From: Desulfomonile tiedjei DSM 6799
GTDB taxonomy: Bacteria; Desulfobacterota; Desulfomonilia; Desulfomonilales; Desulfomonilaceae
DNA length: 64,000 nt
Direction of reading: 5' to 3'
Assembly (NCBI RefSeq): GCF_000266945.1
Contig: NC_018025.1
Location: forward strand, 930,001 to 994,000
Shown here: positions 1-64,000 of the stretch, in pieces
Layout: every line of letters starts with the position of its first letter
Position numbering within the stretch: the first letter of the stretch is position 1
Translations under genes and position numbers: made by a program
Notes under the pieces: model-generated
What the model saw: the letters and a program-made list of their open reading frames with translations, nothing else
What the model was told of the DNA's origin: nothing
Databases searched by the model: none

Positions 1-20
1 TACAGCGGAGGTACGGGACA

Positions 21-1343
21 ATGAATGAGAGCATCAAAGGTGCTTGGGGATATCGTCACGTAATCTTGGCGATTGTGTGGCTACTCTATCTTATCAACTA
101 CTTTGACCGGATCAGCGTCCTGACCTTCTTGCCGTACATCCAGAAGGACTTATCACTAAACGCTATCCAGCTTGGCTGGCTGGCCTCGATCTTTTTCTTC
201 GGTTATTCTCTTGCCCAGTTCTTGGCTGGATATCTTGCCGACAGAATCGGTCCTAAGAAAACGATGAACATAGCCATATGGGTTTTCACTATCATTACCG
301 GCTTGACCGGACTCGTTCGAAACTATTGGCAGTTCATTTTCCTTCGTCTTGGTCTTGCTGTCGGCGAGGGACAGCATTTCGCTCCCGCCATCCGCATGAT
401 CGCAAATTGGTTTCCAAGGGCTGAAAAGGGCCGGGCCAACGGCTTCTTTTCCACGACCTGGGCCGTAGCGCCTGCCGTCGTTCCGATAGCCGTCACTCAA
501 ATAGCAGCAGTCTTCTTTGACGGGGCATGGAGACCGGTGTTTTTCGCGCTCGCAGTGCCGGGCTTTATAGGAGCCTTTTTGCTTTGGAGATATGTCAACG
601 ATTCTCCCAAGGTCATGTATGAGCGAGGAAAGGTAACCAAAGAAGAATACGACTTGATTGTCTCCTCGGTCGATGTTGAAGCTACTGAACATGGAAAAAC
701 GTACAGCGCTAAGGTCTTTCTCACCGATATCCAGTTCTACCTCTACACTGCAGGGTTGGTCATGGTGTTGATGATCTATTGGGGGATGACCACCTGGATC
801 AGTACGTTTCTGGTCAAGCAGCACGGTATGAATCTCAAAACCATGGGCTTCTATGCATCGCTGCCTTACATCGTGGCTTTTTTCTCGATGTTTATCGGCG
901 GCTGGGCCGCGGACAAATGGTTTGAGGGGAAGCCGAAGGTGGTAACCGTTATCTCCTTCCTCGGCTGCATCCCGACCCTCTACTTCATCGGGCAGGTTCC
1001 CAAGGGCGACACCAATATGCTGCTTCTATGGCTGGCGGTTGGCGGTTTCTTTGTAAATCTGTCCTGGGGCATGATGTACTCGTTTCCCGGCTGGCGGTAT
1101 CCCAAGGAACTGGTGGGACGAGCGGTTGGCGTCTCCAATGGAGTCGGTCAATTCGGGGCCTTCCTTTCTCCTTTAGTTGCGGCCTATCTGGTCGTTGAAC
1201 TTCCCGACAAGTCATTCGATTTCGGTGGCGTCTTTATTTTCTGGTCGTTGTTGGCCATTGTAGGCGCTGTCGCCATTTCCTTCCTCAAGGAAGAGTCAAT
1301 TCTGGCACAGACCGCCGGAGCAAAAGAGGCAACGGCCGCGTGA
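21..1343 (+). CDS. MFS transporter (ACS-family-like organic anion permease)
   Basis: A 440-residue major facilitator superfamily permease of the inner membrane, expected to be a proton- or cation-coupled carrier for an organic acid. About twelve hydrophobic segments are visible. The first cytoplasmic loop carries the MFS signature region GYLADRIGPKK (about residues 74-84), and the segment INYFDRISVLTFLPYIQKD near the N terminus resembles the anion:cation symporter (hexuronate/phthalate/glycerate) branch. Length fits the family. The ATG is preceded by a good GGAGG ribosome site about 8 nt upstream. It is followed by a large palindrome and the convergent glycosyltransferase gene. Its promoter lies outside the window. 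The substrate cannot be told from sequence; an aromatic or sugar acid would suit the surroundings, but that is inference. Confidence 0.88.
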   Translation: MNESIKGAWGYRHVILAIVWLLYLINYFDRISVLTFLPYIQKDLSLNAIQLGWLASIFFFGYSLAQFLAGYLADRIGPKKTMNIAIWVFTIITGLTGLVRNYWQFIFLRLGLAVGEGQHFAPAIRMIANWFPRAEKGRANGFFSTTWAVAPAVVPIAVTQIAAVFFDGAWRPVFFALAVPGFIGAFLLWRYVNDSPKVMYERGKVTKEEYDLIVSSVDVEATEHGKTYSAKVFLTDIQFYLYTAGLVMVLMIYWGMTTWISTFLVKQHGMNLKTMGFYASLPYIVAFFSMFIGGWAADKWFEGKPKVVTVISFLGCIPTLYFIGQVPKGDTNMLLLWLAVGGFFVNLSWGMMYSFPGWRYPKELVGRAVGVSNGVGQFGAFLSPLVAAYLVVELPDKSFDFGGVFIFWSLLAIVGAVAISFLKEESILAQTAGAKEATAA

Positions 1344-1349
1344 CACTGG

Positions 1350-1432
1350 CATTGCGAGCGAAGCGAAGCAATCGCCTGACATTAAGCGCTTGAGTCCCAG
1401 GCGATTGCCACGTCGCTCCGCTCCTCGCAATG
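1350..1432. repeat. Large intergenic palindrome (ATTGCGAG-type)
   Basis: The arms CATTGCGAGCGAAGCGAAGC-AATCGCC (from 1350) and GGCGATTGCC...CTCCTCGCAATG (to 1432) are reverse complements with a small bulge. The palindrome sits between the convergent MFS and glycosyltransferase genes. The CATTGCGAG...GGCGATTGCC type is a dispersed repeat in many bacterial genomes. Here it could also end transcription from both sides, although there is no U-tract. Confidence 0.75.
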
Positions 1433-1500
1433 ACATGTCCCCCAACGTCTCACCTCCGTGGGTAACTGAAGGAACCCTTTCGCCGCATTTGCGGGGTAGA

Positions 1501-3252
1501 TTATCTCTCCGTCCACATCTGCTCTAGACACTTGCGGAAATTATCGGCAAAGCGTTTTGCGTCCATAAGAGGTGACTGAGACACTTTTTGTCGCATGGAG
1601 TGCCTGATCTTGGATAGTTTATCCAGGTCGGAAGCCAGTTGGATAGCCTTGTGAATATAGCCTTCAATGTCATGCGCAACAAGATCTTCGTGTCCTGAGT
1701 TGATTATGTGACTCGCGGAATGCCTGTGACAGAAGCGGTCTCCTGTAAAGGTTACTACCGGAACTCCCATCCACAAACTGTCACACGTGGTTGTGCCTCC
1801 TGCAAAGGGAAAGGTGTCCAGGGCAATGTCTACATCGTTATACGTGCGGAGATAATCGTGGAACGTTGTCTTGGGAAGCAAATCCATACGATCGCGTGAA
1901 ATGCCTAATGAAGACAGTTTTTCTGCGAAGCTGTCTCGGATAGTTGCATCGTTCAAAGCTTTTCCCCTCATGACGAGCCTTGATCTCGGGAGTTGGCCCA
2001 AAATTTCGGCCCATGTTTCAAGTGCTTTATCCGAGATTTTCGCAAGTTGATTGAATGAACAGAAAGTAACGAACCCGCGGCTCAGAGCGGGGAGGGGACC
2101 CACGTTTGGAGCAGGCGGCACTTCGTAACAAAGGAAACCATCAGGCATGCGGACGATTTTCTCAGTATAGAGGTGCTCATGCTCGGGGGGCACGCAAATT
2201 CTGTCAGCAATCAAATAATCCATACAGTCCAGACCGGTGGTGTTGAAGTATCCCATCCAGCTTGCCTGAACCGGTGCAGGTTTGCGTGCGAAAACCAAAA
2301 GTCTGTTATGCCCTGTGTGACCTGACAGATCGATCAGTATGTCTATCCGGTCTCGCTGGATTCCCTGGGCCAGTTCAGGATCTGTCAGGCCGGCCGTGTC
2401 TCGCCATTGGTCGCTTTGAGACCGCAACCAATCCGTCCTCCTATCCGGAGCAACCACATCCGAATAGCAGACTGCTTCCCAGGATTGCCGATTTCTCGCT
2501 CGGAATAGGGGAGAGAGAAATCGACCCACCGGGTGCTCCTGAAAGTCGAATGAGACGAAGCCCACGCGCAGAGGCTTTTTCGTAACGTCTCGCGGCGGGT
2601 GTCGAACAATTTCCCCGGATAGTGGTAACGCATGTTGTTTGTTCCAGGCTCGATGTTCTGCAGCCATTTCTTCCGCAGTATACTGAGGGCTGAAATTCAT
2701 ATTAAAGAGCACGTTGGAATGGGCCATGATAAAGTGAGGATTTAGTTCAACGGCTTTGCGGTAACAACGGATCGACTCTTCGACCCTGCACTGGGCAAGG
2801 TGGACGCCGCCAATGTTGTTCAATGCATTGGCATTGTCCGGATTAATCTTCAGCGCCATTTCAAGCAGCTCTTTTGCCTGGTCGTATCGTTCCCTCTTGG
2901 AATAGATGTGTCCAAGATTGTCGTGAGCCAAGTCGTGATTAGGATCGATCTCGATGGCTTTTTTCAGCACCATAACCGCTTCATCGACGAGACCGATCTG
3001 GTTCAAAGCGTTTCCCAGATTCGACAGCACCGATGCGTTCTTCGGCTCGTACGTCAAAGCGTGCTTGTACAGGCCGATGGCGTCGATATGTCTGCCTCGT
3101 TGCCTGAGAAGCGCACCAAGATTCATGAGAGCAGCCACAAACCTGGGATTTCTTCTGAGTATGCTGCGGTAGATGTTTTCCGCCCTGTTGAGATCGCCTG
3201 CTCTGTGAAATGATGTTGCCTCGTCAAACGCTTTTTCCAACAAATTTTGCAT
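1501..3252 (-). CDS. TPR-containing SPINDLY/OGT-type glycosyltransferase (GT41)
   Basis: A 583-residue cytoplasmic protein. Residues 1 to about 190 form five tandem 34-residue tetratricopeptide repeats (for example NLGNALNQIGLVDEAVMVLK). The rest matches the O-GlcNAc-transferase/SPINDLY catalytic fold: PLRVGFVSFDFQEHPVG near residue 225, DLSGHTGHNRL near 310, WMGYFNTTG, SFNQLAKISD, and the sugar-nucleotide-binding GGTTTCDSLWMGVP near 485. The family transfers GlcNAc, fucose or related sugars to Ser/Thr of proteins. The gene starts 13 nt after the stop of the NHLP-type peptide gene, and its ribosome site (AGGACAGGAAA) overlaps that stop region, so the two should be translationally coupled. This makes the small peptide the obvious candidate substrate (inference). 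The donor sugar is unknown. Confidence 0.9.
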   Translation of the reverse strand: MQNLLEKAFDEATSFHRAGDLNRAENIYRSILRRNPRFVAALMNLGALLRQRGRHIDAIGLYKHALTYEPKNASVLSNLGNALNQIGLVDEAVMVLKKAIEIDPNHDLAHDNLGHIYSKRERYDQAKELLEMALKINPDNANALNNIGGVHLAQCRVEESIRCYRKAVELNPHFIMAHSNVLFNMNFSPQYTAEEMAAEHRAWNKQHALPLSGEIVRHPPRDVTKKPLRVGFVSFDFQEHPVGRFLSPLFRARNRQSWEAVCYSDVVAPDRRTDWLRSQSDQWRDTAGLTDPELAQGIQRDRIDILIDLSGHTGHNRLLVFARKPAPVQASWMGYFNTTGLDCMDYLIADRICVPPEHEHLYTEKIVRMPDGFLCYEVPPAPNVGPLPALSRGFVTFCSFNQLAKISDKALETWAEILGQLPRSRLVMRGKALNDATIRDSFAEKLSSLGISRDRMDLLPKTTFHDYLRTYNDVDIALDTFPFAGGTTTCDSLWMGVPVVTFTGDRFCHRHSASHIINSGHEDLVAHDIEGYIHKAIQLASDLDKLSKIRHSMRQKVSQSPLMDAKRFADNFRKCLEQMWTER

Positions 3253-3265
3253 TGAGTTTCCTGTC

Positions 3266-3532
3266 CTACCGCAGATAGAATTGCCATGCCGCCTGGAGGT
3301 GTCCCACGTCTTCCTTGCCGAACTCAGCCGAATTCGGAGGAAGCGGAAGCGTTATATAAATCAATTCTTTCGTGTTTTCAACTATCTTTACCTCTATATC
3401 TTCAGGAACTCTGATACCATGTTCCTTCAACACGGCATCTGTTTCCAGAAGGAGACGTTGTTTGAATGCCTCGTCCGACCACGCCTTTGCCACAATTTTT
3501 CCGAATGTCATCTGAAACTTGGTTCTGTCCAT
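3266..3532 (-). CDS. NHLP-type (nitrile hydratase alpha-like) modified-peptide precursor
   Basis: An 88-residue protein resembling the nitrile-hydratase-like leader peptides of proteusin-class RiPP precursors: KIVAKAWSDEAFKQRLL (residues 12-28), then HGIRVPEDIEVKIVENT (38-54) and the hydrophobic strand ELIYITLPLPP. It is far too short for a real nitrile hydratase alpha subunit and lacks that enzyme's Cys metal site. There is no Gly-Gly cleavage site. The tail after the leader-like part is about 21 residues, NSAEFGKEDVGHLQAAWQFYLR minus its last residue, with one Ser (S68), one Trp and one Tyr as conspicuous modifiable residues. It lies first in a two-gene operon with the GT41 enzyme. The ATG has no recognisable ribosome site because a dispersed repeat ends a few bases upstream. 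An internal ATG at 3511 is possible but no better. Family resemblance is confident; being a modified peptide is inference. Confidence 0.75.
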   Translation of the reverse strand: MDRTKFQMTFGKIVAKAWSDEAFKQRLLLETDAVLKEHGIRVPEDIEVKIVENTKELIYITLPLPPNSAEFGKEDVGHLQAAWQFYLR

Positions 3533-3534
3533 AT

Positions 3535-3720
3535 TATAGTCAGTGCCAAAAATTCTGTCGTTTATCCCTCGTGTGAATTACAGGATATTGGTAGGGATCG
3601 GCGTCCCTGCCGGTCCATTCTATTGATATCATTGATCATATTTAAGATGTGCCGGCACGGAGGCACGGCACCTACCAATCTTCCTAATCTTCAATCGGTC
3701 ACTAATTTTGGCAACTGATA
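3535..3720. repeat. MITE-like palindromic element, copy A
   Basis: About 186 bp with imperfect terminal inverted repeats: TCAGTGCCAAAAATT at 3540-3554 and AATTTTGGCAACTGA at 3704-3718. The interior has a REP doublet, CGGCGTCCCTGCCGG near 3600 and CCGGCACGGAGGCACGGC near 3651, flanked by GGTAGG and CCTACC. A near-identical copy in the opposite orientation lies at 29169-29350. The left edge almost touches the start codon of the NHLP peptide gene. It has no coding capacity of its own. Confidence 0.8.
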
Positions 3721-3807
3721 TATATGCTCCTTCTTGGCCAGCCGAAAAAGATCATGGGAGTTGCCAAAAAAAATAGCCGGTTGAGCGGTTTTATGAATCG
3801 AATTTTG

Positions 3808-4275
3808 GCCGGCACGGAGGCCGGCCACCACCGGCTAATGGTAGGGTTTGGCGTCTCTGCCGGCCATACCGCCTCTGGTAGTGGCCGGCCTCCGTGCCGG
3901 CCATATTATAGCTGTTATCGAAAGTCTTGACGGAATCCAATGCCTGCAATGGGAAGAATCAGTAGCGCCGGCGTCCCTGCCGGCGATAACTTATTGCTTT
4001 GTTTGGTGAATTGTTCGCCGGCACGGAGGCCGGCGCTACCAATTGCTGGGAACTGCTCTTCACAATCCGTGATTACTTTCGAGAATCGGTATATGTTCAT
4101 AAAGGGAATAGGTATAACGTTGGGGCCGACGTCTCAGCCGGACACAATCTAGTGATATATTGATATATTTCCACCGGCACGGAGGCCGGTGGCACCAAAT
4201 TCGAGGAATCGCTCTTCGCAATTCGCGATTACTTTTGAGAATCAGTATAATGGTAGGGGCCGGCGTCCCTGTCGC
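3808..4275. repeat. Cluster of REP palindromes
   Basis: Contains repeated GC-rich imperfect palindromes of two alternating forms, CCGGCACGGAGGCCGG (3810, 4016, 4173; its complement near 3882) and CCGGCGTCCCTGCCGG (3968; variants near 3848 and 4260), mostly flanked by GGTAG or CTACC. Opposed pairs are separated by 20-60 bp, as in bacterial interspersed mosaic elements. They sit next to a RAYT transposase gene, the usual partner of REP sequences. No gene is supported between 3533 and 4289. Confidence 0.8.
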
Positions 4276-4289
4276 CCAATTTCTTGAGC

Positions 4290-4745
4290 TCACAAAGGGA
4301 AGCCGCAGTCAACCCATTTGTATTCCTCAAGTTCCGGCCACTTCCTCGCAGGGTTATTCAGGATATAGTTGACCTTCTCCATCAGCTCCTCTTCGTCTCG
4401 GACAATTCGATCGAAATATTCCTTTTGCCAAATCGGACCCATCCTTCCAAAATTCCTTTGGAGTCGGTTGGCGGTAAATGATTTCCAACTGTGGACGATT
4501 TCCTGCAGGCAAACTCCTTCCACAGGGACCGCTAAAACATGTATGTGGTCATCCATAACGACGTAGGCTATCAGATCATATCGGACTCTTGCGAAATGTA
4601 CGATGGCGTCTGCCACGACGGTTCTTTCGTCGCTCTCGAGTGGAATCTGTGATGCAGCCAAACGCCACGTCACAAAATAAATGGAATTATCCATTCTCCA
4701 ATGAGGAAGCTTTCCTTTGTACATGATCAGGACCGGGGTTTTCAT
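4290..4745 (-). CDS. REP-associated tyrosine transposase (RAYT, IS200-like Y1 family)
   Basis: A 151-residue Y1/HUH single-strand transposase. The divalent-metal HUH motif appears as MDDHIHVL (about residues 63-70), following the strand DLIAYVV. A conserved SWKSFTANRLQ segment follows, then IWQKEYFDRIVRDEEELMEK and VNYILNNP, which contains the candidate nucleophilic Tyr. Length and motif order fit single-copy, domesticated RAYT proteins, which bind and nick REP hairpins. REP palindromes flank the gene on both sides (3590-4275 and 4755-4880), and further copies occur through the window, which supports a functional link. There are no IS-type terminal inverted repeats of its own. The reading frame is intact. 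Confidence 0.85.
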   Translation of the reverse strand: MKTPVLIMYKGKLPHWRMDNSIYFVTWRLAASQIPLESDERTVVADAIVHFARVRYDLIAYVVMDDHIHVLAVPVEGVCLQEIVHSWKSFTANRLQRNFGRMGPIWQKEYFDRIVRDEEELMEKVNYILNNPARKWPELEEYKWVDCGFPL

Positions 4746-4754
4746 TGCAATCCT

Positions 4755-4880
4755 TGGGCCGGCCGCTACCAGCTAATATCCTTCCCCAATAAAAGAAAAG
4801 AAGAGAAGTCCGGCAGGGACGCCGGACCCTACCAGAGCCGAATAGGTATAACGGTGGGTGCCGGCCTCCGTGCCGGCACA
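4755..4880. repeat. REP palindromes upstream of the RAYT gene
   Basis: GTCCGGCAGGGACGCCGGAC at about 4808-4827 and GTGCCGGCCTCCGTGCCGGC near 4858-4877 are the two REP forms in opposite orientation, the same sequences that lie on the other side of the RAYT gene. GGGCCGGCCGCTACC near 4757 is a truncated third copy. Confidence 0.75.
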
Positions 4881-4904
4881 TTCTTCAAAACAAAGTCAAG
4901 AGTA

Positions 4905-4933
4905 CGGGGCTGAGACAGGAAATCTCAGCCCCG
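4905..4933 (-). terminator. Hairpin terminator of the giant repeat-protein gene
   Basis: A perfect 11-bp stem, CGGGGCTGAGA / TCTCAGCCCCG, with a 7-nt loop, placed 21 bp past the stop codon of the 4316-residue gene. Read on the minus strand it is followed by a T-rich stretch, consistent with intrinsic termination. Confidence 0.7.
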
Positions 4934-4953
4934 CACTACCCACTCATCGGTTC

Positions 4954-7900
4954 TTATGACACCAAATCATTGTCTTCAAGCGGGTTGGTGTTCGCAACGA
5001 TAGTGTCGGTCCCACCGCCACTGATTATGGCGTCCTGAGAACCATCAGGGTTAGCGTTGTCGTCTGCTCCGTGGTAAATGGTCTCGCTGCCGGCTCCTCC
5101 TGTTATGGAATCAGCGCCCAGACCGCCGTAAAGCACGTTAGAGTAGGCGTTCCCATACATCGTATCGTTCCCGTCGCCACCGTTCAGGGTATTGTCACTG
5201 GCAGAGGTCAATCCCATGTGAAGATCCAATCTGTCATCCCCGGCATCACCGTTGACAGCGTTATACTGAGCTGACTCAGTCACATACAGAGTGTCGTTGC
5301 CTGTTCCCGCGTTGACCGTGTTATGGTGCGTAGAGCCCTTGACGTATATCTGCTCGCTGCCCTCACCGCCGTCGAACACGTTATGATGTGAATTCAGTTG
5401 CATGTCCAAGCGGTCGTCACCGCCTTCACCGTTCATGGTGTTTCCGTTTGAAGTCCCAGCCGCAGTGAAGGTGTCTTTTTCAGTGCCACCACCTGTACCG
5501 TCGTGGCCGTTTAGGATGTTGTTATACGCAGAGCCGTCCAGTCCAAGGCTATCCTGGCCACCTTCGCCGTTCAGGGTATTGCCGTGCGCATTGCCATAAG
5601 CGCTGAGCTGGTCTGTTTCGGTGCCGCCGCCAGTGCCGTCGTGCCCGTTGAGCAGGTTATTATACGCATCTCCGTAGACTCGGATCGCGTCACCGCCCTC
5701 ATTGCCGTTCAGGGTGTTGCCGGTCGCACTCTCATACGCATACAGGTAGTCGGAACCGTCGTTGCCGACACTGAATGCGTCATCACCATTGAGCACGTTG
5801 TTGGAGGCAATGCCATAGACATGCATCTCGTCTGCGCCTCCGCCTCCGTTCAGAGTGTTCCCTTGGGCGCTCCCATAAGCATGCAGGTAGTCCACGTCGG
5901 ACCCTTCAGTTGAGCCGTCCTGCCCGTTGAGCACGTTTTCCGACGCGGTTCCATAGACTTCCAGCCGGTCCTCGCCGTCGCCTCCATTCAGCGTGTTCCT
6001 CGTTGCAGCGTCATATACGTACAGGAGGTCGTTGCCTGCCCCGCCGTTGAGGACGTTATTCAACGCAGACTCGTGAGCAAACAGAGAATCTGCGCCGCCC
6101 TCACCATTCAGGGTGTTTCCTGTCGCACTGCCATACACATACAGCTCGTCAGCGTCAGTTCCGCCGCCTGAGCCGTCATGGCCGTTGAGCACATTATTGG
6201 ACGCAGTATCGTAAGCATTCAGGCGATCGGCCCCGGCATCACCGTTGAGAGTGTTCCCTGTGGCAGTGCCGCCGGCATACAGGAAGTCGTTGCCGTCGCC
6301 GCCTGAGAGTGTGTTCCCTGAACCTGTACCTGCCACATAGAGGGTATCATCGTCCTCTTCGCCATAGGCCTGGCCGCCGGAACTCTCAAGCGTGATCACG
6401 TCATTGCCTGCGCCGCCGTACAGCGTGTCTATGCCTTCACCGCCGTACATGGTGTCGGCTCCGCCATTGCCGTACACAAGGTCATTGCCTGCACCACCGC
6501 TCAGCTCGTCTGCGGACGAGTCGCTGCCGGTGATGGTATCGTTGCCGTCTCCGCCGTTCAGGGTGTTGGACAGCGTGCTGGTGGAGGTCAGGGTGTCGTC
6601 GCCAGCATCGCCGTTCAGCGTGTTGCCTGTGGCATTCTCGTAGGCATACAGGCTGTCGTTATCGTCACCGCCGTTCAGCACGTTATTCGCCACATTCCCA
6701 TAGAGATACACAGTGTCGCTGCCTGCGCCGCCGTTAAAGGTGTTGTCATGGGAATCCCTGTCAAATCTCAGGGTATCGTTCCCGTCACCGCCGTTTATCA
6801 CGTTGTTGTACGGGCATGTGGTGTATCCTGGAGAGTACTCTCCATTGGTCTCAAAGTAATCGTCACCTGCATCGCCATTGAAGGTGTTGTCGTGAGTCGG
6901 CTGGTTGCTAGACTGGCTATACTTGATATTGAAAGTGTCATTTCCGTCACCCCCGTTAAACACGTTGTACCCTCCATCCATGAGAGTTTGTGCCACGAGC
7001 GTGTCAGCTCCGTCATCGCCGTTAAAGGTGTTGTCATGGGTGTAACTGTTGGCTTTCAGCGTGTCGTCCCCGTCGCCGCCGTTAAGTACGTTGCCCCACG
7101 AGGTCGTTTGCGTCAGGAGGTAGTCGTTGCCGCCTTCGCCGTAAATCGTGTTTCCTGTGGCATCCCGTATGACATTCACGTAGTCGTCTCCATCGCCGCA
7201 GTAGACAACGTTGTTCGATGGAGCATCACCGAAGTCGCCTGTGAAGCGCACGTCGTCATCGCCGGCTGTACCGTAAATCGTATTGCCTGACGCCTTGCCC
7301 TCAAACACATAGTATTCGGCATCGGTCCCGGTGAGTGAGCCGTCATCCCCGTAGCAGATGTTGCCCGTGGCATTGTCCGTCAGGTAAAAGTCGTCGTACG
7401 AGTCGCCTCCGTAGAGGGTGTTCCCAGTGGCGTTGTCATAGACGTAAAAATCGTCGTTTGCGCCGCCTCCGTAGATGATGTTCCCTGTGGCAGTGCCCCG
7501 GACATAGATTTCATCTGCGAGGTCGCCTCCATAGACGGTGTTGGCAGAACCGGTTATCTCCCACCAACCACCGCGGGTTTCGCCGTATGCCACAGCGCCT
7601 GTGCTCTGGAGATAGACGTAATCGTAACCAAGACCGCCATAAAGGGTATCTGTGCCCTCATCCGACACCAGGGTGTCGTCGCCGTCGCCGCCCTGCAAAA
7701 GGTCATTGCCTGCACCGCCGATGAGGTAGTTGCCTCCGGTGCTGGTTGAGGTTATGGTCTCGTCGCCTTCACCGCCGTTCAGGGTGTTATTGTGGGAGCT
7801 TCCTTCGGCCAGCAGGGTGTCCACATCGTCGCCGCCGTTCAGCACGTTGCTGTCCGCGGTACCGTAGGCGCGCAGGGTGTCGCTGCCGCCGTCGCCGTTC

Positions 7901-10900
7901 AGGGTGTTGGCGTAATCGGTTGCATCGGCCTCGGCCAGCAGAGTGTCTTCGCCATCGCCGCCGTTGAGCACGTTCATGTTTGCGAACTCGTAAGCGTGCA
8001 GGGTGTCGTTGCCGGCCTCGCCGTTCAGGGTGTTAAACGCAGTGTACCCGTAAGCCAGCAGGGTATCGTTTCCGTCACCGCCGTTGAGCACGTTCAAACC
8101 GGAGGCTTCGTAGGCTTCAAGGGTATCGTCGCCGCCTTCACCGTTCAGCGTGTTGTTGGTCGCCATGTCGTAACACGTGAAATGATCGGCGTCAGTCCCG
8201 CCACCTGAACCGTCATGACCGTAGAGCACGTTGTTCACGGCATTGCCAAAGCAGTTGAGGGAATCATTGCCATCCCCGCCGTATACGACGTTCTGGTGGG
8301 CCTTCCAACGAAGCAGGAAACTATCGTTGCCGCCTTCACCGTACAAGGTGTTCTCATAGTTATTGCTAACCTCATGGTAGAAAACGAACTGGTCGTCGCC
8401 CCCGTCGCCTGTGCCGTTATCCCCGTACACCACGTTGTGATGCGCATTATACAAAAATGCGAGGCGATCGTTCCCGTCCCCGCCATAAATCGTGTTGTGA
8501 TGGGCATTTAAGGTCAAGCCGATTTGGTCGTTTCCACCTTCTCCGTACACGGTGTTTCCTGTTGACTCGTCTCCCAAGCTCGCGTCGTCCTCGCCCTCGC
8601 CCCCGTAAAACACGTTTCCTGTTGCAGTGCCAACGGCCCAGAGTATGTCTGCCCCTGCGGAACCGTACAACGTGTTGCCTGTAGCATTGTCATAAGCATA
8701 GAGGTCATTCCAACTTGTCTCGCTACCTGTGCTGTTATAGCCATAGAGCACATTGTAGGATGCAGACTCCATGGCGAACAGGAAGTCCTCGAACCCGGCG
8801 TCCCCATTGAGCGTGTTGTGGTGAGCACTGCCCTGCGCCCTCAGATCGTCGTTGTCGTCGCCGCCGTTAAGCACATTGTAGTTGGCGAAATTCCTAGCGT
8901 ATAAGTAATCGTCGCCCGCGCTCCCGTTGAGTGTGTTGCCTGTGGCACTGTCGCGCGCGTACAGGTAGTCTTTAGCCCCATCCCCGTTCAAGACGTTGCC
9001 TGTAGCGTTGTCGTACGCATACAGGTAGTCGCTGCCGTCTCCTCCGTAGAGCGTATTTCCGGATGCCGAGCCCCTCACGTTGAGGTTTTCAACGCCCGTA
9101 TTCGGCCCGCCATAGGCTTCGCCGCCCGTGCCCCAAAGGGTGAGATCGTCGTCGCCTTCGCCACCATAGAGTGTATCCGTGCCCTCACCGCCATCTATAG
9201 TGTCGTTACCGCCATTGCCGTAGATAAGGTCATTACCTGCACCACCGAGGAGCGCTGTGTCTCCTATCAGGTCGCTGCCGTTGATGGTATCGTTGCCTTC
9301 TCCGCCGTTAAGGGTGTTGACGAAGAGGCTGGTTGACGTGAGGGTGTCATCGCCTGCATCACCGTTCAGGGTGTTGCCTGTAGCGCTCTCAGAGGCCAGC
9401 AGGGTGTCGTTGTCATTGCCGCCATTGAGCACGTTGTTCGAAGCTGTTTCGAAGACACGCAGAGTATCGATGCCGTCGTCAGCATTGAGCGTATTCCCTG
9501 TCGCACTGCCATAGGCGTAGAAGTCGTCATCTCCTTCATTGCCGTTCAGCACGTTACCAGACGCACTGTTGTGGACTTCCATCCGATCTGCGCCTGCTTC
9601 ACCGCTCAGGGTGTTGCCTGTCGCACTGGCGTAAACATACATCGAGTCGTTGTCGTCGCCGCCGTACATAGCGTTGTTGGAGGCATTCCCGACAACTAGA
9701 CACACATCTGCACCGGCGTCACCGTAAGCCGTGTTACCTGTAGCAGTGTCCATCATCTGGATCTGATCGTTCCCGTCATTGCCGTGCAGCACGTTGTTGT
9801 AAGCACCGTTGAGAGCATTCAGGTAATCCGTGCCGCCGTCACCGTACAGCTCATTGAGGTTAGCGGAGTCGTCCACTTCCAGAGTATCGGTCCCTTCGTC
9901 ACCATGAAGGGTGTTTCCTGTTGCGGTGGACCAGGCATACAGCTCGTCGTTCCCGTCATTGCCGTTGAGCACGTTGTCATATGCAGAGTCGCCGACGTCC
10001 AGATAATCGTCTCCGCCGTCACCGTTGAGCGTATTGTTGTGAGCACTGCCACCGGCAAACAGGGCGTCCGCATCAGTTCCGCCGCCCGATCCGTCATATC
10101 CGTTCAGCACATTGCCTGACGCATCTCCGTAGACCTCCATATGATCTTCGCCGCTGTTACCGTTGAGGGTGTTGCCTGTAGCATTCTCAAAAGCATGCAG
10201 TAAGTCATCGCCGTCACCGCCGTTGACCACGTTGTTGGAGGCATTGCCGCGGACACGCGCAAAGTCGTTGCCTGCCTCGCCGTTAAGCGTGTTGCCTGTA
10301 GCGCTGTCATAGGCAAACATGTAGTCGCCGGTGTCGCCTCCGTTCAGCACGTTGTTGGACGCAGTGCCATAGACGTACATCTGGTCTTCGCCGGTGTCAC
10401 CGTCGAGCGTATTGCCTGTAGCACTATCGTAGGCGCACATGAGGTCGTCGCCAGTCCCGCCGTTGAGTGCGTTGTTCGCTGCGCTGCCGTACACGTTAAG
10501 CACGTCGTTGCCGCCTTCACCGTTGAGCGTATTGCCTGAGGCGTTGTCATATGCGTTCAGCTCGTCCGCTTCGGGTCCACCGCCAGAGCCGTTATAGCCG
10601 TTCAGCACGTTGCCGGATGCAGATCCGTAGGCCTCCAGTAGATCCGTGCCGTCTTCACCGAAGAGGGTGTTCCCTGTCGCCGTGCCATAGACGTACAGGA
10701 AATCGTCGCCCACGTCAGCGGCAAGCATGTTGCCTGTCGCACTGTCGTAAGCATACAGGGAGTCGTTGCCCGCGAGGCCAAAGAGCGTGTTGTTGGATGC
10801 ATTCCCGTACACTCGAAGCTCATCGTTGCCACCGCCTCCAATGAGCGTGTTGCCGGTGGCACTGTCATATACGTACAGGCGATCCGTGTCAGTGCCGCCG

Positions 10901-13900
10901 ACTGTGGTGTCGTAACCGAAGAGCACGTTATTGGATGCAGAGCCATAGGCTTCCAGGGTATCGCTGCCCCCGTTGCCGCTCAGGGTATTGCCTGAGGCTG
11001 TGCCCCCTACATAGAGGCGATCGTCTCCGTCATCGCCGTAGGCTTCACCGCCTGTGCCTGTCAGCGTGAGCGTATCGTTGCCCGCTCCACCGTAGATGGT
11101 ATCTGTGCCGTCACCGCCCTCGATGGTGTCATCTCCGCCGTTGCCGTACACAAGGTCATTGCCTGCTCCGCCGACGAGCGAGTCTCCGGATGAGTCGCTG
11201 CCGGTGATGGTGTCGTTGCCTTCTCCGCCGTCAAGGGTGTTGGAGGCTGTGCTGGTGGAGGTCAGCGTATCGTCACCCGCGTCACCGTTGAGGGTGTTGC
11301 CTGTGGCATTGTCTTGAACGTCCAGCGTGTCATTGTCGGCACCAGCGTTGAGAATGTTTCCTGTGGCACTGTCATAAGCAAACATGTTGTCGGCGCCGTC
11401 TCCGCCGTTCAAGACGTTGTTGGAAGCGGAGTCCATGGCCCCTATGGAATCGTTACCGCCATCACCGTTGAGCGTGTTGCGTGTTGCATTTTCGTAGAGA
11501 TACATACGGTCGGCTTCAGTTCCGCCGCCCAAACCGTCATGACCGTTCAACACGTTATCCGACGCAGACCCTTCCACATAGAGTAGGTCTTCGCCGGCGT
11601 TACCGTTGAGCGTGTTGCCTGCCGCATTGTCGCCGGCAGACATAGAATCGTCGTTATCTCCGCCGTTGAGCAGGTTGTTCGAGGCAGAGCCTTGGGCATA
11701 CAGCTCGTCCTCACCGGCGTCACCGTTGAGGGTGTTGTCTTGGGCTGAACCTCGTGCATACAGATAATCGATGTCATCGCCTCCGTTGAGCACGTTGTTG
11801 GCCGCATAGTCTTCGGAACACAGTAAGTCGTTGCCACTACCGCCGTTGAGAATGTTGCCTTCGGCGGTGTCATAGGCACGCATGTAATCGCCGCCGCCGT
11901 CACCGTTTAGCGTGTTGCCTGTGGCACTGTCAAAAGCGTACATGCAGTCTATCTCAGTCCCACCGCCTTGACCGTCGTATCCGTTGAGCACGTTATTCCA
12001 CGCAGACTCGTACGCATCAAGGTAGTCGGTACCGGCGTTACCGTTTAGCGTGTTGCCTGTGGCGCTGCCATGCGCAAAGAGATCATCTTCGCCATCGCCT
12101 CCGTTGAGCACGTTGTTGGATGCAGATCCGTTGGCATGCAGCTCGTCGTGGTCGCCGTCACCGTTGAGTGTGTTGCCTGTTGTGGTATCAGAAGCAAACA
12201 AGTGGTCTGCGCCGTCGCCTCCTGAGAGCGTGTTACCTGAAGCTGCTCCCACTACGTAGAGCCGATCGTCACCCGCATCGCCGTAGGCCTGGCCGACCGT
12301 ACCCGAAAGGGTGAGAGTATCGTTGCCGGCCCCACCGTAGATCGTATCTACGCCATTACCGCCCTCGATGGTGTCGTCTCCTCCATTGCCGTAGATAACG
12401 TCATCGTTCTGGCCGCCAACGAGCATAAGAGCGCTTTCGCTTACGAGGTCGCTGCCATTGATGGTGTCGTTGCCTTCTCCGCCGTCAAGGGTGTTGGCAG
12501 CTGTGCTGGTTGAGGTCAGGGTATCGTCCCCCGCGTCACCGTACAGCGTGTTCCCTGTTGCACTGCCGGAAGCCAGCAGGGTGTCGTTGCCGGCATCACC
12601 GTGCAACATGTTGTTGGCAGCGGAGCCGCCGGCTTCCAGGGTGTCGTTGCCGCCATCGCCGTGAAGCGTGTTGCCTGTCGCTGTCTCAGAAGCATACAGG
12701 TAGTCGGTTTCAGTCTCGCCGCCCAGGCCGTCATGGCCGTTTAGCACGTTGTCTTGGGCAGTCCCGTAAGCTCGAAGCGTGTCTGTGCCATCACTGCCGT
12801 TAAGTACGTTGTCGTGCGCAGAGCCATAGACTTCCAGGGTATCGTCACCACCCTCGCCGTTGAGCGTGTTGCCTGTTGCACTCTCATAGGCATACAGCGA
12901 GTCATTGTCATCTCCGCCGTCAAGCAGGTTGTCTTCGGCATTCCCGTAGACTCGAAGCGTATCCAGGCCAGCACTGCCGTTGACGGTGTTGCCTGTCGCA
13001 CTGTCACAGACATACATCCAGTCATCGCCGTCGCCGCCGTTAAGCACGTTGTTCGATGCGGAGTCCAACACCCAAATGCCGTCGTCACCGCCGTCACCGT
13101 TGATTGTGTTGCCGTTAGCATTGTCTTCGACGTAGAAGCGGTCCCATTCGGTGCCTCCACCTGATCCGTCGTGACCATTGAGCACGTTGTTGGACGCAGC
13201 GATGTAGACATACAGTTCGTCTTCGCCGCCGTTACCGCTTAGCGTGTTGCCGGTCGCATTGTTGTAAGCATACAGGTAGTCGTGGTCGTCACCGCCGTTT
13301 AATACGTTGCTATACGCAGATCCGTACACATCCAGGCGATCTTGGCCGGCATTACCGTTGGCCGTGTTGCCGTTTGCACTGTCATAAACATACGCCTCGT
13401 CGTTGCCTTCACCACCGTTGAGCACGTTGTTCGACGCATTTCCGAGGACTTCAAGGTGGTCTTCGCCGCTGTCGCCGTTCAGTGTGTTATTGTGCGCTGA
13501 CCCGCTGGCATACATCCGGTCATTGCCGCCGCCGCCATTAAGAACGTTGCCTGTCGAGTCGCCGACGGCATACAGGTTGTCATTCCCGCCCTCACCATTG
13601 AGGGTGTTTCCTGTACCGGTCTGATACACATTCAGATGGTCTATGTCGGTTCCGCCACCTGAACCGTCAAAGCCGTTGAGCACGTTATTCGACGCAGTGC
13701 CGTACACGTTCAGGATATCGTTTCCCGCTCCACCGTTGAGTGTGTTACCTGTGGCGGTATCCTGGGCATACAGGTGGTCGGCTCCGTCGCCACCGTACAG
13801 CGTATTGCCCGTCGCTGTGCCTGCAGCATAGAGCTCGTCGTCGCCAGATTCACCATGCGCCTGGCCCCCTGTGCCCGTGAGCGTGAGACTGTCGTTGCCC

Positions 13901-16900
13901 GCGCCACCGTACAGCGTGTCTGTGCCATCGCCGCCAACAATGGTGTCATCTCCACCGTTGCCGTATACAAGGTCATTGCCTGTGCCGCCGAAGAGCGTGT
14001 CTCCGGACGAATCACTGCCGTTGATGGTGTCGTTTCCGTCACCACCGTGCAGGACGTTGGGAAGCGTGCTGGTCGAGGTCAGGGTATCGTCTCCTGCCCC
14101 ACCGTTGAGCGTGTTGCCCGCAGCATTTTCGGAAGCACGTAGCTCGTCCGCACCGTCATTGCCGTTGAGCACATTGTTGGCCGCAGATCCCTGGGCTTCG
14201 AGGTAATCGTCACCGTTATTGCCATTCAGCACGTTGTTTGATGCAGTATTGGAGACCAGCAGGTTGTCGTCTCCGCCGTCACCGTTCAGAGTGTTGTACG
14301 ACGCGGTGTTACCGGCATAGAGATTGTCTGCATCAGTGCCGCCGCCTGTGCCGTCATGCCCGTTGAGCACGTTATGGTGCGCGGAGTGGTACACGAATAC
14401 GTTATCGCTGCCACCACCACCATTGAGCGTGTTGCCGGTAGCACTATCATAGGCAAACAGTTCATCGTTACCATCGTCACCGTTGAGCACGTTATTTGAC
14501 GCGGAGCCGGACACTTGCAGACGATCTCCTCCGGTACCGGCGTTGAGCGTGTTGCCGGTAGCATTGTCGTAGATATAGAAGGCGTCAGGTCCGTCCTGCC
14601 CATTGACCACATTGTTTGACGCAGAGCCGTAAATTTCCAGGCGATCTCCGCCACCACCACCATTAAGCGTATTGCCGGTCGCGTTGTCACACGCAAACAT
14701 CTGATCCGCGTCAGTGCCTCCGCCGGAGCCGTCATGCCCGTTGAGCACGTTATTTGACGCAGAGCCGTACGCGGCCATCTGGTCGGCCCCGCCGTCACCA
14801 TTAAGGGTGTTATTCGCTGCATTATCGTAAGCAAGCAAGTAGTCGTTATCAGTCGCGTCACCACCACCCAGGCCGTCGTAACCGTTGAGCACGTTATGGT
14901 GCGCAGAGCCGTAGACTTTGAGCATGTCGAGCATGCCCCCCCCGCCGTTGAGGGTGTTGTACTGAGCGTCTTCGTAGGCATCCAGCGCGTCCATCTCGCT
15001 TTCACCATTGAGTGTGTTGCCTGTCGCAGTCCCATATGCCTGCAGAATGTCGTTACCATCACCGGCATTGAGCACGTTATTCGCCGCAGAACCGTAAACG
15101 TGCATGGTGTCGGCTCCGGCTTCACCATTGAGCGTGTTGCCGGTGGCAGTCTGATATGCACGCAGGCTGTCGTCACCTTCACCGGCATTGAGTACGTTAT
15201 TCGACGCGCTCTCGTAGGCATACAAATAGTCATTTCCGGCTTCACCGTTGAGGGTGTTGCCTGTGGCATTTCCAAAAGCCTCCAGGTAGTCATCGCCGTC
15301 ATTGCCGTTGAGTACGTTGTTCGACGCTGTTCCGCGGATGCGCAAGAAATCGCCGCCACCGCCGCCGTTCAGGGTGTTACCGGTCCCGCTGTCGAAGACA
15401 TACATTTGATCCATGTCAGTACCGCCAAGTGAACTGTCATGGCCGTTGAGCACGTTATTCGACGCGTTGTCGTTGACGTACATATAGTCAGTGCCGTCAT
15501 CACCGTTGAGTGTATTGCCCGTAGCTGTTCCGGCTACATACAAGTAATCGTTGCCTGCTCCACCGTGGGCTTCGCCGCCTGAACCCAGAAGCGTAAGTTC
15601 ATCGCTGCCTTCTCCACCGTAGAGCGTGTCTCGGCCATCTCCGCCTTCCATGATGTCGTTTCCGCCGTTGCCGTAGACAAGGTCATCACCTGCGCCGCCG
15701 AAGAGGATGTCTTGTGACGAGTCACTGCCGTTGATGGTGTCGTTGCCATCACCGCCGTCGAGGGTGTTTATGCCTGAGCTGGTGGAGGTCAGGGTATCGT
15801 TGCCCGCGTCACCGTTGAGTGTATTGTCTGAAGCGGTGTCGGAGGCCAGTATTGTATCGTTATCATTTCCGCCATTGAGCACGTTGTTCGAGGCCGTGCC
15901 CGACACCTGCAGCGTGTCGGTCCCGTCACCGCCGTAGAGCGTATTCCCGGAGCCGGTTCCGCTAACAGTCAGGGTATCGTTTCCACCCTCTCCATATACC
16001 TTATTATTGGTCCCGACGATTGAGACGGTATCGTTGCCATCACCCGCGTAGACGATGTACTGATGTGTGGTGCTCAATGCATCTATAATGTCGTCACCGG
16101 TGGTGCCGTAGATAATTTCATTCCTATCCTGCGCGCTATAACTGGTGCTCTGCATGTGCACAACCCAATAGCCCACGCTGTCCACGATCCGGTAGTTCAC
16201 GTTCATGTCGATGGTATCGGTATCGGTCAGATTCGTTCCCGATCCGGTGTGCCCGAGATCGTCAGTTATGATCTGAATACTGGATTCACCGGCGAAACCG
16301 GCATCAGGCGTGTACGTGAGCCCTTCAAGGGCGGCGTTAATGTCAGCCTGCGACCCGATGATGGTCACTGTTCCCGTGCCATCTCCCGTAATAGTGAGAC
16401 CGATGGGAGTCGATCCCAGCGTGAGAATCCCATTCCCCGCAGTCAGCGTTACCTGAACTGAATCGGTTCCCGCGTCCGGATCGAAAACGGAGATCTGATT
16501 CCCGTAGGCAGTTCCGAAGACGAGTGTTCCTTCGAATGTCTGTGTTGTGGGAACCGTGTTCAGAGGAGCGTTATTCTCCCCGTGGACTGTTAGAGTGAAC
16601 GTCTGAAATGTTGAATACTGGCCGTCACTGGCAATTACCTGAACTTGTACCGAGCCATAAGAATTGAGTGCGCTGGTGAAGCTCACAACACCCGTGGTTG
16701 AGTTGATGCTCAAGTCCGCAAGCGCGAGTCCTCCATAATATGTGATGGTCCCGAGACTGTAATTGAGGACACTGTCAATATCAGTGAAATACGAGTGCAC
16801 ATCGTACTCGTAGATTCCGAAATTCTGGTTAAGCGCAGCAGGATCGGGGATAGGGTCGGATACAGGCGCATCGTTGACCGGCGTAACGGTTATCTGAATC

Positions 16901-17904
16901 GATTCCGAGAGGGACTGAGCGCCACCGGAACCGGTATTCCCAAGATCGTTCACGGTAATGGATAGTACGTCGGAACTGCAGAAGTTGCTATCGGGGCTGT
17001 AGAGAATATTCTGCAGCGCTGTGTTGAGCTGGCTCCAGGTTCCCTGGAAGATCATCTCTTGCGTACCATTTCCGGAGAGATAGGTGAGTCCGGAAACATC
17101 GGAAAGCGTCAATACACCGTGATCGACGGAGAGCGTTATTTGAAGAGGATTGCTTCCTGCATCTACGTCATACACGTAAATCCAGGGGATCGTGAGATCG
17201 GAGTCTTCGTCGACTGTTTGTGCGCCAGGTAGAACGGCTGTCGGAGCGTCATTTACGTAAGAAGAGGTATGTTGCTGGATATAGTGAAAATCGTTGCCCC
17301 AGACGTACTCGCTTGAATTCCAATCGTTGTACACCCAGACGCCGAAGCTATCCAAAAACCATGTCTGATAGGGCTCCCATACGCCATCGTTGACTACATC
17401 GAACCATTCCAACGCACCGCTCGCATGCTGCTGAGAGAAATCGTGGAAATCGTCCCAATAATAGCGGCTCATGCCCGTATGATTCCAAACCCAACACCCA
17501 TCGGTGTAATCGTAGAACCAGGTGAATGCAGGCTCCCACTGATAATCGGCCATGTCATCGTACCAATACCAGGTGCCTGTGTTAGTGTCTTCCATGAAGA
17601 GCTCATGGTCGCCGTGGTACCATTCGCAGATTCCGTTATCTCCGGGACAGCACCACCACCCGGTATTCTCATTCCAGTACCATCCACTGGACTCCTGCCA
17701 CCACCAGCCCGAACCGGAATCATCGTACCACCAGCCGTTATCGACGTAGACCCAACCAAGGGAATCCGCCTGATCCGCCTGTGGATCCTGCACATCATCA
17801 GTATCGGTGACAGCTCCATCAAGCACGATTCTGTCTTCGAGCTGCTCAAGCATCAACTCTCGCGACCCGGACAACCATGTCCCGAATATCGCATTTGATT
17901 TCAT
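4954..17904 (-). CDS. Giant RTX-like secreted repeat protein (4316 aa)
   Basis: A single uninterrupted 12.95-kb gene encoding a probable secreted or surface adhesin/matrix protein. The ATG has a strong AAGGAGAGG site. There is no classical signal peptide. The N terminus carries LEQLEDRIVLDGA (about residues 19-31), the LE-x-R-x-L-type signature seen at the start of many large secreted repeat proteins. Residues about 49-205 are extraordinarily Trp/Tyr/Asp-rich (about 24 Trp). Residues about 215-570 hold three cadherin/Big-like modules ending in VNDAP or ENNAP linkers. From about residue 600 to the end runs a calcium-binding-like beta-roll of about 20-residue units (form: GNTLNGxxGxDxLxxYxxAS) punctuated by canonical RTX nonapeptide islands. 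The C terminus ends EDNDLVS, acidic-then-hydrophobic with a hydroxyl residue, compatible with a type I secretion signal; no secretion genes are in the window. Regulation may involve the structured leader at 18012-18115. Function beyond surface or matrix is unknown. Confidence 0.93.
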   Translation of the reverse strand: MKSNAIFGTWLSGSRELMLEQLEDRIVLDGAVTDTDDVQDPQADQADSLGWVYVDNGWWYDDSGSGWWWQESSGWYWNENTGWWCCPGDNGICEWYHGDHELFMEDTNTGTWYWYDDMADYQWEPAFTWFYDYTDGCWVWNHTGMSRYYWDDFHDFSQQHASGALEWFDVVNDGVWEPYQTWFLDSFGVWVYNDWNSSEYVWGNDFHYIQQHTSSYVNDAPTAVLPGAQTVDEDSDLTIPWIYVYDVDAGSNPLQITLSVDHGVLTLSDVSGLTYLSGNGTQEMIFQGTWSQLNTALQNILYSPDSNFCSSDVLSITVNDLGNTGSGGAQSLSESIQITVTPVNDAPVSDPIPDPAALNQNFGIYEYDVHSYFTDIDSVLNYSLGTITYYGGLALADLSINSTTGVVSFTSALNSYGSVQVQVIASDGQYSTFQTFTLTVHGENNAPLNTVPTTQTFEGTLVFGTAYGNQISVFDPDAGTDSVQVTLTAGNGILTLGSTPIGLTITGDGTGTVTIIGSQADINAALEGLTYTPDAGFAGESSIQIITDDLGHTGSGTNLTDTDTIDMNVNYRIVDSVGYWVVHMQSTSYSAQDRNEIIYGTTGDDIIDALSTTHQYIVYAGDGNDTVSIVGTNNKVYGEGGNDTLTVSGTGSGNTLYGGDGTDTLQVSGTASNNVLNGGNDNDTILASDTASDNTLNGDAGNDTLTSTSSGINTLDGGDGNDTINGSDSSQDILFGGAGDDLVYGNGGNDIMEGGDGRDTLYGGEGSDELTLLGSGGEAHGGAGNDYLYVAGTATGNTLNGDDGTDYMYVNDNASNNVLNGHDSSLGGTDMDQMYVFDSGTGNTLNGGGGGDFLRIRGTASNNVLNGNDGDDYLEAFGNATGNTLNGEAGNDYLYAYESASNNVLNAGEGDDSLRAYQTATGNTLNGEAGADTMHVYGSAANNVLNAGDGNDILQAYGTATGNTLNGESEMDALDAYEDAQYNTLNGGGGMLDMLKVYGSAHHNVLNGYDGLGGGDATDNDYLLAYDNAANNTLNGDGGADQMAAYGSASNNVLNGHDGSGGGTDADQMFACDNATGNTLNGGGGGDRLEIYGSASNNVVNGQDGPDAFYIYDNATGNTLNAGTGGDRLQVSGSASNNVLNGDDGNDELFAYDSATGNTLNGGGGSDNVFVYHSAHHNVLNGHDGTGGGTDADNLYAGNTASYNTLNGDGGDDNLLVSNTASNNVLNGNNGDDYLEAQGSAANNVLNGNDGADELRASENAAGNTLNGGAGDDTLTSTSTLPNVLHGGDGNDTINGSDSSGDTLFGGTGNDLVYGNGGDDTIVGGDGTDTLYGGAGNDSLTLTGTGGQAHGESGDDELYAAGTATGNTLYGGDGADHLYAQDTATGNTLNGGAGNDILNVYGTASNNVLNGFDGSGGGTDIDHLNVYQTGTGNTLNGEGGNDNLYAVGDSTGNVLNGGGGNDRMYASGSAHNNTLNGDSGEDHLEVLGNASNNVLNGGEGNDEAYVYDSANGNTANGNAGQDRLDVYGSAYSNVLNGGDDHDYLYAYNNATGNTLSGNGGEDELYVYIAASNNVLNGHDGSGGGTEWDRFYVEDNANGNTINGDGGDDGIWVLDSASNNVLNGGDGDDWMYVCDSATGNTVNGSAGLDTLRVYGNAEDNLLDGGDDNDSLYAYESATGNTLNGEGGDDTLEVYGSAHDNVLNGSDGTDTLRAYGTAQDNVLNGHDGLGGETETDYLYASETATGNTLHGDGGNDTLEAGGSAANNMLHGDAGNDTLLASGSATGNTLYGDAGDDTLTSTSTAANTLDGGEGNDTINGSDLVSESALMLVGGQNDDVIYGNGGDDTIEGGNGVDTIYGGAGNDTLTLSGTVGQAYGDAGDDRLYVVGAASGNTLSGGDGADHLFASDTTTGNTLNGDGDHDELHANGSASNNVLNGGDGEDDLFAHGSATGNTLNGNAGTDYLDAYESAWNNVLNGYDGQGGGTEIDCMYAFDSATGNTLNGDGGGDYMRAYDTAEGNILNGGSGNDLLCSEDYAANNVLNGGDDIDYLYARGSAQDNTLNGDAGEDELYAQGSASNNLLNGGDNDDSMSAGDNAAGNTLNGNAGEDLLYVEGSASDNVLNGHDGLGGGTEADRMYLYENATRNTLNGDGGNDSIGAMDSASNNVLNGGDGADNMFAYDSATGNILNAGADNDTLDVQDNATGNTLNGDAGDDTLTSTSTASNTLDGGEGNDTITGSDSSGDSLVGGAGNDLVYGNGGDDTIEGGDGTDTIYGGAGNDTLTLTGTGGEAYGDDGDDRLYVGGTASGNTLSGNGGSDTLEAYGSASNNVLFGYDTTVGGTDTDRLYVYDSATGNTLIGGGGNDELRVYGNASNNTLFGLAGNDSLYAYDSATGNMLAADVGDDFLYVYGTATGNTLFGEDGTDLLEAYGSASGNVLNGYNGSGGGPEADELNAYDNASGNTLNGEGGNDVLNVYGSAANNALNGGTGDDLMCAYDSATGNTLDGDTGEDQMYVYGTASNNVLNGGDTGDYMFAYDSATGNTLNGEAGNDFARVRGNASNNVVNGGDGDDLLHAFENATGNTLNGNSGEDHMEVYGDASGNVLNGYDGSGGGTDADALFAGGSAHNNTLNGDGGDDYLDVGDSAYDNVLNGNDGNDELYAWSTATGNTLHGDEGTDTLEVDDSANLNELYGDGGTDYLNALNGAYNNVLHGNDGNDQIQMMDTATGNTAYGDAGADVCLVVGNASNNAMYGGDDNDSMYVYASATGNTLSGEAGADRMEVHNSASGNVLNGNEGDDDFYAYGSATGNTLNADDGIDTLRVFETASNNVLNGGNDNDTLLASESATGNTLNGDAGDDTLTSTSLFVNTLNGGEGNDTINGSDLIGDTALLGGAGNDLIYGNGGNDTIDGGEGTDTLYGGEGDDDLTLWGTGGEAYGGPNTGVENLNVRGSASGNTLYGGDGSDYLYAYDNATGNVLNGDGAKDYLYARDSATGNTLNGSAGDDYLYARNFANYNVLNGGDDNDDLRAQGSAHHNTLNGDAGFEDFLFAMESASYNVLYGYNSTGSETSWNDLYAYDNATGNTLYGSAGADILWAVGTATGNVFYGGEGEDDASLGDESTGNTVYGEGGNDQIGLTLNAHHNTIYGGDGNDRLAFLYNAHHNVVYGDNGTGDGGDDQFVFYHEVSNNYENTLYGEGGNDSFLLRWKAHQNVVYGGDGNDSLNCFGNAVNNVLYGHDGSGGGTDADHFTCYDMATNNTLNGEGGDDTLEAYEASGLNVLNGGDGNDTLLAYGYTAFNTLNGEAGNDTLHAYEFANMNVLNGGDGEDTLLAEADATDYANTLNGDGGSDTLRAYGTADSNVLNGGDDVDTLLAEGSSHNNTLNGGEGDETITSTSTGGNYLIGGAGNDLLQGGDGDDTLVSDEGTDTLYGGLGYDYVYLQSTGAVAYGETRGGWWEITGSANTVYGGDLADEIYVRGTATGNIIYGGGANDDFYVYDNATGNTLYGGDSYDDFYLTDNATGNICYGDDGSLTGTDAEYYVFEGKASGNTIYGTAGDDDVRFTGDFGDAPSNNVVYCGDGDDYVNVIRDATGNTIYGEGGNDYLLTQTTSWGNVLNGGDGDDTLKANSYTHDNTFNGDDGADTLVAQTLMDGGYNVFNGGDGNDTFNIKYSQSSNQPTHDNTFNGDAGDDYFETNGEYSPGYTTCPYNNVINGGDGNDTLRFDRDSHDNTFNGGAGSDTVYLYGNVANNVLNGGDDNDSLYAYENATGNTLNGDAGDDTLTSTSTLSNTLNGGDGNDTITGSDSSADELSGGAGNDLVYGNGGADTMYGGEGIDTLYGGAGNDVITLESSGGQAYGEEDDDTLYVAGTGSGNTLSGGDGNDFLYAGGTATGNTLNGDAGADRLNAYDTASNNVLNGHDGSGGGTDADELYVYGSATGNTLNGEGGADSLFAHESALNNVLNGGAGNDLLYVYDAATRNTLNGGDGEDRLEVYGTASENVLNGQDGSTEGSDVDYLHAYGSAQGNTLNGGGGADEMHVYGIASNNVLNGDDAFSVGNDGSDYLYAYESATGNTLNGNEGGDAIRVYGDAYNNLLNGHDGTGGGTETDQLSAYGNAHGNTLNGEGGQDSLGLDGSAYNNILNGHDGTGGGTEKDTFTAAGTSNGNTMNGEGGDDRLDMQLNSHHNVFDGGEGSEQIYVKGSTHHNTVNAGTGNDTLYVTESAQYNAVNGDAGDDRLDLHMGLTSASDNTLNGGDGNDTMYGNAYSNVLYGGLGADSITGGAGSETIYHGADDNANPDGSQDAIISGGGTDTIVANTNPLEDNDLVS
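4990..16110 (-). repeat. 60-bp tandem repeat array with RTX nonapeptide islands
   Basis: The coding DNA has a 60-bp period (20-residue unit) with occasional 78-bp units that insert a GSGGGTDAD-like loop. Alternate units start GNTLNG and NNVLNG. Seven islands of nonapeptide (GGxGxDxLx) repeats interrupt the array at about 15565-15790, 13850-14075, 12275-12515, 11030-11260, 9105-9340, 7585-7755 (degenerate) and 6360-6595. Each is marked by the phrase LTSTS, followed by GNDTI-GSDSS and LVYGNGG-type sequence. Island-to-island spacing is 1.2-1.9 kb, so the gene is organised as unequal super-repeats. Units are diverged in codon usage, so this is not a recent pure amplification. Confidence 0.9.
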
Positions 17905-18011
17905 CTTCCTCTCCTTACTTCATAAACGTACAAACAATGAGAGATCGACCACAGCGGATCCCTGAATATCTGTCATTGGCATCGGCTGAACCAATACGCT
18001 TTCATCATTAC

Positions 18012-18115
18012 CGGCTCTGGCAAATCTCCTCCGCTACGAACGCCATGTCTTGGCGTGGCTGACTTCGCTTCGGAGACCTGCCAGAGCCGACTTCATCCAA
18101 AGTCACTTCTTTGGA
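18012..18115 (-). promoter_or_regulatory. Structured leader (nested inverted repeats) upstream of the giant gene
   Basis: An 11-bp perfect outer stem, CGGCTCTGGCA (18012-18022) with TGCCAGAGCCG (18079-18089), encloses TCTCC/GGAGA (18025-18029 with 18072-18076) and an inner CGCCA/TGGCG hairpin (18041-18055). A separate 7-bp hairpin, TCCAAAG/CTTTGGA, lies at 18096-18115. The structure sits 110-210 bp upstream of the giant gene's ATG, probably inside its 5' leader. It matches no riboswitch consensus I recognise. It could be an RNA regulator, an attenuator or a palindromic repeat element. Confidence 0.5.
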
Positions 18116-18842
18116 GACGCATTAAAGCCGTTTCCGGAACAGCGATAATTTCTCCCCGAGGCGCAGAGCGCGTTAATACCGATTCGCAATCAAAGAAGGA
18201 AAATTCGGGGAAACACTTCTTACAACAAAGGTTCTCCAAATCTTACTGTTTTGAAAGCGCATTGGAATTAAGTTGTTCCAAGCAGAATGCTGATTATCGA
18301 GGTAGTCCCGAGCAGAGTGTGCTATATGCGCATTCGCTTTCATTGACCTCATTCGGCTACACGGAGACCGTCCGCCACTGGCTGACCAGTGAGCCCGGCG
18401 TCTCTGCCAGGCCAAATGAGAACTGTCCATTTATTGGTGAAATGGAATTAGGACACCACCGACGCGCAGCGTTGATCGATTTCTTTCGATAGGAGTAGAC
18501 GCCTCCCGCAATATCTTCCGAACCATTTTCCGACGATAAATATGCCTCATCCCCTCTTGAGGCTCATAAGATGATCTCGATATTTAAAGTAGCAATTTCC
18601 AGGCCAGAGAAAGCGAATGTGACGACCTAAAATTAACCTACTGATATACCAGGTTGTTCTTCACACTTTCCCATAGAATGAGGCCGTGGGAGGGTCAAGC
18701 GTATCTGTGGATATTATGGTAAAACAATGACGGAGACCGAAAGGACAGCTAATGAGTTGAGATATTGACTAATTCGCTGTTATGGTTTTTCAATGACGAT
18801 GCGCAAAATCTTCACATCACTGAGCCATCTGGTAAAAGCCGG
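18116..18842. other. Intergenic region without a supported gene
   Basis: About 730 bp between the leader of the giant gene and the 3' end of the sigma-54 activator gene. Open frames here have no protein-like composition or ribosome site. It must contain the promoter for the minus-strand giant gene, but I could not pick a convincing -35/-10 or -24/-12 pair. Confidence 0.5.
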
Positions 18843-21401
18843 TTATTTTCGGATGCCCAGCCGTCGCATATGATGATCGATTGAGTTTCGTGTCATGCCG
18901 AGAAGGATTGCAGCCTTCTTGATGCTACCGCGAGACCGCTCCAGTGCTTTGTTGATAAGTGCCCGTTTAGTTTCCTCCACCGCCTCGTCGAAAGAGCGAG
19001 CTCGCCCCAAGAGAATTGCCATTTCTGTGTCTCGGGAGGCTCCGGGCTGTTTTGAATCGGTTTTTTCAAGCCCGAGGTCCATCACGGTGATTTTCTTTCG
19101 GTCGCACAGAATGAGCGCCCTTTCCAGAACATTCTGCAATTCTCTTATATTTCCCGGCCAATTGTAGTCAAGGAGAGCGCTCATGGCAGCGTTGTCCAGG
19201 GAAGGCAGGTTCGTGAGTCCCATTCGTTCCCCCGCGCGGGAGAGCAATTCCCGTGCAAGTCTCGGCAAATCTTCCATCCGTTCTCTCAGAGGAGGAACGG
19301 TGATCGTAAGGACTGCGAGTCGATAGAAGAGGTCCAGCCGAAAACGTTCCTTTTCAATCTCCTTTACAAGGTCGCGATTGGTCGCAGCGAGTATCCTGGC
19401 ATCTACAGTAATGGAGGTTTCGCCTCCGACGCGTGTGATAGACTGCGTATCCATGAAGGTCAAGAGTTTGGACTGCAGGGCCCATGGCATCTCTCCTATC
19501 TCGTTGAGGAGAAGCGTGCCTCCCTCAGCAAGTTCCAAAAGACCGCGCTTACGAGCCCGAGCGCCTGTGAACGCACCCGCTTCGTGACCGAAGAGTTCGG
19601 ACTCAACCAGTTCCGGAGGCAGCGCTGCACAGTTGATGGAGAAGAATGAGCTTCCGGAGCGGCGAGAGTGGTCGTGCAGGAATCGAGCCCAATGGTCCTT
19701 GCCCGTACCGCTTTCGCCAAGAAACAGGACAGTACTGTCGCTTTCTGCAGCAAGGACCACCTGGCGCCTGGTTTCTTGAATCATGGCGGACCGGTAGCTC
19801 CGGGACGGGGGGGCTAGCCGTTCATCTTGCGCAGCCTTGCGTTCGCTCACGTCACGAGCGATGCCGCAGATGCCGAAGGTATTTCCCGAAGAATCTCTCA
19901 AGGGAAATCTGATGATGTCCAATGAAATGGGCCAGCCTTTCCAGGTGACCGTATGCTCCGTCTCGAACGATTCCCCTTCCAGGACCCGAATCTCCAGGCT
20001 GTTGGCACGCTCCGCGTAATGGGAATCCAGTGCCAGTGCATCGTCGGTCTTTCCCAGGACTTCTTCAATGGGTCTTTCCAGAAGTTTGAGGTACGCCGGA
20101 TTCGCGTGAGTGTACTCCAATTTTGTGTTCTTGATAAAAAAGCAGTCTTCGGCTGCCTCGAATATGACCCTGAAGCGTTCTTCACTGGCTCTCAGGGATT
20201 CTTCCGTCCTTTTTCGGGCATCGATCTCTTGCGCAAGCTCGACATTTTTTCTGCGCAAAGCTTCGGCCGAGCGAGCTTCCCGCTCCAGGCGACGCTCCAA
20301 CTCCTCGCGTTTTCGATCCGTGATATCTATCAACGACACAATGCTTTGAGTTGTTCCGGTTATGATTCCACCTGTCAAGAGCATGTGTTTGCACGTGCCC
20401 TGCTTGTCCGTCAGTTTGAACTCATATTGGACGGGAACAGCATCAGGATTTGTCCTTCGCAGTGCATGAATCTCTTTCATCCACTCAAGATCGTCTTCGG
20501 AGACCAGCTCTGTCCAGCATTTCTTTCCTTCTATCTCTTTCTTCGAATAACCTGTATCTTGCTCAAATCGTGCATTTACCATGGAGATCGTAGTATCTTC
20601 CTCACTGACCGCAATGGCGGTTCCTGTTGTCTCAAATATGGTTCGATACCTGTTTTCGCTCTCTCGCAGGCGTGCCTCTCGTTCCGCCAGTGTTCGCATC
20701 ATGCCGGCAATGCTGGTACTCAGGAATTCAAACTCCACCAGACCGGTGTAGGATGGTGGAACTCCATCGCGCAAGTCCCGGATGATCTGGTTCACGGGGC
20801 GGCTCAGAAGACGATTCTCGACGATAATCAAGCCAAATGTCATCAAGAAGAGGAGTGCGCTGAATATCCAGTATAGCTGTTGTACTCTTTCGACCAGCGA
20901 GCTGTATGCAGCCGAATCGCGTGCGATAAGGATGCGCCAGCCCCAGGGTTGAAAGTCGAAGGTGTACGCGAAATAGTGTTTGCCGGCGACAGAGCGGCTT
21001 ATCAAAATATTCGTGTTGTTAGCGGAGGATGCTGCCGAACGGAGTTCTTGGGCTTCTTCCGTCTCCATCAAGATCTCGCTTTTAGAGTCATTTCGTTGGC
21101 ATATGATTCCTTTAAGCCTGAACTTCTCCAAGTAATCCTCTACATCGCCCATAGTCAGCGCTTTCTTGATTCGCACGGCTGTGGGGTCCTCCAGCTTGCC
21201 CGACTGCATAAGCTCCTCAAAGCAGCGATTACAGTTCCCGAAGATCTCACGTGAAAACGATTTCAAATCCTCTTCTGCGCGTTCTCTGGCAAAGAAGTTG
21301 ATCATGTCTGCCACAAACAAGTGGAGCACCAACCCAAACAGTGTTACCAGCAATAATATCGGAGCTGCCACTCGAAAGGCGAGCTTGCGCAAGATCTTCA
21401 T
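18843..21401 (-). CDS. Membrane-anchored PAS-PAS sigma-54-dependent transcriptional activator
   Basis: An 852-residue enhancer-binding protein. The start is set at the ATG at 21401, which overlaps the stop of the upstream binding-protein gene (ATGA) and has a GGAG site. N-terminal TM1 (about residues 8-32), a periplasmic segment to about 165, TM2 (LYWIFSALLFLMTFGLII), two PAS domains (about 245-370 and 410-540), an AAA+ domain with Walker A GESGTGKD and the sigma-54 contact loop GAFTGA, and a C-terminal Fis-type HTH (AAILLGMTRNSIDHHMRRLG). It has neither receiver nor kinase domains, so it is a one-component regulator that senses across the membrane. Oddity: the Walker B motif reads LLLNEIGE, with Asn where Asp is usual. 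Co-transcribed with two orphan binding proteins that probably deliver its ligand (inference). Confidence 0.88.
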   Translation of the reverse strand: MKILRKLAFRVAAPILLLVTLFGLVLHLFVADMINFFARERAEEDLKSFSREIFGNCNRCFEELMQSGKLEDPTAVRIKKALTMGDVEDYLEKFRLKGIICQRNDSKSEILMETEEAQELRSAASSANNTNILISRSVAGKHYFAYTFDFQPWGWRILIARDSAAYSSLVERVQQLYWIFSALLFLMTFGLIIVENRLLSRPVNQIIRDLRDGVPPSYTGLVEFEFLSTSIAGMMRTLAEREARLRESENRYRTIFETTGTAIAVSEEDTTISMVNARFEQDTGYSKKEIEGKKCWTELVSEDDLEWMKEIHALRRTNPDAVPVQYEFKLTDKQGTCKHMLLTGGIITGTTQSIVSLIDITDRKREELERRLEREARSAEALRRKNVELAQEIDARKRTEESLRASEERFRVIFEAAEDCFFIKNTKLEYTHANPAYLKLLERPIEEVLGKTDDALALDSHYAERANSLEIRVLEGESFETEHTVTWKGWPISLDIIRFPLRDSSGNTFGICGIARDVSERKAAQDERLAPPSRSYRSAMIQETRRQVVLAAESDSTVLFLGESGTGKDHWARFLHDHSRRSGSSFFSINCAALPPELVESELFGHEAGAFTGARARKRGLLELAEGGTLLLNEIGEMPWALQSKLLTFMDTQSITRVGGETSITVDARILAATNRDLVKEIEKERFRLDLFYRLAVLTITVPPLRERMEDLPRLARELLSRAGERMGLTNLPSLDNAAMSALLDYNWPGNIRELQNVLERALILCDRKKITVMDLGLEKTDSKQPGASRDTEMAILLGRARSFDEAVEETKRALINKALERSRGSIKKAAILLGMTRNSIDHHMRRLGIRK

Positions 21402-22588
21402 GGCTTCGTCTCCGGAGGGAATAGGAGTGGAGCAGTGCGCAAAGTTTCGGGCCAAACTATTCTTTTGCGACCATTCTGCCACTGGACGATGATCGGACGC
21501 TGGCGCACCTGAACTCCAGCTTCGTCAACGCCGTATCTTCCTATCAGGGTGACAGTATCAAGGTTGGACAGGACTTCTCGGACTTTCTCCCGATCCATGC
21601 ATCCAGCTCGCGATATTGCCTCAGCAAGGATAACTCCGGCGGCATAGCAGTTCGCTGCATGGTACGAAGGATCGCGCTTGTATTCCCGGCGAAAGGAGTT
21701 CAGGAATTCACTTCCGCCAGGAAAAGAACTCCCTATTTTTGGATCCCAGATGCAGCATCCCAGAGAATAATCAGCAAGATCGCCCAGAACCTTGCAATAT
21801 TCGTCCAGGGCAGGACCCATCTGAGCGAAAAAGATCCTTGGGGTCCAACCTATCGAGGCAAGAGCTTTTCTGATCGCCACTGCGTCATGAAAGTATCCCC
21901 ACACTAAGATCGCATGGACCCCGGAATCCCGAGCGCGACGGAGTTGTTCCCCGATGTCGGGCATGCTAGCGGTTTCCAGGGACACAACTTCCAGTCCAAA
22001 GCGGCGGGCCCACTTCTCTGCGTCCCGGGGTGAACCTAGCTGCATCAGCGCATCATTCACCAGGATGACCAGGCGCGTCACATTGGATTCGGCCATCAGG
22101 GTGAAAATGGCTTTGGTCCACCGCCGTTCCGGGGTGGTTACACCAAAGGCGTATTTCGGCCCCGAGTCCCAGACACTCTCAACCGAGGTGACCGGCAGCA
22201 ACGTCGGATAACGGTATTCTTCCAACAATGGGATCACCGCCTTGGAAATAGGACTGGAATATGGACCGAAAACGAAATCGAATTGCCCACTTGACAACAT
22301 CTCGCGATAGATCGTCGCGGCAGTCTCGGGATCGCCTTGGTCGTCATGAATGACGAGATCTATCGGCCGCCCTAATATTCCTCCTTCGCCGTTCTGGGTC
22401 TTGGCCCAAAGCCGTAACCCGTCCGCACACATCCCCCCGAGAGGCGCGTAGTCTCCCGACAGAGCGAAAGATACGCCGATCCGAACAGGGTCAACCGCCC
22501 AGACCGGGCACGCCCAAAGACGGAGCAGTGCCGCCAGGACCAATAGCGGTGCAGATAATCGCAAAGTGAGTCTGCGCAAAATGTTCAT
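21398..22588 (-). CDS. Orphan periplasmic binding protein, branched-chain amino acid/urea type (paralogue 1)
   Basis: A 396-residue type I periplasmic binding protein (Peripla_BP_6-like) with an N-terminal signal peptide ending near ACPVWAVDP. The mature start VRIGVSFALSGDYAPLG and the segment GGILGRPIDLVIHDDQGDP match LivK/UrtA-like receptors. About 60-65 percent identical by eye to the gene just upstream, so a tandem duplication. ATGA-type overlaps join it to both neighbours (22585-22588 and 21398-21401). No permease or ATPase gene is nearby, which suggests a sensing rather than transport role for the membrane-bound activator encoded next. The ligand is unknown; amino acids, amides or aromatic acids are all known for the family. 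Confidence 0.87.
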   Translation of the reverse strand: MNILRRLTLRLSAPLLVLAALLRLWACPVWAVDPVRIGVSFALSGDYAPLGGMCADGLRLWAKTQNGEGGILGRPIDLVIHDDQGDPETAATIYREMLSSGQFDFVFGPYSSPISKAVIPLLEEYRYPTLLPVTSVESVWDSGPKYAFGVTTPERRWTKAIFTLMAESNVTRLVILVNDALMQLGSPRDAEKWARRFGLEVVSLETASMPDIGEQLRRARDSGVHAILVWGYFHDAVAIRKALASIGWTPRIFFAQMGPALDEYCKVLGDLADYSLGCCIWDPKIGSSFPGGSEFLNSFRREYKRDPSYHAANCYAAGVILAEAISRAGCMDREKVREVLSNLDTVTLIGRYGVDEAGVQVRQRPIIVQWQNGRKRIVWPETLRTAPLLFPPETKP

Positions 22589-23754
22589 GGTGCGCTCTGC
22601 GGAGGGAATTGCAGTCTTGCGGAACTGAGAGACTCAGGCCATACCACTCGCTTGCGGCCATTTTGCCATTGATAGATGACCGGGCGCTGGCGCACCTGGA
22701 TTCCCGATTCATCTACGCCGTATCTCCCGATCAGCGTAACCATATCCAGGCTGGACAACATCTCGCGAATCTTCTCGCGATCGATACCTCCTGCCCGAAG
22801 TATGGCCTCTGCTAGGATAACTCCTTCGGCATATCCATTCGCGGCAGGGTAAGATGGGTCGCGATTGTATTCCCGGCGAAACGAGTGCAAGAATTCCATC
22901 GCGCCGGGGTAAGAGGCCGCAACTTCTGGCTCCCAGACACCGCATCCCAGAGAGTAATCGGCGAGATCTCCTAAAACCTTGCCGTATTCCTCCAGGCTGG
23001 GGCCGGCCTGAGAGAGAAATATTCTGGGGGTCCAACTGACCCTGGCCAAAGCCCTTCTCACGGTAACAGCGTCGTCAAAATACCCCCAACACACAAGTGC
23101 TTGGGCGCCGGCATTGCGAGCCCGGCGGAGTTGTTCCTCAATGTCGTGTTTGTTCACGGTTTCCAGGAAGAGAATGTTCAAGCCAAAGCGGTCAGCCCAT
23201 TTCCGAGCATCCCTCGGTGAGCCCAACCTCATAAGCGCATCGTTCACCAGGATGGCCAGACGATTCAGACCGGACTCCGCCGCTAGCGTGAAAACAGCTT
23301 TGGTCCAATGCCTCTCCGGGGTGTTCACTCCAAAAACGTACCGGGGGCGAGAGTCCCAGACGCTCTCTATGATGGTCAGGGGCATTAGCGTGGGATAGCG
23401 ATATTCTTCCAGCACAGGAACCACGGCCCTGGAGATTACGCTGGAATACGGCCCGAACACGAAGTCAAACCGTTCACTTGACAACATCTCGCGATAGATC
23501 TTGACCGCTGTCTCGGGATCGCTGCGGTCATCATGGATGAGGAGATCCACGGGCCTACCCAGTATTCCGCCTTTAGCGTTTTGTTTATTTGCCCAAAGTT
23601 GGAGCCCGTCTGCATACATCCTGCCCATGGGAGCGTATCGACCGGTGAGACCGGCGGACACTCCGATCCGAACAGGATCGAGGGCCCGTGCTGATCCCGC
23701 GGCCAGGCACAACGAGGCCACGAGAAGAAGCATCACTTTATTCCCAAGACGCAT
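22585..23754 (-). CDS. Orphan periplasmic binding protein, branched-chain amino acid/urea type (paralogue 2)
   Basis: A 389-residue type I periplasmic binding protein, first gene of the minus-strand sensory operon. The start is placed at the ATG at 23754, which has an AGGGAGGG ribosome site 5 nt upstream; an in-frame start 33 nt further upstream is less likely. Signal peptide MRLGNKVMLLLVASLCLAAG, cleaved near SARA-LDP. Shares with its downstream paralogue the motifs YAPMGRMYADGLQLWANKQN, GGILGRPVDLLIHDD and FDFVFGPYSS, and the ILVNDALMRLGSPRDA segment. As in the paralogue, no transport partners are present locally. Confidence 0.87.
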   Translation of the reverse strand: MRLGNKVMLLLVASLCLAAGSARALDPVRIGVSAGLTGRYAPMGRMYADGLQLWANKQNAKGGILGRPVDLLIHDDRSDPETAVKIYREMLSSERFDFVFGPYSSVISRAVVPVLEEYRYPTLMPLTIIESVWDSRPRYVFGVNTPERHWTKAVFTLAAESGLNRLAILVNDALMRLGSPRDARKWADRFGLNILFLETVNKHDIEEQLRRARNAGAQALVCWGYFDDAVTVRRALARVSWTPRIFLSQAGPSLEEYGKVLGDLADYSLGCGVWEPEVAASYPGAMEFLHSFRREYNRDPSYPAANGYAEGVILAEAILRAGGIDREKIREMLSSLDMVTLIGRYGVDESGIQVRQRPVIYQWQNGRKRVVWPESLSSARLQFPPQSAP

Positions 23755-24139
23755 CTGAACCCTCCCTGGTACAACCTCGCGAGACAATACCGGATGGTCA
23801 AGCTATTTGTGACCTGGCTTGATTCGTCAGTATAATTCATGTCGGTAATTTCACCAAAGTCTTCGGCAAAAATCGGCACTGAGAAAATTGTCCATACACG
23901 AGGAAACGGAAGAGACAAGACGAAATACTTATTTGAGTAGCAGTCAACCAGGAAGACCCCATGTGTCTGGAAGATAGGGAAACAAGACCCTACGAATGCT
24001 AATTGTGAGTAATTACTACATACATATTGCCTCGAAGATCGTTGCATCGGTCATCGACTGTCCCATAATCACGAAGACTCCTAGAAGTGTGCAGTATTAA
24101 CATTGCATCGTGCCAAGAGATGTGTTTCTTCAGACATTC

Positions 24140-24155
24140 TGGCACGACACGTGCA
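24140..24155 (+). promoter_or_regulatory. Candidate sigma-54 promoter
   Basis: TGGCAC-GACAC-GTGCA has the GG-N10-GC core of -24/-12 promoters; only the first T of the TTGC box differs. It lies about 225 bp upstream of the histidine kinase gene and between two operons that both encode sigma-54 activators. The rest of the 23755-24378 gap contains no gene I can support. An upstream half-site CGTGCCA at 24111 forms an inverted repeat with its -24 box. Confidence 0.6.
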
Positions 24156-24378
24156 TGCGGTCAGATAATCTGTTCGTCCTGGATATCGGCTGCCACGAGG
24201 CGAACGGTCTCGGGAGTTTGGCTCAGGTTGACCGAATTCCGCCGGTCAAGTATCGTAATGGAGCGAAAGAACGACGTTGTGATTCCGCGTTCTCTGCCTT
24301 CTCTGTCATGACCCTCTTTTTGCGCGGGGTGCCAATGAACGTCCGGGGTTGCCCGGAATTTCGAAACGGATACGTCTC

Positions 24379-26592
24379 ATGTTTTCCAGCATTCGATCGA
24401 AGCTTATCGCCATTTTCATCTTTCTCATTGGGCTTCCGTTGTTGCTGTCGGGCTATTCCGCTTACGAAGCTGCCTCTCGAGCAATTTTGGCGCAGACTGA
24501 AGAGCAACTTGGCAATCTCGCTTTGAAGACCGCACAACAGATCGATAGCTTTGTTGACGGTGCTCGAAACGAGATCCGGCTCTTGTCCGATTCTCCGTTC
24601 ATTCAACTGTCTTTTCTGCAATATGAGTTCGGTCAGCGTTTGGATACGGTCCGACGCTTACTGAATGATTACGTCAAAGAGCACGCTCAAGTGAAGAGTA
24701 TCGTTCTTGTGAATCTTGAAGGAGTGCCCATCCTGTCCGTACCTGCGGAACCGCCTGTGGACGGACAACTCCCCCCACCCGGCGAATGGTTCCGGGCTGT
24801 GCTGAAGAAAGGGCAGTATCTCTCGGACTTGCCCGTTAATTATGACCTTTCAAATTCCACGCTGTATCTGGCACAGACCGTACACGACTTCGAGGATCGG
24901 ACGAGCCCCGTTGGAGTCATCATCTTCAACATTAGGGCCACTGCCTTCACTGACTTTGTATCATCCCTCAAACTGGGTCTCGGAGGCTATGGGTTTCTCA
25001 TGCATCGTGACGGTCATGTGATATACCACCCGGACGCGCGGTGGCTCAATGGTAAGGAATATCTTGAAAGTGGAGATACCCGCTTAGAAAAACAGATCAG
25101 TCGCATGATGATGGGCGAAAAAGGATTTGGCGATTATACGTTCGATCGCGAGGAAAAGTATTTCGTGTATACTCCGTGCCGCACGCGAGACTGGAGCGTT
25201 TGCATTAGCGTCTTGAAGCCTGAGCTGATGGCCGATGTTGTCAAACTCCGCAGGCAGATGATCGCTTTTCTGGCTGTGGTCATCGGCATCAGCGTTCCGA
25301 TCTCGTACCTCTTCATCCGCGGGATCACGCGGCCGGTGAAGCAACTGATGGAAGGGGCAGGTGCCATAGCCAGGGGAGATCTGGATCAGACGATAAACAT
25401 AAGGTCCAATGACGAACTGAAGGCATTAGCCGAGGAATTCAACCTCATGGCCAAGCAGCTCAAGACGAGCATGGGACAAATACTCGAGCTCAAGGCCTTC
25501 AATGAAGATGTGCTCAGGAGCGTGTCCAGTGGGATCATTACCGTCGATCGCTACTGCAATCTGACTTCGCACAATAGCAGCGCGGAGACAATCCTGGGGG
25601 CACTTCCTGAGGAAGACGGGAAGGATCGATGGGAGGACGCTCGAGAAGTCATGGAGCTGCTGAAGATAACGCTGGAGAGTGGTGCACCGATTCAGGATCA
25701 GGAGTTGACTCTGGTGCGAGGCAATGGTGCAAAGAACATCCTCGGGGTGAATACGGCGCTCCTCAGAGATGGAGCCGATCAGATTGTCGGTGCAATCGCC
25801 GAGATACGAGATATCACGCGGCGCAAAGGCGTAGAAGAGCAGATGCTGCGCATTGAGAAACTGGCGTCCTTGGGTGAGCTTTCCGCTGGTGTTGCCCACG
25901 AAATACGAAATCCTTTGGCAGGAATCAAAACGAGCATGCAAGTCCTCGCGAAAAGGAGAGGAACCGATGCGGAGCGAATGCTGATCGACGGCGTATTGGA
26001 TGAAATCAATCGACTGAACACTATCGTCACCGACTTACTGAAGTTTTCTCGTCCTTCACCTCCTGTGTTCGTCCCCTCGGATCTTCGCGTGATCCTGGAG
26101 AAGACGGTCGATCTTGTGTGGAAGAGTATGCGAACGTGCGACATCGAGCTTGAGCATCTCCACGAAGAAGGATTGCCGCAGGTCATGATCGATCGGGAAC
26201 AAGTGCAACAGGTATTTCTCAATCTGTTGCTCAACGCGATCAAAGCTATGAAGCAGGGAGGCAAACTCGCGCTTGTCATGAAACAGGTTTGCGATGAGGC
26301 TGCAGAGCCTTTCCCAGGGGGAGACGAGCCGGCCTGTTTCGAGACATCGTCGTATGTTCAGGTCGAGTTTATCGACACCGGATGCGGAATTAGTGCCGAA
26401 GATCTCCCCAGAGTGTTCGATCCTTTTTTTACGAGCGACCCGAGTGGCACGGGATTGGGATTGTCCATTGCGCACAAGCTCCTTGAAGAGAATAGGGGGA
26501 CGATTTCCATCGAGAGTGAGCTGGGGAAGGGGACACGAGTAATTATACGTCTGCCCGCCGGAGGAGGACCCTCATCCACAAGTAGATCGTAG
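24379..26592 (+). CDS. Membrane sensor histidine kinase (Cache-HAMP-PAS-HisKA-HATPase)
   Basis: About 737 residues from the ATG at 24379; an alternative TTG at 24349 would add ten residues. TM1 KLIAIFIFLIGLPLLLSGY, a periplasmic dCache-like domain (about residues 35-285, with YGFLMHRDGHVIYHP), TM2 MIAFLAVVIGISVPISYLFI, HAMP (TRPVKQLMEGAGAIARGDL), PAS (about 375-490), HisKA with VAHEIRNPLAGIKTSMQ, and HATPase_c motifs LLLNAIKAM, DTGCGISAED and GTGLGLSI. The NtrB/AtoS-like architecture fits partnership with the NtrC-type regulator that begins 28 bp downstream. It probably autophosphorylates on the HisKA His in response to a small periplasmic ligand. Driven by the candidate sigma-54 promoter at 24140, so possibly autoregulated. 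Confidence 0.92.
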   Translation: MFSSIRSKLIAIFIFLIGLPLLLSGYSAYEAASRAILAQTEEQLGNLALKTAQQIDSFVDGARNEIRLLSDSPFIQLSFLQYEFGQRLDTVRRLLNDYVKEHAQVKSIVLVNLEGVPILSVPAEPPVDGQLPPPGEWFRAVLKKGQYLSDLPVNYDLSNSTLYLAQTVHDFEDRTSPVGVIIFNIRATAFTDFVSSLKLGLGGYGFLMHRDGHVIYHPDARWLNGKEYLESGDTRLEKQISRMMMGEKGFGDYTFDREEKYFVYTPCRTRDWSVCISVLKPELMADVVKLRRQMIAFLAVVIGISVPISYLFIRGITRPVKQLMEGAGAIARGDLDQTINIRSNDELKALAEEFNLMAKQLKTSMGQILELKAFNEDVLRSVSSGIITVDRYCNLTSHNSSAETILGALPEEDGKDRWEDAREVMELLKITLESGAPIQDQELTLVRGNGAKNILGVNTALLRDGADQIVGAIAEIRDITRRKGVEEQMLRIEKLASLGELSAGVAHEIRNPLAGIKTSMQVLAKRRGTDAERMLIDGVLDEINRLNTIVTDLLKFSRPSPPVFVPSDLRVILEKTVDLVWKSMRTCDIELEHLHEEGLPQVMIDREQVQQVFLNLLLNAIKAMKQGGKLALVMKQVCDEAAEPFPGGDEPACFETSSYVQVEFIDTGCGISAEDLPRVFDPFFTSDPSGTGLGLSIAHKLLEENRGTISIESELGKGTRVIIRLPAGGGPSSTSRS

Positions 26593-26620
26593 AATAGCGA
26601 ACTGTGCCAAGGAGAGCATC

Positions 26621-28012
26621 ATGTCGCCGGATCGGATATTGATCGTTGATGATGAAAGAGTGTTGCGTCAATCGCTTAAGATAGACCTGGAGGAAGACGG
26701 GTTTGAGGTCGAGATTCTCGGGAGTGGTGAAGAGGCAATCGAGCGTCTCGATGCCATTCAGCCTCATCTGGTGCTCCTGGACTTGAGGTTGCCGGGCATG
26801 GACGGCACGCAAGTGCTCGAGGCGATTCGACATGAGCATGAAGATCTCCCTGTCATCATCATGACTGCGTACGGCGACACTCAGACCACGGTCGAAGCGA
26901 TCAAACGTGGAGCTGACAATTTCATCAACAAGCCGTTCGAGCTTCATGAGTTGAAAGAGCTGATAACGAGAGCACTGGAAAGCCAAAAGCAACGACGCGA
27001 GTTCGAATACCTCAAATACCAGCAGCGCCGTTTGCATCGCTTCTGCGATTTGGTGGGTGAAAGTCCTAAAATTGTATCGATTTACGAGAAAATCGAACTG
27101 CTCGCGGAGACTGATTGTACTGTGCTCATTCGTGGCGAAAGCGGCACGGGCAAAGAACTCGTGGCAGGTGCAATCCACTATAAGAGCAGGCGAGCAAAAG
27201 CACCGTTGATGGAAATCAACTGCGCCTCTCTGCCGGAATCCCTGCTGGAGAGTGAGCTTTTCGGATATGAGAAAGGGGCATTCACCGACGCCAAACACAG
27301 AAAAAACGGGCTGTTTGAGCTCGCTGACGGAGGCACCATTTTCCTGGATGAAATAGGCGAAATGCCGCTCTCCATTCAGGCTAAGCTTCTGCGGTTTCTG
27401 GAAAAGAAGCAGTTCAAACGGCTCGGTAGCACTGAGGACCTCAAAGTGGATGCCCGCATTATCGCCGCGACGAATAGAGATCTGGCCAAAGCGATCTCCG
27501 ACTCTGCGTTTCGGGAAGACCTCTATTATCGGCTCAATGTCGTCACCCTAAATCTGCCGCCGCTGAGGGAGCGTACAGAAGACATCATTCTCTTAGCGAA
27601 CTATTTCCTGAACGAATTTTGTCGAGACATGGGAAAAGCGCAGTTAACGTTTTCCGATGAGGTCACGGAATTACTTCCTACGCTCCCGTGGCGTGGAAAC
27701 GTTCGGGAATTGCGAAATGTCATTGAACGGGCTGTCATTTTCGCGAAAGGCACTACCATTACCAGGGATCTGCTTCCTCAGGAGATGAGGAACTACGCAC
27801 CAATGAAACCGATGGACTTTGTTCAAAGTGCGCGCGAAACGCAGAGTCTTTCCATTGAAGATGTACTTGCCCAAGTGGAGCAAGACATCATCGATGACGC
27901 CCTCCGACAGACAGGGGGAAACATGTCTCGTGCAGCGAAATTGCTCGGAATCAGCCGGTTTTCTCTCATTCGGCGTATCGACCGGCTGCGGAAAGACCAT
28001 AGCGTGACATAA
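26621..28012 (+). CDS. NtrC-family sigma-54-dependent response regulator (GAFTDA variant)
   Basis: A 463-residue cytoplasmic regulator. REC domain (residues 1-120) with RILIVDDE, the phospho-acceptor in VLLDLRLPG, and the conserved NKPF Lys region; AAA+ domain with Walker A GESGTGKE and Walker B FLDEIGE; C-terminal Fis-like HTH ([19 protein letters not shown]). The loop that touches sigma-54 reads GAFTDA (residues 219-224) instead of GAFTGA. Such variants occur naturally, but the position is important for promoter opening. Partner kinase is the gene immediately upstream. Likely acts on the candidate -24/-12 promoters in this window. Confidence 0.93.
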
Positions 28013-28045
28013 CTACCCACGGTTAACCACGTGAAAGGATCGACG

Positions 28046-29032
28046 ATGAGCCCGCTCTCCCGCAGATGTCCGTTGACGGCCTGGCTGCTTCTGAGCTCCC
28101 TCTTCCTGGCGCTTCCTGCTCAGATCGCACCTAATTGCCTTGCCGAAGTCAACAGCGGGAGGAAGCCTGTGATCGCGACGATAACCTGGCGTGGGCAAAC
28201 GGAGGCTGAGCGCGGCTTTATTGACGGTTTGAGAGAAAAAGTTCATGAACCGACCATTCTCACATTCGATGCAAATCAATCTCGTGCGGCCGTGGAAGAA
28301 ATTCTCGAATCGCTTGGGAGTCGGCACATTGATTTGATCTACGTTTTCGGGACTACCGCGACCCAACTCGTTCTGTCCAGGGTCAAGAATATCCCCGTAG
28401 TCTTCAACATTGTCTCACGTCCCGTGGCCTCGGGAATTATTGCCGACAGGCAACGATCAGGTAACAATGCTACAGGAGTCAGCCTTGAAATACCCGTGCA
28501 CCACCAGTTGAAAGCCTTGAAGAAAGTAGTCGATTTCAGAGTATTGGGGGTCATCTACAACCCACGGGAACTGAACTCCGTGATTCACACCCGGATGGTC
28601 AGGGATCTGGAAGTACCCATGGGATTTCGTCTCGAAGAATTTTGCATTCGCAACGCGACAGATATCCCTCGTGTATTGGGAGATCTGAAGGGGAGGGCAG
28701 ATGCTGTCTACATCCCGGCAGATTCATTCTCCATATCCTTTGGGAAGGAAATCATGACGCTGGTCAACGGCTTCAACATCCCGTCACTGAGCGCCGCTGA
28801 AAGTATGGTTCCGGAGAATGGAGTACTGCTGGCACTCGTGCCGGATTACTATCAGTTGGGTCGAATGGCTGCCGAAAAAGGTGCTCGTATTCTGGCCGGT
28901 GACGCTCCGGGAGAGATTCCCTCCTCCTGTCCTGAATATTTCCGAATGTGGGTCAACATGCGGACCGCACGTCAGATCAACATCCAGATTCCTCTCTCTC
29001 TATTGATGATAGCTGACAAAATAGTCCGATGA
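28046..29032 (+). CDS. ABC-type substrate-binding protein (PF04392-like), orphan
   Basis: 328 residues from the ATG at 28046, which has an AAAGGA site; the in-frame GTG at 28031 is less likely. A signal peptide (TAWLLLSSLFLALPAQIAPN) is followed by a two-lobed binding fold typical of the ABC_sub_bind family (TrpX-like): PVIATITWRG, IDLIYVFGTTATQL, IPVVFNIVSRPVASGI, then ADAVYIPADS. No permease or ATPase follows. It is the third gene of the kinase-regulator operon (33 bp gap), so it may feed the sensor kinase rather than a transporter. Ligand unknown. Confidence 0.83.
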   Translation: MSPLSRRCPLTAWLLLSSLFLALPAQIAPNCLAEVNSGRKPVIATITWRGQTEAERGFIDGLREKVHEPTILTFDANQSRAAVEEILESLGSRHIDLIYVFGTTATQLVLSRVKNIPVVFNIVSRPVASGIIADRQRSGNNATGVSLEIPVHHQLKALKKVVDFRVLGVIYNPRELNSVIHTRMVRDLEVPMGFRLEEFCIRNATDIPRVLGDLKGRADAVYIPADSFSISFGKEIMTLVNGFNIPSLSAAESMVPENGVLLALVPDYYQLGRMAAEKGARILAGDAPGEIPSSCPEYFRMWVNMRTARQINIQIPLSLLMIADKIVR

Positions 29033-29168
29033 GCGACGATTTCTTCTGGGTTCTGGGTTCATAATACAGAACCAGCTACCGAATGAACCCCAAAGATTGC
29101 CAAGCTTGGCTTCAAGAGCAGCCTGCATGGTGTACCCCATCCGACTTTTATCGTGGTCATCAAGCCAT

Positions 29169-29350
29169 AGTAATTGCCAAAATTGATGTCCGATTGAGGA
29201 TGGGAGTATTGGTGGGTGCCGGCCTCCGTGCCGGCACATCTTCAATATGATCAATGATATCGATAGAATGGACCGGCAGGGACGCCGGTCCCTACCAATA
29301 TCCTGTAATTCACACGCGGGATAAACGACAGAATTTTTGGCACTGACTAT
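29169..29350. repeat. MITE-like palindromic element, copy F (inverted relative to copy A)
   Basis: Terminal repeats AGTAATTGCCAAAATT (29169-29184) and AATTTTTGGCACTGACT (29332-29348), with interior REP forms GTGCCGGCCTCCGTGCCGGC near 29216 and ACCGGCAGGGACGCCGGT near 29272. The reverse complement aligns almost base for base with 3535-3720, including the ATTCTGTCGTTTATCC and GAATTACAGGATATTGG segments. The rest of 29033-29634 contains no supported gene. Confidence 0.8.
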
Positions 29351-29634
29351 AACTCTCATCATTTCCGATTATTTTCGCTTTGGCCAACATCCGTGGGGTG
29401 AGCGACAAGTTCGGGTCTCAGAACTGTTCGCTTCGCGCACACCTTACGTGTGCGGACATCGCACAGTGTCATCACCGAGATTTCCTCTGTGTTACCCGAA
29501 GTAAGATGAGCCACTGCAAAATAACGAGAGAAAGTTCATCTGTCCGGTCTGGCATAAATCTTGATGTCAGTATGGCGAATCCGAGACACCGAGACAGATT
29601 GGCATCAATGGCCGAATCCGAAAGGAGAGATGAC

Positions 29635-30648
29635 ATGGAGCATGGTTCCCAGGTGAAAGGTGGCTGCAAAACGGGCCGGCGCGACTTCCTCACACTGATG
29701 ACAGGCTTGGGTTGCGGCATGATCGTGGGCCATCCAGCAGGCCTTTGGGCTCAAACGACGCGAAGGATCTCAATTGCCACTGGTGGTATGGGAGGCGTCT
29801 ATTTCCCGATGGGAGGAGCTATAGCCGCTGTGATCAGCAAACATCTGCCAAATGTGGAGGCTACCGCCGAGGTCACGGCTGCATCGGTTGACAACTGCAA
29901 GCTCGTTGAAGCGAAACAGTCAGATCTCGGTATTGTCATGGGTGACGTGGCCTATGATGCATTTGCGGGAACCGGCAAATTCAAGAAGAAGCTTTCGCTC
30001 CGGAACATCGCGGTACTTTACCCGGGTCTCCTGCACGTGGTGACTCTGGAAGGAAAAGGAATCAAGAACATTGCGGACATGAAGGGCAAGACCATCTCCT
30101 CCGGTGCGCCGGGGAGCGGGACAGAGATCATGGCTTTGCGAATCCTCGAGGTAAACGGGATTAACCCCGAGAAAGACGTTAGAAGAGACAGACTCGGCGC
30201 ATCGGAATCCGCGGGAGCCCTGAAAGACGGAAAGATCGATGCGTACTTCTGGACGGGCGGTGTGCCAACCGCTTCTGTGCTCGATCTCGCTTGTTCCCCG
30301 GGAGTGAAGATGTGTGTCATCCAACATGGGGACTGCATCGAGAAAGTGACGTCGAAATATGGGCCTGTCTATTACTCGGCAACCATTCCGAAGGGAATAT
30401 ACTCCGGTGTAACCGAGGACGTTCCTGTGGCTGCAGTCGGCAATATTCTTGTCGTACGTCAAGACATGGACGAAAAGCTCGTTTACGACATACTTACCAC
30501 CATGTTTGACCGCAAAGACGAACTTGCGGCAGTGCACAAAGAAGCCGAAGGCTTTAGCGTCAAGAATGCGGCAACCGGTTCTCCAATTCCTTATCACAAA
30601 GGCGCGCAGAAGTATTACAAGGAGAAAGGCATCGAAGTCATGGCATGA
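29635..30648 (+). CDS. TAXI-family TRAP transporter solute receptor
   Basis: 337 residues from the ATG at 29635, which has a clear AAGGAGAG site 6 nt upstream; longer in-frame starts lack one. The N terminus GRRDFLTLMTGLGCG is a twin-arginine signal, giving a periplasmic receptor exported folded. The body matches the TAXI branch of TRAP receptors: RISIATGGMGGVYFPMGGAI and, further on, NIADMKGKTISSGAPGSGTE. It hands substrate (dicarboxylates, glutamate-like or other carboxylates in the family) to the fused permease two genes downstream. An upstream TGGCAT-N5-TTGAT sequence at 29550 was considered but lacks the -12 GC. First gene of the operon. Confidence 0.92.
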   Translation: MEHGSQVKGGCKTGRRDFLTLMTGLGCGMIVGHPAGLWAQTTRRISIATGGMGGVYFPMGGAIAAVISKHLPNVEATAEVTAASVDNCKLVEAKQSDLGIVMGDVAYDAFAGTGKFKKKLSLRNIAVLYPGLLHVVTLEGKGIKNIADMKGKTISSGAPGSGTEIMALRILEVNGINPEKDVRRDRLGASESAGALKDGKIDAYFWTGGVPTASVLDLACSPGVKMCVIQHGDCIEKVTSKYGPVYYSATIPKGIYSGVTEDVPVAAVGNILVVRQDMDEKLVYDILTTMFDRKDELAAVHKEAEGFSVKNAATGSPIPYHKGAQKYYKEKGIEVMA

Positions 30649-31124
30649 CCATCCATCTGCATAACAGGCGTAGAGTGGTGTTGTTGTGTATCTGCCTCTC
30701 TGCAGTACTTCTTCTGGCTTGGGGACTGCAAACGAATCTTCAGGTGGTTGAGATAGGAGATTCAGGCCCGTCACTACTTGTCCGCAATGGAAACCTCTTC
30801 TGTCATGAGTATACCCACTCCATGTATGGGGCGCAGGTAGTTGAGAAGTTCAGAATTGAAGACGGTCACTTCAGAATATTTCACGTGATGACGCAAAGCG
30901 ATGCAGTGCTTGAATACTTCGCAATAGAGAAGCGTGGCGAGCACAATGTGGATGGGACATTCCAGAAATTCAGCATCCCAGCCGCAAGCATCGGAAAACA
31001 TATACTGAAATTGGAGGATTATGAGCTGTCATTGGATAAGCCTGAGCAAAAAGGCGGGTCTATCCATGTGAAACTTCTACAGGTCCCTTTCTGGGCGTAC
31101 GCAGCACGCCTGATTCGGAGATAG
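30645..31124 (+). CDS. DUF1850 membrane-anchored protein of a TAXI-TRAP system
   Basis: A 159-residue protein with one N-terminal membrane segment (VVLLCICLSAVLLLAWGL) and an extracytoplasmic domain containing FCHEYTHSMYGAQVVEKFRI. Genes of this kind are recurrent companions of TAXI receptors and fused TRAP permeases, with no established biochemical role. Here it overlaps the receptor gene by 4 bp (ATGA) and precedes the permease by 3 bp, so it is tightly co-translated. Confidence 0.8.
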   Translation: MTIHLHNRRRVVLLCICLSAVLLLAWGLQTNLQVVEIGDSGPSLLVRNGNLFCHEYTHSMYGAQVVEKFRIEDGHFRIFHVMTQSDAVLEYFAIEKRGEHNVDGTFQKFSIPAASIGKHILKLEDYELSLDKPEQKGGSIHVKLLQVPFWAYAARLIRR

Positions 31125-31127
31125 CCA

Positions 31128-33095
31128 ATGGAAGACAAGAGAAGCAACTGGGTCACTGACGAACAGTTGAAGAAGGTGGAAGAAGTCATCGAGAAAGAAG
31201 AGGGCGTCACGAGAAAGCCAAGCCAGTTCTGGAGTATTGTCATCACCGTCCTGGCAGTGGCCACTTCGCTCTTTGCCATCTACTGCGCGGTCGGCACTGT
31301 CACGACACAGATCCTGCGCGGAGTGCACGTCGCGCTGATTCTGACGCTGATTTTTCTCTACTACCCTGCAACAAAGGCATTCCGGTCAAAAATCACCTTG
31401 CTGGACCTTGTTCCGGCCTTCCTGGCCCTCACTTCGATCGCATACATGTTCTTTGATTTCGAAGAGTTCATCTACCGCAGCGTCACGCCGGAGCTCTGGG
31501 ACGAAGTATTCGGAATAATCCTCATTGTCGTTATCCTCGAAGCGACGAGAAGAACATCGGGCTGGATCATGCCCATCACGGTAATACTTTTTCTGGTTTA
31601 CGCATACGTCGGGCCGTCGCTTCCGGCTCCTTGGACTCACCGCGGGTATGACATAAGCCGAATTGTGGGACACATGTACATGACGCTCGAGGGCATCTTT
31701 GGCGTTCCAATCGATGTTTCTTCCACATTCATCATTATGTTCACCATTTTTGGAGCATTCCTGCAGACGTCCGGTGCCGGCAGATTCTATGTGGATTTCG
31801 CATTCACAGCCATGGGGAGGAAGCCCACAGGGGCAGGCCGGACGGTTGTTCTCGCTTCATTCTTCCTCGCGGGGGCGTCCGGGAGCGGCGTGGCCAATAC
31901 GGTCACGGTTGGGTCCGTCGCCTACCCCATGCTCCAGAAAGCGGGTTACGATAGGGAAAATGCCGGGGGATTCCTGGCTGCCGGAGGAATCGGCGCCGTA
32001 TTGACACCGCCGGTCATGGGAGCAGCCGCGTTCTTGATCGCGGAGTTTCTGAAGATTTCGTACCTTGACGTCATCAAGATGGCCTTCATTCCGGCGTGCC
32101 TCTACTACTTTGGATTGCTGCTCATGATCGAATTCGACGCGCGGAAGTTCGGCATGAAGCTCGTGGAAACGGATGAAGTGTACGATCTCAAGACGCTCAC
32201 ATGGAAATACGGATTCCACTTTCTGCCTCTGGTGACCATAATAGCCTTTCTGGTTGCCGGCTACACGCCGTCCATGGCAGTCTTCTTCGCTATCCTGACG
32301 TGCTTTTTTGCATCTTTTTGCCGCAAAGAGACCCGGTTCACTCCTGCAAAGCTCGTCCAAGCACTCAAATTCGGCAGCATCGGCGTGCTCAATGTGGCCG
32401 TGGTGTGCGCTTGTGCGGGTATCATCGTCGGAGTAGTCAGCCTCACCGGGCTTGGCCTGAAACTATCGACCATCATCATTACCTACGCAGGAGGCAATCT
32501 GATACTGACCGCTATATTCACCGGTATCTTACTGTGGATACTCGGCCTTGCGGTCCCCATCACCGCAACGTACATCATTGCGGCCGTGATCGCTGCCCCT
32601 GCTCTGACGAAGCTCGGAGTGCCCGATTACGCGGCACATATGTTCATCTTTTACTATGCGGTGCTGTCAGAGGTTTCGCCTCCTACGGCCTTGTCTCCCT
32701 TTGCGGCCGCAGCTCTTACCGGCGGAGACCCGTTCAAGACGACCATGATGGCCTGGAAGTACACTATCGTGGCTTTTATCATACCCTTCATCTTTACCGT
32801 TCATCCGTCCGGGCTGGCCTTGCTGCTGAAGGGAACCGGAAGCGTCTTCGATATGCTTTGGACGCTGGTCACCTCATTCATGGGAGTCTTTGCCATCGCT
32901 TCTGCTGCATCGGGCTGGCTGCTCACAAGAACGAGGCTTATGGAACGCGTACTCCTGGTTGCCGGTGGTCTGAGTCTCATTTATCCCTCTGCGTGGGGAG
33001 ATGTTGCAGGGCTTGCTCTCATGGGTCTCGCTCTCATTTCGCAGTTTATGGCCAGGAGAAGCCACGTGCTGGAGCCTGATTTGGAAAAAGCATAG
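31128..33095 (+). CDS. TRAP transporter fused permease (4TM/12TM)
   Basis: A 655-residue inner-membrane protein with about 16-18 hydrophobic segments, the length and layout of fused small-plus-large TRAP permeases that work with TAXI receptors. Characteristic segments include GAFLQTSGAGRFYVDFAF, FFLAGASGSGVANTVTVGSV, AAGGIGAVLTPPVMGAAAF and AVLSEVSPPTALSPFAAAAL. It imports a carboxylate using the sodium or proton gradient. A charged cytoplasmic N-terminal stretch of about 30 residues precedes the first helix. Its downstream neighbours, a CoA-transferase pair, suggest the imported acid is activated by CoA transfer (inference). Confidence 0.93.
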   Translation: MEDKRSNWVTDEQLKKVEEVIEKEEGVTRKPSQFWSIVITVLAVATSLFAIYCAVGTVTTQILRGVHVALILTLIFLYYPATKAFRSKITLLDLVPAFLALTSIAYMFFDFEEFIYRSVTPELWDEVFGIILIVVILEATRRTSGWIMPITVILFLVYAYVGPSLPAPWTHRGYDISRIVGHMYMTLEGIFGVPIDVSSTFIIMFTIFGAFLQTSGAGRFYVDFAFTAMGRKPTGAGRTVVLASFFLAGASGSGVANTVTVGSVAYPMLQKAGYDRENAGGFLAAGGIGAVLTPPVMGAAAFLIAEFLKISYLDVIKMAFIPACLYYFGLLLMIEFDARKFGMKLVETDEVYDLKTLTWKYGFHFLPLVTIIAFLVAGYTPSMAVFFAILTCFFASFCRKETRFTPAKLVQALKFGSIGVLNVAVVCACAGIIVGVVSLTGLGLKLSTIIITYAGGNLILTAIFTGILLWILGLAVPITATYIIAAVIAAPALTKLGVPDYAAHMFIFYYAVLSEVSPPTALSPFAAAALTGGDPFKTTMMAWKYTIVAFIIPFIFTVHPSGLALLLKGTGSVFDMLWTLVTSFMGVFAIASAASGWLLTRTRLMERVLLVAGGLSLIYPSAWGDVAGLALMGLALISQFMARRSHVLEPDLEKA

Positions 33096-33117
33096 AATTG
33101 ACAGTGTCTTGTGTCGC

Positions 33118-33143
33118 GGCTGTCGTCCGTTCGGGCGACAGCC
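33118..33143 (+). terminator. Hairpin after the TRAP operon
   Basis: GGCTGTCG (33118-33125) pairs with CGACAGCC (33136-33143) around an inner CCG/CGG pair. It starts 22 bp past the permease stop. There is no clear U-tract, so it may be a weak terminator or an mRNA 3' stabiliser. Confidence 0.45.
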
Positions 33144-33244
33144 TCCGTATAGCAATGAGGATTGCAGATGTGGATGGGCCGGATTGAGTCTTTCCGGTCA
33201 AGAGATTGACTCTTCTCGCTACCTTATTATCCTGGTAGTTGCAT

Positions 33245-33424
33245 TCTATGCAAATGTCAGAATTTTTGTCCGATTGCGAAAAGCGCTTCTCGAAAATTGG
33301 TGGGTGCCGGCCTCTGTGCCGGCACATTTTTCAAGGCAAATCAACTGGTTCTGCCTGGCAGGGACGCCGGGCACTACCGTTTCTTATAAAGGGTAGGTTG
33401 TTCAAAAGGTCAGAAGTTGTGTCA
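33245..33424. repeat. MITE-like palindromic element, copy G
   Basis: Related to the copies at 35375-35555 and 50766-50947, in opposite orientation. It contains GTGCCGGCCTCTGTGCCGGC near 33306 and the REP form GGCAGGGACGCCGGGC near 33357, and ends TTCAAAAGGTCAGAA. It accounts for most of the gap between the TRAP permease and CoA-transferase genes. Confidence 0.75.
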
Positions 33425-33483
33425 CCTACTGTATCTTCAAAGAATACGATAAGAACAAACGGTTGGAGAGCAGGTAATCCAAT

Positions 33484-34455
33484 ATGCCGCATGACATCGC
33501 CGGAAAACTGATGAGCGCGGAGGATGCCGTCCGGAGATTTGTTTCCGATGGAAGCCAAGTAGCTCTGGGTGGATTCACCGTCAGCCGCAATGCAATGGCC
33601 CTGGCCCGGGAAATTATCAGGCAGAAAAAGAGAAACCTCTATATTGTCTGCCACTCCCACGGTCAGTCTCTCGATCTCTTGATTGGAGCGGGGTGCGTTC
33701 GGAGACTGGAGATTGCCTACGGAGGCACAGGGCGTTTTGCACCTACGTGCATACGATTCAGAAAAGCGGTCGGCGCGGGACAGATCGAAGTCGAGGATTA
33801 CTCAAATTATCAAATGAGCCTGCGATTCCTTGCCGGAGCCATGGGACTTCCTTTCATGGCCACCAAGTCAGGGCTCGAGACGGACCTCGTCAAGGTGGAA
33901 GGATTTGCCGCGGAGGTCAGGGGCACGGGAAAAGTGCCTTCAAAGAAACTCACGGTCATGAGGAATCCGTTCAACGGCGAGGAGGACAAAGTCGTGCTGT
34001 TGCCGGCGCTGAATCCTGATGTTGCATTGATTCATGCCCAGTACGTGGGCGAGGATGGCACCGTACGGATGAAAGGTCTGACCTTCGCCGATCTGGAGCA
34101 GGCCCGATCTGCGGATCACGTGATCGTAACATGCGAGGAAATTGTTCCACGCTCTTTCATCCGAGACGATCCCGACCAGAATTCACTTCCTTCTTTTCTG
34201 GTAGACGCAGTAGTGAAGGCACCGTTCGGAGCCCACCCAACGGCGTGTTACTCTTTTTATGATTACGATCCCCAGCATCTCAATCTCTACAAGGATGTTG
34301 CAGCGCGTGACGACCTGTTTAGCGAATATCTGGACGAGTGGGTCTACAGCGTGCCCAATGAAGAAGCGTATTTAGAAAAAGTCGGCGTTGCGAATCTCAT
34401 GAAAATCAAAGCCAATCCTGCAATTGGCTATGCTCCGGGACTGGACAGGCGGTAA
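33484..34455 (+). CDS. CoA-transferase subunit A (glutaconate CoA-transferase-like)
   Basis: A 323-residue protein of the family I CoA-transferases, alpha-type subunit. The N-terminal KLMSAEDAVRRFVSDGSQVALGGF is the usual CoA-binding glycine-rich start, and ALNPDVALIHAQYVGEDG is a typical later strand. Pairs with the beta-type subunit 12 bp downstream. The dimer would move CoA between an acyl-CoA donor and a free acid, giving ATP-independent activation of a carboxylate. Substrate unknown; the adjacent TRAP system may import it. Similar pairs encoded near aromatic pathways act on dicarboxylic or aromatic acids. Confidence 0.88.
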   Translation: MPHDIAGKLMSAEDAVRRFVSDGSQVALGGFTVSRNAMALAREIIRQKKRNLYIVCHSHGQSLDLLIGAGCVRRLEIAYGGTGRFAPTCIRFRKAVGAGQIEVEDYSNYQMSLRFLAGAMGLPFMATKSGLETDLVKVEGFAAEVRGTGKVPSKKLTVMRNPFNGEEDKVVLLPALNPDVALIHAQYVGEDGTVRMKGLTFADLEQARSADHVIVTCEEIVPRSFIRDDPDQNSLPSFLVDAVVKAPFGAHPTACYSFYDYDPQHLNLYKDVAARDDLFSEYLDEWVYSVPNEEAYLEKVGVANLMKIKANPAIGYAPGLDRR

Positions 34456-34467
34456 GGAAGATCGAAA

Positions 34468-35238
34468 ATGAAAGCATATAGCCCTCGGGAAATGATGGCC
34501 ACGAGCGCGGGAAGAATGATCGGCAACGGCGACGTGGTGTTTGCCGGCACAGGCATTTCCATGCTTGCCGCTACGGTGGCAAAACGAATTCATGCCCCGG
34601 ACGCAGTGGTTTTTTTTGAGACCGGCGGGATAGATCCTTCGCTCGAGGAGTTACCCCTGGCGGTTGCAGATCCTCGCGTCATGTCCGGCGCTGCCATGAA
34701 TGCCGGGCTGATCGAGGCCTTCTCTCTTCTGGGCCACCGGCGACTGCATACTATAGCGTTTTTGGGAGCAGCGCAGATCGATCGTTTTGGAAATCTGAAC
34801 TCCACGGTGCTGGGAGATTACCGCAATCCGCGAACCAGGTTTCCCGGGAGCGGGGGAGCCTGTGATGCCGCATCGCTCGCCTGGGGCGTAATTGTTTTCA
34901 TGCAGCACGATAAGCGGCGCTTCGTGGAGAAGTTAGACTATCTCACCAGTCCCGGCTGGCTTTCCGGAGACGATTCTCGGAGGCAAGCGGGGTTTTCCCG
35001 CGGCGGTCCCATAGCCGTGGTTACCAATCTCGGCATTATGCGTTTTGATGACACCTCCCGGGCCATGTACCTTTCGGAAGTCTATCCCGGAGTGGAGGTT
35101 CAAGAGGTTGTCGTAAGTACAGGATTTGAGATGGATGTTTCCCGCGTCCGGGAAGCCGATCCCCCCACGGAGGAGGAACTGAGAATCCTCCGAGAAGAAG
35201 TGGACCCGCAGCGGTTGATCCTGGGCCCTCCTGCGTAA
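34468..35238 (+). CDS. CoA-transferase subunit B (glutaconate CoA-transferase-like)
   Basis: A 256-residue beta-type subunit. Recognised from MMATSAGRMIGNGDVVFAGTG at the start, FFETGGIDPSLEELPLAVAD in the middle, and the FPGSGGACDAASLA segment. Family I enzymes form a glutamyl-CoA intermediate on the beta subunit; a candidate Glu is in FFETGG. Together with the preceding gene it makes a complete enzyme. It is followed by two hairpins that probably end the transcript. Confidence 0.88.
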   Translation: MKAYSPREMMATSAGRMIGNGDVVFAGTGISMLAATVAKRIHAPDAVVFFETGGIDPSLEELPLAVADPRVMSGAAMNAGLIEAFSLLGHRRLHTIAFLGAAQIDRFGNLNSTVLGDYRNPRTRFPGSGGACDAASLAWGVIVFMQHDKRRFVEKLDYLTSPGWLSGDDSRRQAGFSRGGPIAVVTNLGIMRFDDTSRAMYLSEVYPGVEVQEVVVSTGFEMDVSRVREADPPTEEELRILREEVDPQRLILGPPA

Positions 35239-35269
35239 TACCAATATGGCTTTCAAAGCAAGTAATATC

Positions 35270-35298
35270 CGGGAGCCTTTTTGTAAAAAGGGTTCCCG
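35270..35298 (+). terminator. Terminator hairpin after the CoA-transferase operon
   Basis: CGGGAGCCTTTTT and AAAAAGGGTTCCCG pair with one mismatch around a 2-nt loop, beginning 32 bp after the stop codon. Confidence 0.6.
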
Positions 35299-35322
35299 AA
35301 CCCTCCAAAAGACTTTTAGCAC

Positions 35323-35371
35323 TCGCCCAAGCCCATAGTTTTTCTATTAGAAAAATCATAGTCTTGGGCGA
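35323..35371. terminator. Long bidirectional hairpin
   Basis: TCGCCCAAG (35323-35331) pairs with CTTGGGCGA (35363-35371), and inside it TTTTTCT pairs with AGAAAAA. The A/T-rich inner arms allow termination in either direction, between the CoA-transferase operon and the convergent LysR gene. Confidence 0.55.
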
Positions 35372-35374
35372 ATA

Positions 35375-35555
35375 TTATGGCAGATGACATAGTTTCTGAC
35401 CTTTTGAACACATTGTCCTTTAAAAGAACGGTAGGGGCCGGCGTCCCTGCCGGCCCGAACCAGTTGATTCTTATTTGAAAAATGTGCCGGCACGGAGGCA
35501 CGGCACCTACCAATTGCGAAGAAGTGCTTTTCGCATTGGATGCTGTTTTATACAC
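35375..35555. repeat. MITE-like palindromic element, copy H
   Basis: About 180 bp closely matching 50766-50947: TTCTGACCTTTTGAACACATTG, GGTAGGGGCCGGCGTCCCTG, AAAATGTGCCGGCACGGAGG, CACCTACCAATTGCGAAGAA, and a TTTTATACAC end. Carries the same REP doublet as the region around the RAYT gene. Confidence 0.8.
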
Positions 35556-35668
35556 TTCCCATGAAAGGTCTTGGGAAGGAGCTGGCCCCGCCAGACTCGG
35601 GGTTACAAGAAGGATTTCCCAGAGGTTCGCTCTTCTTGGATTACGCGCGCAGCCACTGTGGGAACGGA

Positions 35669-36565
35669 CTAAACGGAATTCGACTGCTGAAATTTTCGAG
35701 CTACCTTGATGAAGTATCTGATAGGAATAGTTAGCGGTTCTCCACGCAAAGTGACAATATCGGACTGAAATGTAATAGGACCTTCGACGAGGTTAATTTG
35801 TTTGAGAATGCCTTCAGATAATTCCCTTCGAACCTCTTGAGCCAGGATAAACGAAATTCCCATGTTTCGTTCAATGTACCCCAGTATGAAACTGAGATTT
35901 TCGGATTCCGCAACGACTGACAGCTTGACTCCCGATTGATTGAGTCTCTTTAAGATGACTTCCCGCGAACCTGATCCTGGTTCCCTGATAATGAGTGCCT
36001 CGTTTGTCAGATCCTTTAGCGACACCTCGGTTCGCTGGGCCAGAGGATGATCGGGCCGAGCCACCAGTATGAATTTGGCTCTTGCAAACGGAATGGGACG
36101 CATGGTTGAATCGTAAGTGCTATTCGCCACAATGACGAGATCTTCCTTGCGTCTACGCAGGCGAGTTAAAAGCTCTGCAGAATTGCCTTCGCTCAAAATC
36201 ACCTGCACGCCGGGAAATTTGCTCTGGAATTGTGAAAGAACATCAGGCATGAGCGTGAAAGCGTAACCCTTTGTTGTTCCTACTCTGAGGCGTTCCGCCT
36301 GTCCCTTTTGTGCCTGTTCCAGCAAAGAACTTATCTGGGCAACTCTGCTGAAAATTCGTTTTGTAAGTAAGAAGATGGCTTCGCCGGTGTCAGTAAGCCG
36401 GTATGTGGTGCCATCGCGGTAGAAGAGTTTGACTCCGCAATCCTCTTCAAAGCCGTGCAAGTGCTGGGATATCGCAGGCTGGGACACTCTGAGATGAGCG
36501 GCAGTACGGGACATACTGCCGGAAAGGCAGAAATAGTGAAATATTTCGAGCTGCTTGAGATTCAT
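35669..36565 (-). CDS. LysR-family transcriptional regulator
   Basis: A 298-residue regulator with an N-terminal winged HTH (MNLKQLEIFHYFCLSGSMSR followed by TAAHLRVSQPAISQHLHGFE) and a C-terminal effector-binding domain with RVGTTKGYAFTLMPDVLSQF. The start has a GAGAGGAAAC site. It is divergent from the ubiX-pps-ubiD operon, the classic arrangement for a LysR protein controlling its neighbour, with a T-N11-A palindrome in the shared gap. Likely effector: an aromatic substrate or intermediate of that pathway (inference). Confidence 0.93.
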   Translation of the reverse strand: MNLKQLEIFHYFCLSGSMSRTAAHLRVSQPAISQHLHGFEEDCGVKLFYRDGTTYRLTDTGEAIFLLTKRIFSRVAQISSLLEQAQKGQAERLRVGTTKGYAFTLMPDVLSQFQSKFPGVQVILSEGNSAELLTRLRRRKEDLVIVANSTYDSTMRPIPFARAKFILVARPDHPLAQRTEVSLKDLTNEALIIREPGSGSREVILKRLNQSGVKLSVVAESENLSFILGYIERNMGISFILAQEVRRELSEGILKQINLVEGPITFQSDIVTLRGEPLTIPIRYFIKVARKFQQSNSV

Positions 36566-36600
36566 GTTTCCTCTCGAACAAGCAATATATAGTATACATC

Positions 36601-36625
36601 ATAAGAAAATCTTATAAAAGTATAA
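36601..36625. promoter_or_regulatory. LysR operator (T-N11-A palindromes)
   Basis: ATAAGA-AAA-TCTTAT (36601-36615) is a perfect dyad fitting the LysR T-N11-A rule. An overlapping second dyad, TTATA-AAAG-TATAA, lies at 36612-36625. The first is centred at about -65 relative to the start predicted from the promoter at 36638, the usual activating position, and is 36 bp upstream of the lysR start, fitting autorepression. Confidence 0.6.
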
Positions 36626-36637
36626 CTTTTTTCTGGG

Positions 36638-36666
36638 TTGACTTCCTTGTCTTAGACGTTGAGAAT
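36638..36666 (+). promoter_or_regulatory. Candidate sigma-70 promoter of the ubiX-pps-ubiD operon
   Basis: TTGACT (36638-36643), a 17-bp spacer, and GAGAAT (36661-36666). The -35 is good and the -10 is weak, as expected for a LysR-activated promoter. It implies a leader of about 320 nt before the GTG start at 36997; nothing else is recognised in that leader. Confidence 0.45.
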
Positions 36667-36996
36667 AATCTCTTAAAGACACGGTTTTTCTCGTGGGCTT
36701 TGGATGGTTCTATTTTCCACTATCTTCACAATCTGACTTCAAAAAAACGCGAGCGTGCAGATCCAACTTTCGGACCGTAAGAGGATCATCAGTATCGGGG
36801 CAAATAAGATGCCAAAAAGCCGATAGATGCTGCAGTACAAAAGCGGATAAGTATCCAACTAACAGCGGACGCATACAGGTAATTTAAAGACAAGTCTATG
36901 TAAGGGGATCCGGATGTGGTCCCTATTTAACTTTCGCCTCGCACCGGCGGACTAAGGTGACGTCGTGTACTTTGAGCCGGGTAAAGAGATGAGCCT

Positions 36997-37560
36997 GTGA
37001 AACGCGTTATTGTGGGAATCAGCGGAGCGAGCGGCACTATCTATGGCGTGCGACTGCTGCAGGTGCTGAAAGAAATTCAGGACATTGAGACGCATCTTAT
37101 TCTTACTCGTGGTGCAAAAGTTGCCATGGAACATGAGACCTCATTCAGACCTGAAGAATTGGAAGCCTTTGCGGACCATGTGCACTCACCGGAAAACCTT
37201 GCCTCCTCCATTTCTAGTGGATCCTTTCTCACCGAAGGTATGATCGTTGCCCCGTGTTCCATGAAAAGCCTTTCCATGATCGCAAACTCATTCAACGACA
37301 ATCTGCTCGTTCGCGCGGCTGACGTGATTCTCAAGGAGCGTAGAAAATTAGTTCTTATTCCGCGGGAGACTCCCTTACACCTCGGACATCTCCGCCATAT
37401 GATTGCGATTACTGAAATGGGCGGTATCATCCTCCCACCGGTTCCTTCCTTCTATCATAAGCCGCGAACTATACATGACATTGTCGATCAAACCATAGGA
37501 AAAGCTCTCGACCAACTCGGCATTTCGCATGATCTGTTTCAACGATGGGCAGGGAGATGA
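36997..37560 (+). CDS. ubiX: UbiX-like flavin prenyltransferase
   Basis: A 187-residue flavoprotein that joins a dimethylallyl group to FMN to make prenyl-FMN, the cofactor of UbiD decarboxylases/carboxylases. Motifs: VGISGASGTIYGVRLLQVL at the N terminus, APCSMKSLSMIANSFNDNL, and the C-terminal IPRETPLHLGHLRHM. Length is normal. The start is GTG at 36997. First gene of the operon that also encodes its UbiD client (40792), so the cofactor supply and user are co-expressed. Cytoplasmic; usually a dodecamer. Confidence 0.93.
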   Translation: MKRVIVGISGASGTIYGVRLLQVLKEIQDIETHLILTRGAKVAMEHETSFRPEELEAFADHVHSPENLASSISSGSFLTEGMIVAPCSMKSLSMIANSFNDNLLVRAADVILKERRKLVLIPRETPLHLGHLRHMIAITEMGGIILPPVPSFYHKPRTIHDIVDQTIGKALDQLGISHDLFQRWAGR

Positions 37561-37728
37561 ATAAAGAACAAAAGTTCGGAGATTTTTGACATCGGGAGCT
37601 TTGATCGGCATCGGAGCCGGATAAGTTCGGAGCGAACTGAAACATCGACAGTTCAGGTTTAGGAAGGGGACAACGGTCGTCCCGCTTTGGAGGGACGCGA
37701 ACCAAAACCGAATAGGAGGTGGAGAGAC

Positions 37729-39564
37729 ATGGCCGAAATGAAGTTTCCCGATCCGCATAAGGCGGAAATCATTCCAGGAACTGAAGGCTGGGAACGCATG
37801 TATCCTTATCATTATCAGTTCTCGGAAGACGACCCTGAACGTGCACAGTACGAAAAGAGCATGTTCTGGTTCTACGACGGGCTTCACTACCCCGAACCGA
37901 TGTACCCCTTTGATATTATTTGGGATGAAGCGTGGTTTCTTGCGCTATCGCAGTTCAACACAAGAATCTTCATTGTGCCTCCGGCCATGGGCATAGATCA
38001 CCGTATCCATAATGGCTACATCTATATCACTCCACTTCCAGTTTCAGATCCTGAAGAAATTCCTAAACGTGTAGAGCTCTTTATGAAAAGAGCAGGATAC
38101 TACTATCAGAATTGGGACAAGCTCCACGATCAATGGGAAGACAAAATGCGCTCCGTGATCAAAAAACTTGCGGAGCTAAAGATTCCGACCCTCCCTGAAA
38201 TGGAAGATGAATCGGTTGTCACGGAAGGGCTTGGTGTTTCCACTGGTTACAAACTCCTTAAGGCCTACGATGAACTGATCGATCTCGGTATTCTCACCTG
38301 GCAGTATCATTTTGAATTCCTCAACCTCGGATACGCGGCATACGTCGTTTTTGTGGATTTTTGTCAGAAAGCATTTCCGGACATCCCGCTTCAGAAGATT
38401 ACTCAGATGGTAGGCGGTATAGACGTCATCATCTACCAGCCGGACGAAGAATTGAAAAAGCTTGCAAAACTCTCGCTCGATCTGGGCGTTGACGAGATCG
38501 TGATGAGCGGCAATGGCGCCCAGTCGGTATTTGACAAGATGGATGCCACGGAAAACGGCAAGAAATGGATGCAAGCTTTCGAAAAGGCCAGAGAGCCCTG
38601 GTTCCATGTGTCTACCGGAACCGGTTGGTATCACCATGACTCATCCTGGAATGACGATCTCGATATCCCGATTTCGGCAATGCGGATTTACATCGAGAAA
38701 CTGCGTAGAGGAGAAAACATAGAACGACCGACAGCCGATGTGCGAGATGAAAGCAATAAACTCGTGAGCGAATACCGAGCTCTTTTGAGGACTGATGAAG
38801 ATAGACAGACCTACGATCAACTCCTTGGAACCGCGAAGACGGTGTTTCCCTATGTGGAAAACCATCTCTTCTACGTAGAGCATTGGTTCCATAGTCTTTT
38901 CTGGAACAAAATCAGAGAAGTATCTCGTATTCTGGTTGAATATAAGTTTTTTGATGATGTTGAAGACATCTGGTACATGAAGCGTTCTGAAATCAAGGAC
39001 GCCCTTTGGGATGTCGTTACCTCCTGGGCCACGGGCTCTAAGCCGCGGGGGCCTCTCGTATGGCCGAAGGAGATAGCGTGGCGCAAGGATGTCATGGACA
39101 AATTCCGTCAATGGATCCCGCCGGATGCTATGGGTACTGTCCCTGAAAGCATTAATGAGCCGTTCACGATTGTCCTCTGGGGAATCACCTCGGACTCCAT
39201 GACCAATTGGGCGAAACTCAAGGCAGTTGCAAGCGGAGATGTAAGCAAAATAATCGGATTCCCCGGCTCACCGGGAATTGTGGAAGGCACGGTTCGAGTC
39301 TGCCGTTCCGTCAAAGAAATAGGCGAGCTCAAGGACGGGGAGATCCTCGTTGCTCCCACGACATCACCCAGTTGGGCACCTGCTTTCCAGAAGATTAAGG
39401 CTGCTATAACCGATGTTGGCGGAGTTATGTGTCACGCAGCCATCGTCTGTCGAGAATACGGCCTACCCGCAATAGTAGGCACCGGCTCGGCGACATCCAT
39501 TCTCAAAACAGGTCAACGAGTCAAAATGGACGGCGCGACAGGGGAAATTAACATAATCTCATGA
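37729..39564 (+). CDS. ppsA: Phenylphosphate synthase subunit 1-like (PEP-synthase phosphohistidine domain)
   Basis: 611 residues (about 70 kDa) from the ATG at 37729, which has an AGGAGG site; a longer in-frame start at 37687 lacks one. The C terminus is a PEP-utilising mobile domain, with the swivelling His in GGVMCHAAIVCREYGLPAIVG. With this start the His is residue 569, the number I recall for the phosphorylated His of Thauera aromatica phenylphosphate synthase protein 1, and the size also agrees. In that enzyme the subunit accepts phosphate from ATP via subunit 2 and passes it to phenol. Followed 22 bp later by the subunit-2-like gene; a CBS-type third subunit candidate is at 45242. Other phenolic substrates are possible. 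Confidence 0.85.
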   Translation: MAEMKFPDPHKAEIIPGTEGWERMYPYHYQFSEDDPERAQYEKSMFWFYDGLHYPEPMYPFDIIWDEAWFLALSQFNTRIFIVPPAMGIDHRIHNGYIYITPLPVSDPEEIPKRVELFMKRAGYYYQNWDKLHDQWEDKMRSVIKKLAELKIPTLPEMEDESVVTEGLGVSTGYKLLKAYDELIDLGILTWQYHFEFLNLGYAAYVVFVDFCQKAFPDIPLQKITQMVGGIDVIIYQPDEELKKLAKLSLDLGVDEIVMSGNGAQSVFDKMDATENGKKWMQAFEKAREPWFHVSTGTGWYHHDSSWNDDLDIPISAMRIYIEKLRRGENIERPTADVRDESNKLVSEYRALLRTDEDRQTYDQLLGTAKTVFPYVENHLFYVEHWFHSLFWNKIREVSRILVEYKFFDDVEDIWYMKRSEIKDALWDVVTSWATGSKPRGPLVWPKEIAWRKDVMDKFRQWIPPDAMGTVPESINEPFTIVLWGITSDSMTNWAKLKAVASGDVSKIIGFPGSPGIVEGTVRVCRSVKEIGELKDGEILVAPTTSPSWAPAFQKIKAAITDVGGVMCHAAIVCREYGLPAIVGTGSATSILKTGQRVKMDGATGEINIIS

Positions 39565-39586
39565 TTCGTGTGGCGGAGGATCTGCA

Positions 39587-40666
39587 ATGGAAATGTCCGA
39601 GTATGTGTTGCCCTTTGAGCAATGCGACATAACTATGGTGAACCGGGTCGGAGGCAAGTGTGCCAGTCTCGGAGAGCTTTTGAGGGCTCAGATTCCGGTT
39701 CCGCCAGGGTACGCTCTTACCACCCGGGCATATGAGCGTTTTCTCGAGGAAAACGGCATTCAAAATGCGGCGATCGACAGACTAAAGGGACTCGACTACA
39801 GCGATGTTGACGAAATAGACAAGGCCTCCCGGGATATCAGAACCTGGATCGAGGGGGGAAAATTCAGTGAAGAATTGGAAGATATCATAGCTGAGAATTA
39901 TCGCGTCCTTTCCCGGCGCACCAGAATGCCGGCATTGCCCGTAGCAGTCAGATCCTCCGCCACAGCAGAAGACTTACCGGATGCAAGTTTCGCAGGCCAA
40001 CAGGATACGTATCTTTGGGTTCGCGGCATTGATGATGTCCTTCACAAAGTGCGGAAGTGTTGGAGCAGTCTGTTCACTGCTCGAGCCATTTCTTACCGGC
40101 TCAAAATGGGATTCGATCATTCCAAGGTGCTCATAAGCGTAGCAATCCAGAAAATGGTTCGATCTTTTACAGCAGGAGTCATGTTCACTCTGAACCCGTC
40201 AACCGGCGATCGGGCAACGGTGGTAATCGATTCCAACTGGGGATTCGGAGAAAGCGTGGTATCAGGTGAGGTGACTCCCGATCAATTTCAAGTCAACAAA
40301 ATCACAATGGATATTGTGAAGAGAACCGTCTCTGACAAGGCGATCTACTACACAACGGACCCGGAAACGGATGAAGTAAAAAAACTGGAAGTCGATGCGG
40401 AGCGCCGCCAGCAGCAAACGTTGCTGGACACTGAGATCATCAACTTGGTGGATCTGGCGAAGCGCATAGAAAAACACTATGGCAAACCCATGGACATTGA
40501 ATGGGCGACCGAAAAATTTCTGCCTTTCAAGGGTGAAGTCTTCATTCTTCAGAGCCGGCCGGAAACCGTCTGGAGCCAAAAAGAGGTTAAGCCATTGGTA
40601 CAACCCAGAAAGAGTGCCCTGGAGCATATTGTAGCAGGGCTGTTGTCTGGGAAAAAAGTCACGTAA
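39587..40666 (+). CDS. ppsB: Phenylphosphate synthase subunit 2-like (PEP-synthase ATP-binding domain)
   Basis: A 359-residue (about 40 kDa) protein equal to the N-terminal nucleotide-binding half of PEP synthase/pyruvate phosphate dikinase. Seen: VNRVGGKCASLGELL at the start, the ATP-grasp signature VRSSATAEDLPDASFAGQQ (about residues 121-140), VMFTLNPSTGD, and ending with ILQSRPETVW. The GGAGG site and position directly after the phosphohistidine subunit support a split synthase. It would cleave ATP to AMP plus phosphate while charging His569 of its partner. Size matches protein 2 of the Thauera enzyme. Confidence 0.87.
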   Translation: MEMSEYVLPFEQCDITMVNRVGGKCASLGELLRAQIPVPPGYALTTRAYERFLEENGIQNAAIDRLKGLDYSDVDEIDKASRDIRTWIEGGKFSEELEDIIAENYRVLSRRTRMPALPVAVRSSATAEDLPDASFAGQQDTYLWVRGIDDVLHKVRKCWSSLFTARAISYRLKMGFDHSKVLISVAIQKMVRSFTAGVMFTLNPSTGDRATVVIDSNWGFGESVVSGEVTPDQFQVNKITMDIVKRTVSDKAIYYTTDPETDEVKKLEVDAERRQQQTLLDTEIINLVDLAKRIEKHYGKPMDIEWATEKFLPFKGEVFILQSRPETVWSQKEVKPLVQPRKSALEHIVAGLLSGKKVT

Positions 40667-40791
40667 ACCGACCAAAATATAAGCCCGCGAGGGCTCTGCA
40701 CAACGAATAGAGCCACGGAAAAAAAAAGATCCGGGGTTCAAAGGGATTTGTACGCCCTGTGAGCAAGCGAGAAACGGAGGAAGCAATCCAT

Positions 40792-42198
40792 ATGAAAGAC
40801 ATGAGAGATTTCGTGAAAGAAGGCTTGGAAAAGGGATTATGCAAGAAGATCACGGCTGAAGTCGATTGGAATCTCGAGCTCTCGCATATCGCCAAGCTGA
40901 ATGAAGAGGCAAGCGGTCCGGCTCTGTTGTTTGAAAACGTAAAGGACTACAGCACTCCGGTAATCACCAGTGTGTGCACCACTACTCAGAGGCTTGCCAT
41001 GATCATGGGACAGCCGCTCGATTCGACTCTGGTGGATCTTTATCAGGCGTGGGCCAAACTGGGCGAGAATCTGGTACCTCCCACATATGTCGACAAAGCT
41101 TTGGCTCCGTGCAAGGAAAACATCCTGTACGGCGATGATATCGATCTCTACAAATTTCCTGTCCCTCAGTGGTATCCGTTGGATGGCGGCCGTTACATCG
41201 GCACTGCACATTTTTTCATCAGCAAAGACCCTGAATCCGGATGGGTCAACCTGGGAACCTACCGGGCCCAACTCCTGGGCAAAGACAAAATCGGCACCCA
41301 ATTCATCAAGGGCAAGCACGCAGACATCATGCTGAAGAAGTACCAGGCAATGGGAAAACCAATGCCTGTGGCCTCGATCATTGGATGCGATCCTCTGCTG
41401 TTCATCCTCGGAGCGGCACGAGTGTCCGCCTTTGTATCGGAATACGACGTTGCCGGCGCTCTCAGGGGAACACCCGTGGAAGTGGTCAAGGGAGAGACAG
41501 TCGATTTGCCCATTCCAGCGCATGCGGAAATCGTCCTGGAAGGGGAGGTGGATGCCAACAAATTCATGGAAGAAGGGCCTTTTGGTGAGTACACCGGCTA
41601 TTACTCGGGAGTAGGCACCGACCCGCGCAACTTTATGGACGTGAAATGCGTGACTCATCGAAATAACCCGATTCTGTGGGGAACTACTGTCGGTCGAGCG
41701 GTCACCGACACGCACATGACCATGGCGCTTTCGTATGGTGCAACACTCTGGCAGCAGCTTCTTGCAATGAAAATTCCGGGGCTCAAAGCGGTGTACTGTC
41801 CGCCGGAAGGTTCGGGAAGATTTCTCGCCATCATTTCCATGAAGCAAATGTACCCGGGCCATGCCGACCAGGTCTTGACAGCAGCCATTTCCACGGAAAT
41901 GGGAGCTTACGGTCTGAAGACAGTGATCGTTGTCGACGAAGATATCGATCCCTGGGACATCCCTCGAGTCATGTATGCGCTGAGCTTCAGGTTCCAGCCA
42001 AACCGTTCCCAGGTGATCAAGCGAGGTCGTTCAACACCGCTTGACCCCTCCCTGCCCATTGAATCGAGAGACATTACCGGCAGGCTGCTCCTGGATGCCA
42101 CCATACCCTATGACTGGAAATACAAACCGATTCCCATCGAACTGGACCCGGCGATGGTGCAGCGAGTGAAAAGCAGGTGGTCCGAACTGGGATTCTGA
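40792..42198 (+). CDS. ubiD: UbiD-family (prenyl-FMN) aromatic carboxylase/decarboxylase
   Basis: About 468 residues from the ATG at 40792, served by GGAGG about 11 nt upstream; a GTG at 40759 is an alternative. The active-site region EEGPFGEYTGYYSG (near residue 262) carries the paired Glu residues of the family, and PEGSGRFLAIISMKQMYPGHA and the DPWDIPRVMYA segment are typical. Depends on prenyl-FMN from the UbiX gene of the same operon. Next to a phenylphosphate synthase its expected role is para-carboxylation of phenylphosphate to 4-hydroxybenzoate. Only one UbiD-type subunit is present; the small subunits of the four-subunit Thauera carboxylase are not seen. Confidence 0.92.
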   Translation: MKDMRDFVKEGLEKGLCKKITAEVDWNLELSHIAKLNEEASGPALLFENVKDYSTPVITSVCTTTQRLAMIMGQPLDSTLVDLYQAWAKLGENLVPPTYVDKALAPCKENILYGDDIDLYKFPVPQWYPLDGGRYIGTAHFFISKDPESGWVNLGTYRAQLLGKDKIGTQFIKGKHADIMLKKYQAMGKPMPVASIIGCDPLLFILGAARVSAFVSEYDVAGALRGTPVEVVKGETVDLPIPAHAEIVLEGEVDANKFMEEGPFGEYTGYYSGVGTDPRNFMDVKCVTHRNNPILWGTTVGRAVTDTHMTMALSYGATLWQQLLAMKIPGLKAVYCPPEGSGRFLAIISMKQMYPGHADQVLTAAISTEMGAYGLKTVIVVDEDIDPWDIPRVMYALSFRFQPNRSQVIKRGRSTPLDPSLPIESRDITGRLLLDATIPYDWKYKPIPIELDPAMVQRVKSRWSELGF

Positions 42199-42301
42199 TG
42201 CGACGGCCGAGAAATCGATCGATCCATGTTGTTCCTTCGCCCTGTGCGAGAACACGCACCGATCCCTATTTTACCGAAATTCGATCACCAAGGAGGCCCA
42301 C

Positions 42302-43963
42302 TTGAAACCGATTCGTTACAAAGAAGACATGGTGAATGAGTTCCTTAAAAACGGTTATTGGACCCATGAGACTTTTTATGATTTTTGGGAAAGAAATGCC
42401 CGCGAATACGGCGACAAGGAAGCCTTGGTCGATTCAAAGTACCGCTTGACCTGGGCCGAAGCGAAGCGCCTCGTGGATGCGATGGCCGTTTCATGGGTTG
42501 AAATGGGTATCCCGAAGCATTCCCGTATGATCGTCCAATCACCAAACAGCGTATATGGTTTCCTGGCCAGGATTGCATGCGAACGTGCCGGTCTGATCTC
42601 GCTGACAGTATATCCTTATCTTCGTCAGAGGGAACTGGAGTACATGGTCGAACGGACTCAGGCATCAGCGGTCATCATTCTGACTATGTACAACAAATTC
42701 AACTACCTGGAAATGTATGAGGGACTGCAAAAGCAGTTTCCGCATTTGAAGAATATCTTCCTGTTTGACGACGAAGTCCCTGCTTCCGCACCGGCTGGAA
42801 CCTATTCACTTACGAGCATTGTTAACGAGCGGGCGCAAAAGCCAGTGAGCGAGTCTGCCCTGGCTGAAAGGAGACTCGATCCTATATGGGATGTCGCTCT
42901 GCTCACAACCACATCGGGAACCACCGGAATTCCCAAACTTGTGGAATGGCCGACAGCCCCTCGCGTGTGTACGTCCAAGGCTCGGGTAGATATCTGGAAC
43001 CTTTCCAAGGACGACATTACCATGGCCATCGCACCACATGCCGGCGGAGCAGCCGGTACGCTAACCTATTTTGCTGCACCCCTGGCAGGAGCAAAGACGG
43101 TCATGCTGGAGGAGTTTTCTCCTGACGGGGCCTTGGCCCTTATCGAAAAGGAAAGAGCCACTGCCATAGGAGTCGTGCCCACTCACCTGGTAAGAATGCT
43201 CGATGCTGACGCCTCCAAGTATGACCTGAGCTCGCTTCGTTTTATCCGTTCCGCGGGAGGGTATCTTTCCCCTCAAATAGCAGAAGAAGCAGAGAAGGCT
43301 TTCGGTGCTTCCATTACCAGCGATCTGGGTACCCAGGACATGGGGTCCGTGTCCGGATGCCGGGTGGAAGACTCCAGAGACCTGCGTCGCAGAACCGTAG
43401 GTCGTATGCTTCCGGGAAATCAGGTTCGTCTCGTGGACGAATCGGGTAAGAACGAAGTGCCTGACGGAGAACCCGGGGTGCTTTACTTCAGAGGGCCCCA
43501 CGCTCCGGCCGGTTACTACCGGGATGAAGAACTCACCGCGACCGTTTTCGATCCAAATGGCTGGACTACCACGGGCGACATCGTGAAATTCGACCAGGAA
43601 TGTCTCTGGATACTGGGCAGAGCCAAGGACATGATCATTCGTGGAGGCCAGAATATTTATCCGGCTGAAATCGAGGGCTTACTCAACGATCATCCTAAAG
43701 TTGTGTCAGTTGCGGTCGTAGGATATCCGGACAGGGAAATGGGCGAGCGGGCCTGTGCTTACGTGATCCCGAGGAACGGCCGGGAATTTACGTTCCAGGA
43801 AATGGTGGATTTCCTGAAATCCAAGAATATAGCGATGTTCAAGCTTCCCGAACGGCTCGAGATAGTAGCCGAATTTCCGACTGTCGGCGATTCGGGGAAA
43901 GTGAACAAAGAGGTTCTCAAAAAAGAAATCAAAGAAAAGGTAGCCTCAGAGGGGAAATCCTGA
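42302..43963 (+). CDS. Aryl/acyl-CoA ligase (AMP-binding), probable 4-hydroxybenzoate-CoA ligase
   Basis: A 553-residue ANL-superfamily ligase. The TTG start is supported by AAGGAGG 5 nt upstream. The P-loop TTTSGTTGIPKLVEW lies near residue 202; later motifs are DLGTQDMGS, GWTTTGDIVKFDQ and the hinge/catalytic-Lys region FPTVGDSGKVNKEVLKKEI. It forms an acyl-adenylate and then the CoA thioester. Placement after UbiD suggests activation of 4-hydroxybenzoate, the carboxylation product, committing carbon to the benzoyl-CoA route (inference); by sequence it is only assignable to the aryl/2,3-DHB-type branch. Its stop overlaps the next gene's ATG (TGATG). Confidence 0.85.
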   Translation: MKPIRYKEDMVNEFLKNGYWTHETFYDFWERNAREYGDKEALVDSKYRLTWAEAKRLVDAMAVSWVEMGIPKHSRMIVQSPNSVYGFLARIACERAGLISLTVYPYLRQRELEYMVERTQASAVIILTMYNKFNYLEMYEGLQKQFPHLKNIFLFDDEVPASAPAGTYSLTSIVNERAQKPVSESALAERRLDPIWDVALLTTTSGTTGIPKLVEWPTAPRVCTSKARVDIWNLSKDDITMAIAPHAGGAAGTLTYFAAPLAGAKTVMLEEFSPDGALALIEKERATAIGVVPTHLVRMLDADASKYDLSSLRFIRSAGGYLSPQIAEEAEKAFGASITSDLGTQDMGSVSGCRVEDSRDLRRRTVGRMLPGNQVRLVDESGKNEVPDGEPGVLYFRGPHAPAGYYRDEELTATVFDPNGWTTTGDIVKFDQECLWILGRAKDMIIRGGQNIYPAEIEGLLNDHPKVVSVAVVGYPDREMGERACAYVIPRNGREFTFQEMVDFLKSKNIAMFKLPERLEIVAEFPTVGDSGKVNKEVLKKEIKEKVASEGKS

Positions 43964-45291
43964 TGGAACGTATAGTCTTGCTGATATCCACCCTGGATAC
44001 GAAATGTGAAGAGACGATGTTCCTCCGGGATAAGATTCGCGACCTTGGGGCATACCCTTTGGTCATGGATCTCAGTATGTCCAGGGATGTTCCCGGAGCG
44101 GACATATCTCCAGCCCAAATAGCTGAGGCTGCCGGCACGAATATTGAGGAGATAAGAGCCTCATCCGAGCGGAAAAAGATCACTAACCAGATGATTGCGG
44201 GTGCGGTGAAAACTGCTATGCATCTGTTCGGTGAAAATCGGTTGGGTGGCGTCATCGGCCTTGGCGGTTCCACCAGCAGTCTCATGGCAACTGAAGTAAT
44301 GCGTGCCATGCCCTTCGGCGTTCCCAAACTGATGGTGTCCTCAACTGCTGCATTGCCGGGTCTATCCACGCACTACATAGGAACCGGTGATATATCCATT
44401 TTTCACACGGTCATCGAGATTTCCGGCTTGTCGAAGCCACTGTGCAATGTTCTGGAACGAGCTGCCGGAGCCATCGTTGGAATGGCATCGGCTGAACCGC
44501 TCACCGTGGAATCTGCACGATCCGAGGGACGGCCTCTGATAGCTCTTTCAATGTTCGGCCCTACGGAACATTGCGCGAACCATATTCAGAACCGTCTCCA
44601 GCGTGAGGGGTATCAGGTCATTGGATTCTCAGCGGCAGGTGTTTGCGATCGCGCCATGGAGCAGATGATCGGCCTGGAATTTTTCGACGGTGTAGTGGAT
44701 CTTACTCCGGGTGGTGTTGGAGAAGAAATTCTCGGGGGAATGAGGGCCGCGGGACCGGAACGTCTGACGAGCGCCGGAAAGTTAGGTATTCCTCAAGTAG
44801 TGGCTCCTGGAGGCGTTAATCTGATGAGTCCCCGCAAATCCAGGTACAAGCCTGAATACCATCAGAGAAGAAAATATGATCTTGACGCGCTACGTACTTT
44901 CATCCGACTATCGGATGACGAGATGAAACAGGTTTCCGAAGTTTTTGTTGAAAAGTTGGCCGACGCTGCAGGGTCCACTGTACTGATGTTCCCGACTCAG
45001 GGCTGGTCTGCAGTGGATAGACCTTCAAGTCACATGTTTGATGCAGATCAGGATCGTATTTTCTTGAATGTCTTGAGAGAAAAACTTGGTGCGAGACTGG
45101 ATATCAGGGAAGTGGATGCCAATCTAGAGGACGACCGCTTTGCGGAAGCCGTTGAAGAGGTTTGCCTGGAAGTATTCCCGACTCCCGGAACCGTCTGGAA
45201 ATCTTCTTCACAATTTCATATCACCCCAGAAGGGAGATCACATGTTAGTGAAGAACTGGATGTTACCTCAGCAATTCTCGATTCCCAGTGA
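43963..45291 (+). CDS. UPF0261/Tm-1-like ATP-binding protein (first copy)
   Basis: A 442-residue protein of the UPF0261 (Tm-1-like) family: ISTLDTKCEETMFLRDKI at the start, the glycine-rich IGLGGSTSSLMATEVMRAM, VPKLMVSSTA, HYIGTGDI, and later APGGVNLMS. The family has an ATP-binding fold but no settled reaction; the plant Tm-1 homologue binds a viral replicase. It shares a one-base stop/start junction with the CoA ligase gene and overlaps the CBS gene, so it is firmly part of this operon. A paralogue lies at 46006. About 20-25 residues at the C terminus run past the paralogue's end. Its role in phenol metabolism is unknown. Confidence 0.85.
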   Translation: MERIVLLISTLDTKCEETMFLRDKIRDLGAYPLVMDLSMSRDVPGADISPAQIAEAAGTNIEEIRASSERKKITNQMIAGAVKTAMHLFGENRLGGVIGLGGSTSSLMATEVMRAMPFGVPKLMVSSTAALPGLSTHYIGTGDISIFHTVIEISGLSKPLCNVLERAAGAIVGMASAEPLTVESARSEGRPLIALSMFGPTEHCANHIQNRLQREGYQVIGFSAAGVCDRAMEQMIGLEFFDGVVDLTPGGVGEEILGGMRAAGPERLTSAGKLGIPQVVAPGGVNLMSPRKSRYKPEYHQRRKYDLDALRTFIRLSDDEMKQVSEVFVEKLADAAGSTVLMFPTQGWSAVDRPSSHMFDADQDRIFLNVLREKLGARLDIREVDANLEDDRFAEAVEEVCLEVFPTPGTVWKSSSQFHITPEGRSHVSEELDVTSAILDSQ

Positions 45292-45880
45292 CGCTCTGGC
45301 CGTCGAAGCAGTCACCATAATACGGGAAAACAATCTCAAGATGCTTCCCGTAGTTGATGGAGGGCGTCTTCGGGGTGTAGTCCATCGCCGCGATCTGAGT
45401 GAGGCCGCATACTGTGTTAGTGGCAGTGGAGATGTCTGTGAGCTAAACTACTTCTGCAATAAGCTCAAAGTAAAAGACGTCATGGTCCGAATGCCCCTGA
45501 CGATCTCGGTAGATGATACGGTAGAGGAAACGCTTATCAAAGGACGGGATATGATGATGAGTACTTTCCCGGTCCTCGATGGAGAGAAAGTGGTAGGCGT
45601 TGTATCCGATAGGGAGATTTTTGTTACTCTTTTCAAACTCCTGGAAGCGGGGCAGCAGCGCCTTCGCGTGACCCTCACCGATGTCACTTTGGAGGGAGGA
45701 ACGTTATCGAAGATACTTCGTATCGTTGATAATTGCGGCGGAGTCGCTCGCTCGATCTTTACCGTACCGGAAAAGAATGGGCAGGTGCGAGTAGTTTTGA
45801 GGGCAGAGTGCGACGACCCTGAAACCGTGAGGAAAGCCTTTGAAAAAGACGGATACAGAATACTGGAGTTTTCGGCATAA
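45242..45880 (+). CDS. ppsC: Two-CBS-domain protein, candidate phenylphosphate synthase subunit 3
   Basis: 212 residues (about 24 kDa) from the ATG at 45242, which has a GAAGGGAG site and overlaps the end of the preceding gene by 50 bp. Two CBS domains: residues about 2-60 (WMLPQQFSIPSDALAVEAV, LKMLPVVDGGRLRGVV) and about 78-140 (VKDVMVRMPLTISVDDTVEE, TFPVLDGEKVVGVVSDREI), then an ACT-like tail LSKILRIVDNCGGVARSIF. Thauera phenylphosphate synthase has a 24-kDa CBS-domain third protein that stimulates the enzyme, and the size and operon fit. CBS pairs bind AMP or ATP, a plausible energy sensor for an enzyme that makes AMP. It is separated from ppsAB by three genes. Confidence 0.78.
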   Translation: MLVKNWMLPQQFSIPSDALAVEAVTIIRENNLKMLPVVDGGRLRGVVHRRDLSEAAYCVSGSGDVCELNYFCNKLKVKDVMVRMPLTISVDDTVEETLIKGRDMMMSTFPVLDGEKVVGVVSDREIFVTLFKLLEAGQQRLRVTLTDVTLEGGTLSKILRIVDNCGGVARSIFTVPEKNGQVRVVLRAECDDPETVRKAFEKDGYRILEFSA

Positions 45881-46005
45881 GGATTGAGAAGAAATTAAAG
45901 GGTGGTATTGTGGGATTTTGAATGCAAATTGATGTAAGAACAAGAACATTCAACCACAGTTAATTCTCGCTCCGTTACCCTTCACGAAGTGCGAAGGAGG
46001 TCCGA

Positions 46006-47262
46006 GTGCAGCCTACAGTCGCCATTGTAGCCACTCTTGATACCAAGGGCGAAGAGGTGGCTTACCTGAGGGAGTTGATCCAAGCAGATGGATGCAATAC
46101 CATCGTCATAGACGTGGGCACTTTGCATCCACCAACTGCCACACCGGATATTTCCCGTAGCCAGGTTGTAGAGGCAGCAGGGTACGGTGTCGATATTCTC
46201 AACCGACAAAAGAATCGGCGGGCATCGGTCCAAGCGGTCATTGAGGGAGCTTCGGCGGTCGTTGCCAAACTCTACGATCAATCCCGGTTCGAGGCTGTTA
46301 TGTCAGTCGGTGGTGGAACAGGCACTCACATAGGCATGAGTGTTATGCGTTGTCTGCCTCTGGGAGTTCCAAAGTTGATGGTTTCCACCGTTGCGTCGAG
46401 AGATATGAGTCAACTTGTTGGAACAAAGGATATCGCGGTAATGCATTCGGTGATAGATATACTCGGACTGAACCCTATCAGCAAACGCATACTCAAGAGT
46501 GCAGCCGCCGCAATCGTCGGAATGGCATCAAAAGCCGGGCCGATTGCATCAGAAAAGCCTATCATCGGATTGACTTCGTTCGGGTTCATCACTGAAGGCG
46601 CCACGAGCGTCAAGAAACTGCTGGAAGACACCGGATATGAGGTTGCTCCGTTCCACGCCAATGGAACGGGCGGCATGGCTATGGAAGATCTTATCGATCA
46701 GGGACTTATCGACGGTGTCCTGGATTTCGCTCTGCACGAGTTTTCAGACGCTTTGTATAATGGGTATTGCGGCGGAATAGGGCCGGGCCGTTTGGAGTCG
46801 GCAGGTAAAAGAGGCATTCCCCAAGTGGTTGTTCCTGGCGGCCTGGACTGCATCGTATTGGAATTCGACTCAATCGAGACAATGCCATCAGATATGAAAG
46901 GCCGCAGCGTGTTTTGGTACGACTTTCGGTCCGGAGTGCGTACGGATCGCTGTGATGTGATCCGCCTGGCCCAAATAATTGGCGAAAAACTCAATCGATC
47001 CAACGGTCCGGTTCGCTTTATAGTTCCTCGTTTGGGCTGGTCGGAAGCAGATTGCCAAGGGGGCCCTCTTTTCGATCCTGAAACCAACAGCGCATTTTTG
47101 GCCGAATTGAAGAGCATCCTTGACAGCCGCATTCCTGTGATAGAGGTGGAAGCTCATATCAACTCAAAAGAATTTGCAGCAGTGGCAGTGTCGCATCTCC
47201 ATGAATTGATGAAATCAGCCTCAACGTGTTCGGCAGAAGCCCGGAGGGTGCTATCTCAATAA
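46006..47262 (+). CDS. UPF0261/Tm-1-like ATP-binding protein (second copy)
   Basis: A 418-residue paralogue of the gene at 43963. The GTG start has an ideal AAGGAGG site. Motifs: TVAIVATLDTKGEEVAYLRE, MSVGGGTGTHIGMSVMRCLP (the matching segment of the first copy reads GLGGSTSS), VPKLMVSTVASRD and VVPGGLDCIVLEFDS. The two copies differ in the glycine-rich loop, which suggests specialised partners or a heteromer rather than redundancy (inference). Reaction unknown. Precedes the DUF89 gene by 16 bp. Confidence 0.85.
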   Translation: MQPTVAIVATLDTKGEEVAYLRELIQADGCNTIVIDVGTLHPPTATPDISRSQVVEAAGYGVDILNRQKNRRASVQAVIEGASAVVAKLYDQSRFEAVMSVGGGTGTHIGMSVMRCLPLGVPKLMVSTVASRDMSQLVGTKDIAVMHSVIDILGLNPISKRILKSAAAAIVGMASKAGPIASEKPIIGLTSFGFITEGATSVKKLLEDTGYEVAPFHANGTGGMAMEDLIDQGLIDGVLDFALHEFSDALYNGYCGGIGPGRLESAGKRGIPQVVVPGGLDCIVLEFDSIETMPSDMKGRSVFWYDFRSGVRTDRCDVIRLAQIIGEKLNRSNGPVRFIVPRLGWSEADCQGGPLFDPETNSAFLAELKSILDSRIPVIEVEAHINSKEFAAVAVSHLHELMKSASTCSAEARRVLSQ

Positions 47263-47278
47263 TGAGGTCGATCGGAAC

Positions 47279-48172
47279 ATGTTACTGACACCAGATTGTA
47301 TCCATTGCATCTTCAGAGCCTCACTCAATGCAATCCGAAGCTTGACAGACGACGAAGCGATTACGAAACGCTTGTCTCGGAGAATTCTCGAAATTCCCGC
47401 CCTGAGAGGTCTCGAATGGTCTGTTACGAGTCCCCAGGTGATCGAGTCCGCGTGGCGCACGATCACAGAGACTTTTGGAGAAAAGGATCCCTACGAGCAG
47501 CTTAAAGAGCGGCAGACCTTAAAAGCGATTGAACTGTACCCTAGATTGAGAACACTCATTGACGAATCTCCCCGTCCAGTGGAGACGGCGATCAAGCTCG
47601 CAGTGGTGGGAAACTGGATCGATTTAATGTGGATGCAAGGTTCCGATGATATTGAGTTTCTAGTATCCGAACTCGAGAAACCAGTCGCTCACTCCAAGTC
47701 ACTCGAGAGAGTCGCAGATGAAATATTGTCCGCTGAACGTCTGGTTTACCTTGGGGATAACGCAGGTGAGATAGTATTCGACAAGCTCCTTATTGAAACA
47801 ATACTGCGTTTTCATGAAGTCAAAACGTATTACGTGGTTCGCAGTCGGCCCACATTGAACGATGCGACTCTCAGAGAAGCCCGGATGGCGGGAATGCAGG
47901 ACATCACACTTGTTCTCGAAAACGGAATTGATGGACCTTTTCCTGGAACATCTATTCCGAGATGCTCTGAACGAGTCCAAGAGTTGCTCACTGAAGCCGA
48001 TCTCGTAATCTCCAAGGGCGGAGGTAATTTCGATTCACTACATGAAGAGAGGCGCCTTCTCAAAAAGATTGCTTTTCTTCTTGTGAGTAAATGCAATCCG
48101 TACGTGTCTCATTTCGACGTTCCACTCAAGCAGCCTATAATCTCACTCTATTCCGATGGGAAACAGGCATAG
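47279..48172 (+). CDS. DUF89 (ARMT1-like) metal-dependent phosphatase-family protein
   Basis: A 297-residue protein of the DUF89 fold, known for metal-dependent phosphatases that remove phosphate from damaged or surplus phosphometabolites. Seen: the N-terminal cysteine pair PDCIHC (residues 5-10) of the Cys-containing subgroup, the metal/phosphate motif LGDNAGEIVFD near residue 160, RSRPTLNDAT, and SKGGGNFDSL near 245. Last gene of the phenylphosphate operon. It is a reasonable candidate for a phosphatase acting on phenylphosphate or a side product, where the Thauera pathway uses a HAD-type subunit; this is speculation from context only. Confidence 0.82.
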   Translation: MLLTPDCIHCIFRASLNAIRSLTDDEAITKRLSRRILEIPALRGLEWSVTSPQVIESAWRTITETFGEKDPYEQLKERQTLKAIELYPRLRTLIDESPRPVETAIKLAVVGNWIDLMWMQGSDDIEFLVSELEKPVAHSKSLERVADEILSAERLVYLGDNAGEIVFDKLLIETILRFHEVKTYYVVRSRPTLNDATLREARMAGMQDITLVLENGIDGPFPGTSIPRCSERVQELLTEADLVISKGGGNFDSLHEERRLLKKIAFLLVSKCNPYVSHFDVPLKQPIISLYSDGKQA

Positions 48173-48250
48173 TATGGTCCTCTTCCGAGTAAGAAGCTAC
48201 ACATTTAGACGGTTCGGTGGTGGTTGAATCTGAAGATGTGCTGAGAATTC

Positions 48251-50392
48251 TTACTCTAGTGGAAATTTGATGCGGACTTCCGTACCTTTGTCATTCACGA
48301 TATCAATACTGCCGTTCAGTTGCCTCACAAAAATCCTTACCAAATGGTAACCAAGCGACTGGGATTCCTGAGGTTTAGTATCCTCTGGAAGACCTATTCC
48401 GTCGTCCCTGACCACAAATTCCAGATCGCTGTCCTTCAGAAGTCTGAGAACCACGACAATTTCTCCGTTCTTGACCTCAGGAAAGGCATGTTGATAACAA
48501 TTTGAAATGAGCTCTGTGAGGATGAAGCCCAGAGGAAAGGCTTTCTCTATGGACAGATGAAGTGCCGCGATTTGTTGCCTTATCTCGATCTTTTTTCCTA
48601 CGATAGAGAGAGACTCTCTGAGTTGTTTCAGCAGATTTCCCAAGTATTCGTCGGTTCTTATGCTGGAAACATTTTCCGATTTATAAAGCAGCTCATGACA
48701 GAATGCCATAGATCGAATTCTATGCTGGGTATCTTCAAGCATCCGAGAGAATTCGGAGTTCCGGACGTGATGAGACTGGATCCGAAGCAGGCTCTGTATC
48801 AAAGCTAGATTGTTCCTAACCCTGTGATGAATCTCTCGAAGAAGGACTTCCTTCTCTTTGAGAGACGCCTTTATTCTTTCCTCAGCTTTCTTACGTTCGG
48901 TGATATCTCGACTGATGCCGCCAATGGCCATGATATTCCCTTGATGATCAAAAATTGGGAACTTTCTCGTGTCCACAATGTGTGTTCCACCCTTTCGGTC
49001 AATCCAGGACTGCTCTCTTATGAGTGGCGCCTTTGTTGCCATGACTTCTTCATCAGTCGTGCGGCTCTGTAGAGTGTCATCTTTGAGAAAGAATTCCTCG
49101 ACGGTCCTTCCGATTACCTCCTGCCCATTTACACCAAAGAAATCCTCAAATGCCTTGTTTACCAGAAGGTGTCGCCGGTCGAGGTCCTTGAAATAGATGA
49201 CATCCGGCAAGGCTTCAATAAGTGAATTGAGAAGCGAGGTCTTCTCCTGTAGCTTCAGTTGATCCTTCTTCCAATCTTCAACGTCCCTGGTGACAGACAG
49301 GATATGATGCTCTCCATTCAGTTCAACAATACGAGCCGATACGAGTCCGGAGCGTAATACTCCATCCCTGCGGCGGAATTCAATTTCAAGGTTATTCACA
49401 TGTCCGAACTCTTTGAGTCCGTCAATGATACGCTCTCTATCAGTCGGATTTTTCCATATATTGATCTGCAGGGATGATTTTCCAATCACTTCCTCTTTCT
49501 TAAATCCGTATATCTCGGAAAATCCCGCATTTACGTCAACGTAGGCGCCATCACTGAGACGATTGATACATATGGAATCTGGGCTGGTCTGAAAGATAGT
49601 TCGAAAACGTTTCTCGCTTTCTTGGAGAATCTTCGCTGCCCCCTTTCGTTCAGCAATATCTCGTACCAGAGAGAGGATAACTTTTGTATTCCCATATTCG
49701 ATTGGCCCCAGTCGTATCTCGACAGGGAATGTCGTTCCATCTTTTCGTCTATGTGTTGATTCGAAAGTTGCTGGAAGATTCGGCCAGAATCTGGAGCTGT
49801 CTCCTCTCTTCTCCATATCCGGATCAAGGTCACCAACCGATAATGATAACAATTCATCTCGTGAATAGCCGGATGATATGCAAGCCTGCTGATTGACTTC
49901 CAGAAATCTGCCATGGAAATCGTGAACGAAAATTGCATCTGAAGCTTGCTCAATGAGGCTACGGAACCGTTCTTCGCTTTCTCTCAATTTCCGATCAGCC
50001 TCATGCTTATAAAGGGCAAATTCTATAACGCTTCTCATTTCCGGTACGTGGATTGGTTTGCTAAGGTAACCATACGGCTCAGATTTTCTGGCACGTTCGA
50101 GGATACTCTCCTCAGTTCCAGCCGCAAGATAAATCACAGGAATATCCAGTCGAGAGTGAATCATCAAAGCAGCGTCTATTCCATCGATTTCCCCGGGAAG
50201 ACCGATGTCCATGAGAACCAAATCCGGATGCATCTTTTCGGCACTCTTGAGAGCTTCTTGTCCGGTGGAAGTAATCCCCGCCACATTGTAGCCAAGGTCA
50301 CGCAAGGTCTCTGCAACGTCCCGGGTCAGCCCAGGCTCGTTTGCGCATATCAAAATTCTTGCGGCGGGATCGTGTTTCGTTGCACCAGTCAC
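48251..50392 (-). CDS. REC-PAS-PAS-PAS-HisKA_2 sensor histidine kinase
   Basis: A 713-residue soluble kinase. N-terminal receiver domain (about residues 10-130) with the acceptor Asp in LVLMDIGLPGEIDGID and the SKPIH Lys; its first acidic pocket is unusual (ICANEPG instead of a DDE-type run). Three PAS domains follow (about 140-255, 265-375, 390-505; for example FEDFFGVNGQEVIGRT). The kinase part is HisKA_2 (REIHHRVRNNLALIQSLL) with HATPase motifs FILTELISNCYQHAF and VRDDGIGLPED. No membrane segments, so cytoplasmic cues. Convergent with the DUF89 gene; no cognate regulator next to it. Output partner unknown. Confidence 0.9.
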   Translation of the reverse strand: MTGATKHDPAARILICANEPGLTRDVAETLRDLGYNVAGITSTGQEALKSAEKMHPDLVLMDIGLPGEIDGIDAALMIHSRLDIPVIYLAAGTEESILERARKSEPYGYLSKPIHVPEMRSVIEFALYKHEADRKLRESEERFRSLIEQASDAIFVHDFHGRFLEVNQQACISSGYSRDELLSLSVGDLDPDMEKRGDSSRFWPNLPATFESTHRRKDGTTFPVEIRLGPIEYGNTKVILSLVRDIAERKGAAKILQESEKRFRTIFQTSPDSICINRLSDGAYVDVNAGFSEIYGFKKEEVIGKSSLQINIWKNPTDRERIIDGLKEFGHVNNLEIEFRRRDGVLRSGLVSARIVELNGEHHILSVTRDVEDWKKDQLKLQEKTSLLNSLIEALPDVIYFKDLDRRHLLVNKAFEDFFGVNGQEVIGRTVEEFFLKDDTLQSRTTDEEVMATKAPLIREQSWIDRKGGTHIVDTRKFPIFDHQGNIMAIGGISRDITERKKAEERIKASLKEKEVLLREIHHRVRNNLALIQSLLRIQSHHVRNSEFSRMLEDTQHRIRSMAFCHELLYKSENVSSIRTDEYLGNLLKQLRESLSIVGKKIEIRQQIAALHLSIEKAFPLGFILTELISNCYQHAFPEVKNGEIVVVLRLLKDSDLEFVVRDDGIGLPEDTKPQESQSLGYHLVRIFVRQLNGSIDIVNDKGTEVRIKFPLE

Positions 50393-50519
50393 GGAAGATC
50401 CCCAGTTTTACTTGGTATTTCATTACCTTGTGAGATATTGAAGCAGTAATCCTAACAACAGTCAGGAACGAGGTCAAGAAGATTGCACTCGGACAAGTAT
50501 CCATTCAGTTATACGTGGG

Positions 50520-50606
50520 AAAATCCTCCCTACCCCCTTTTATAAAAGGGAGGTAAAGAAGCAACCCGAAATTTCCCCCTTAGTAAAGGGGGGTTAAGGG
50601 GGATTT
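50520..50606. repeat. C-tract/G-tract inverted repeat
   Basis: CCCCCTTTTATAAAAGGG (from 50532) and TTCCCCCTTAGTAAAGGGGGG (from 50572) with TTAAGGGGGATTT form nested inverted repeats. The same AAATCCCCC...CCTTT..AAAGGGGGG...GGGGGATTT pattern recurs at 62080-62165. A dispersed repeat of unknown role. Confidence 0.65.
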
Positions 50607-50674
50607 GGAAAGTTGGAAGGACTGTGATCCGAGAAATGATTCTCTCTACCCCGAGTAACTGAATCGTTACTCGG
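50590..50674. repeat. Dispersed repeat shared with 58641-58721
   Basis: Aligns through AAGGGGGATTTGGAAAGTTG, a GATTCTCTCTACCCC-type middle and GTAACTGAATCGTTA with 58641-58721. The 3' end contains a perfect hairpin, CCGAGTAA (50651) with TTACTCGG (50667). Confidence 0.65.
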
Positions 50675-50765
50675 ACAAACAGCTTTGAGTAGTAAGCATT
50701 GCACATTCGGCGTATTGAAGGACCTGGCCTAGAAGCTTCTTCTTGCGTCCCCTGCACACATCGTA

Positions 50766-50947
50766 TTATAGCAGATGACGTAATTTCTGACTTTTTGAAC
50801 ACATTGTGCTTTAAATGAACGGTAGGGGTCGGCGTCTCTGCCGGCCCGAACCGGTTGATTTGTATTTGAAAAATGTGCTGGCACGGGGGCACGGTACCTA
50901 CCAATTGCCGAGAAGTGCTTTTCGCAATTGGACACTATTTTATACAC
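50766..50947. repeat. MITE-like palindromic element, copy I
   Basis: Matches 35375-35555 along its length: GCAGATGACGTAATTTCTGA, TTTTGAACACATTGTGCTTT, GGTAGGGGTCGGCGTCTCTG, CCTACCAATTGCCGAGAAGT, TTTTATACAC. The REP palindromes are more degraded here than in the other copies. Confidence 0.8.
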
Positions 50948-51009
50948 CTGCTATATATACGAGGATCTGGAGCGAGGCACAAAAAAGCACTTTTGGGGAA
51001 GCCTGTTGG

Positions 51010-51240
51010 ATGACAATATCATGCTCATGTAGGATTGTGGCGGAGAAAATACTGCTTGAACACAGAATCCAGTTAGTTGAAGACAGTAAGGGCGGATATC
51101 ACCTGCGTAAGGTCTCGAAAGACAGCAGGACTGTTCTTTCAAGCAATCCGGTTCACAGCGATCCGAGTGTACTCGCTGAGGCCAGAGAGTTGTTTCCCGA
51201 TCTCCTGCCCTTCAGCGGACTTCCTGTGGACGCAACGTAG
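51010..51240 (+). CDS. Possible small protein, unrecognised
   Basis: A 76-residue frame (starts MTISCSCRIVAEKI; later VEDSKGGYHLRKVSKDSRTV). Composition after residue 12 is protein-like, but there is no clear ribosome site, no recognised family, and its last 29 bp overlap the 3' end of the convergent sigma-54 regulator gene. May be a chance frame. No function proposed. Confidence 0.22.
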   Translation: MTISCSCRIVAEKILLEHRIQLVEDSKGGYHLRKVSKDSRTVLSSNPVHSDPSVLAEARELFPDLLPFSGLPVDAT

Positions 51241-52651
51241 TCTTTCTTCCTGTTCCTTTCCGACACCTCATATTTCCCGAAGCACGAGATTTTCGGGAGT
51301 CGCTCGGGAAAAGCCCATATTTCTTCATCCTTGCTCTGAGAGTCGGTCGCGACATCCCCAACTGATCGCACGTCCTGCCTAAATGCCATTCGTTGGAATC
51401 GAGGACTTTCAGGATATGTTCTCGTTCCACCTCTTCCAGACTTGTGTTGCTTCCATGGTTTGAAGCAAAGGTGGGAGAGTCTTTCAGACAAGCCTCTGCG
51501 TGCTCTCTCGATAACACCGCAGAGGGACTGAGAACAGCACAACGGATCATCACGTTCTCCAGTTGCCGAATATTGCCCGGCCAATCATAGTTCATCAAGA
51601 GCTCGAGAGCTTCAGGTGAAAGACGTTTCGTTTCTGAGACGTTCTGATAAGCGGTCTTCTGAAGAAAGAAGCTTGCGAGAAGAGGAATATCGGACCTCCT
51701 GCTGCGCAATGGAGGTGCATCGATAGTCACGACTTTCAATCTATAGTACAGGTCCTCTCGAAACTTGCCCTCCTGAACCAGCTTAGTAAGATTTCGATTG
51801 GTGGCGGCGACTATCCTTGCATTCGAGAAGATGGGGCGATCCCCGCCAACTCTTACAAACTCCCCCGATTGGAGGAAACGCAAAAGCTTGCTTTGCATCA
51901 GTAGCGGCAGCTCTCCTATTTCATCGAATAAGATAGTACCCTCTCCGGTCAATTCCAGTCGTCCTTTTCGCGTGTCGGTGGCTCCTGTAAAGGCCCCTTT
52001 CTCGTAACCAAACAGCTCGCTCTCCACGAGAGAGTCTACCAGAGTCGAGCAGTCCATCACGGTAAAGGGCTTATCACTCCAGGGACTGTTGTAGTGAATG
52101 CTCCTGGCGATCAACTCTTTACCCGTACCGCTTTCTCCTTGAATGAGAACCGTCACGCGGGATTCCGAGACCAGAGCAATAGTCTTGAACACCTCTTTCA
52201 TTCTGCGGCTTCGGGAAATCATATGCGGTCGGTGGTCGGTAGGGTTGAAGGCCTGATCCAAAGCCTCAACCTCACGATCCTGGTCTACAGCAGTGACCTC
52301 CAGGCGTCGTATCACCGCATCCATCTCAGCGATGTCAATTGGCTTATGAAGGTAGTCGAACGCTCCAAGCTTTATCGCCTGAATCGTGCTCTCCATGGTC
52401 TGAAAAGCCGTGATCACTATTACCTGCAGCTTGGGGAATCTTCCACGCAGCTTTTCCAGGACTTCAAGTCCGCTCATCCCCGGGAGTCGAATGTCCAGAA
52501 TTACCAGTACAGGCCGGACCTGCTCCACCAGCCTGATCCCGTCCGGGCCATTGGCAGCCGTGTATACATCCCAGTTCCTGATCTTGAAAAAGATCTCCAT
52601 AGACTCCAAAATGGAGTTTTGATCGTCAATGATGCATACTTTCGATTTCAT
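51212..52651 (-). CDS. NtrC-family sigma-54-dependent response regulator
   Basis: 479 residues: REC (1-120; VCIIDDQNSILESMEIFF, acceptor Asp in VILDIRLPGMSG), AAA+ with [11 protein letters not shown], intact GAFTGA and LFDEIGELP, then a Fis-type HTH (LGRTCDQLGMSRPTLRARMK) and a basic C-terminal tail of about 25 residues. Starts 9 bp after the soluble PAS kinase gene, its evident partner. A candidate -24/-12 promoter lies upstream of the OYE operon at 54536, the likely target (inference). Confidence 0.93.
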   Translation of the reverse strand: MKSKVCIIDDQNSILESMEIFFKIRNWDVYTAANGPDGIRLVEQVRPVLVILDIRLPGMSGLEVLEKLRGRFPKLQVIVITAFQTMESTIQAIKLGAFDYLHKPIDIAEMDAVIRRLEVTAVDQDREVEALDQAFNPTDHRPHMISRSRRMKEVFKTIALVSESRVTVLIQGESGTGKELIARSIHYNSPWSDKPFTVMDCSTLVDSLVESELFGYEKGAFTGATDTRKGRLELTGEGTILFDEIGELPLLMQSKLLRFLQSGEFVRVGGDRPIFSNARIVAATNRNLTKLVQEGKFREDLYYRLKVVTIDAPPLRSRRSDIPLLASFFLQKTAYQNVSETKRLSPEALELLMNYDWPGNIRQLENVMIRCAVLSPSAVLSREHAEACLKDSPTFASNHGSNTSLEEVEREHILKVLDSNEWHLGRTCDQLGMSRPTLRARMKKYGLFPSDSRKSRASGNMRCRKGTGRKTTLRPQEVR

Positions 52652-52660
52652 ACAAAGAGC

Positions 52661-54172
52661 TCATTTCTGCGGCAGCACCAGCGTGAAGGCAATACCTTGA
52701 GGTATCCGCTCCGTAACTTCTACACGACCCCCGTGAGCCTCCACGATTTTCTTGACGTTTCCTAGCCCTAAACCGATGCCTCCCGCTTTTTGACTGAAAA
52801 AAGGATCAAAAACATACGGCCGCTTCTCTTTGGGAATACCGGGGCCGTTGTCGGCAATTCGTATGTGGATGCTCGGTTGACCTTTTTCCCATGAAGCTCT
52901 GGAACTGACGAATATACGCCCTTGCTTCGGGAGTGCTTCGAGCGCATTGAGCAGCAGGTTGATCAAGGCCTGCTCCATTCTCTCGGGATCCACCCACACT
53001 TCTGTCACCTTTCCACTGAGCCGGCATAAGACTCTTACTCCCTGGTAGGCAATTCTCTGCTCCACTATTCGGAGACACCCTTCAACAAGGTCTCTAAGAC
53101 TGACAAAGCGGCAATTCAAACGAAACGGGATGGTGAGGTTCATCATTTCCGTGATGCACCTTCTGATCTGCTCTATCTCGTGGAGCGTTGTTGACAGAAG
53201 CTTCCCGCGGTCTTTCTCCGGTAACTGACTTTCCGAAAACATCTGAACATTCATCTTGATCGCTGTCAGAGGGTTATTGACCTCATGAGCCAACGAGGCA
53301 GTGAATTTGGCCAGTGCGTTAAGCTTCTCCGCCTCTCGGGTCTTTCTTTCAAGCTCAACTCGCTCGCTGATATCCCGGCAGATACCGATATTGGCTGATT
53401 CACCCCCGTACGAAGTAAGCTTTGCCATTATTTCGGTCGGAAGCTGCCGACCGTCACGGTGTAGACGCAGGTATTCGAGCCGAGACGCCAAAACCGTACC
53501 GTCGCGACTGCCGGAATACGCGGTTCTGACCGCTGCACTCGACTCGGGGGCGACAAAATCGAGATAATGTCGTCCCAAAATGTCATGCGATTCATATCCG
53601 TGCATCTGTGCAAATGCATTGTTCGCATAGACTATCGTCCCATCGACCAGGACAAAGTAACCGTCATTGATATCCTCTACGAGTATCTTGTATTTCCGTT
53701 CAGACTCCGCAAGCTTTCGCGTCCTGTCCGCTACCTCCTGTTCCAGGAACTTGGCTTGATTACGAAGAAGTTCTTCGTGAAGATCCTGAAAATATGCGCT
53801 GAAACGGGTGACTGTAGAGACCATAATCTGGTGGAGACGAAGGAGAGTCTGCATTAAGAAAGGGGGCTGGATGTTCGCAACCAGCAAAGGGATCACGGTA
53901 GCGCGATATTGTTCGAAGGCCCGTTGGACTTCCGAAAGCGTAAACCCGCCGTGAAGTCTTTTATGCGCGATGAAGTTGATGAATTGACCGAGATCGGTCC
54001 ATTGGTCGTCCACCAGTGCTTTCCGAAAGCAACTGGTAGCATAATCGATCAGCGTTGTGAGCTCTTCTGCCGGTTCGTCCGAATATCGTGAAGATTGGTC
54101 GTTGAGCATATGGTATGCCCAGGTCTCCACGATCTGCTTGTGATATCGGTCGAGAACGTCGGCGAGATCCAC
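52661..54172 (-). CDS. Soluble PAS sensor histidine kinase (RsbRD-like N-terminal domain)
   Basis: 503 residues without membrane segments. An N-terminal alpha-helical domain (about 1-150; LADVLDRYHKQIVETWAYHM) resembles RsbR/RsbRD sensor domains; then PAS (about 165-285), HisKA with SLAHEVNNPLTAIKMNVQ and HATPase_c with LLLNALEAL, ADNGPGIPKE and GIGLGLGNVKKI. Co-transcribed with the NtrC-type regulator. A cytoplasmic sensor, so it may respond to an intracellular metabolite such as an acyl-CoA or to redox state (inference). Divergent from the OYE-CoA ligase operon. Confidence 0.9.
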   Translation of the reverse strand: MDLADVLDRYHKQIVETWAYHMLNDQSSRYSDEPAEELTTLIDYATSCFRKALVDDQWTDLGQFINFIAHKRLHGGFTLSEVQRAFEQYRATVIPLLVANIQPPFLMQTLLRLHQIMVSTVTRFSAYFQDLHEELLRNQAKFLEQEVADRTRKLAESERKYKILVEDINDGYFVLVDGTIVYANNAFAQMHGYESHDILGRHYLDFVAPESSAAVRTAYSGSRDGTVLASRLEYLRLHRDGRQLPTEIMAKLTSYGGESANIGICRDISERVELERKTREAEKLNALAKFTASLAHEVNNPLTAIKMNVQMFSESQLPEKDRGKLLSTTLHEIEQIRRCITEMMNLTIPFRLNCRFVSLRDLVEGCLRIVEQRIAYQGVRVLCRLSGKVTEVWVDPERMEQALINLLLNALEALPKQGRIFVSSRASWEKGQPSIHIRIADNGPGIPKEKRPYVFDPFFSQKAGGIGLGLGNVKKIVEAHGGRVEVTERIPQGIAFTLVLPQK

Positions 54173-54535
54173 GAAGCGTCTCCTTAAACGGCTACTGTCA
54201 TGCAGTATGGCTTCGTTCGATGTCCGAGTTTTCGTCAGGCGTGGGAGAAAGGCCCGCGATCGTCACGATATTCAAATATTCATCATACAGATGAGCGGTG
54301 TAAGGTGCAAGCAATTTTCAACAATATTGAAAGGCTTTTTCAACTGGTCCGGTTCGCCTCTATATTCCTTAAATCTCCTTCCGGTTGGCTTGTGATGCAG
54401 ATTTGTCACTTCGCGTGCGAGGCTTACAGTTTTATGCGGCCTGGAATCTTACGAATAGATCCGAACACTGCAAAATTCTTTCAATCGGCCAAGCGTTTCC
54501 GATGAAGAAGATGAGGAATTCCTGGACCCAGCTCT

Positions 54536-54551
54536 TGGCACGTTAAGTGCA
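54536..54551 (+). promoter_or_regulatory. Candidate sigma-54 promoter of the OYE-CoA ligase operon
   Basis: TGGCAC-GTTAA-GTGCA, with the same GTGCA -12 box as the site at 24140. It lies about 215 bp upstream of the flavoenzyme gene, in the 590-bp gap next to a kinase/NtrC regulator pair. No gene is supported elsewhere in 54173-54764. Confidence 0.65.
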
Positions 54552-54764
54552 CAGCCCCGATAACTGAAGCAAGACGGGCATGCCTGAAGCGGTAATAGTC
54601 GCAAAGGCAGAAGATTCACTCACCACACAGAGAGAAGCACTCAATAGACTAATTGAGAAAAGACTCCGCCGCTCGCAATTATCGAGCACTCAATCAAAAT
54701 GATACGTCAGAATCCGAATCCAGGAGTTCTGAAAAATGTGACCTGTGGCTTATGGAGGTTTTAG

Positions 54765-56723
54765 ATGTCGGCGCAGGGATTTCCTCACATTTTCGGTGAG
54801 GGTAAAGTAGGAAAATTTACAGTCGGAAACCGCATAAAATATGCGGCCTGTTGCGTAAGTAACTTCAACTCTCGGGACGGTTTTCTCACAGAGAGAGAAT
54901 TCGCCCGCGATCAAGTGATCGCTCAAACCGGTGCCTCGATCATGACAAACCAGGGAGCATATCCCGACACCTCGGGAGAGGGTAAAGCCTATCATAGTCA
55001 GCTCTGTATCAACGACGACAGATACATTCCCGGTCTCCAGAGAATCTCCAACCTGTTTCACGACAACAACGCTGTAGCTATTCAACAGATACTGCATGGA
55101 GGACGATATGGCGGCATAGACTTGGGATACTGCGTTCAGCCTTCGGACACGCCGCAAACTCTGAAGCACTTCCGTCCGCCTCGAGCCATGAGTAAGGAAG
55201 AGATCCAACGAGCGGTCAACGATCATGCCGTGGCAGCGGAGCGGGCTGTCAAAGCCGGTTACGATGGAGTGGAGGTAACGAGCTTCCTGGGGTACTTGCT
55301 GAGTTGCTTTCTCTCTCCCTTTACGAACAAACGCACAGACGAGTACGGCGGCTCTGTGGAAAAGCGTGCACGGTTCATGGTGGAAATCCTTGAAGCACTC
55401 CGAAAGGCTGTCGGACCCGAAAGACTCGTGATCATACGTCTCAATGGCACGGAACTCATGGATGAGTACGGCGGGAACACTGTCGATGAATGTATGGAGA
55501 TCATGAAAATAGCCGCAGGATGCGGTGTAGACATGATCAGCATGGTAATAGGCTGGCATGAATCGAGGCAGGGCGCATTAGGAAGAGACGTGAGCCGCAC
55601 TGAATGGCTCCATCTGGCTGAAAAAGCCAAGAAACATATAGGAGACGTCCCTCTTGCGTTCGGACCCCGACTTTCCGACCCGTACGAGGCCGACAAGGCC
55701 ATTGCAAATGGAGTATTCGATTACTGGGAAATCTGCCGTCCTCTCCTGAGCGATCCGGAGATGATCCATAAGATCGAGAACGGTACTCCCGAACGAATTA
55801 AGCCGTGCATTGGCTGTATGCTTTGCCTGGCAAAAATGTTCTACAACCAGCCGTACATTTGCGCGGTGAACCCGCGGCTCGGCCATGAAGTCGAACCCGA
55901 ATACTCCATACGACCTGCAGCTTTCAAGAAGAAGGTCATGGTGGCAGGTGGAGGTCCCGGAGGTCTCGAAGCTGCAATCGCAGCGTCTCAAAGAGGTCAC
56001 GACGTGACCATCTTCGAATCATCGGACGAGCTCGGTGGCGGGCTGATCCCATCTTCCAAGGACATCAGCGGCGGCCAGGTCTTGTTGGAGCTTCTCCAGT
56101 ACTACAAGTATCGCGTGGAAGACCTCGGCATATCGGTTCGGCTCAATACGCCGGTCAATCGGCGAGTTGCAGCGGAATTCGATCCCGACGTGGTCATCGT
56201 TGCAACAGGGGCCGCAGTTAAGAAGCCGGAGATTCCGGGAGTCGATTCCGAAATAGTCTGGGATGCATGGAAAGCCTTGTCAGCTGAAAATTGGGTTAAT
56301 GGCGGGCCGCACGTGGTCATTCTGGGTGGCGGCAAAGTAGGATTGACGGTTGCGGAAGTTTTGGCCGAGCAAGGAAAAAAGCCCGTCATCGTAGAATCGG
56401 ACAAGCGGGTCGATTTCGACGTGTCCATGACATTCAAGTGGCGTCATAACGCACTGGTGAAGAAGCTCAATATTCAGGTCCTTACTGAAGCAAAACCGCT
56501 GAGCATCGAAAGCGGCTCCGTCAAAATCAGAGATAAAGACGGTCACGAACATGACCTTCCTGCGGACATGGTGATCTTGGCCGGTCCGATCGGGTCTCGC
56601 CAAGAGCTGACGAACGAGCTGGAGTATTTCTGTGACGAGTTGTACGTCGTCGGCGATGCGATGGTTCCCCGCAGTTTATACAACGCCATCCACGACGGTT
56701 TCAGGATAGGAGCACGAATCTAA
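54765..56723 (+). CDS. OYE/2,4-dienoyl-CoA reductase-like FMN/FAD/4Fe-4S oxidoreductase
   Basis: A 652-residue flavoenzyme. Residues 1 to about 345 form the Old Yellow Enzyme TIM barrel (FMN); the cluster motif Cys348-x2-Cys351-x2-Cys354-x11-Cys366 (CIGCMLC...YIC) binds 4Fe-4S; a FAD Rossmann segment VMVAGGGPGGLEAAIAASQR begins near 391 and a NAD(P) site VVILGGGKVGLTVAEVL near 518. The family reduces activated C=C bonds (2,4-dienoyl-CoA, enoates) or demethylates amines. The spacing of the first three Cys (x2, x2) is that of the trimethylamine dehydrogenase branch rather than the E. coli dienoyl-CoA reductase (x2, x3). With a CoA ligase next, an unsaturated aromatic or alicyclic acyl-CoA is a likely substrate (inference). 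Confidence 0.9.
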   Translation: MSAQGFPHIFGEGKVGKFTVGNRIKYAACCVSNFNSRDGFLTEREFARDQVIAQTGASIMTNQGAYPDTSGEGKAYHSQLCINDDRYIPGLQRISNLFHDNNAVAIQQILHGGRYGGIDLGYCVQPSDTPQTLKHFRPPRAMSKEEIQRAVNDHAVAAERAVKAGYDGVEVTSFLGYLLSCFLSPFTNKRTDEYGGSVEKRARFMVEILEALRKAVGPERLVIIRLNGTELMDEYGGNTVDECMEIMKIAAGCGVDMISMVIGWHESRQGALGRDVSRTEWLHLAEKAKKHIGDVPLAFGPRLSDPYEADKAIANGVFDYWEICRPLLSDPEMIHKIENGTPERIKPCIGCMLCLAKMFYNQPYICAVNPRLGHEVEPEYSIRPAAFKKKVMVAGGGPGGLEAAIAASQRGHDVTIFESSDELGGGLIPSSKDISGGQVLLELLQYYKYRVEDLGISVRLNTPVNRRVAAEFDPDVVIVATGAAVKKPEIPGVDSEIVWDAWKALSAENWVNGGPHVVILGGGKVGLTVAEVLAEQGKKPVIVESDKRVDFDVSMTFKWRHNALVKKLNIQVLTEAKPLSIESGSVKIRDKDGHEHDLPADMVILAGPIGSRQELTNELEYFCDELYVVGDAMVPRSLYNAIHDGFRIGARI

Positions 56724-56747
56724 CCCATTTCAAGGAGGGGTAAGGAC

Positions 56748-58436
56748 ATGGAAGGCTTCACACCGTGGCCCATGGATTTCGCTGAGAAGTATCGATCCGC
56801 GGGCTATTGGATCGATCAGACAATAAGCGAGGTCATGGATGAGAGCTTTGCCAAATATGCGTCGCGAACGGCGCTCATCACATCAGGAGGACGAGAGTTC
56901 AAGTACAGCGACCTGGGAAATCTCGCCACTCGACTCGCTCTTCATCTAGTAAATCTCGGTCTGAGGCCCTATGACCGTCTCATCCTGCAGATGCCCAACA
57001 TCCCCGAGGTGGCGATCACGTACCTCGCTGCTCTGAAAGCCGGGGTCATTCCGATAATGGCCCTCTTTGCTCACAGAGAAGCGGAAATCGGCTTTTTTGC
57101 CGAGCTGGCCGAGGCTCGAGCAATTGCAGTCGGAACTGCCTGGCGTGGATTCGATTATGAAGAGATGGCTGCAAATGTGCAAACCAAGAACCCTCAGTTG
57201 AAAATGGTCCTCGTTGCCGGGGGTGAACCCAAGAAAGGCAACTATTCCATTGATGCCATGCTTCAGGATCCCATCGAGAAGCGTATGGGGCTGAACGAGC
57301 TTCCCAGACAGGACCCCAATCTTCCCGCGGTTCTTCTTCTTTCAGGTGGAACGACAGGTATTCCCAAACTTATTCCGAGAACGCATAACGACTACACATA
57401 CAACTTCCTCTGCAATGCAGATATTTGCGGGCTGAACGAGAATACGGTCAGTCTCGTTGCCATCCCACAGGAACACAATTTTGCAGTAGCGTGTCCCGGA
57501 TTAAAAGGCGTCCTCTCCAAAGGCGGTTGCGAGATTCTCTCGGATAATCCGAGCCCTGAAGCGATGATGGAGCTGATTGCCAAGCATCATGTCACACATT
57601 GCATTGCAGTGCCGACCATGATTGTGGGTATGCTGAATCATCCCAACCGCCGGAAGTACGACATGAGCTCTCTGGAAGTGATCCTGACCGGTGGCTCGAA
57701 ATTAAACCCGGAAGTCGCCTTGCGTATAAAGCCGGAACTGGGATGCGATGTACAGCAGGTACTCGGCATGGCCGAAGGCCCCCTGTATTGGACACGAAGA
57801 GACGACCCACTGGAAGTACAGCTCCACACTCAGGGGCGTCCACAATCTCCGGGGGATGAATTCAGGATCGTCGACCCGGTCACGGAGACGGATGTCCAAC
57901 AAGGGGAGGTGGGGGAACTTTGGTGTCGAGGGCCGCACATCATCAGAGGCTACTATCGGGCGCCCGATCACAATGCCAAGGCATTTACGGAAGAGGGTTT
58001 TTACAAATCAGGCGACCTCGTTCGCCTGCATCACACAGGCAACGTGGTGGTCGAAGGTCGAATCAAGGACTGCATCAACCGAGGTGGCGAAAAGATCAGT
58101 GCTGAAGAGGTCGAAGATCATATTCTGGCCCATCCTGCAGTAGCCAACTGTGCCTATGTCGCTATGCCGGATCCTCTTATGGGAGAGCGAGCGTGTGTAT
58201 ACGTAATCCCGCGGCATGATTCGTCCATCAACCTTAAAACCTTGAATGAGTTTCTCCTGCAAGAGAGAAAAATAGCAAAATTCAAGCTACCTGAACGCCT
58301 GGAGTTAGTTGATGCCTTTCCCCTCACCCCTGTTGGAAAGGTCAACAAGAAAGCCCTGCGTCAGATGATAGCAGAGAGGGTAGAGCTGGAACGCCAAGCC
58401 AGTGGCGGCAAGCTCGACGGAACGAAGATACGATGA
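56748..58436 (+). CDS. Acyl/aryl-CoA ligase (EntE-like ANL family)
   Basis: 562 residues, starting 24 bp after the flavoenzyme gene with an AAGGAGG site. P-loop LLLSGGTTGIPKLIPRTHND near residue 198, the adenylate-binding VQQVLGMAEGPLYWT, GFYKSGDLVRLHHTG, INRGGEKISAEEVE, and the C-terminal Lys region FPLTPVGKVNKKALRQMI. By sequence closest to 2,3-dihydroxybenzoate-AMP ligases, a group often reused as CoA ligases for aromatic acids in anaerobes; no carrier-protein gene is nearby. Expected to activate the acid imported by the downstream Liv-type ABC system so the flavoenzyme can reduce it (inference). Confidence 0.88.
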   Translation: MEGFTPWPMDFAEKYRSAGYWIDQTISEVMDESFAKYASRTALITSGGREFKYSDLGNLATRLALHLVNLGLRPYDRLILQMPNIPEVAITYLAALKAGVIPIMALFAHREAEIGFFAELAEARAIAVGTAWRGFDYEEMAANVQTKNPQLKMVLVAGGEPKKGNYSIDAMLQDPIEKRMGLNELPRQDPNLPAVLLLSGGTTGIPKLIPRTHNDYTYNFLCNADICGLNENTVSLVAIPQEHNFAVACPGLKGVLSKGGCEILSDNPSPEAMMELIAKHHVTHCIAVPTMIVGMLNHPNRRKYDMSSLEVILTGGSKLNPEVALRIKPELGCDVQQVLGMAEGPLYWTRRDDPLEVQLHTQGRPQSPGDEFRIVDPVTETDVQQGEVGELWCRGPHIIRGYYRAPDHNAKAFTEEGFYKSGDLVRLHHTGNVVVEGRIKDCINRGGEKISAEEVEDHILAHPAVANCAYVAMPDPLMGERACVYVIPRHDSSINLKTLNEFLLQERKIAKFKLPERLELVDAFPLTPVGKVNKKALRQMIAERVELERQASGGKLDGTKIR

Positions 58437-58440
58437 ACGA

Positions 58441-58721
58441 CGCCAACTTTTCTGTAATTCCTTGTCCCGCAGGGACTGAAGAAAATAGCCCGGTAATTCA
58501 TTGCCGGGAAGTTGAGTATCAGTCGTCCCGCCGGGACTAGAAAATCATCATGTTTTCCCTTAACCGGCGATGAATCGCCGGCCTATTGTCGGCTGTTCCT
58601 CCGGAACAAACGACCAAGGCTGCGCAAAGTTAGCGCCTAAGGGGCTAAGGGAGATTTATAAAGTTGGAGGAACCATGATCGCTGAAACGATTTTCTCTGC
58701 CCCGTGTAACTGAATCGTTAT
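58441..58721. repeat. Composite intergenic repeats (several families)
   Basis: Contains GTCCCGCAGGGACTGAAG, GCCCGGTAATTCATTGCCGG and CGTCCCGCCGGGACT (58463-58541), then CCGGCGATGAATCGCCGG (58564-58581) and TCCTCCGGAACAAACG, all GC-rich palindromes of dispersed-repeat type, followed by the segment 58641-58721 shared with 50590-50674. It separates the CoA ligase from the ABC importer operon; no gene seen. Confidence 0.65.
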
Positions 58722-58783
58722 CCAAACCCCGAGAATTCGCCTGAATCCTTAATGAGGGCTTTCTCACGGGAGATGGAGGAGAA

Positions 58784-59641
58784 ATGGAATTTTGGATCAT
58801 TCAGTCCCTCAACGCTCTATCATTTGCAATGCTTCTGTTTCTCTTATGCGCAGGATTGTCTCTCATCTTTGGATTGATGAACATACTTAATCTTGCTCAT
58901 GGTTCTTGCTACTTGATTGGAGCTTACGTGGCGTTAAGTGTGTACACCTGGAGCAACAACTTTTTCGTCGGGCTAATCGGAGGAGCTGTCGCTGCAGGCG
59001 CAGTGGGATTCGTGCTTCAACGTTTCCTGCTTCAGAGGATATACGGCCGCCGTTTGCTGCAAGTTCTTCTCACATTTGGCTGCATGTTCATCCTGGGAGA
59101 TGTGGCCATTATTATCTGGGGTGCAGACCCTACTACTCTTGAGAAGCCGGCGTTTCTCTCGGGCGCTCTAGATCTTGGCGGAATCTTCTTTCCAAAATAC
59201 CGATTGTTTGTGATCGCCGTGGGTATAGCGATCGGAATCGGCCTGTGGCTGTTTCAAGAAAAAACCAAATGGGGCGCCATCTTGAGAGCCGGAGTAGACG
59301 ACGAGCAAATGGCACGTGCCGTAGGAATCAATGTGCCGGTCCTTTTCACGACCGTATTCGTGCTAGGAGCGGCTCTGACCGGCATAAGCGGTGTCCTGGG
59401 AGGTCCTTTTGTGGGCGTTTATCCTGGAGTCGATCTTGATGTTCTGCTGTTGGCGGTGGTGGTGATTATCGTAGGCGGTTTGGGGAGCATGAAAGGGGCT
59501 TTTTTCGGGAGCATTATTGTGGCATCGCTGGATAACTTCGGGAAAGCTCTATTCCCGGAGTTGGCCATGTTCACCGTCTTTGCTCCGATGGCCATCATCC
59601 TTGCTTTGAAACCCACAGGACTGTGGGGCAGAGTACTATGA
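58784..59641 (+). CDS. livH: Branched-chain amino acid-type ABC transporter permease (LivH)
   Basis: A 285-residue inner-membrane permease with about eight helices. Typical LivH features: LLFLLCAGLSLIFGLMNILN at the start, LAHGSCYLIGAY, and VVIIVGGLGSMKGAFFGSII toward the end, which includes the coupling segment for the ATPases. Strong GGAGGAG ribosome site. Its TGA overlaps the ATG of livM. In aromatic-degrading anaerobes such importers often carry aromatic acids instead of leucine; the neighbouring ligase supports that. Confidence 0.92.
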   Translation: MEFWIIQSLNALSFAMLLFLLCAGLSLIFGLMNILNLAHGSCYLIGAYVALSVYTWSNNFFVGLIGGAVAAGAVGFVLQRFLLQRIYGRRLLQVLLTFGCMFILGDVAIIIWGADPTTLEKPAFLSGALDLGGIFFPKYRLFVIAVGIAIGIGLWLFQEKTKWGAILRAGVDDEQMARAVGINVPVLFTTVFVLGAALTGISGVLGGPFVGVYPGVDLDVLLLAVVVIIVGGLGSMKGAFFGSIIVASLDNFGKALFPELAMFTVFAPMAIILALKPTGLWGRVL

Positions 59642-60672
59642 GCAGCAAAACAAAGACCGTCATCTTTCTCTTTTCGCTTGTAGCAGCATTTGCTCTGTTG
59701 CCTTTCATCCTATCCACGTATCGATTAGGCCTGGTCACAAGTGCGTTGATCCTTGCAATCCTGGCCATGTCAGCGAACCTGCTTCTCGGATATCTCGGGT
59801 TGGCGTCGGTCGGTCAGGCGGCTTTTTTCGGAGTCGCTGCCTATGCAGTCGCTATTTTCACCAGGAGTGTGGACGGTGCTGCATGGTCGGCAATAGGAAT
59901 GGGGTTGATAACTGCTCTTGCGGCGGGAGTCTTATTCGGACCCCTTGCTATCCGCACTCGTGACATATTCTTCCTTGTGATCATGTTGGCATTTTGTCAG
60001 ATTCTGTACGGTGTTGCTTATAGCTGGCGAACGATCACCGGAGGAGACGACGGTCTTCCGGGTTTGGTGCGTCCTGAACTGATAGCGGGTATCAGTCTTG
60101 ATACTCCTTTGGGATACTACATTTTTGTCGTCATAGTCTTCCTCATGATAACCGGCGCATTTTGGATGCTGGTGAATTCGCCGTTTGGTTTGGTGCTGAA
60201 GGGGATTAAAGACAGTGAAGTTCGCATGCGAGCATTAGGCTACAATGTGTGGTTGTACAAGTATCTGGCCTTCATCATTTCCGCTCTTATCGGCGGAATA
60301 TCCGGTGTTTTGCATGCGTACTTCTACGGATGTCCCAATCCCGCCGACTTCAGCCTCATTCATTCTTCTTCAGCCCTTCTCATGGTTATCCTGGGTGGTC
60401 CCGGGACCCTGTTCGGGCCGCTGGTCGGATCTTTGATCATCGTGTTTGTGCGTGACATCGTAAGCAGCATTACAGACCGATGGCTGATAGTCCTGGGGCT
60501 CGCTTATGTCTGCACTGTACTCTTCTTTCCGGATGGTCTCCTGGGGACAATCGGCAAATGGGCAGAGCCCAAGATATCAGAAGTCAAAGATCAGGCTGCG
60601 GCCTCTACCAATACACCTTTAGAAGCACAGAGCACCGCTGATACTCTTCTGCCCACTAATCCAAGCGAATAG
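59638..60672 (+). CDS. livM: Branched-chain amino acid-type ABC transporter permease (LivM)
   Basis: 344 residues from the ATG at 59638, chosen because it overlaps the livH stop (ATGA); an in-frame GTG at 59623 is less likely. About nine to ten helices with the LivM markers LILAILAMSANLLLGYLGLA, SVGQAAFFGVAAYAVAIF and LMVILGGPGTLFGPLVGSLI. The C-terminal tail of about 40 residues is hydrophilic. Partner of LivH in the membrane pore. Confidence 0.92.
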   Translation: MSSKTKTVIFLFSLVAAFALLPFILSTYRLGLVTSALILAILAMSANLLLGYLGLASVGQAAFFGVAAYAVAIFTRSVDGAAWSAIGMGLITALAAGVLFGPLAIRTRDIFFLVIMLAFCQILYGVAYSWRTITGGDDGLPGLVRPELIAGISLDTPLGYYIFVVIVFLMITGAFWMLVNSPFGLVLKGIKDSEVRMRALGYNVWLYKYLAFIISALIGGISGVLHAYFYGCPNPADFSLIHSSSALLMVILGGPGTLFGPLVGSLIIVFVRDIVSSITDRWLIVLGLAYVCTVLFFPDGLLGTIGKWAEPKISEVKDQAAASTNTPLEAQSTADTLLPTNPSE

Positions 60673-60708
60673 GAAAAGCTTGGATTCAACTCACAAGAGG
60701 AGATGGCC

Positions 60709-61947
60709 ATGAAAAAAGTACTCCTGGTTCCGGCTATGCTGGCTTTACTGGCGCTCATATGCGCTCCACTGCTTGGGATTCAACCGGCCCAAGCGTCCGA
60801 ACCTGTCAAAGTAGGTTACATGATCTCGTTGTCCGGAGTGTACACCGCTTTGGGGGTCGACCTGCGAGATGGTTTCAATCTCTATATGGACGAAATAGGG
60901 AATAAGGCCGGAGGTCGCGAAATCAAGGTTTTCGTGGAAGATAAGGGCAGTAACGATGTGAGCCGAGCTCTTGATATTGCTAAGAAGCTGTTTGAGAAGG
61001 AGCATGTGGATATCCTGGCAGGAATAGTAGGAACGGGATCCGCTTACGCTCTTGCAGAATTTGTTCAGAAACACAAAATCCCGTTTGTAATTTCCAATGC
61101 CGGCGCTGACGATCTGACTCAGCGCAAGAACAATCCATATATTGTCCGACCTGCTTTCGTCAACAGCGGCGGTTCTCATCCTCTGGGAGAATGGCTTTAC
61201 GACAAAGGATACCGCAACGCCGTGCTCATGGGGGCTGATTACGCTGCGGGGTATGAGCATGTCGGAGGAATCGCAAGAACGTTCAAGCAAAAAGGCGGAA
61301 AAGTAGTCCAGGAAATCTGGCCTCCCCTCGGAACCAAAGACTACGCACCCTATCTCGCAAAAATAGACCGCAAAGCAGACGTAGTAATGGTGTTCTTCGC
61401 GGGAGCCGACGCTCTGAGATTTGTCAAGCAGTATGCGGATTATGGCTTAAAAGGGAAAGTCGCTCTCGTGGGGAAAGGCTACCTGGTTGACGACAATATC
61501 CTGGAAAAACAGGCCGACTCTGCCGAAGGAATCATCACTGAATCTCATTATTGCTTGCTCCTGGACACTCCGGAGAACGACAAATTCAGACAGGCCTACA
61601 CCAAGAAATACGGCCATCCGCCCACTTTGTATTCCGAACAAGGGTACCTTACCGCTAAGTTGATTGCAGACGCTTTGGAAAAGACGAAGGGCGAAGTGAA
61701 AGGCGAAGAGTTTGTTAAGGTAATGCGATCGCTTGAGTTGAAAGCTCCCCGCGGGCTTGTCAAGTTCGATACATACGGTGGGACAAATCAGAATTCCTAC
61801 ATCCGTGAGGTAAAGAAGGTTGACGGCAAATGGCAGAATGTACCTATCAAAACGTATAACGGTGTCAGCCAATTCTGGATATGGAGCCCTGAAGAATTCA
61901 TGAAACTGCCCTCATACTCGGATATGAAAGGCAAATGGACGGAATAG
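60709..61947 (+). CDS. ABC transporter substrate-binding protein (LivK-like)
   Basis: 412 residues from the ATG at 60709; GAGGAG lies 6 nt upstream, too close to serve the ATG at 60703. Signal peptide KKVLLVPAMLALLALICAP, cleaved near AQA-SEP. Type I periplasmic binding fold: VKVGYMISLSGVYTALGVDL, DGFNLYMDEIGNKAGGREIK, EFVQKHKIPFVISNAGADDL, and the C-terminal PPTLYSEQGYLTAKLIADAL. Delivers the substrate to LivHM. Closer to aromatic-acid/amide receptors than to LivK by general look, but the ligand cannot be set from sequence. Followed by a terminator-like hairpin before the ATPase genes. Confidence 0.9.
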   Translation: MKKVLLVPAMLALLALICAPLLGIQPAQASEPVKVGYMISLSGVYTALGVDLRDGFNLYMDEIGNKAGGREIKVFVEDKGSNDVSRALDIAKKLFEKEHVDILAGIVGTGSAYALAEFVQKHKIPFVISNAGADDLTQRKNNPYIVRPAFVNSGGSHPLGEWLYDKGYRNAVLMGADYAAGYEHVGGIARTFKQKGGKVVQEIWPPLGTKDYAPYLAKIDRKADVVMVFFAGADALRFVKQYADYGLKGKVALVGKGYLVDDNILEKQADSAEGIITESHYCLLLDTPENDKFRQAYTKKYGHPPTLYSEQGYLTAKLIADALEKTKGEVKGEEFVKVMRSLELKAPRGLVKFDTYGGTNQNSYIREVKKVDGKWQNVPIKTYNGVSQFWIWSPEEFMKLPSYSDMKGKWTE

Positions 61948-61959
61948 CTTCTTTTGATG

Positions 61960-61991
61960 GAAGCAGCCCTTCTCAGATCGAGGGCTGCTTC
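61960..61991 (+). terminator. Internal hairpin between binding-protein and ATPase genes
   Basis: GAAGCAGCCCT (61960-61970) pairs perfectly with AGGGCTGCTTC (61981-61991) around a 10-nt loop, 13 bp past the binding-protein stop. Placed to stop or trim most transcripts here, giving more receptor than ATPase. Confidence 0.6.
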
Positions 61992-62079
61992 TCAATGGCT
62001 TTTGTCCGGATTTGATCGCACACATGTTACACAGTCATTGCCGAAACTAATGTCCGAAACTCAATGTAGATGTTAGTCG

Positions 62080-62165
62080 AAAATCCCCCCAGCCCCCCTT
62101 TACAAAAGGGGGGGTAAGAGGAGACTTCCTAATTCCCCCTTATTAAAGGGGGGTAGGGGGATTTT
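62080..62165. repeat. C-tract/G-tract inverted repeat
   Basis: AAATCCCCCCAGCCCCCCTT, AAAAGGGGGGG and TTCCCCCTTATTAAAGGGGGG with TAGGGGGATTTT form nested arms. Same family as 50520-50606. It lies just upstream of the livG start. Confidence 0.65.
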
Positions 62166-62216
62166 GATCGGACAAAACCTTTGGCAAAGACTGTAAAGAA
62201 AGCAGATCGGGCAATC

Positions 62217-62969
62217 ATGATTGCGCTGCAAATCGACAATGTAGATGTCCGCTTCGGAGGCCTTCAAGTCCTCACTATGTGCCGACTGTCCATCGAAGCA
62301 GGTGAGAAGCGGGCCATCATCGGCCCTAACGGTGCAGGCAAAACTACCCTTTTCAACGTGATCAGCGGCATTATTATGCCCTCTGCCGGCAAAGTTCTCT
62401 CGTTCGATCAAGACATAACGCGAAGCCCAGCACACGTGAGAGCCATGCACGGTTTGGCCAGGACATTTCAGATAACCAATCTCTTTAACAACTTGTCGGT
62501 GCTGGAGAATATAATTCTTGGTCTGCAAGCGCTAACATCTACGAAATATATCTTCTACAGGACCACCTCTTCATTTACTGAGTTGATTGACAATGCTGTT
62601 TCTCTGCTGAGAACCTGGGGACTGGAAGACAAAAAAGATCGACCGGTTCGTAGCTTATCCCATGGTGAGCAGCGACAGCTTGAGATCATACTCGCCCTGG
62701 CTTCGCGACCTAAAATCCTCTTGTTGGACGAACCAACCCAGGGATTGTCCACGGCTGAAACGGCTCTCGTCGTTCCCATGGTAAGATCCTTGGACCCGTC
62801 GACGACCGTCTTGTTCATCGAGCACGACATGGATGTCGCATTTCAAATGGCTGATAAAATCACAGTTCTTTACTATGGATCGGTCCTGGCGGAAGGCACT
62901 GAAGACGAGATTCGTGGCAATCCCAATGTGGCCGAGGTATATCTCGGGTTAGAGGGCGACAATGCTTGA
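62217..62969 (+). CDS. livG: Branched-chain amino acid-type ABC transporter ATPase (LivG)
   Basis: 250 residues from the ATG at 62217; a TTG at 62181 is in frame, and neither has a strong ribosome site. Walker A GPNGAGKTT, the LivG-type ARTFQITNLFNNLSVLENI segment, ABC signature LSHGEQRQLEI, Walker B ILLLDEPTQGLS and the switch region FIEHDMDVAFQMAD. Powers the LivHM pore together with LivF, whose gene overlaps it by 8 bp. Confidence 0.93.
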   Translation: MIALQIDNVDVRFGGLQVLTMCRLSIEAGEKRAIIGPNGAGKTTLFNVISGIIMPSAGKVLSFDQDITRSPAHVRAMHGLARTFQITNLFNNLSVLENIILGLQALTSTKYIFYRTTSSFTELIDNAVSLLRTWGLEDKKDRPVRSLSHGEQRQLEIILALASRPKILLLDEPTQGLSTAETALVVPMVRSLDPSTTVLFIEHDMDVAFQMADKITVLYYGSVLAEGTEDEIRGNPNVAEVYLGLEGDNA

Positions 62970-63666
62970 AGTAACCGAACTAAACACGTATTACGGATAC
63001 AGCCACATATTGCACGGCGTCTCTCTGACAGTGAAACAAGGTGAGGTTTTGGCTGTGCTGGGACGCAATGGTGTGGGTAAGACTACGCTGGTGCACTCTA
63101 TAGTGTCATTCGCAAAACCTGCCACAGGCCGGATAAAGCTCAATCGTGAGGAGATCACCGGACTGCCGACTCATCAAATCGTCCGCAAAGGAATAGCTCT
63201 TGTGCCTCAGGGCAGGCGAGTGTTCCGCTCTTTGAGCGTTATCGAGAATCTCTCGATTCCTTTTCCCTGCCAGACAAAGACACGAGATAATTCATGGGAT
63301 CTGGAGAAGACGTTCCAGGTTTTCCCCACACTGCGTGCTCGACGAGATCAGCGGGCCGGAAATCTCAGCGGCGGCGAGCAGCAGATGCTCGCGATGGCAA
63401 GAGCATTGGTGAGCGGCCCGGATGTTCTCCTTCTCGATGAGCCTTCCGAGGGACTCGCCCCATTAATAGTGAAAGGTATATCTGAAGTCATTCAGAAACT
63501 GGCCGCCGGCGGAATGGCGATACTCCTGGTAGAACAAAATTTCAATATGGCCTTGAAGACTGCACATAGCGTACTCGTCATGAGCCGAGGCCAGATAGTC
63601 CACCAGTCTACACCGCAGGATCTTGCGGCGAATCACGAAATAAAGGCACGTTACCTGGGCATGTAG
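62962..63666 (+). CDS. livF: Branched-chain amino acid-type ABC transporter ATPase (LivF)
   Basis: 234 residues. Short N terminus LNTYYGYSHILHGVSLTVKQ typical of LivF, Walker A GRNGVGKTT, ALVPQGRRVFRSLSVIENL, ABC signature LSGGEQQMLAM, Walker B LLLDEPSEGLAP and LVEQNFNMALKTAHS. Completes a five-gene importer (H, M, receptor, G, F) in one orientation. Confidence 0.93.
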   Translation: MLEVTELNTYYGYSHILHGVSLTVKQGEVLAVLGRNGVGKTTLVHSIVSFAKPATGRIKLNREEITGLPTHQIVRKGIALVPQGRRVFRSLSVIENLSIPFPCQTKTRDNSWDLEKTFQVFPTLRARRDQRAGNLSGGEQQMLAMARALVSGPDVLLLDEPSEGLAPLIVKGISEVIQKLAAGGMAILLVEQNFNMALKTAHSVLVMSRGQIVHQSTPQDLAANHEIKARYLGM

Positions 63667-63696
63667 TATAGCTGCCTGGAGCTCCGGAGCGGGCCC

Positions 63697-64000
63697 ATGA
63701 AGGCGAAAATGGCAAAATCGGAGATATTGCGTGATAAAACAATTCTGGTCGTGGATGACGAGCCGGACGTTCTGGAGAGTCTTGAGGAATTATTGAGAGA
63801 CCACACAGACCTCATCGTTCACACAGCCACGGACTTCCACGAAGCGCGGCAACTCCTGTTTTCTCATAATTACGATGTGGCTGTTCTCGACATTATGGGG
63901 GTGCGAGGATTTGAACTGCTTGAGATTGCCCATCATCGCGGGTTTCCCGTAGTCATGCTGACGGCTCATGCACTCAATCCTGATGCTCTCAAACGATCGA
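63697..64000 (+). CDS. Response regulator (receiver domain), truncated by window end
   Basis: Frame open from the ATG at 63697 (second ATG at 63709) to the window edge, 101 residues seen. Receiver-domain features: TILVVDDEPDVLESLEELL, the phospho-acceptor Asp in YDVAVLDIMGVRGFELLE, and the switch Thr in VVMLTAHAL. It starts 30 bp after livF, so may be co-transcribed with the importer. The output domain lies outside the window. Confidence 0.85.
   Translation, partial: MKAKMAKSEILRDKTILVVDDEPDVLESLEELLRDHTDLIVHTATDFHEARQLLFSHNYDVAVLDIMGVRGFELLEIAHHRGFPVVMLTAHALNPDALKRS

Follow-up and report, generated by a model that had tools for sequence, protein, structure and literature searches.

The window analysed here is a stretch of 64,000 nucleotides (positions 930001–994000) of the 6.53-Mb, two-contig genome of Desulfomonile tiedjei DSM 6799. 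Within it, a gene for a small peptide of the NHLP type and a gene for a glycosyltransferase of the GT41 family follow one another closely, and a repeat abuts the start of the first. In window coordinates, the features are as follows.

3534..3714: 181-bp repeat abutting the peptide start codon; a second copy at 29352-29174 is 92% identical (blastn of the window against itself)
3533..3561, minus strand: promoter-like ACGACA-N17-TATAAT, ending immediately before the peptide ATG (only a 10/12 match to the consensus, which is no proof of a promoter)
3532->3266, minus strand: NHLP-type (proteusin-leader-like) protein, 88 aa (open reading frame with TIGR03793, PF02979, AlphaFold and Foldseek)
3253..3265, minus strand: intergenic gap of 13 nt, CGG TAG GACAGGAAACTCA ATG, containing AGGAAA, which resembles a Shine-Dalgarno site of the glycosyltransferase gene (read from the sequence)
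3252->1501, minus strand: TPR + GT41 enzyme, SPINDLY-like, 583 aa (open reading frame with PF13844, phmmer, model and Foldseek)

The sizes, order and spacing of these two reading frames, with the peptide 13 nt ahead of the enzyme, are as the initial annotation had given them, and we add the strand, which it had left unstated. It had also described the ribosome site of the enzyme as overlapping the stop region of the peptide gene; a Shine-Dalgarno-like site is indeed present, but it sits just after the stop codon and not inside it. Both genes are real, tightly spaced in operon-like order, and probably co-transcribed. In addition, the 6.5-Mb genome contains exactly one TIGR03793 locus above the cut-off, which is the 88-residue peptide, and exactly one PF13844 locus, which is the 583-residue enzyme next to it. 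Within this genome, the combination of single copies, adjacency and operon-like order is suggestive of a pairing beyond chance.

The identity of the peptide as an NHLP protein is supported by its profile score and by its predicted fold, and the leader type proposed for it at the outset holds. Specifically, it scores 66.2 bits against TIGR03793 (leader_NHLP; E=1.8e-18, cut-off 50.9) and 41.7 bits against PF02979 (nitrile hydratase alpha), and among solved chains its matches comprise both nitrile hydratases and 8tb1, an NHLP precursor. An AlphaFold model of moderate confidence (mean pLDDT 68.5, about 85 in the helical core and <50 in the tail) predicts helices at residues 3-19, 21-29 and 31-37, strands at 49-53 and 58-61 and a last helix at 73-85, which is the a1-a2-a3-b1-b2-a4 layout published for proteusin precursors (PMC10858898). 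A Foldseek search with this model returns 8tb1 first (E=3.4e-5, TMq 0.58) and 9cjx second (E=0.066). When compared with the tabulated family motifs (PMC2887384, Table 3), motif 1 is present at about residues 12-29 (KIVAKAWSDEAFKQRLL / IVAKAWSDEAFKQRLLL, for a family consensus of IKKAWSDEEFKQALLNN); the peptide contains no Cys, and the CxxCSC metal site of the nitrile hydratases is lost. The profile score, motif 1, the missing CxxCSC and the predicted fold are all features shared with the NHLP/proteusin precursors of TIGR03793, including MprE7 (8tb1) and DprE2 (9cjx).

The C-terminal end of the peptide differs from these precursors. Residues 70-82 (EFGKEDVGHLQAA) align ungapped, by eye, to motif 2 (ELSDEELEAVAGG), although in degenerate form, with Ala-Ala for Gly-Gly and with F71 and V76 for the LX4L leucines. 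This alignment leaves only residues 83-88, WQFYLR, as a possible core, and this putative core is without Ser, Thr, Cys or Asn. Thiazole/oxazole or lanthionine chemistry on the peptide is ruled out by this composition (no Cys, Ser or Thr). Two of the three residues that had been named as a short tail, W83 and Y86, do lie within the six residues after the motif-2 region; the other, S68, lies in a Pro-rich linker upstream of motif 2 and is therefore part of the leader. The locus also departs from those of known precursors in that no YcaO, LanM or radical-SAM neighbour is recognised.

Judged from leader ends elsewhere in the phylum, Ala-Ala alone is no sign of decay, because several Desulfobacterota NHLPs share it, ending in ...RLAA or ...RMAA, including those of genome G128 that lie beside a YcaO gene; their cores, however, are longer than WQFYLR and mostly contain Cys. 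Nearly coreless NHLPs occur as well, one in G117 (L017:23-277, ending ...RIAAEPFF) and one in G056 (L005:1480-1725, ending ...RLAAVI), the latter adjoining a radical-SAM gene. In G353, two NHLP-like proteins have motif 2 replaced by unusual C-termini, GGAWLCGDDSYDAPCIRCN at L032, where no enzyme was recognised nearby, and RGPWMCEDDAYDLPCAGCD at L019, which adjoins a YcaO gene.

Sequence and model alike show the enzyme to be a SPINDLY-like member of GT41 that is intact. It scores 191.9 bits against PF13844 (cut-off 25) and consists of about 5 TPRs at residues 2-184 and a whole catalytic domain at about 190-583; the model displays about five TPR helix pairs, in agreement with the five repeats and the GT41 assignment of the initial annotation. 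Its best match by phmmer among solved chains is Arabidopsis SPINDLY (SPY; 7y4i, E=1.3e-130, full length), with Thermobaculum terrenum OGT and human OGT behind. The model (pLDDT 94, pTM 0.90) superimposes on SPY (7y4i, 8dti) with TMq 0.90-0.93 and about 35% identity over the whole chain, the TPR superhelix and GT41 domain being common to both, although the enzyme has fewer TPRs; the bacterial TPR/GT41 architecture of T. terrenum OGT (5djs) is likewise shared, at 36% identity. K405 corresponds to SPY K665, which is essential, its loss abolishing SPY activity (PMC9715652), and is invariant among 24 GT41s. Other SPY residues are also kept (N661 as N401, D491 as D236, H495 as H240), T487 aligns with the nucleotide-sugar residue T748, and where SPY 495-496 is H-S the enzyme has H-P, with the P found in many of the relatives here.

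A further difference from SPY is F483, which occupies the position of Y744, where the side chain is proposed to determine how large a donor the pocket admits; its equivalents are F517 in ApHMW1C, a UDP-glucose user, and Cys in human OGT (PMC9715652). With Phe at this position, as in ApHMW1C, we would expect the donor, if the enzyme is active, to be a hexose or deoxyhexose rather than GlcNAc; as to GDP-fucose use, F483 suggests a small donor pocket only. In a maximum-likelihood tree of catalytic domains, the enzyme lies on a long branch and groups with one GT41 from G353 and one from Azospirillum (91/86 support). Within its wider clade, a TPR-GT41 gene of G420 (Methylocapsa; L165:7560-11212) adjoins a flagellin gene, near fliF, and its product is a candidate flagellin glycosyltransferase.

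The immediate surroundings of the pair carry several repeats. The 181-bp repeat ends one base before the peptide ATG and carries the promoter-like site, and because this lies directly upstream the pair may now be driven by a repeat-borne promoter. On inspection, there is no clear Shine-Dalgarno sequence before the peptide ATG, and residue 1 and Met8 are both candidate translation starts. The repeat resembles a small mobile element. Between 3590 and 4880, palindromes of the GCCGGCACGGAGGCCGGC type form a dense, REP-like array, and an IS200/Y1-type transposase gene (4745-4290) is embedded in this array in a REP/RAYT-like arrangement; units resembling those of the array recur at about 33.3, 35.4 and 50.8 kb.

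Among the reading frames around the pair, inspection together with Pfam searches of four nearby stretches brought up no RiPP enzyme, protease or exporter, in line with the earlier remark that a protease/exporter pair is missing nearby. At the scale of the genome, no NHLM exporter reaches the cut-off of TIGR03796, the profile used for this search; the best match, with 470.1 against the required 853.3 bits, is a C39-ABC transporter at 4.10 Mb, beside an RTX protein.

It is informative to examine the pair in light of the distribution of the two families, particularly as conserved co-occurrence in related genomes was the test that the initial annotation had set for its own interpretation. In our partial sample of about 1,200 genomes (a single genome for each species, for the most part from Desulfobacterota and Pseudomonadota, with cyanobacteria and other NHLP-rich groups represented by plasmids only), the NHLP-GT41 pairing is not conserved, and D. 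tiedjei is the only genome with the pair on one contig. Specifically, among 60 relatives an NHLP occurs in 2 and a GT41 in 3, and both occur in the D. tiedjei genome only. Across 395 Desulfobacterota genomes, NHLPs (E<=1e-5) are found in 15 and GT41s in 35, and the four genomes with both (G000, which is D. tiedjei, and G117, G353 and G405) have them on one contig only in G000. In G117 the NHLP gene lies at a contig edge, its upstream side unseen, and is followed by no GT41; in G353 the upstream side of the GT41 gene is cut by a contig end, and downstream lies a large TPR/glycosyltransferase/methyltransferase gene, named by sequence inspection only. Five of the 15 alphaproteobacterial genomes with strong NHLPs have a GT41, always on another contig.

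Approached from the enzyme, the result is the same. The NHLP profile, run on 46 GT41 neighbourhoods other than that of D. tiedjei (mostly reaching about 9 kb to either side, and in some cases truncated where the contig stops), gave a best E of 0.63, as against 2e-30 at the D. tiedjei locus, so that an NHLP neighbour was found in 0/46 of these. GT41 is likewise absent from the other NHLP neighbourhoods read in the phylum, several of which have YcaO (G128, G353, G313) or radical-SAM (G056) enzymes. Relatives of the peptide came from a single locus in GTDB contigs, a nitrile hydratase alpha chain, and none came from IMG/VR or the phage collection; plasmids of Nostoc, Azospirillum and Thiodictyon carry NHLPs with no GT41 near them; and among 398 Pseudomonadota genomes drawn no NHLP passed E<=1e-12, which is not proof of absence. 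A glycosyltransferase linked to its precursor across several genomes, by which a glycosylated RiPP would be known, was not found in the genomes sampled, and a search of the available literature turned up no NHLP/proteusin-OGT pairing.

What, then, might the two genes do together? The reading that we place first, with a probability of roughly 0.36, is that the GT41 enzyme modifies the NHLP protein. The locus would then be a two-gene operon peculiar to this lineage, its first gene encoding a folded NHLP protein and its second the SPINDLY-like GT41 that acts on this protein. The TPR superhelix, which holds the protein substrate in SPY and OGT, would grip the NHLP by its helical bundle or by its flexible C-terminal part, leaving the catalytic domain to add one hexose or deoxyhexose in a disordered part, at S68 or N67 in the linker or at Y86 in the six-residue tail; that the two proteins interact, that the peptide is modified, and with which sugar and where, are all inferred. 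With no dedicated exporter predicted, the product may remain intracellular. Consistent with this reading are the shared strand, the 13-nt gap with its Shine-Dalgarno-like site, and the adjacency of the sole NHLP and sole GT41 of the genome. NHLP genes typically adjoin their modifying enzyme, as the YcaO and radical-SAM neighbours in the phylum illustrate, and no such enzyme is seen among the reading frames around this locus; the GT41 appears intact in both its fold and the residues K405, N401, D236 and H240; and the flagellin gene beside the GT41 of G420 suggests that such enzymes can adjoin a dedicated substrate.

Against the substrate reading stand the lack of conservation in the sample, a six-residue core without Ser, Thr, Cys or Asn, and the replacement by F/V and Ala-Ala of the LX4L leucines and Gly-Gly that known NHLP enzymes and exporters use, as well as the missing NHLM exporter and the mobile-looking repeat that abuts a peptide ATG lacking a clear ribosome site. 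The initial annotation had proposed a possible glycosylated RiPP system with a single O-glycosylation at S68. Its observation of the gene pair is confirmed, and its interpretation is partly supported. The two genes may form a new glycosylated peptide system, yet three observations weaken the case: the pair is not conserved in the sample, the core lacks Ser and Thr, and S68 sits in the leader. Glycosylation at S68 in particular is weakly motivated, because S68 belongs to the leader and WQFYLR offers neither Ser nor Thr. The stronger proposition, in which a SPINDLY-like GT41 is the only modifying enzyme that the folded, proteusin-type leader recruits, so that a TPR/GT41 protein glycosyltransferase matures a new class of ribosomal glycopeptides, we consider rather unlikely.

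Level with the substrate reading is the view that the two genes are unrelated neighbours. The peptide would then be an orphan NHLP leader with a worn-down core, left from a YcaO (thiazole/oxazole) or radical-SAM cluster, the GT41 would have its substrate elsewhere in the cell (among surface or flagellar proteins, or in the RTX giant encoded upstream), and the tight spacing would have arisen by deletion or insertion of mobile repeats. The lack of a conserved pair, the degenerate cleavage region and the tiny core all fit such a history, as does the repeat directly upstream together with the REP-like array and its IS200-type transposase; moreover, both families are rare in the family (2 and 3 of the 60 relatives) and patchy in the phylum, and GT41 relatives adjoin unrelated genes, namely the TPR/glycosyltransferase/methyltransferase giant of G353 and the flagellin of G420. 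Nonetheless, the body of the NHLP (residues 1-65) shows good preservation, neither frame is broken, a 13-nt spacing with its own Shine-Dalgarno-like site resembles a working operon, and it would be the only NHLP and the only GT41 of the genome that had come to lie side by side.

It is also worth considering that the NHLP is no precursor at all and instead serves as an adaptor or regulator, its helical bundle binding the TPR groove and steering or inhibiting the GT41 towards other substrates. Folded NHLP leaders bind enzymes through a tertiary surface (PMC12455567), the peptide is a nearly coreless leader whose helical core, and not its tail, is modelled with fair confidence, and other coreless NHLPs exist in G117 and G056. 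However, no GT41 known here has a separate small partner, and the coreless NHLP of G056 adjoins a radical-SAM gene, as a precursor would, so that we regard this role as improbable. Less probable still is maturation in trans, in which WQFYLR would be a true short core for an unlinked radical-SAM or Trp/Tyr tailoring enzyme and the GT41 would act late or be unrelated. NHLP precursors can sit far from their modification genes (PMC2887384), the core keeps a Trp and a Tyr, and a brominase is known whose target is a C-terminal Trp in an NHLP precursor (PMC10858898); on the other side, the missing Cys, Ser and Thr exclude thiazole/oxazole and lanthionine chemistry, and there is neither a Gly-Gly site nor a matched exporter.

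Were the GT41 to modify the NHLP protein, the consequences would extend beyond this locus. The glycocins are S- or O-glycosylated bacteriocins with Cys/Ser cores and double-Gly leaders, modified by GT2-type enzymes of the SunS/ThuS type. The D. tiedjei pair would share with them the arrangement of a ribosomal peptide whose glycosylating enzyme is encoded next to it, whereas the Cys/Ser core, the double-Gly leader and the GT2-type enzyme are all absent. A folded NHLP leader would be readable by a TPR/GT41 protein glycosyltransferase, linking the proteusin natural products with the field of OGT/SPINDLY protein glycosylation and offering a compact pair for putting a sugar on a leader-tagged peptide. 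A bacterial SPINDLY-like enzyme would also gain a defined substrate, of interest when set beside XcOGT and TtOGT, for which clear evidence of a native substrate or of GlcNAc activity is reported to be lacking (PMC9715652). If the reading is false, the locus is reduced to an ordinary GT41 gene with an orphan RiPP leader next to it.

Beyond the palindrome array, positions 4954-17904 of the minus strand encode a 4316-aa RTX-repeat protein that starts with LEQLEDRIVLDG and is built from a great many similar NVLNG/NTLNG units; downstream of its stop codon lies a strong terminator-like hairpin. We do not favour this protein as the GT41 substrate, given this hairpin and given that RTX-repeat proteins lie near only 2/46 of the other GT41 loci. 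Likewise, the C39-ABC transporter at 4.10 Mb was set aside as an exporter of the peptide on account of its score (470 against a cut-off of 853) and its RTX neighbour, and looks like part of a type I secretion system. The stretch in question (L130; contig 1, 4089000-4108000) encodes a second RTX giant of >2890 aa, followed by the C39-type ABC transporter and an HlyD-like gene, and together these genes constitute a probable type I secretion system.
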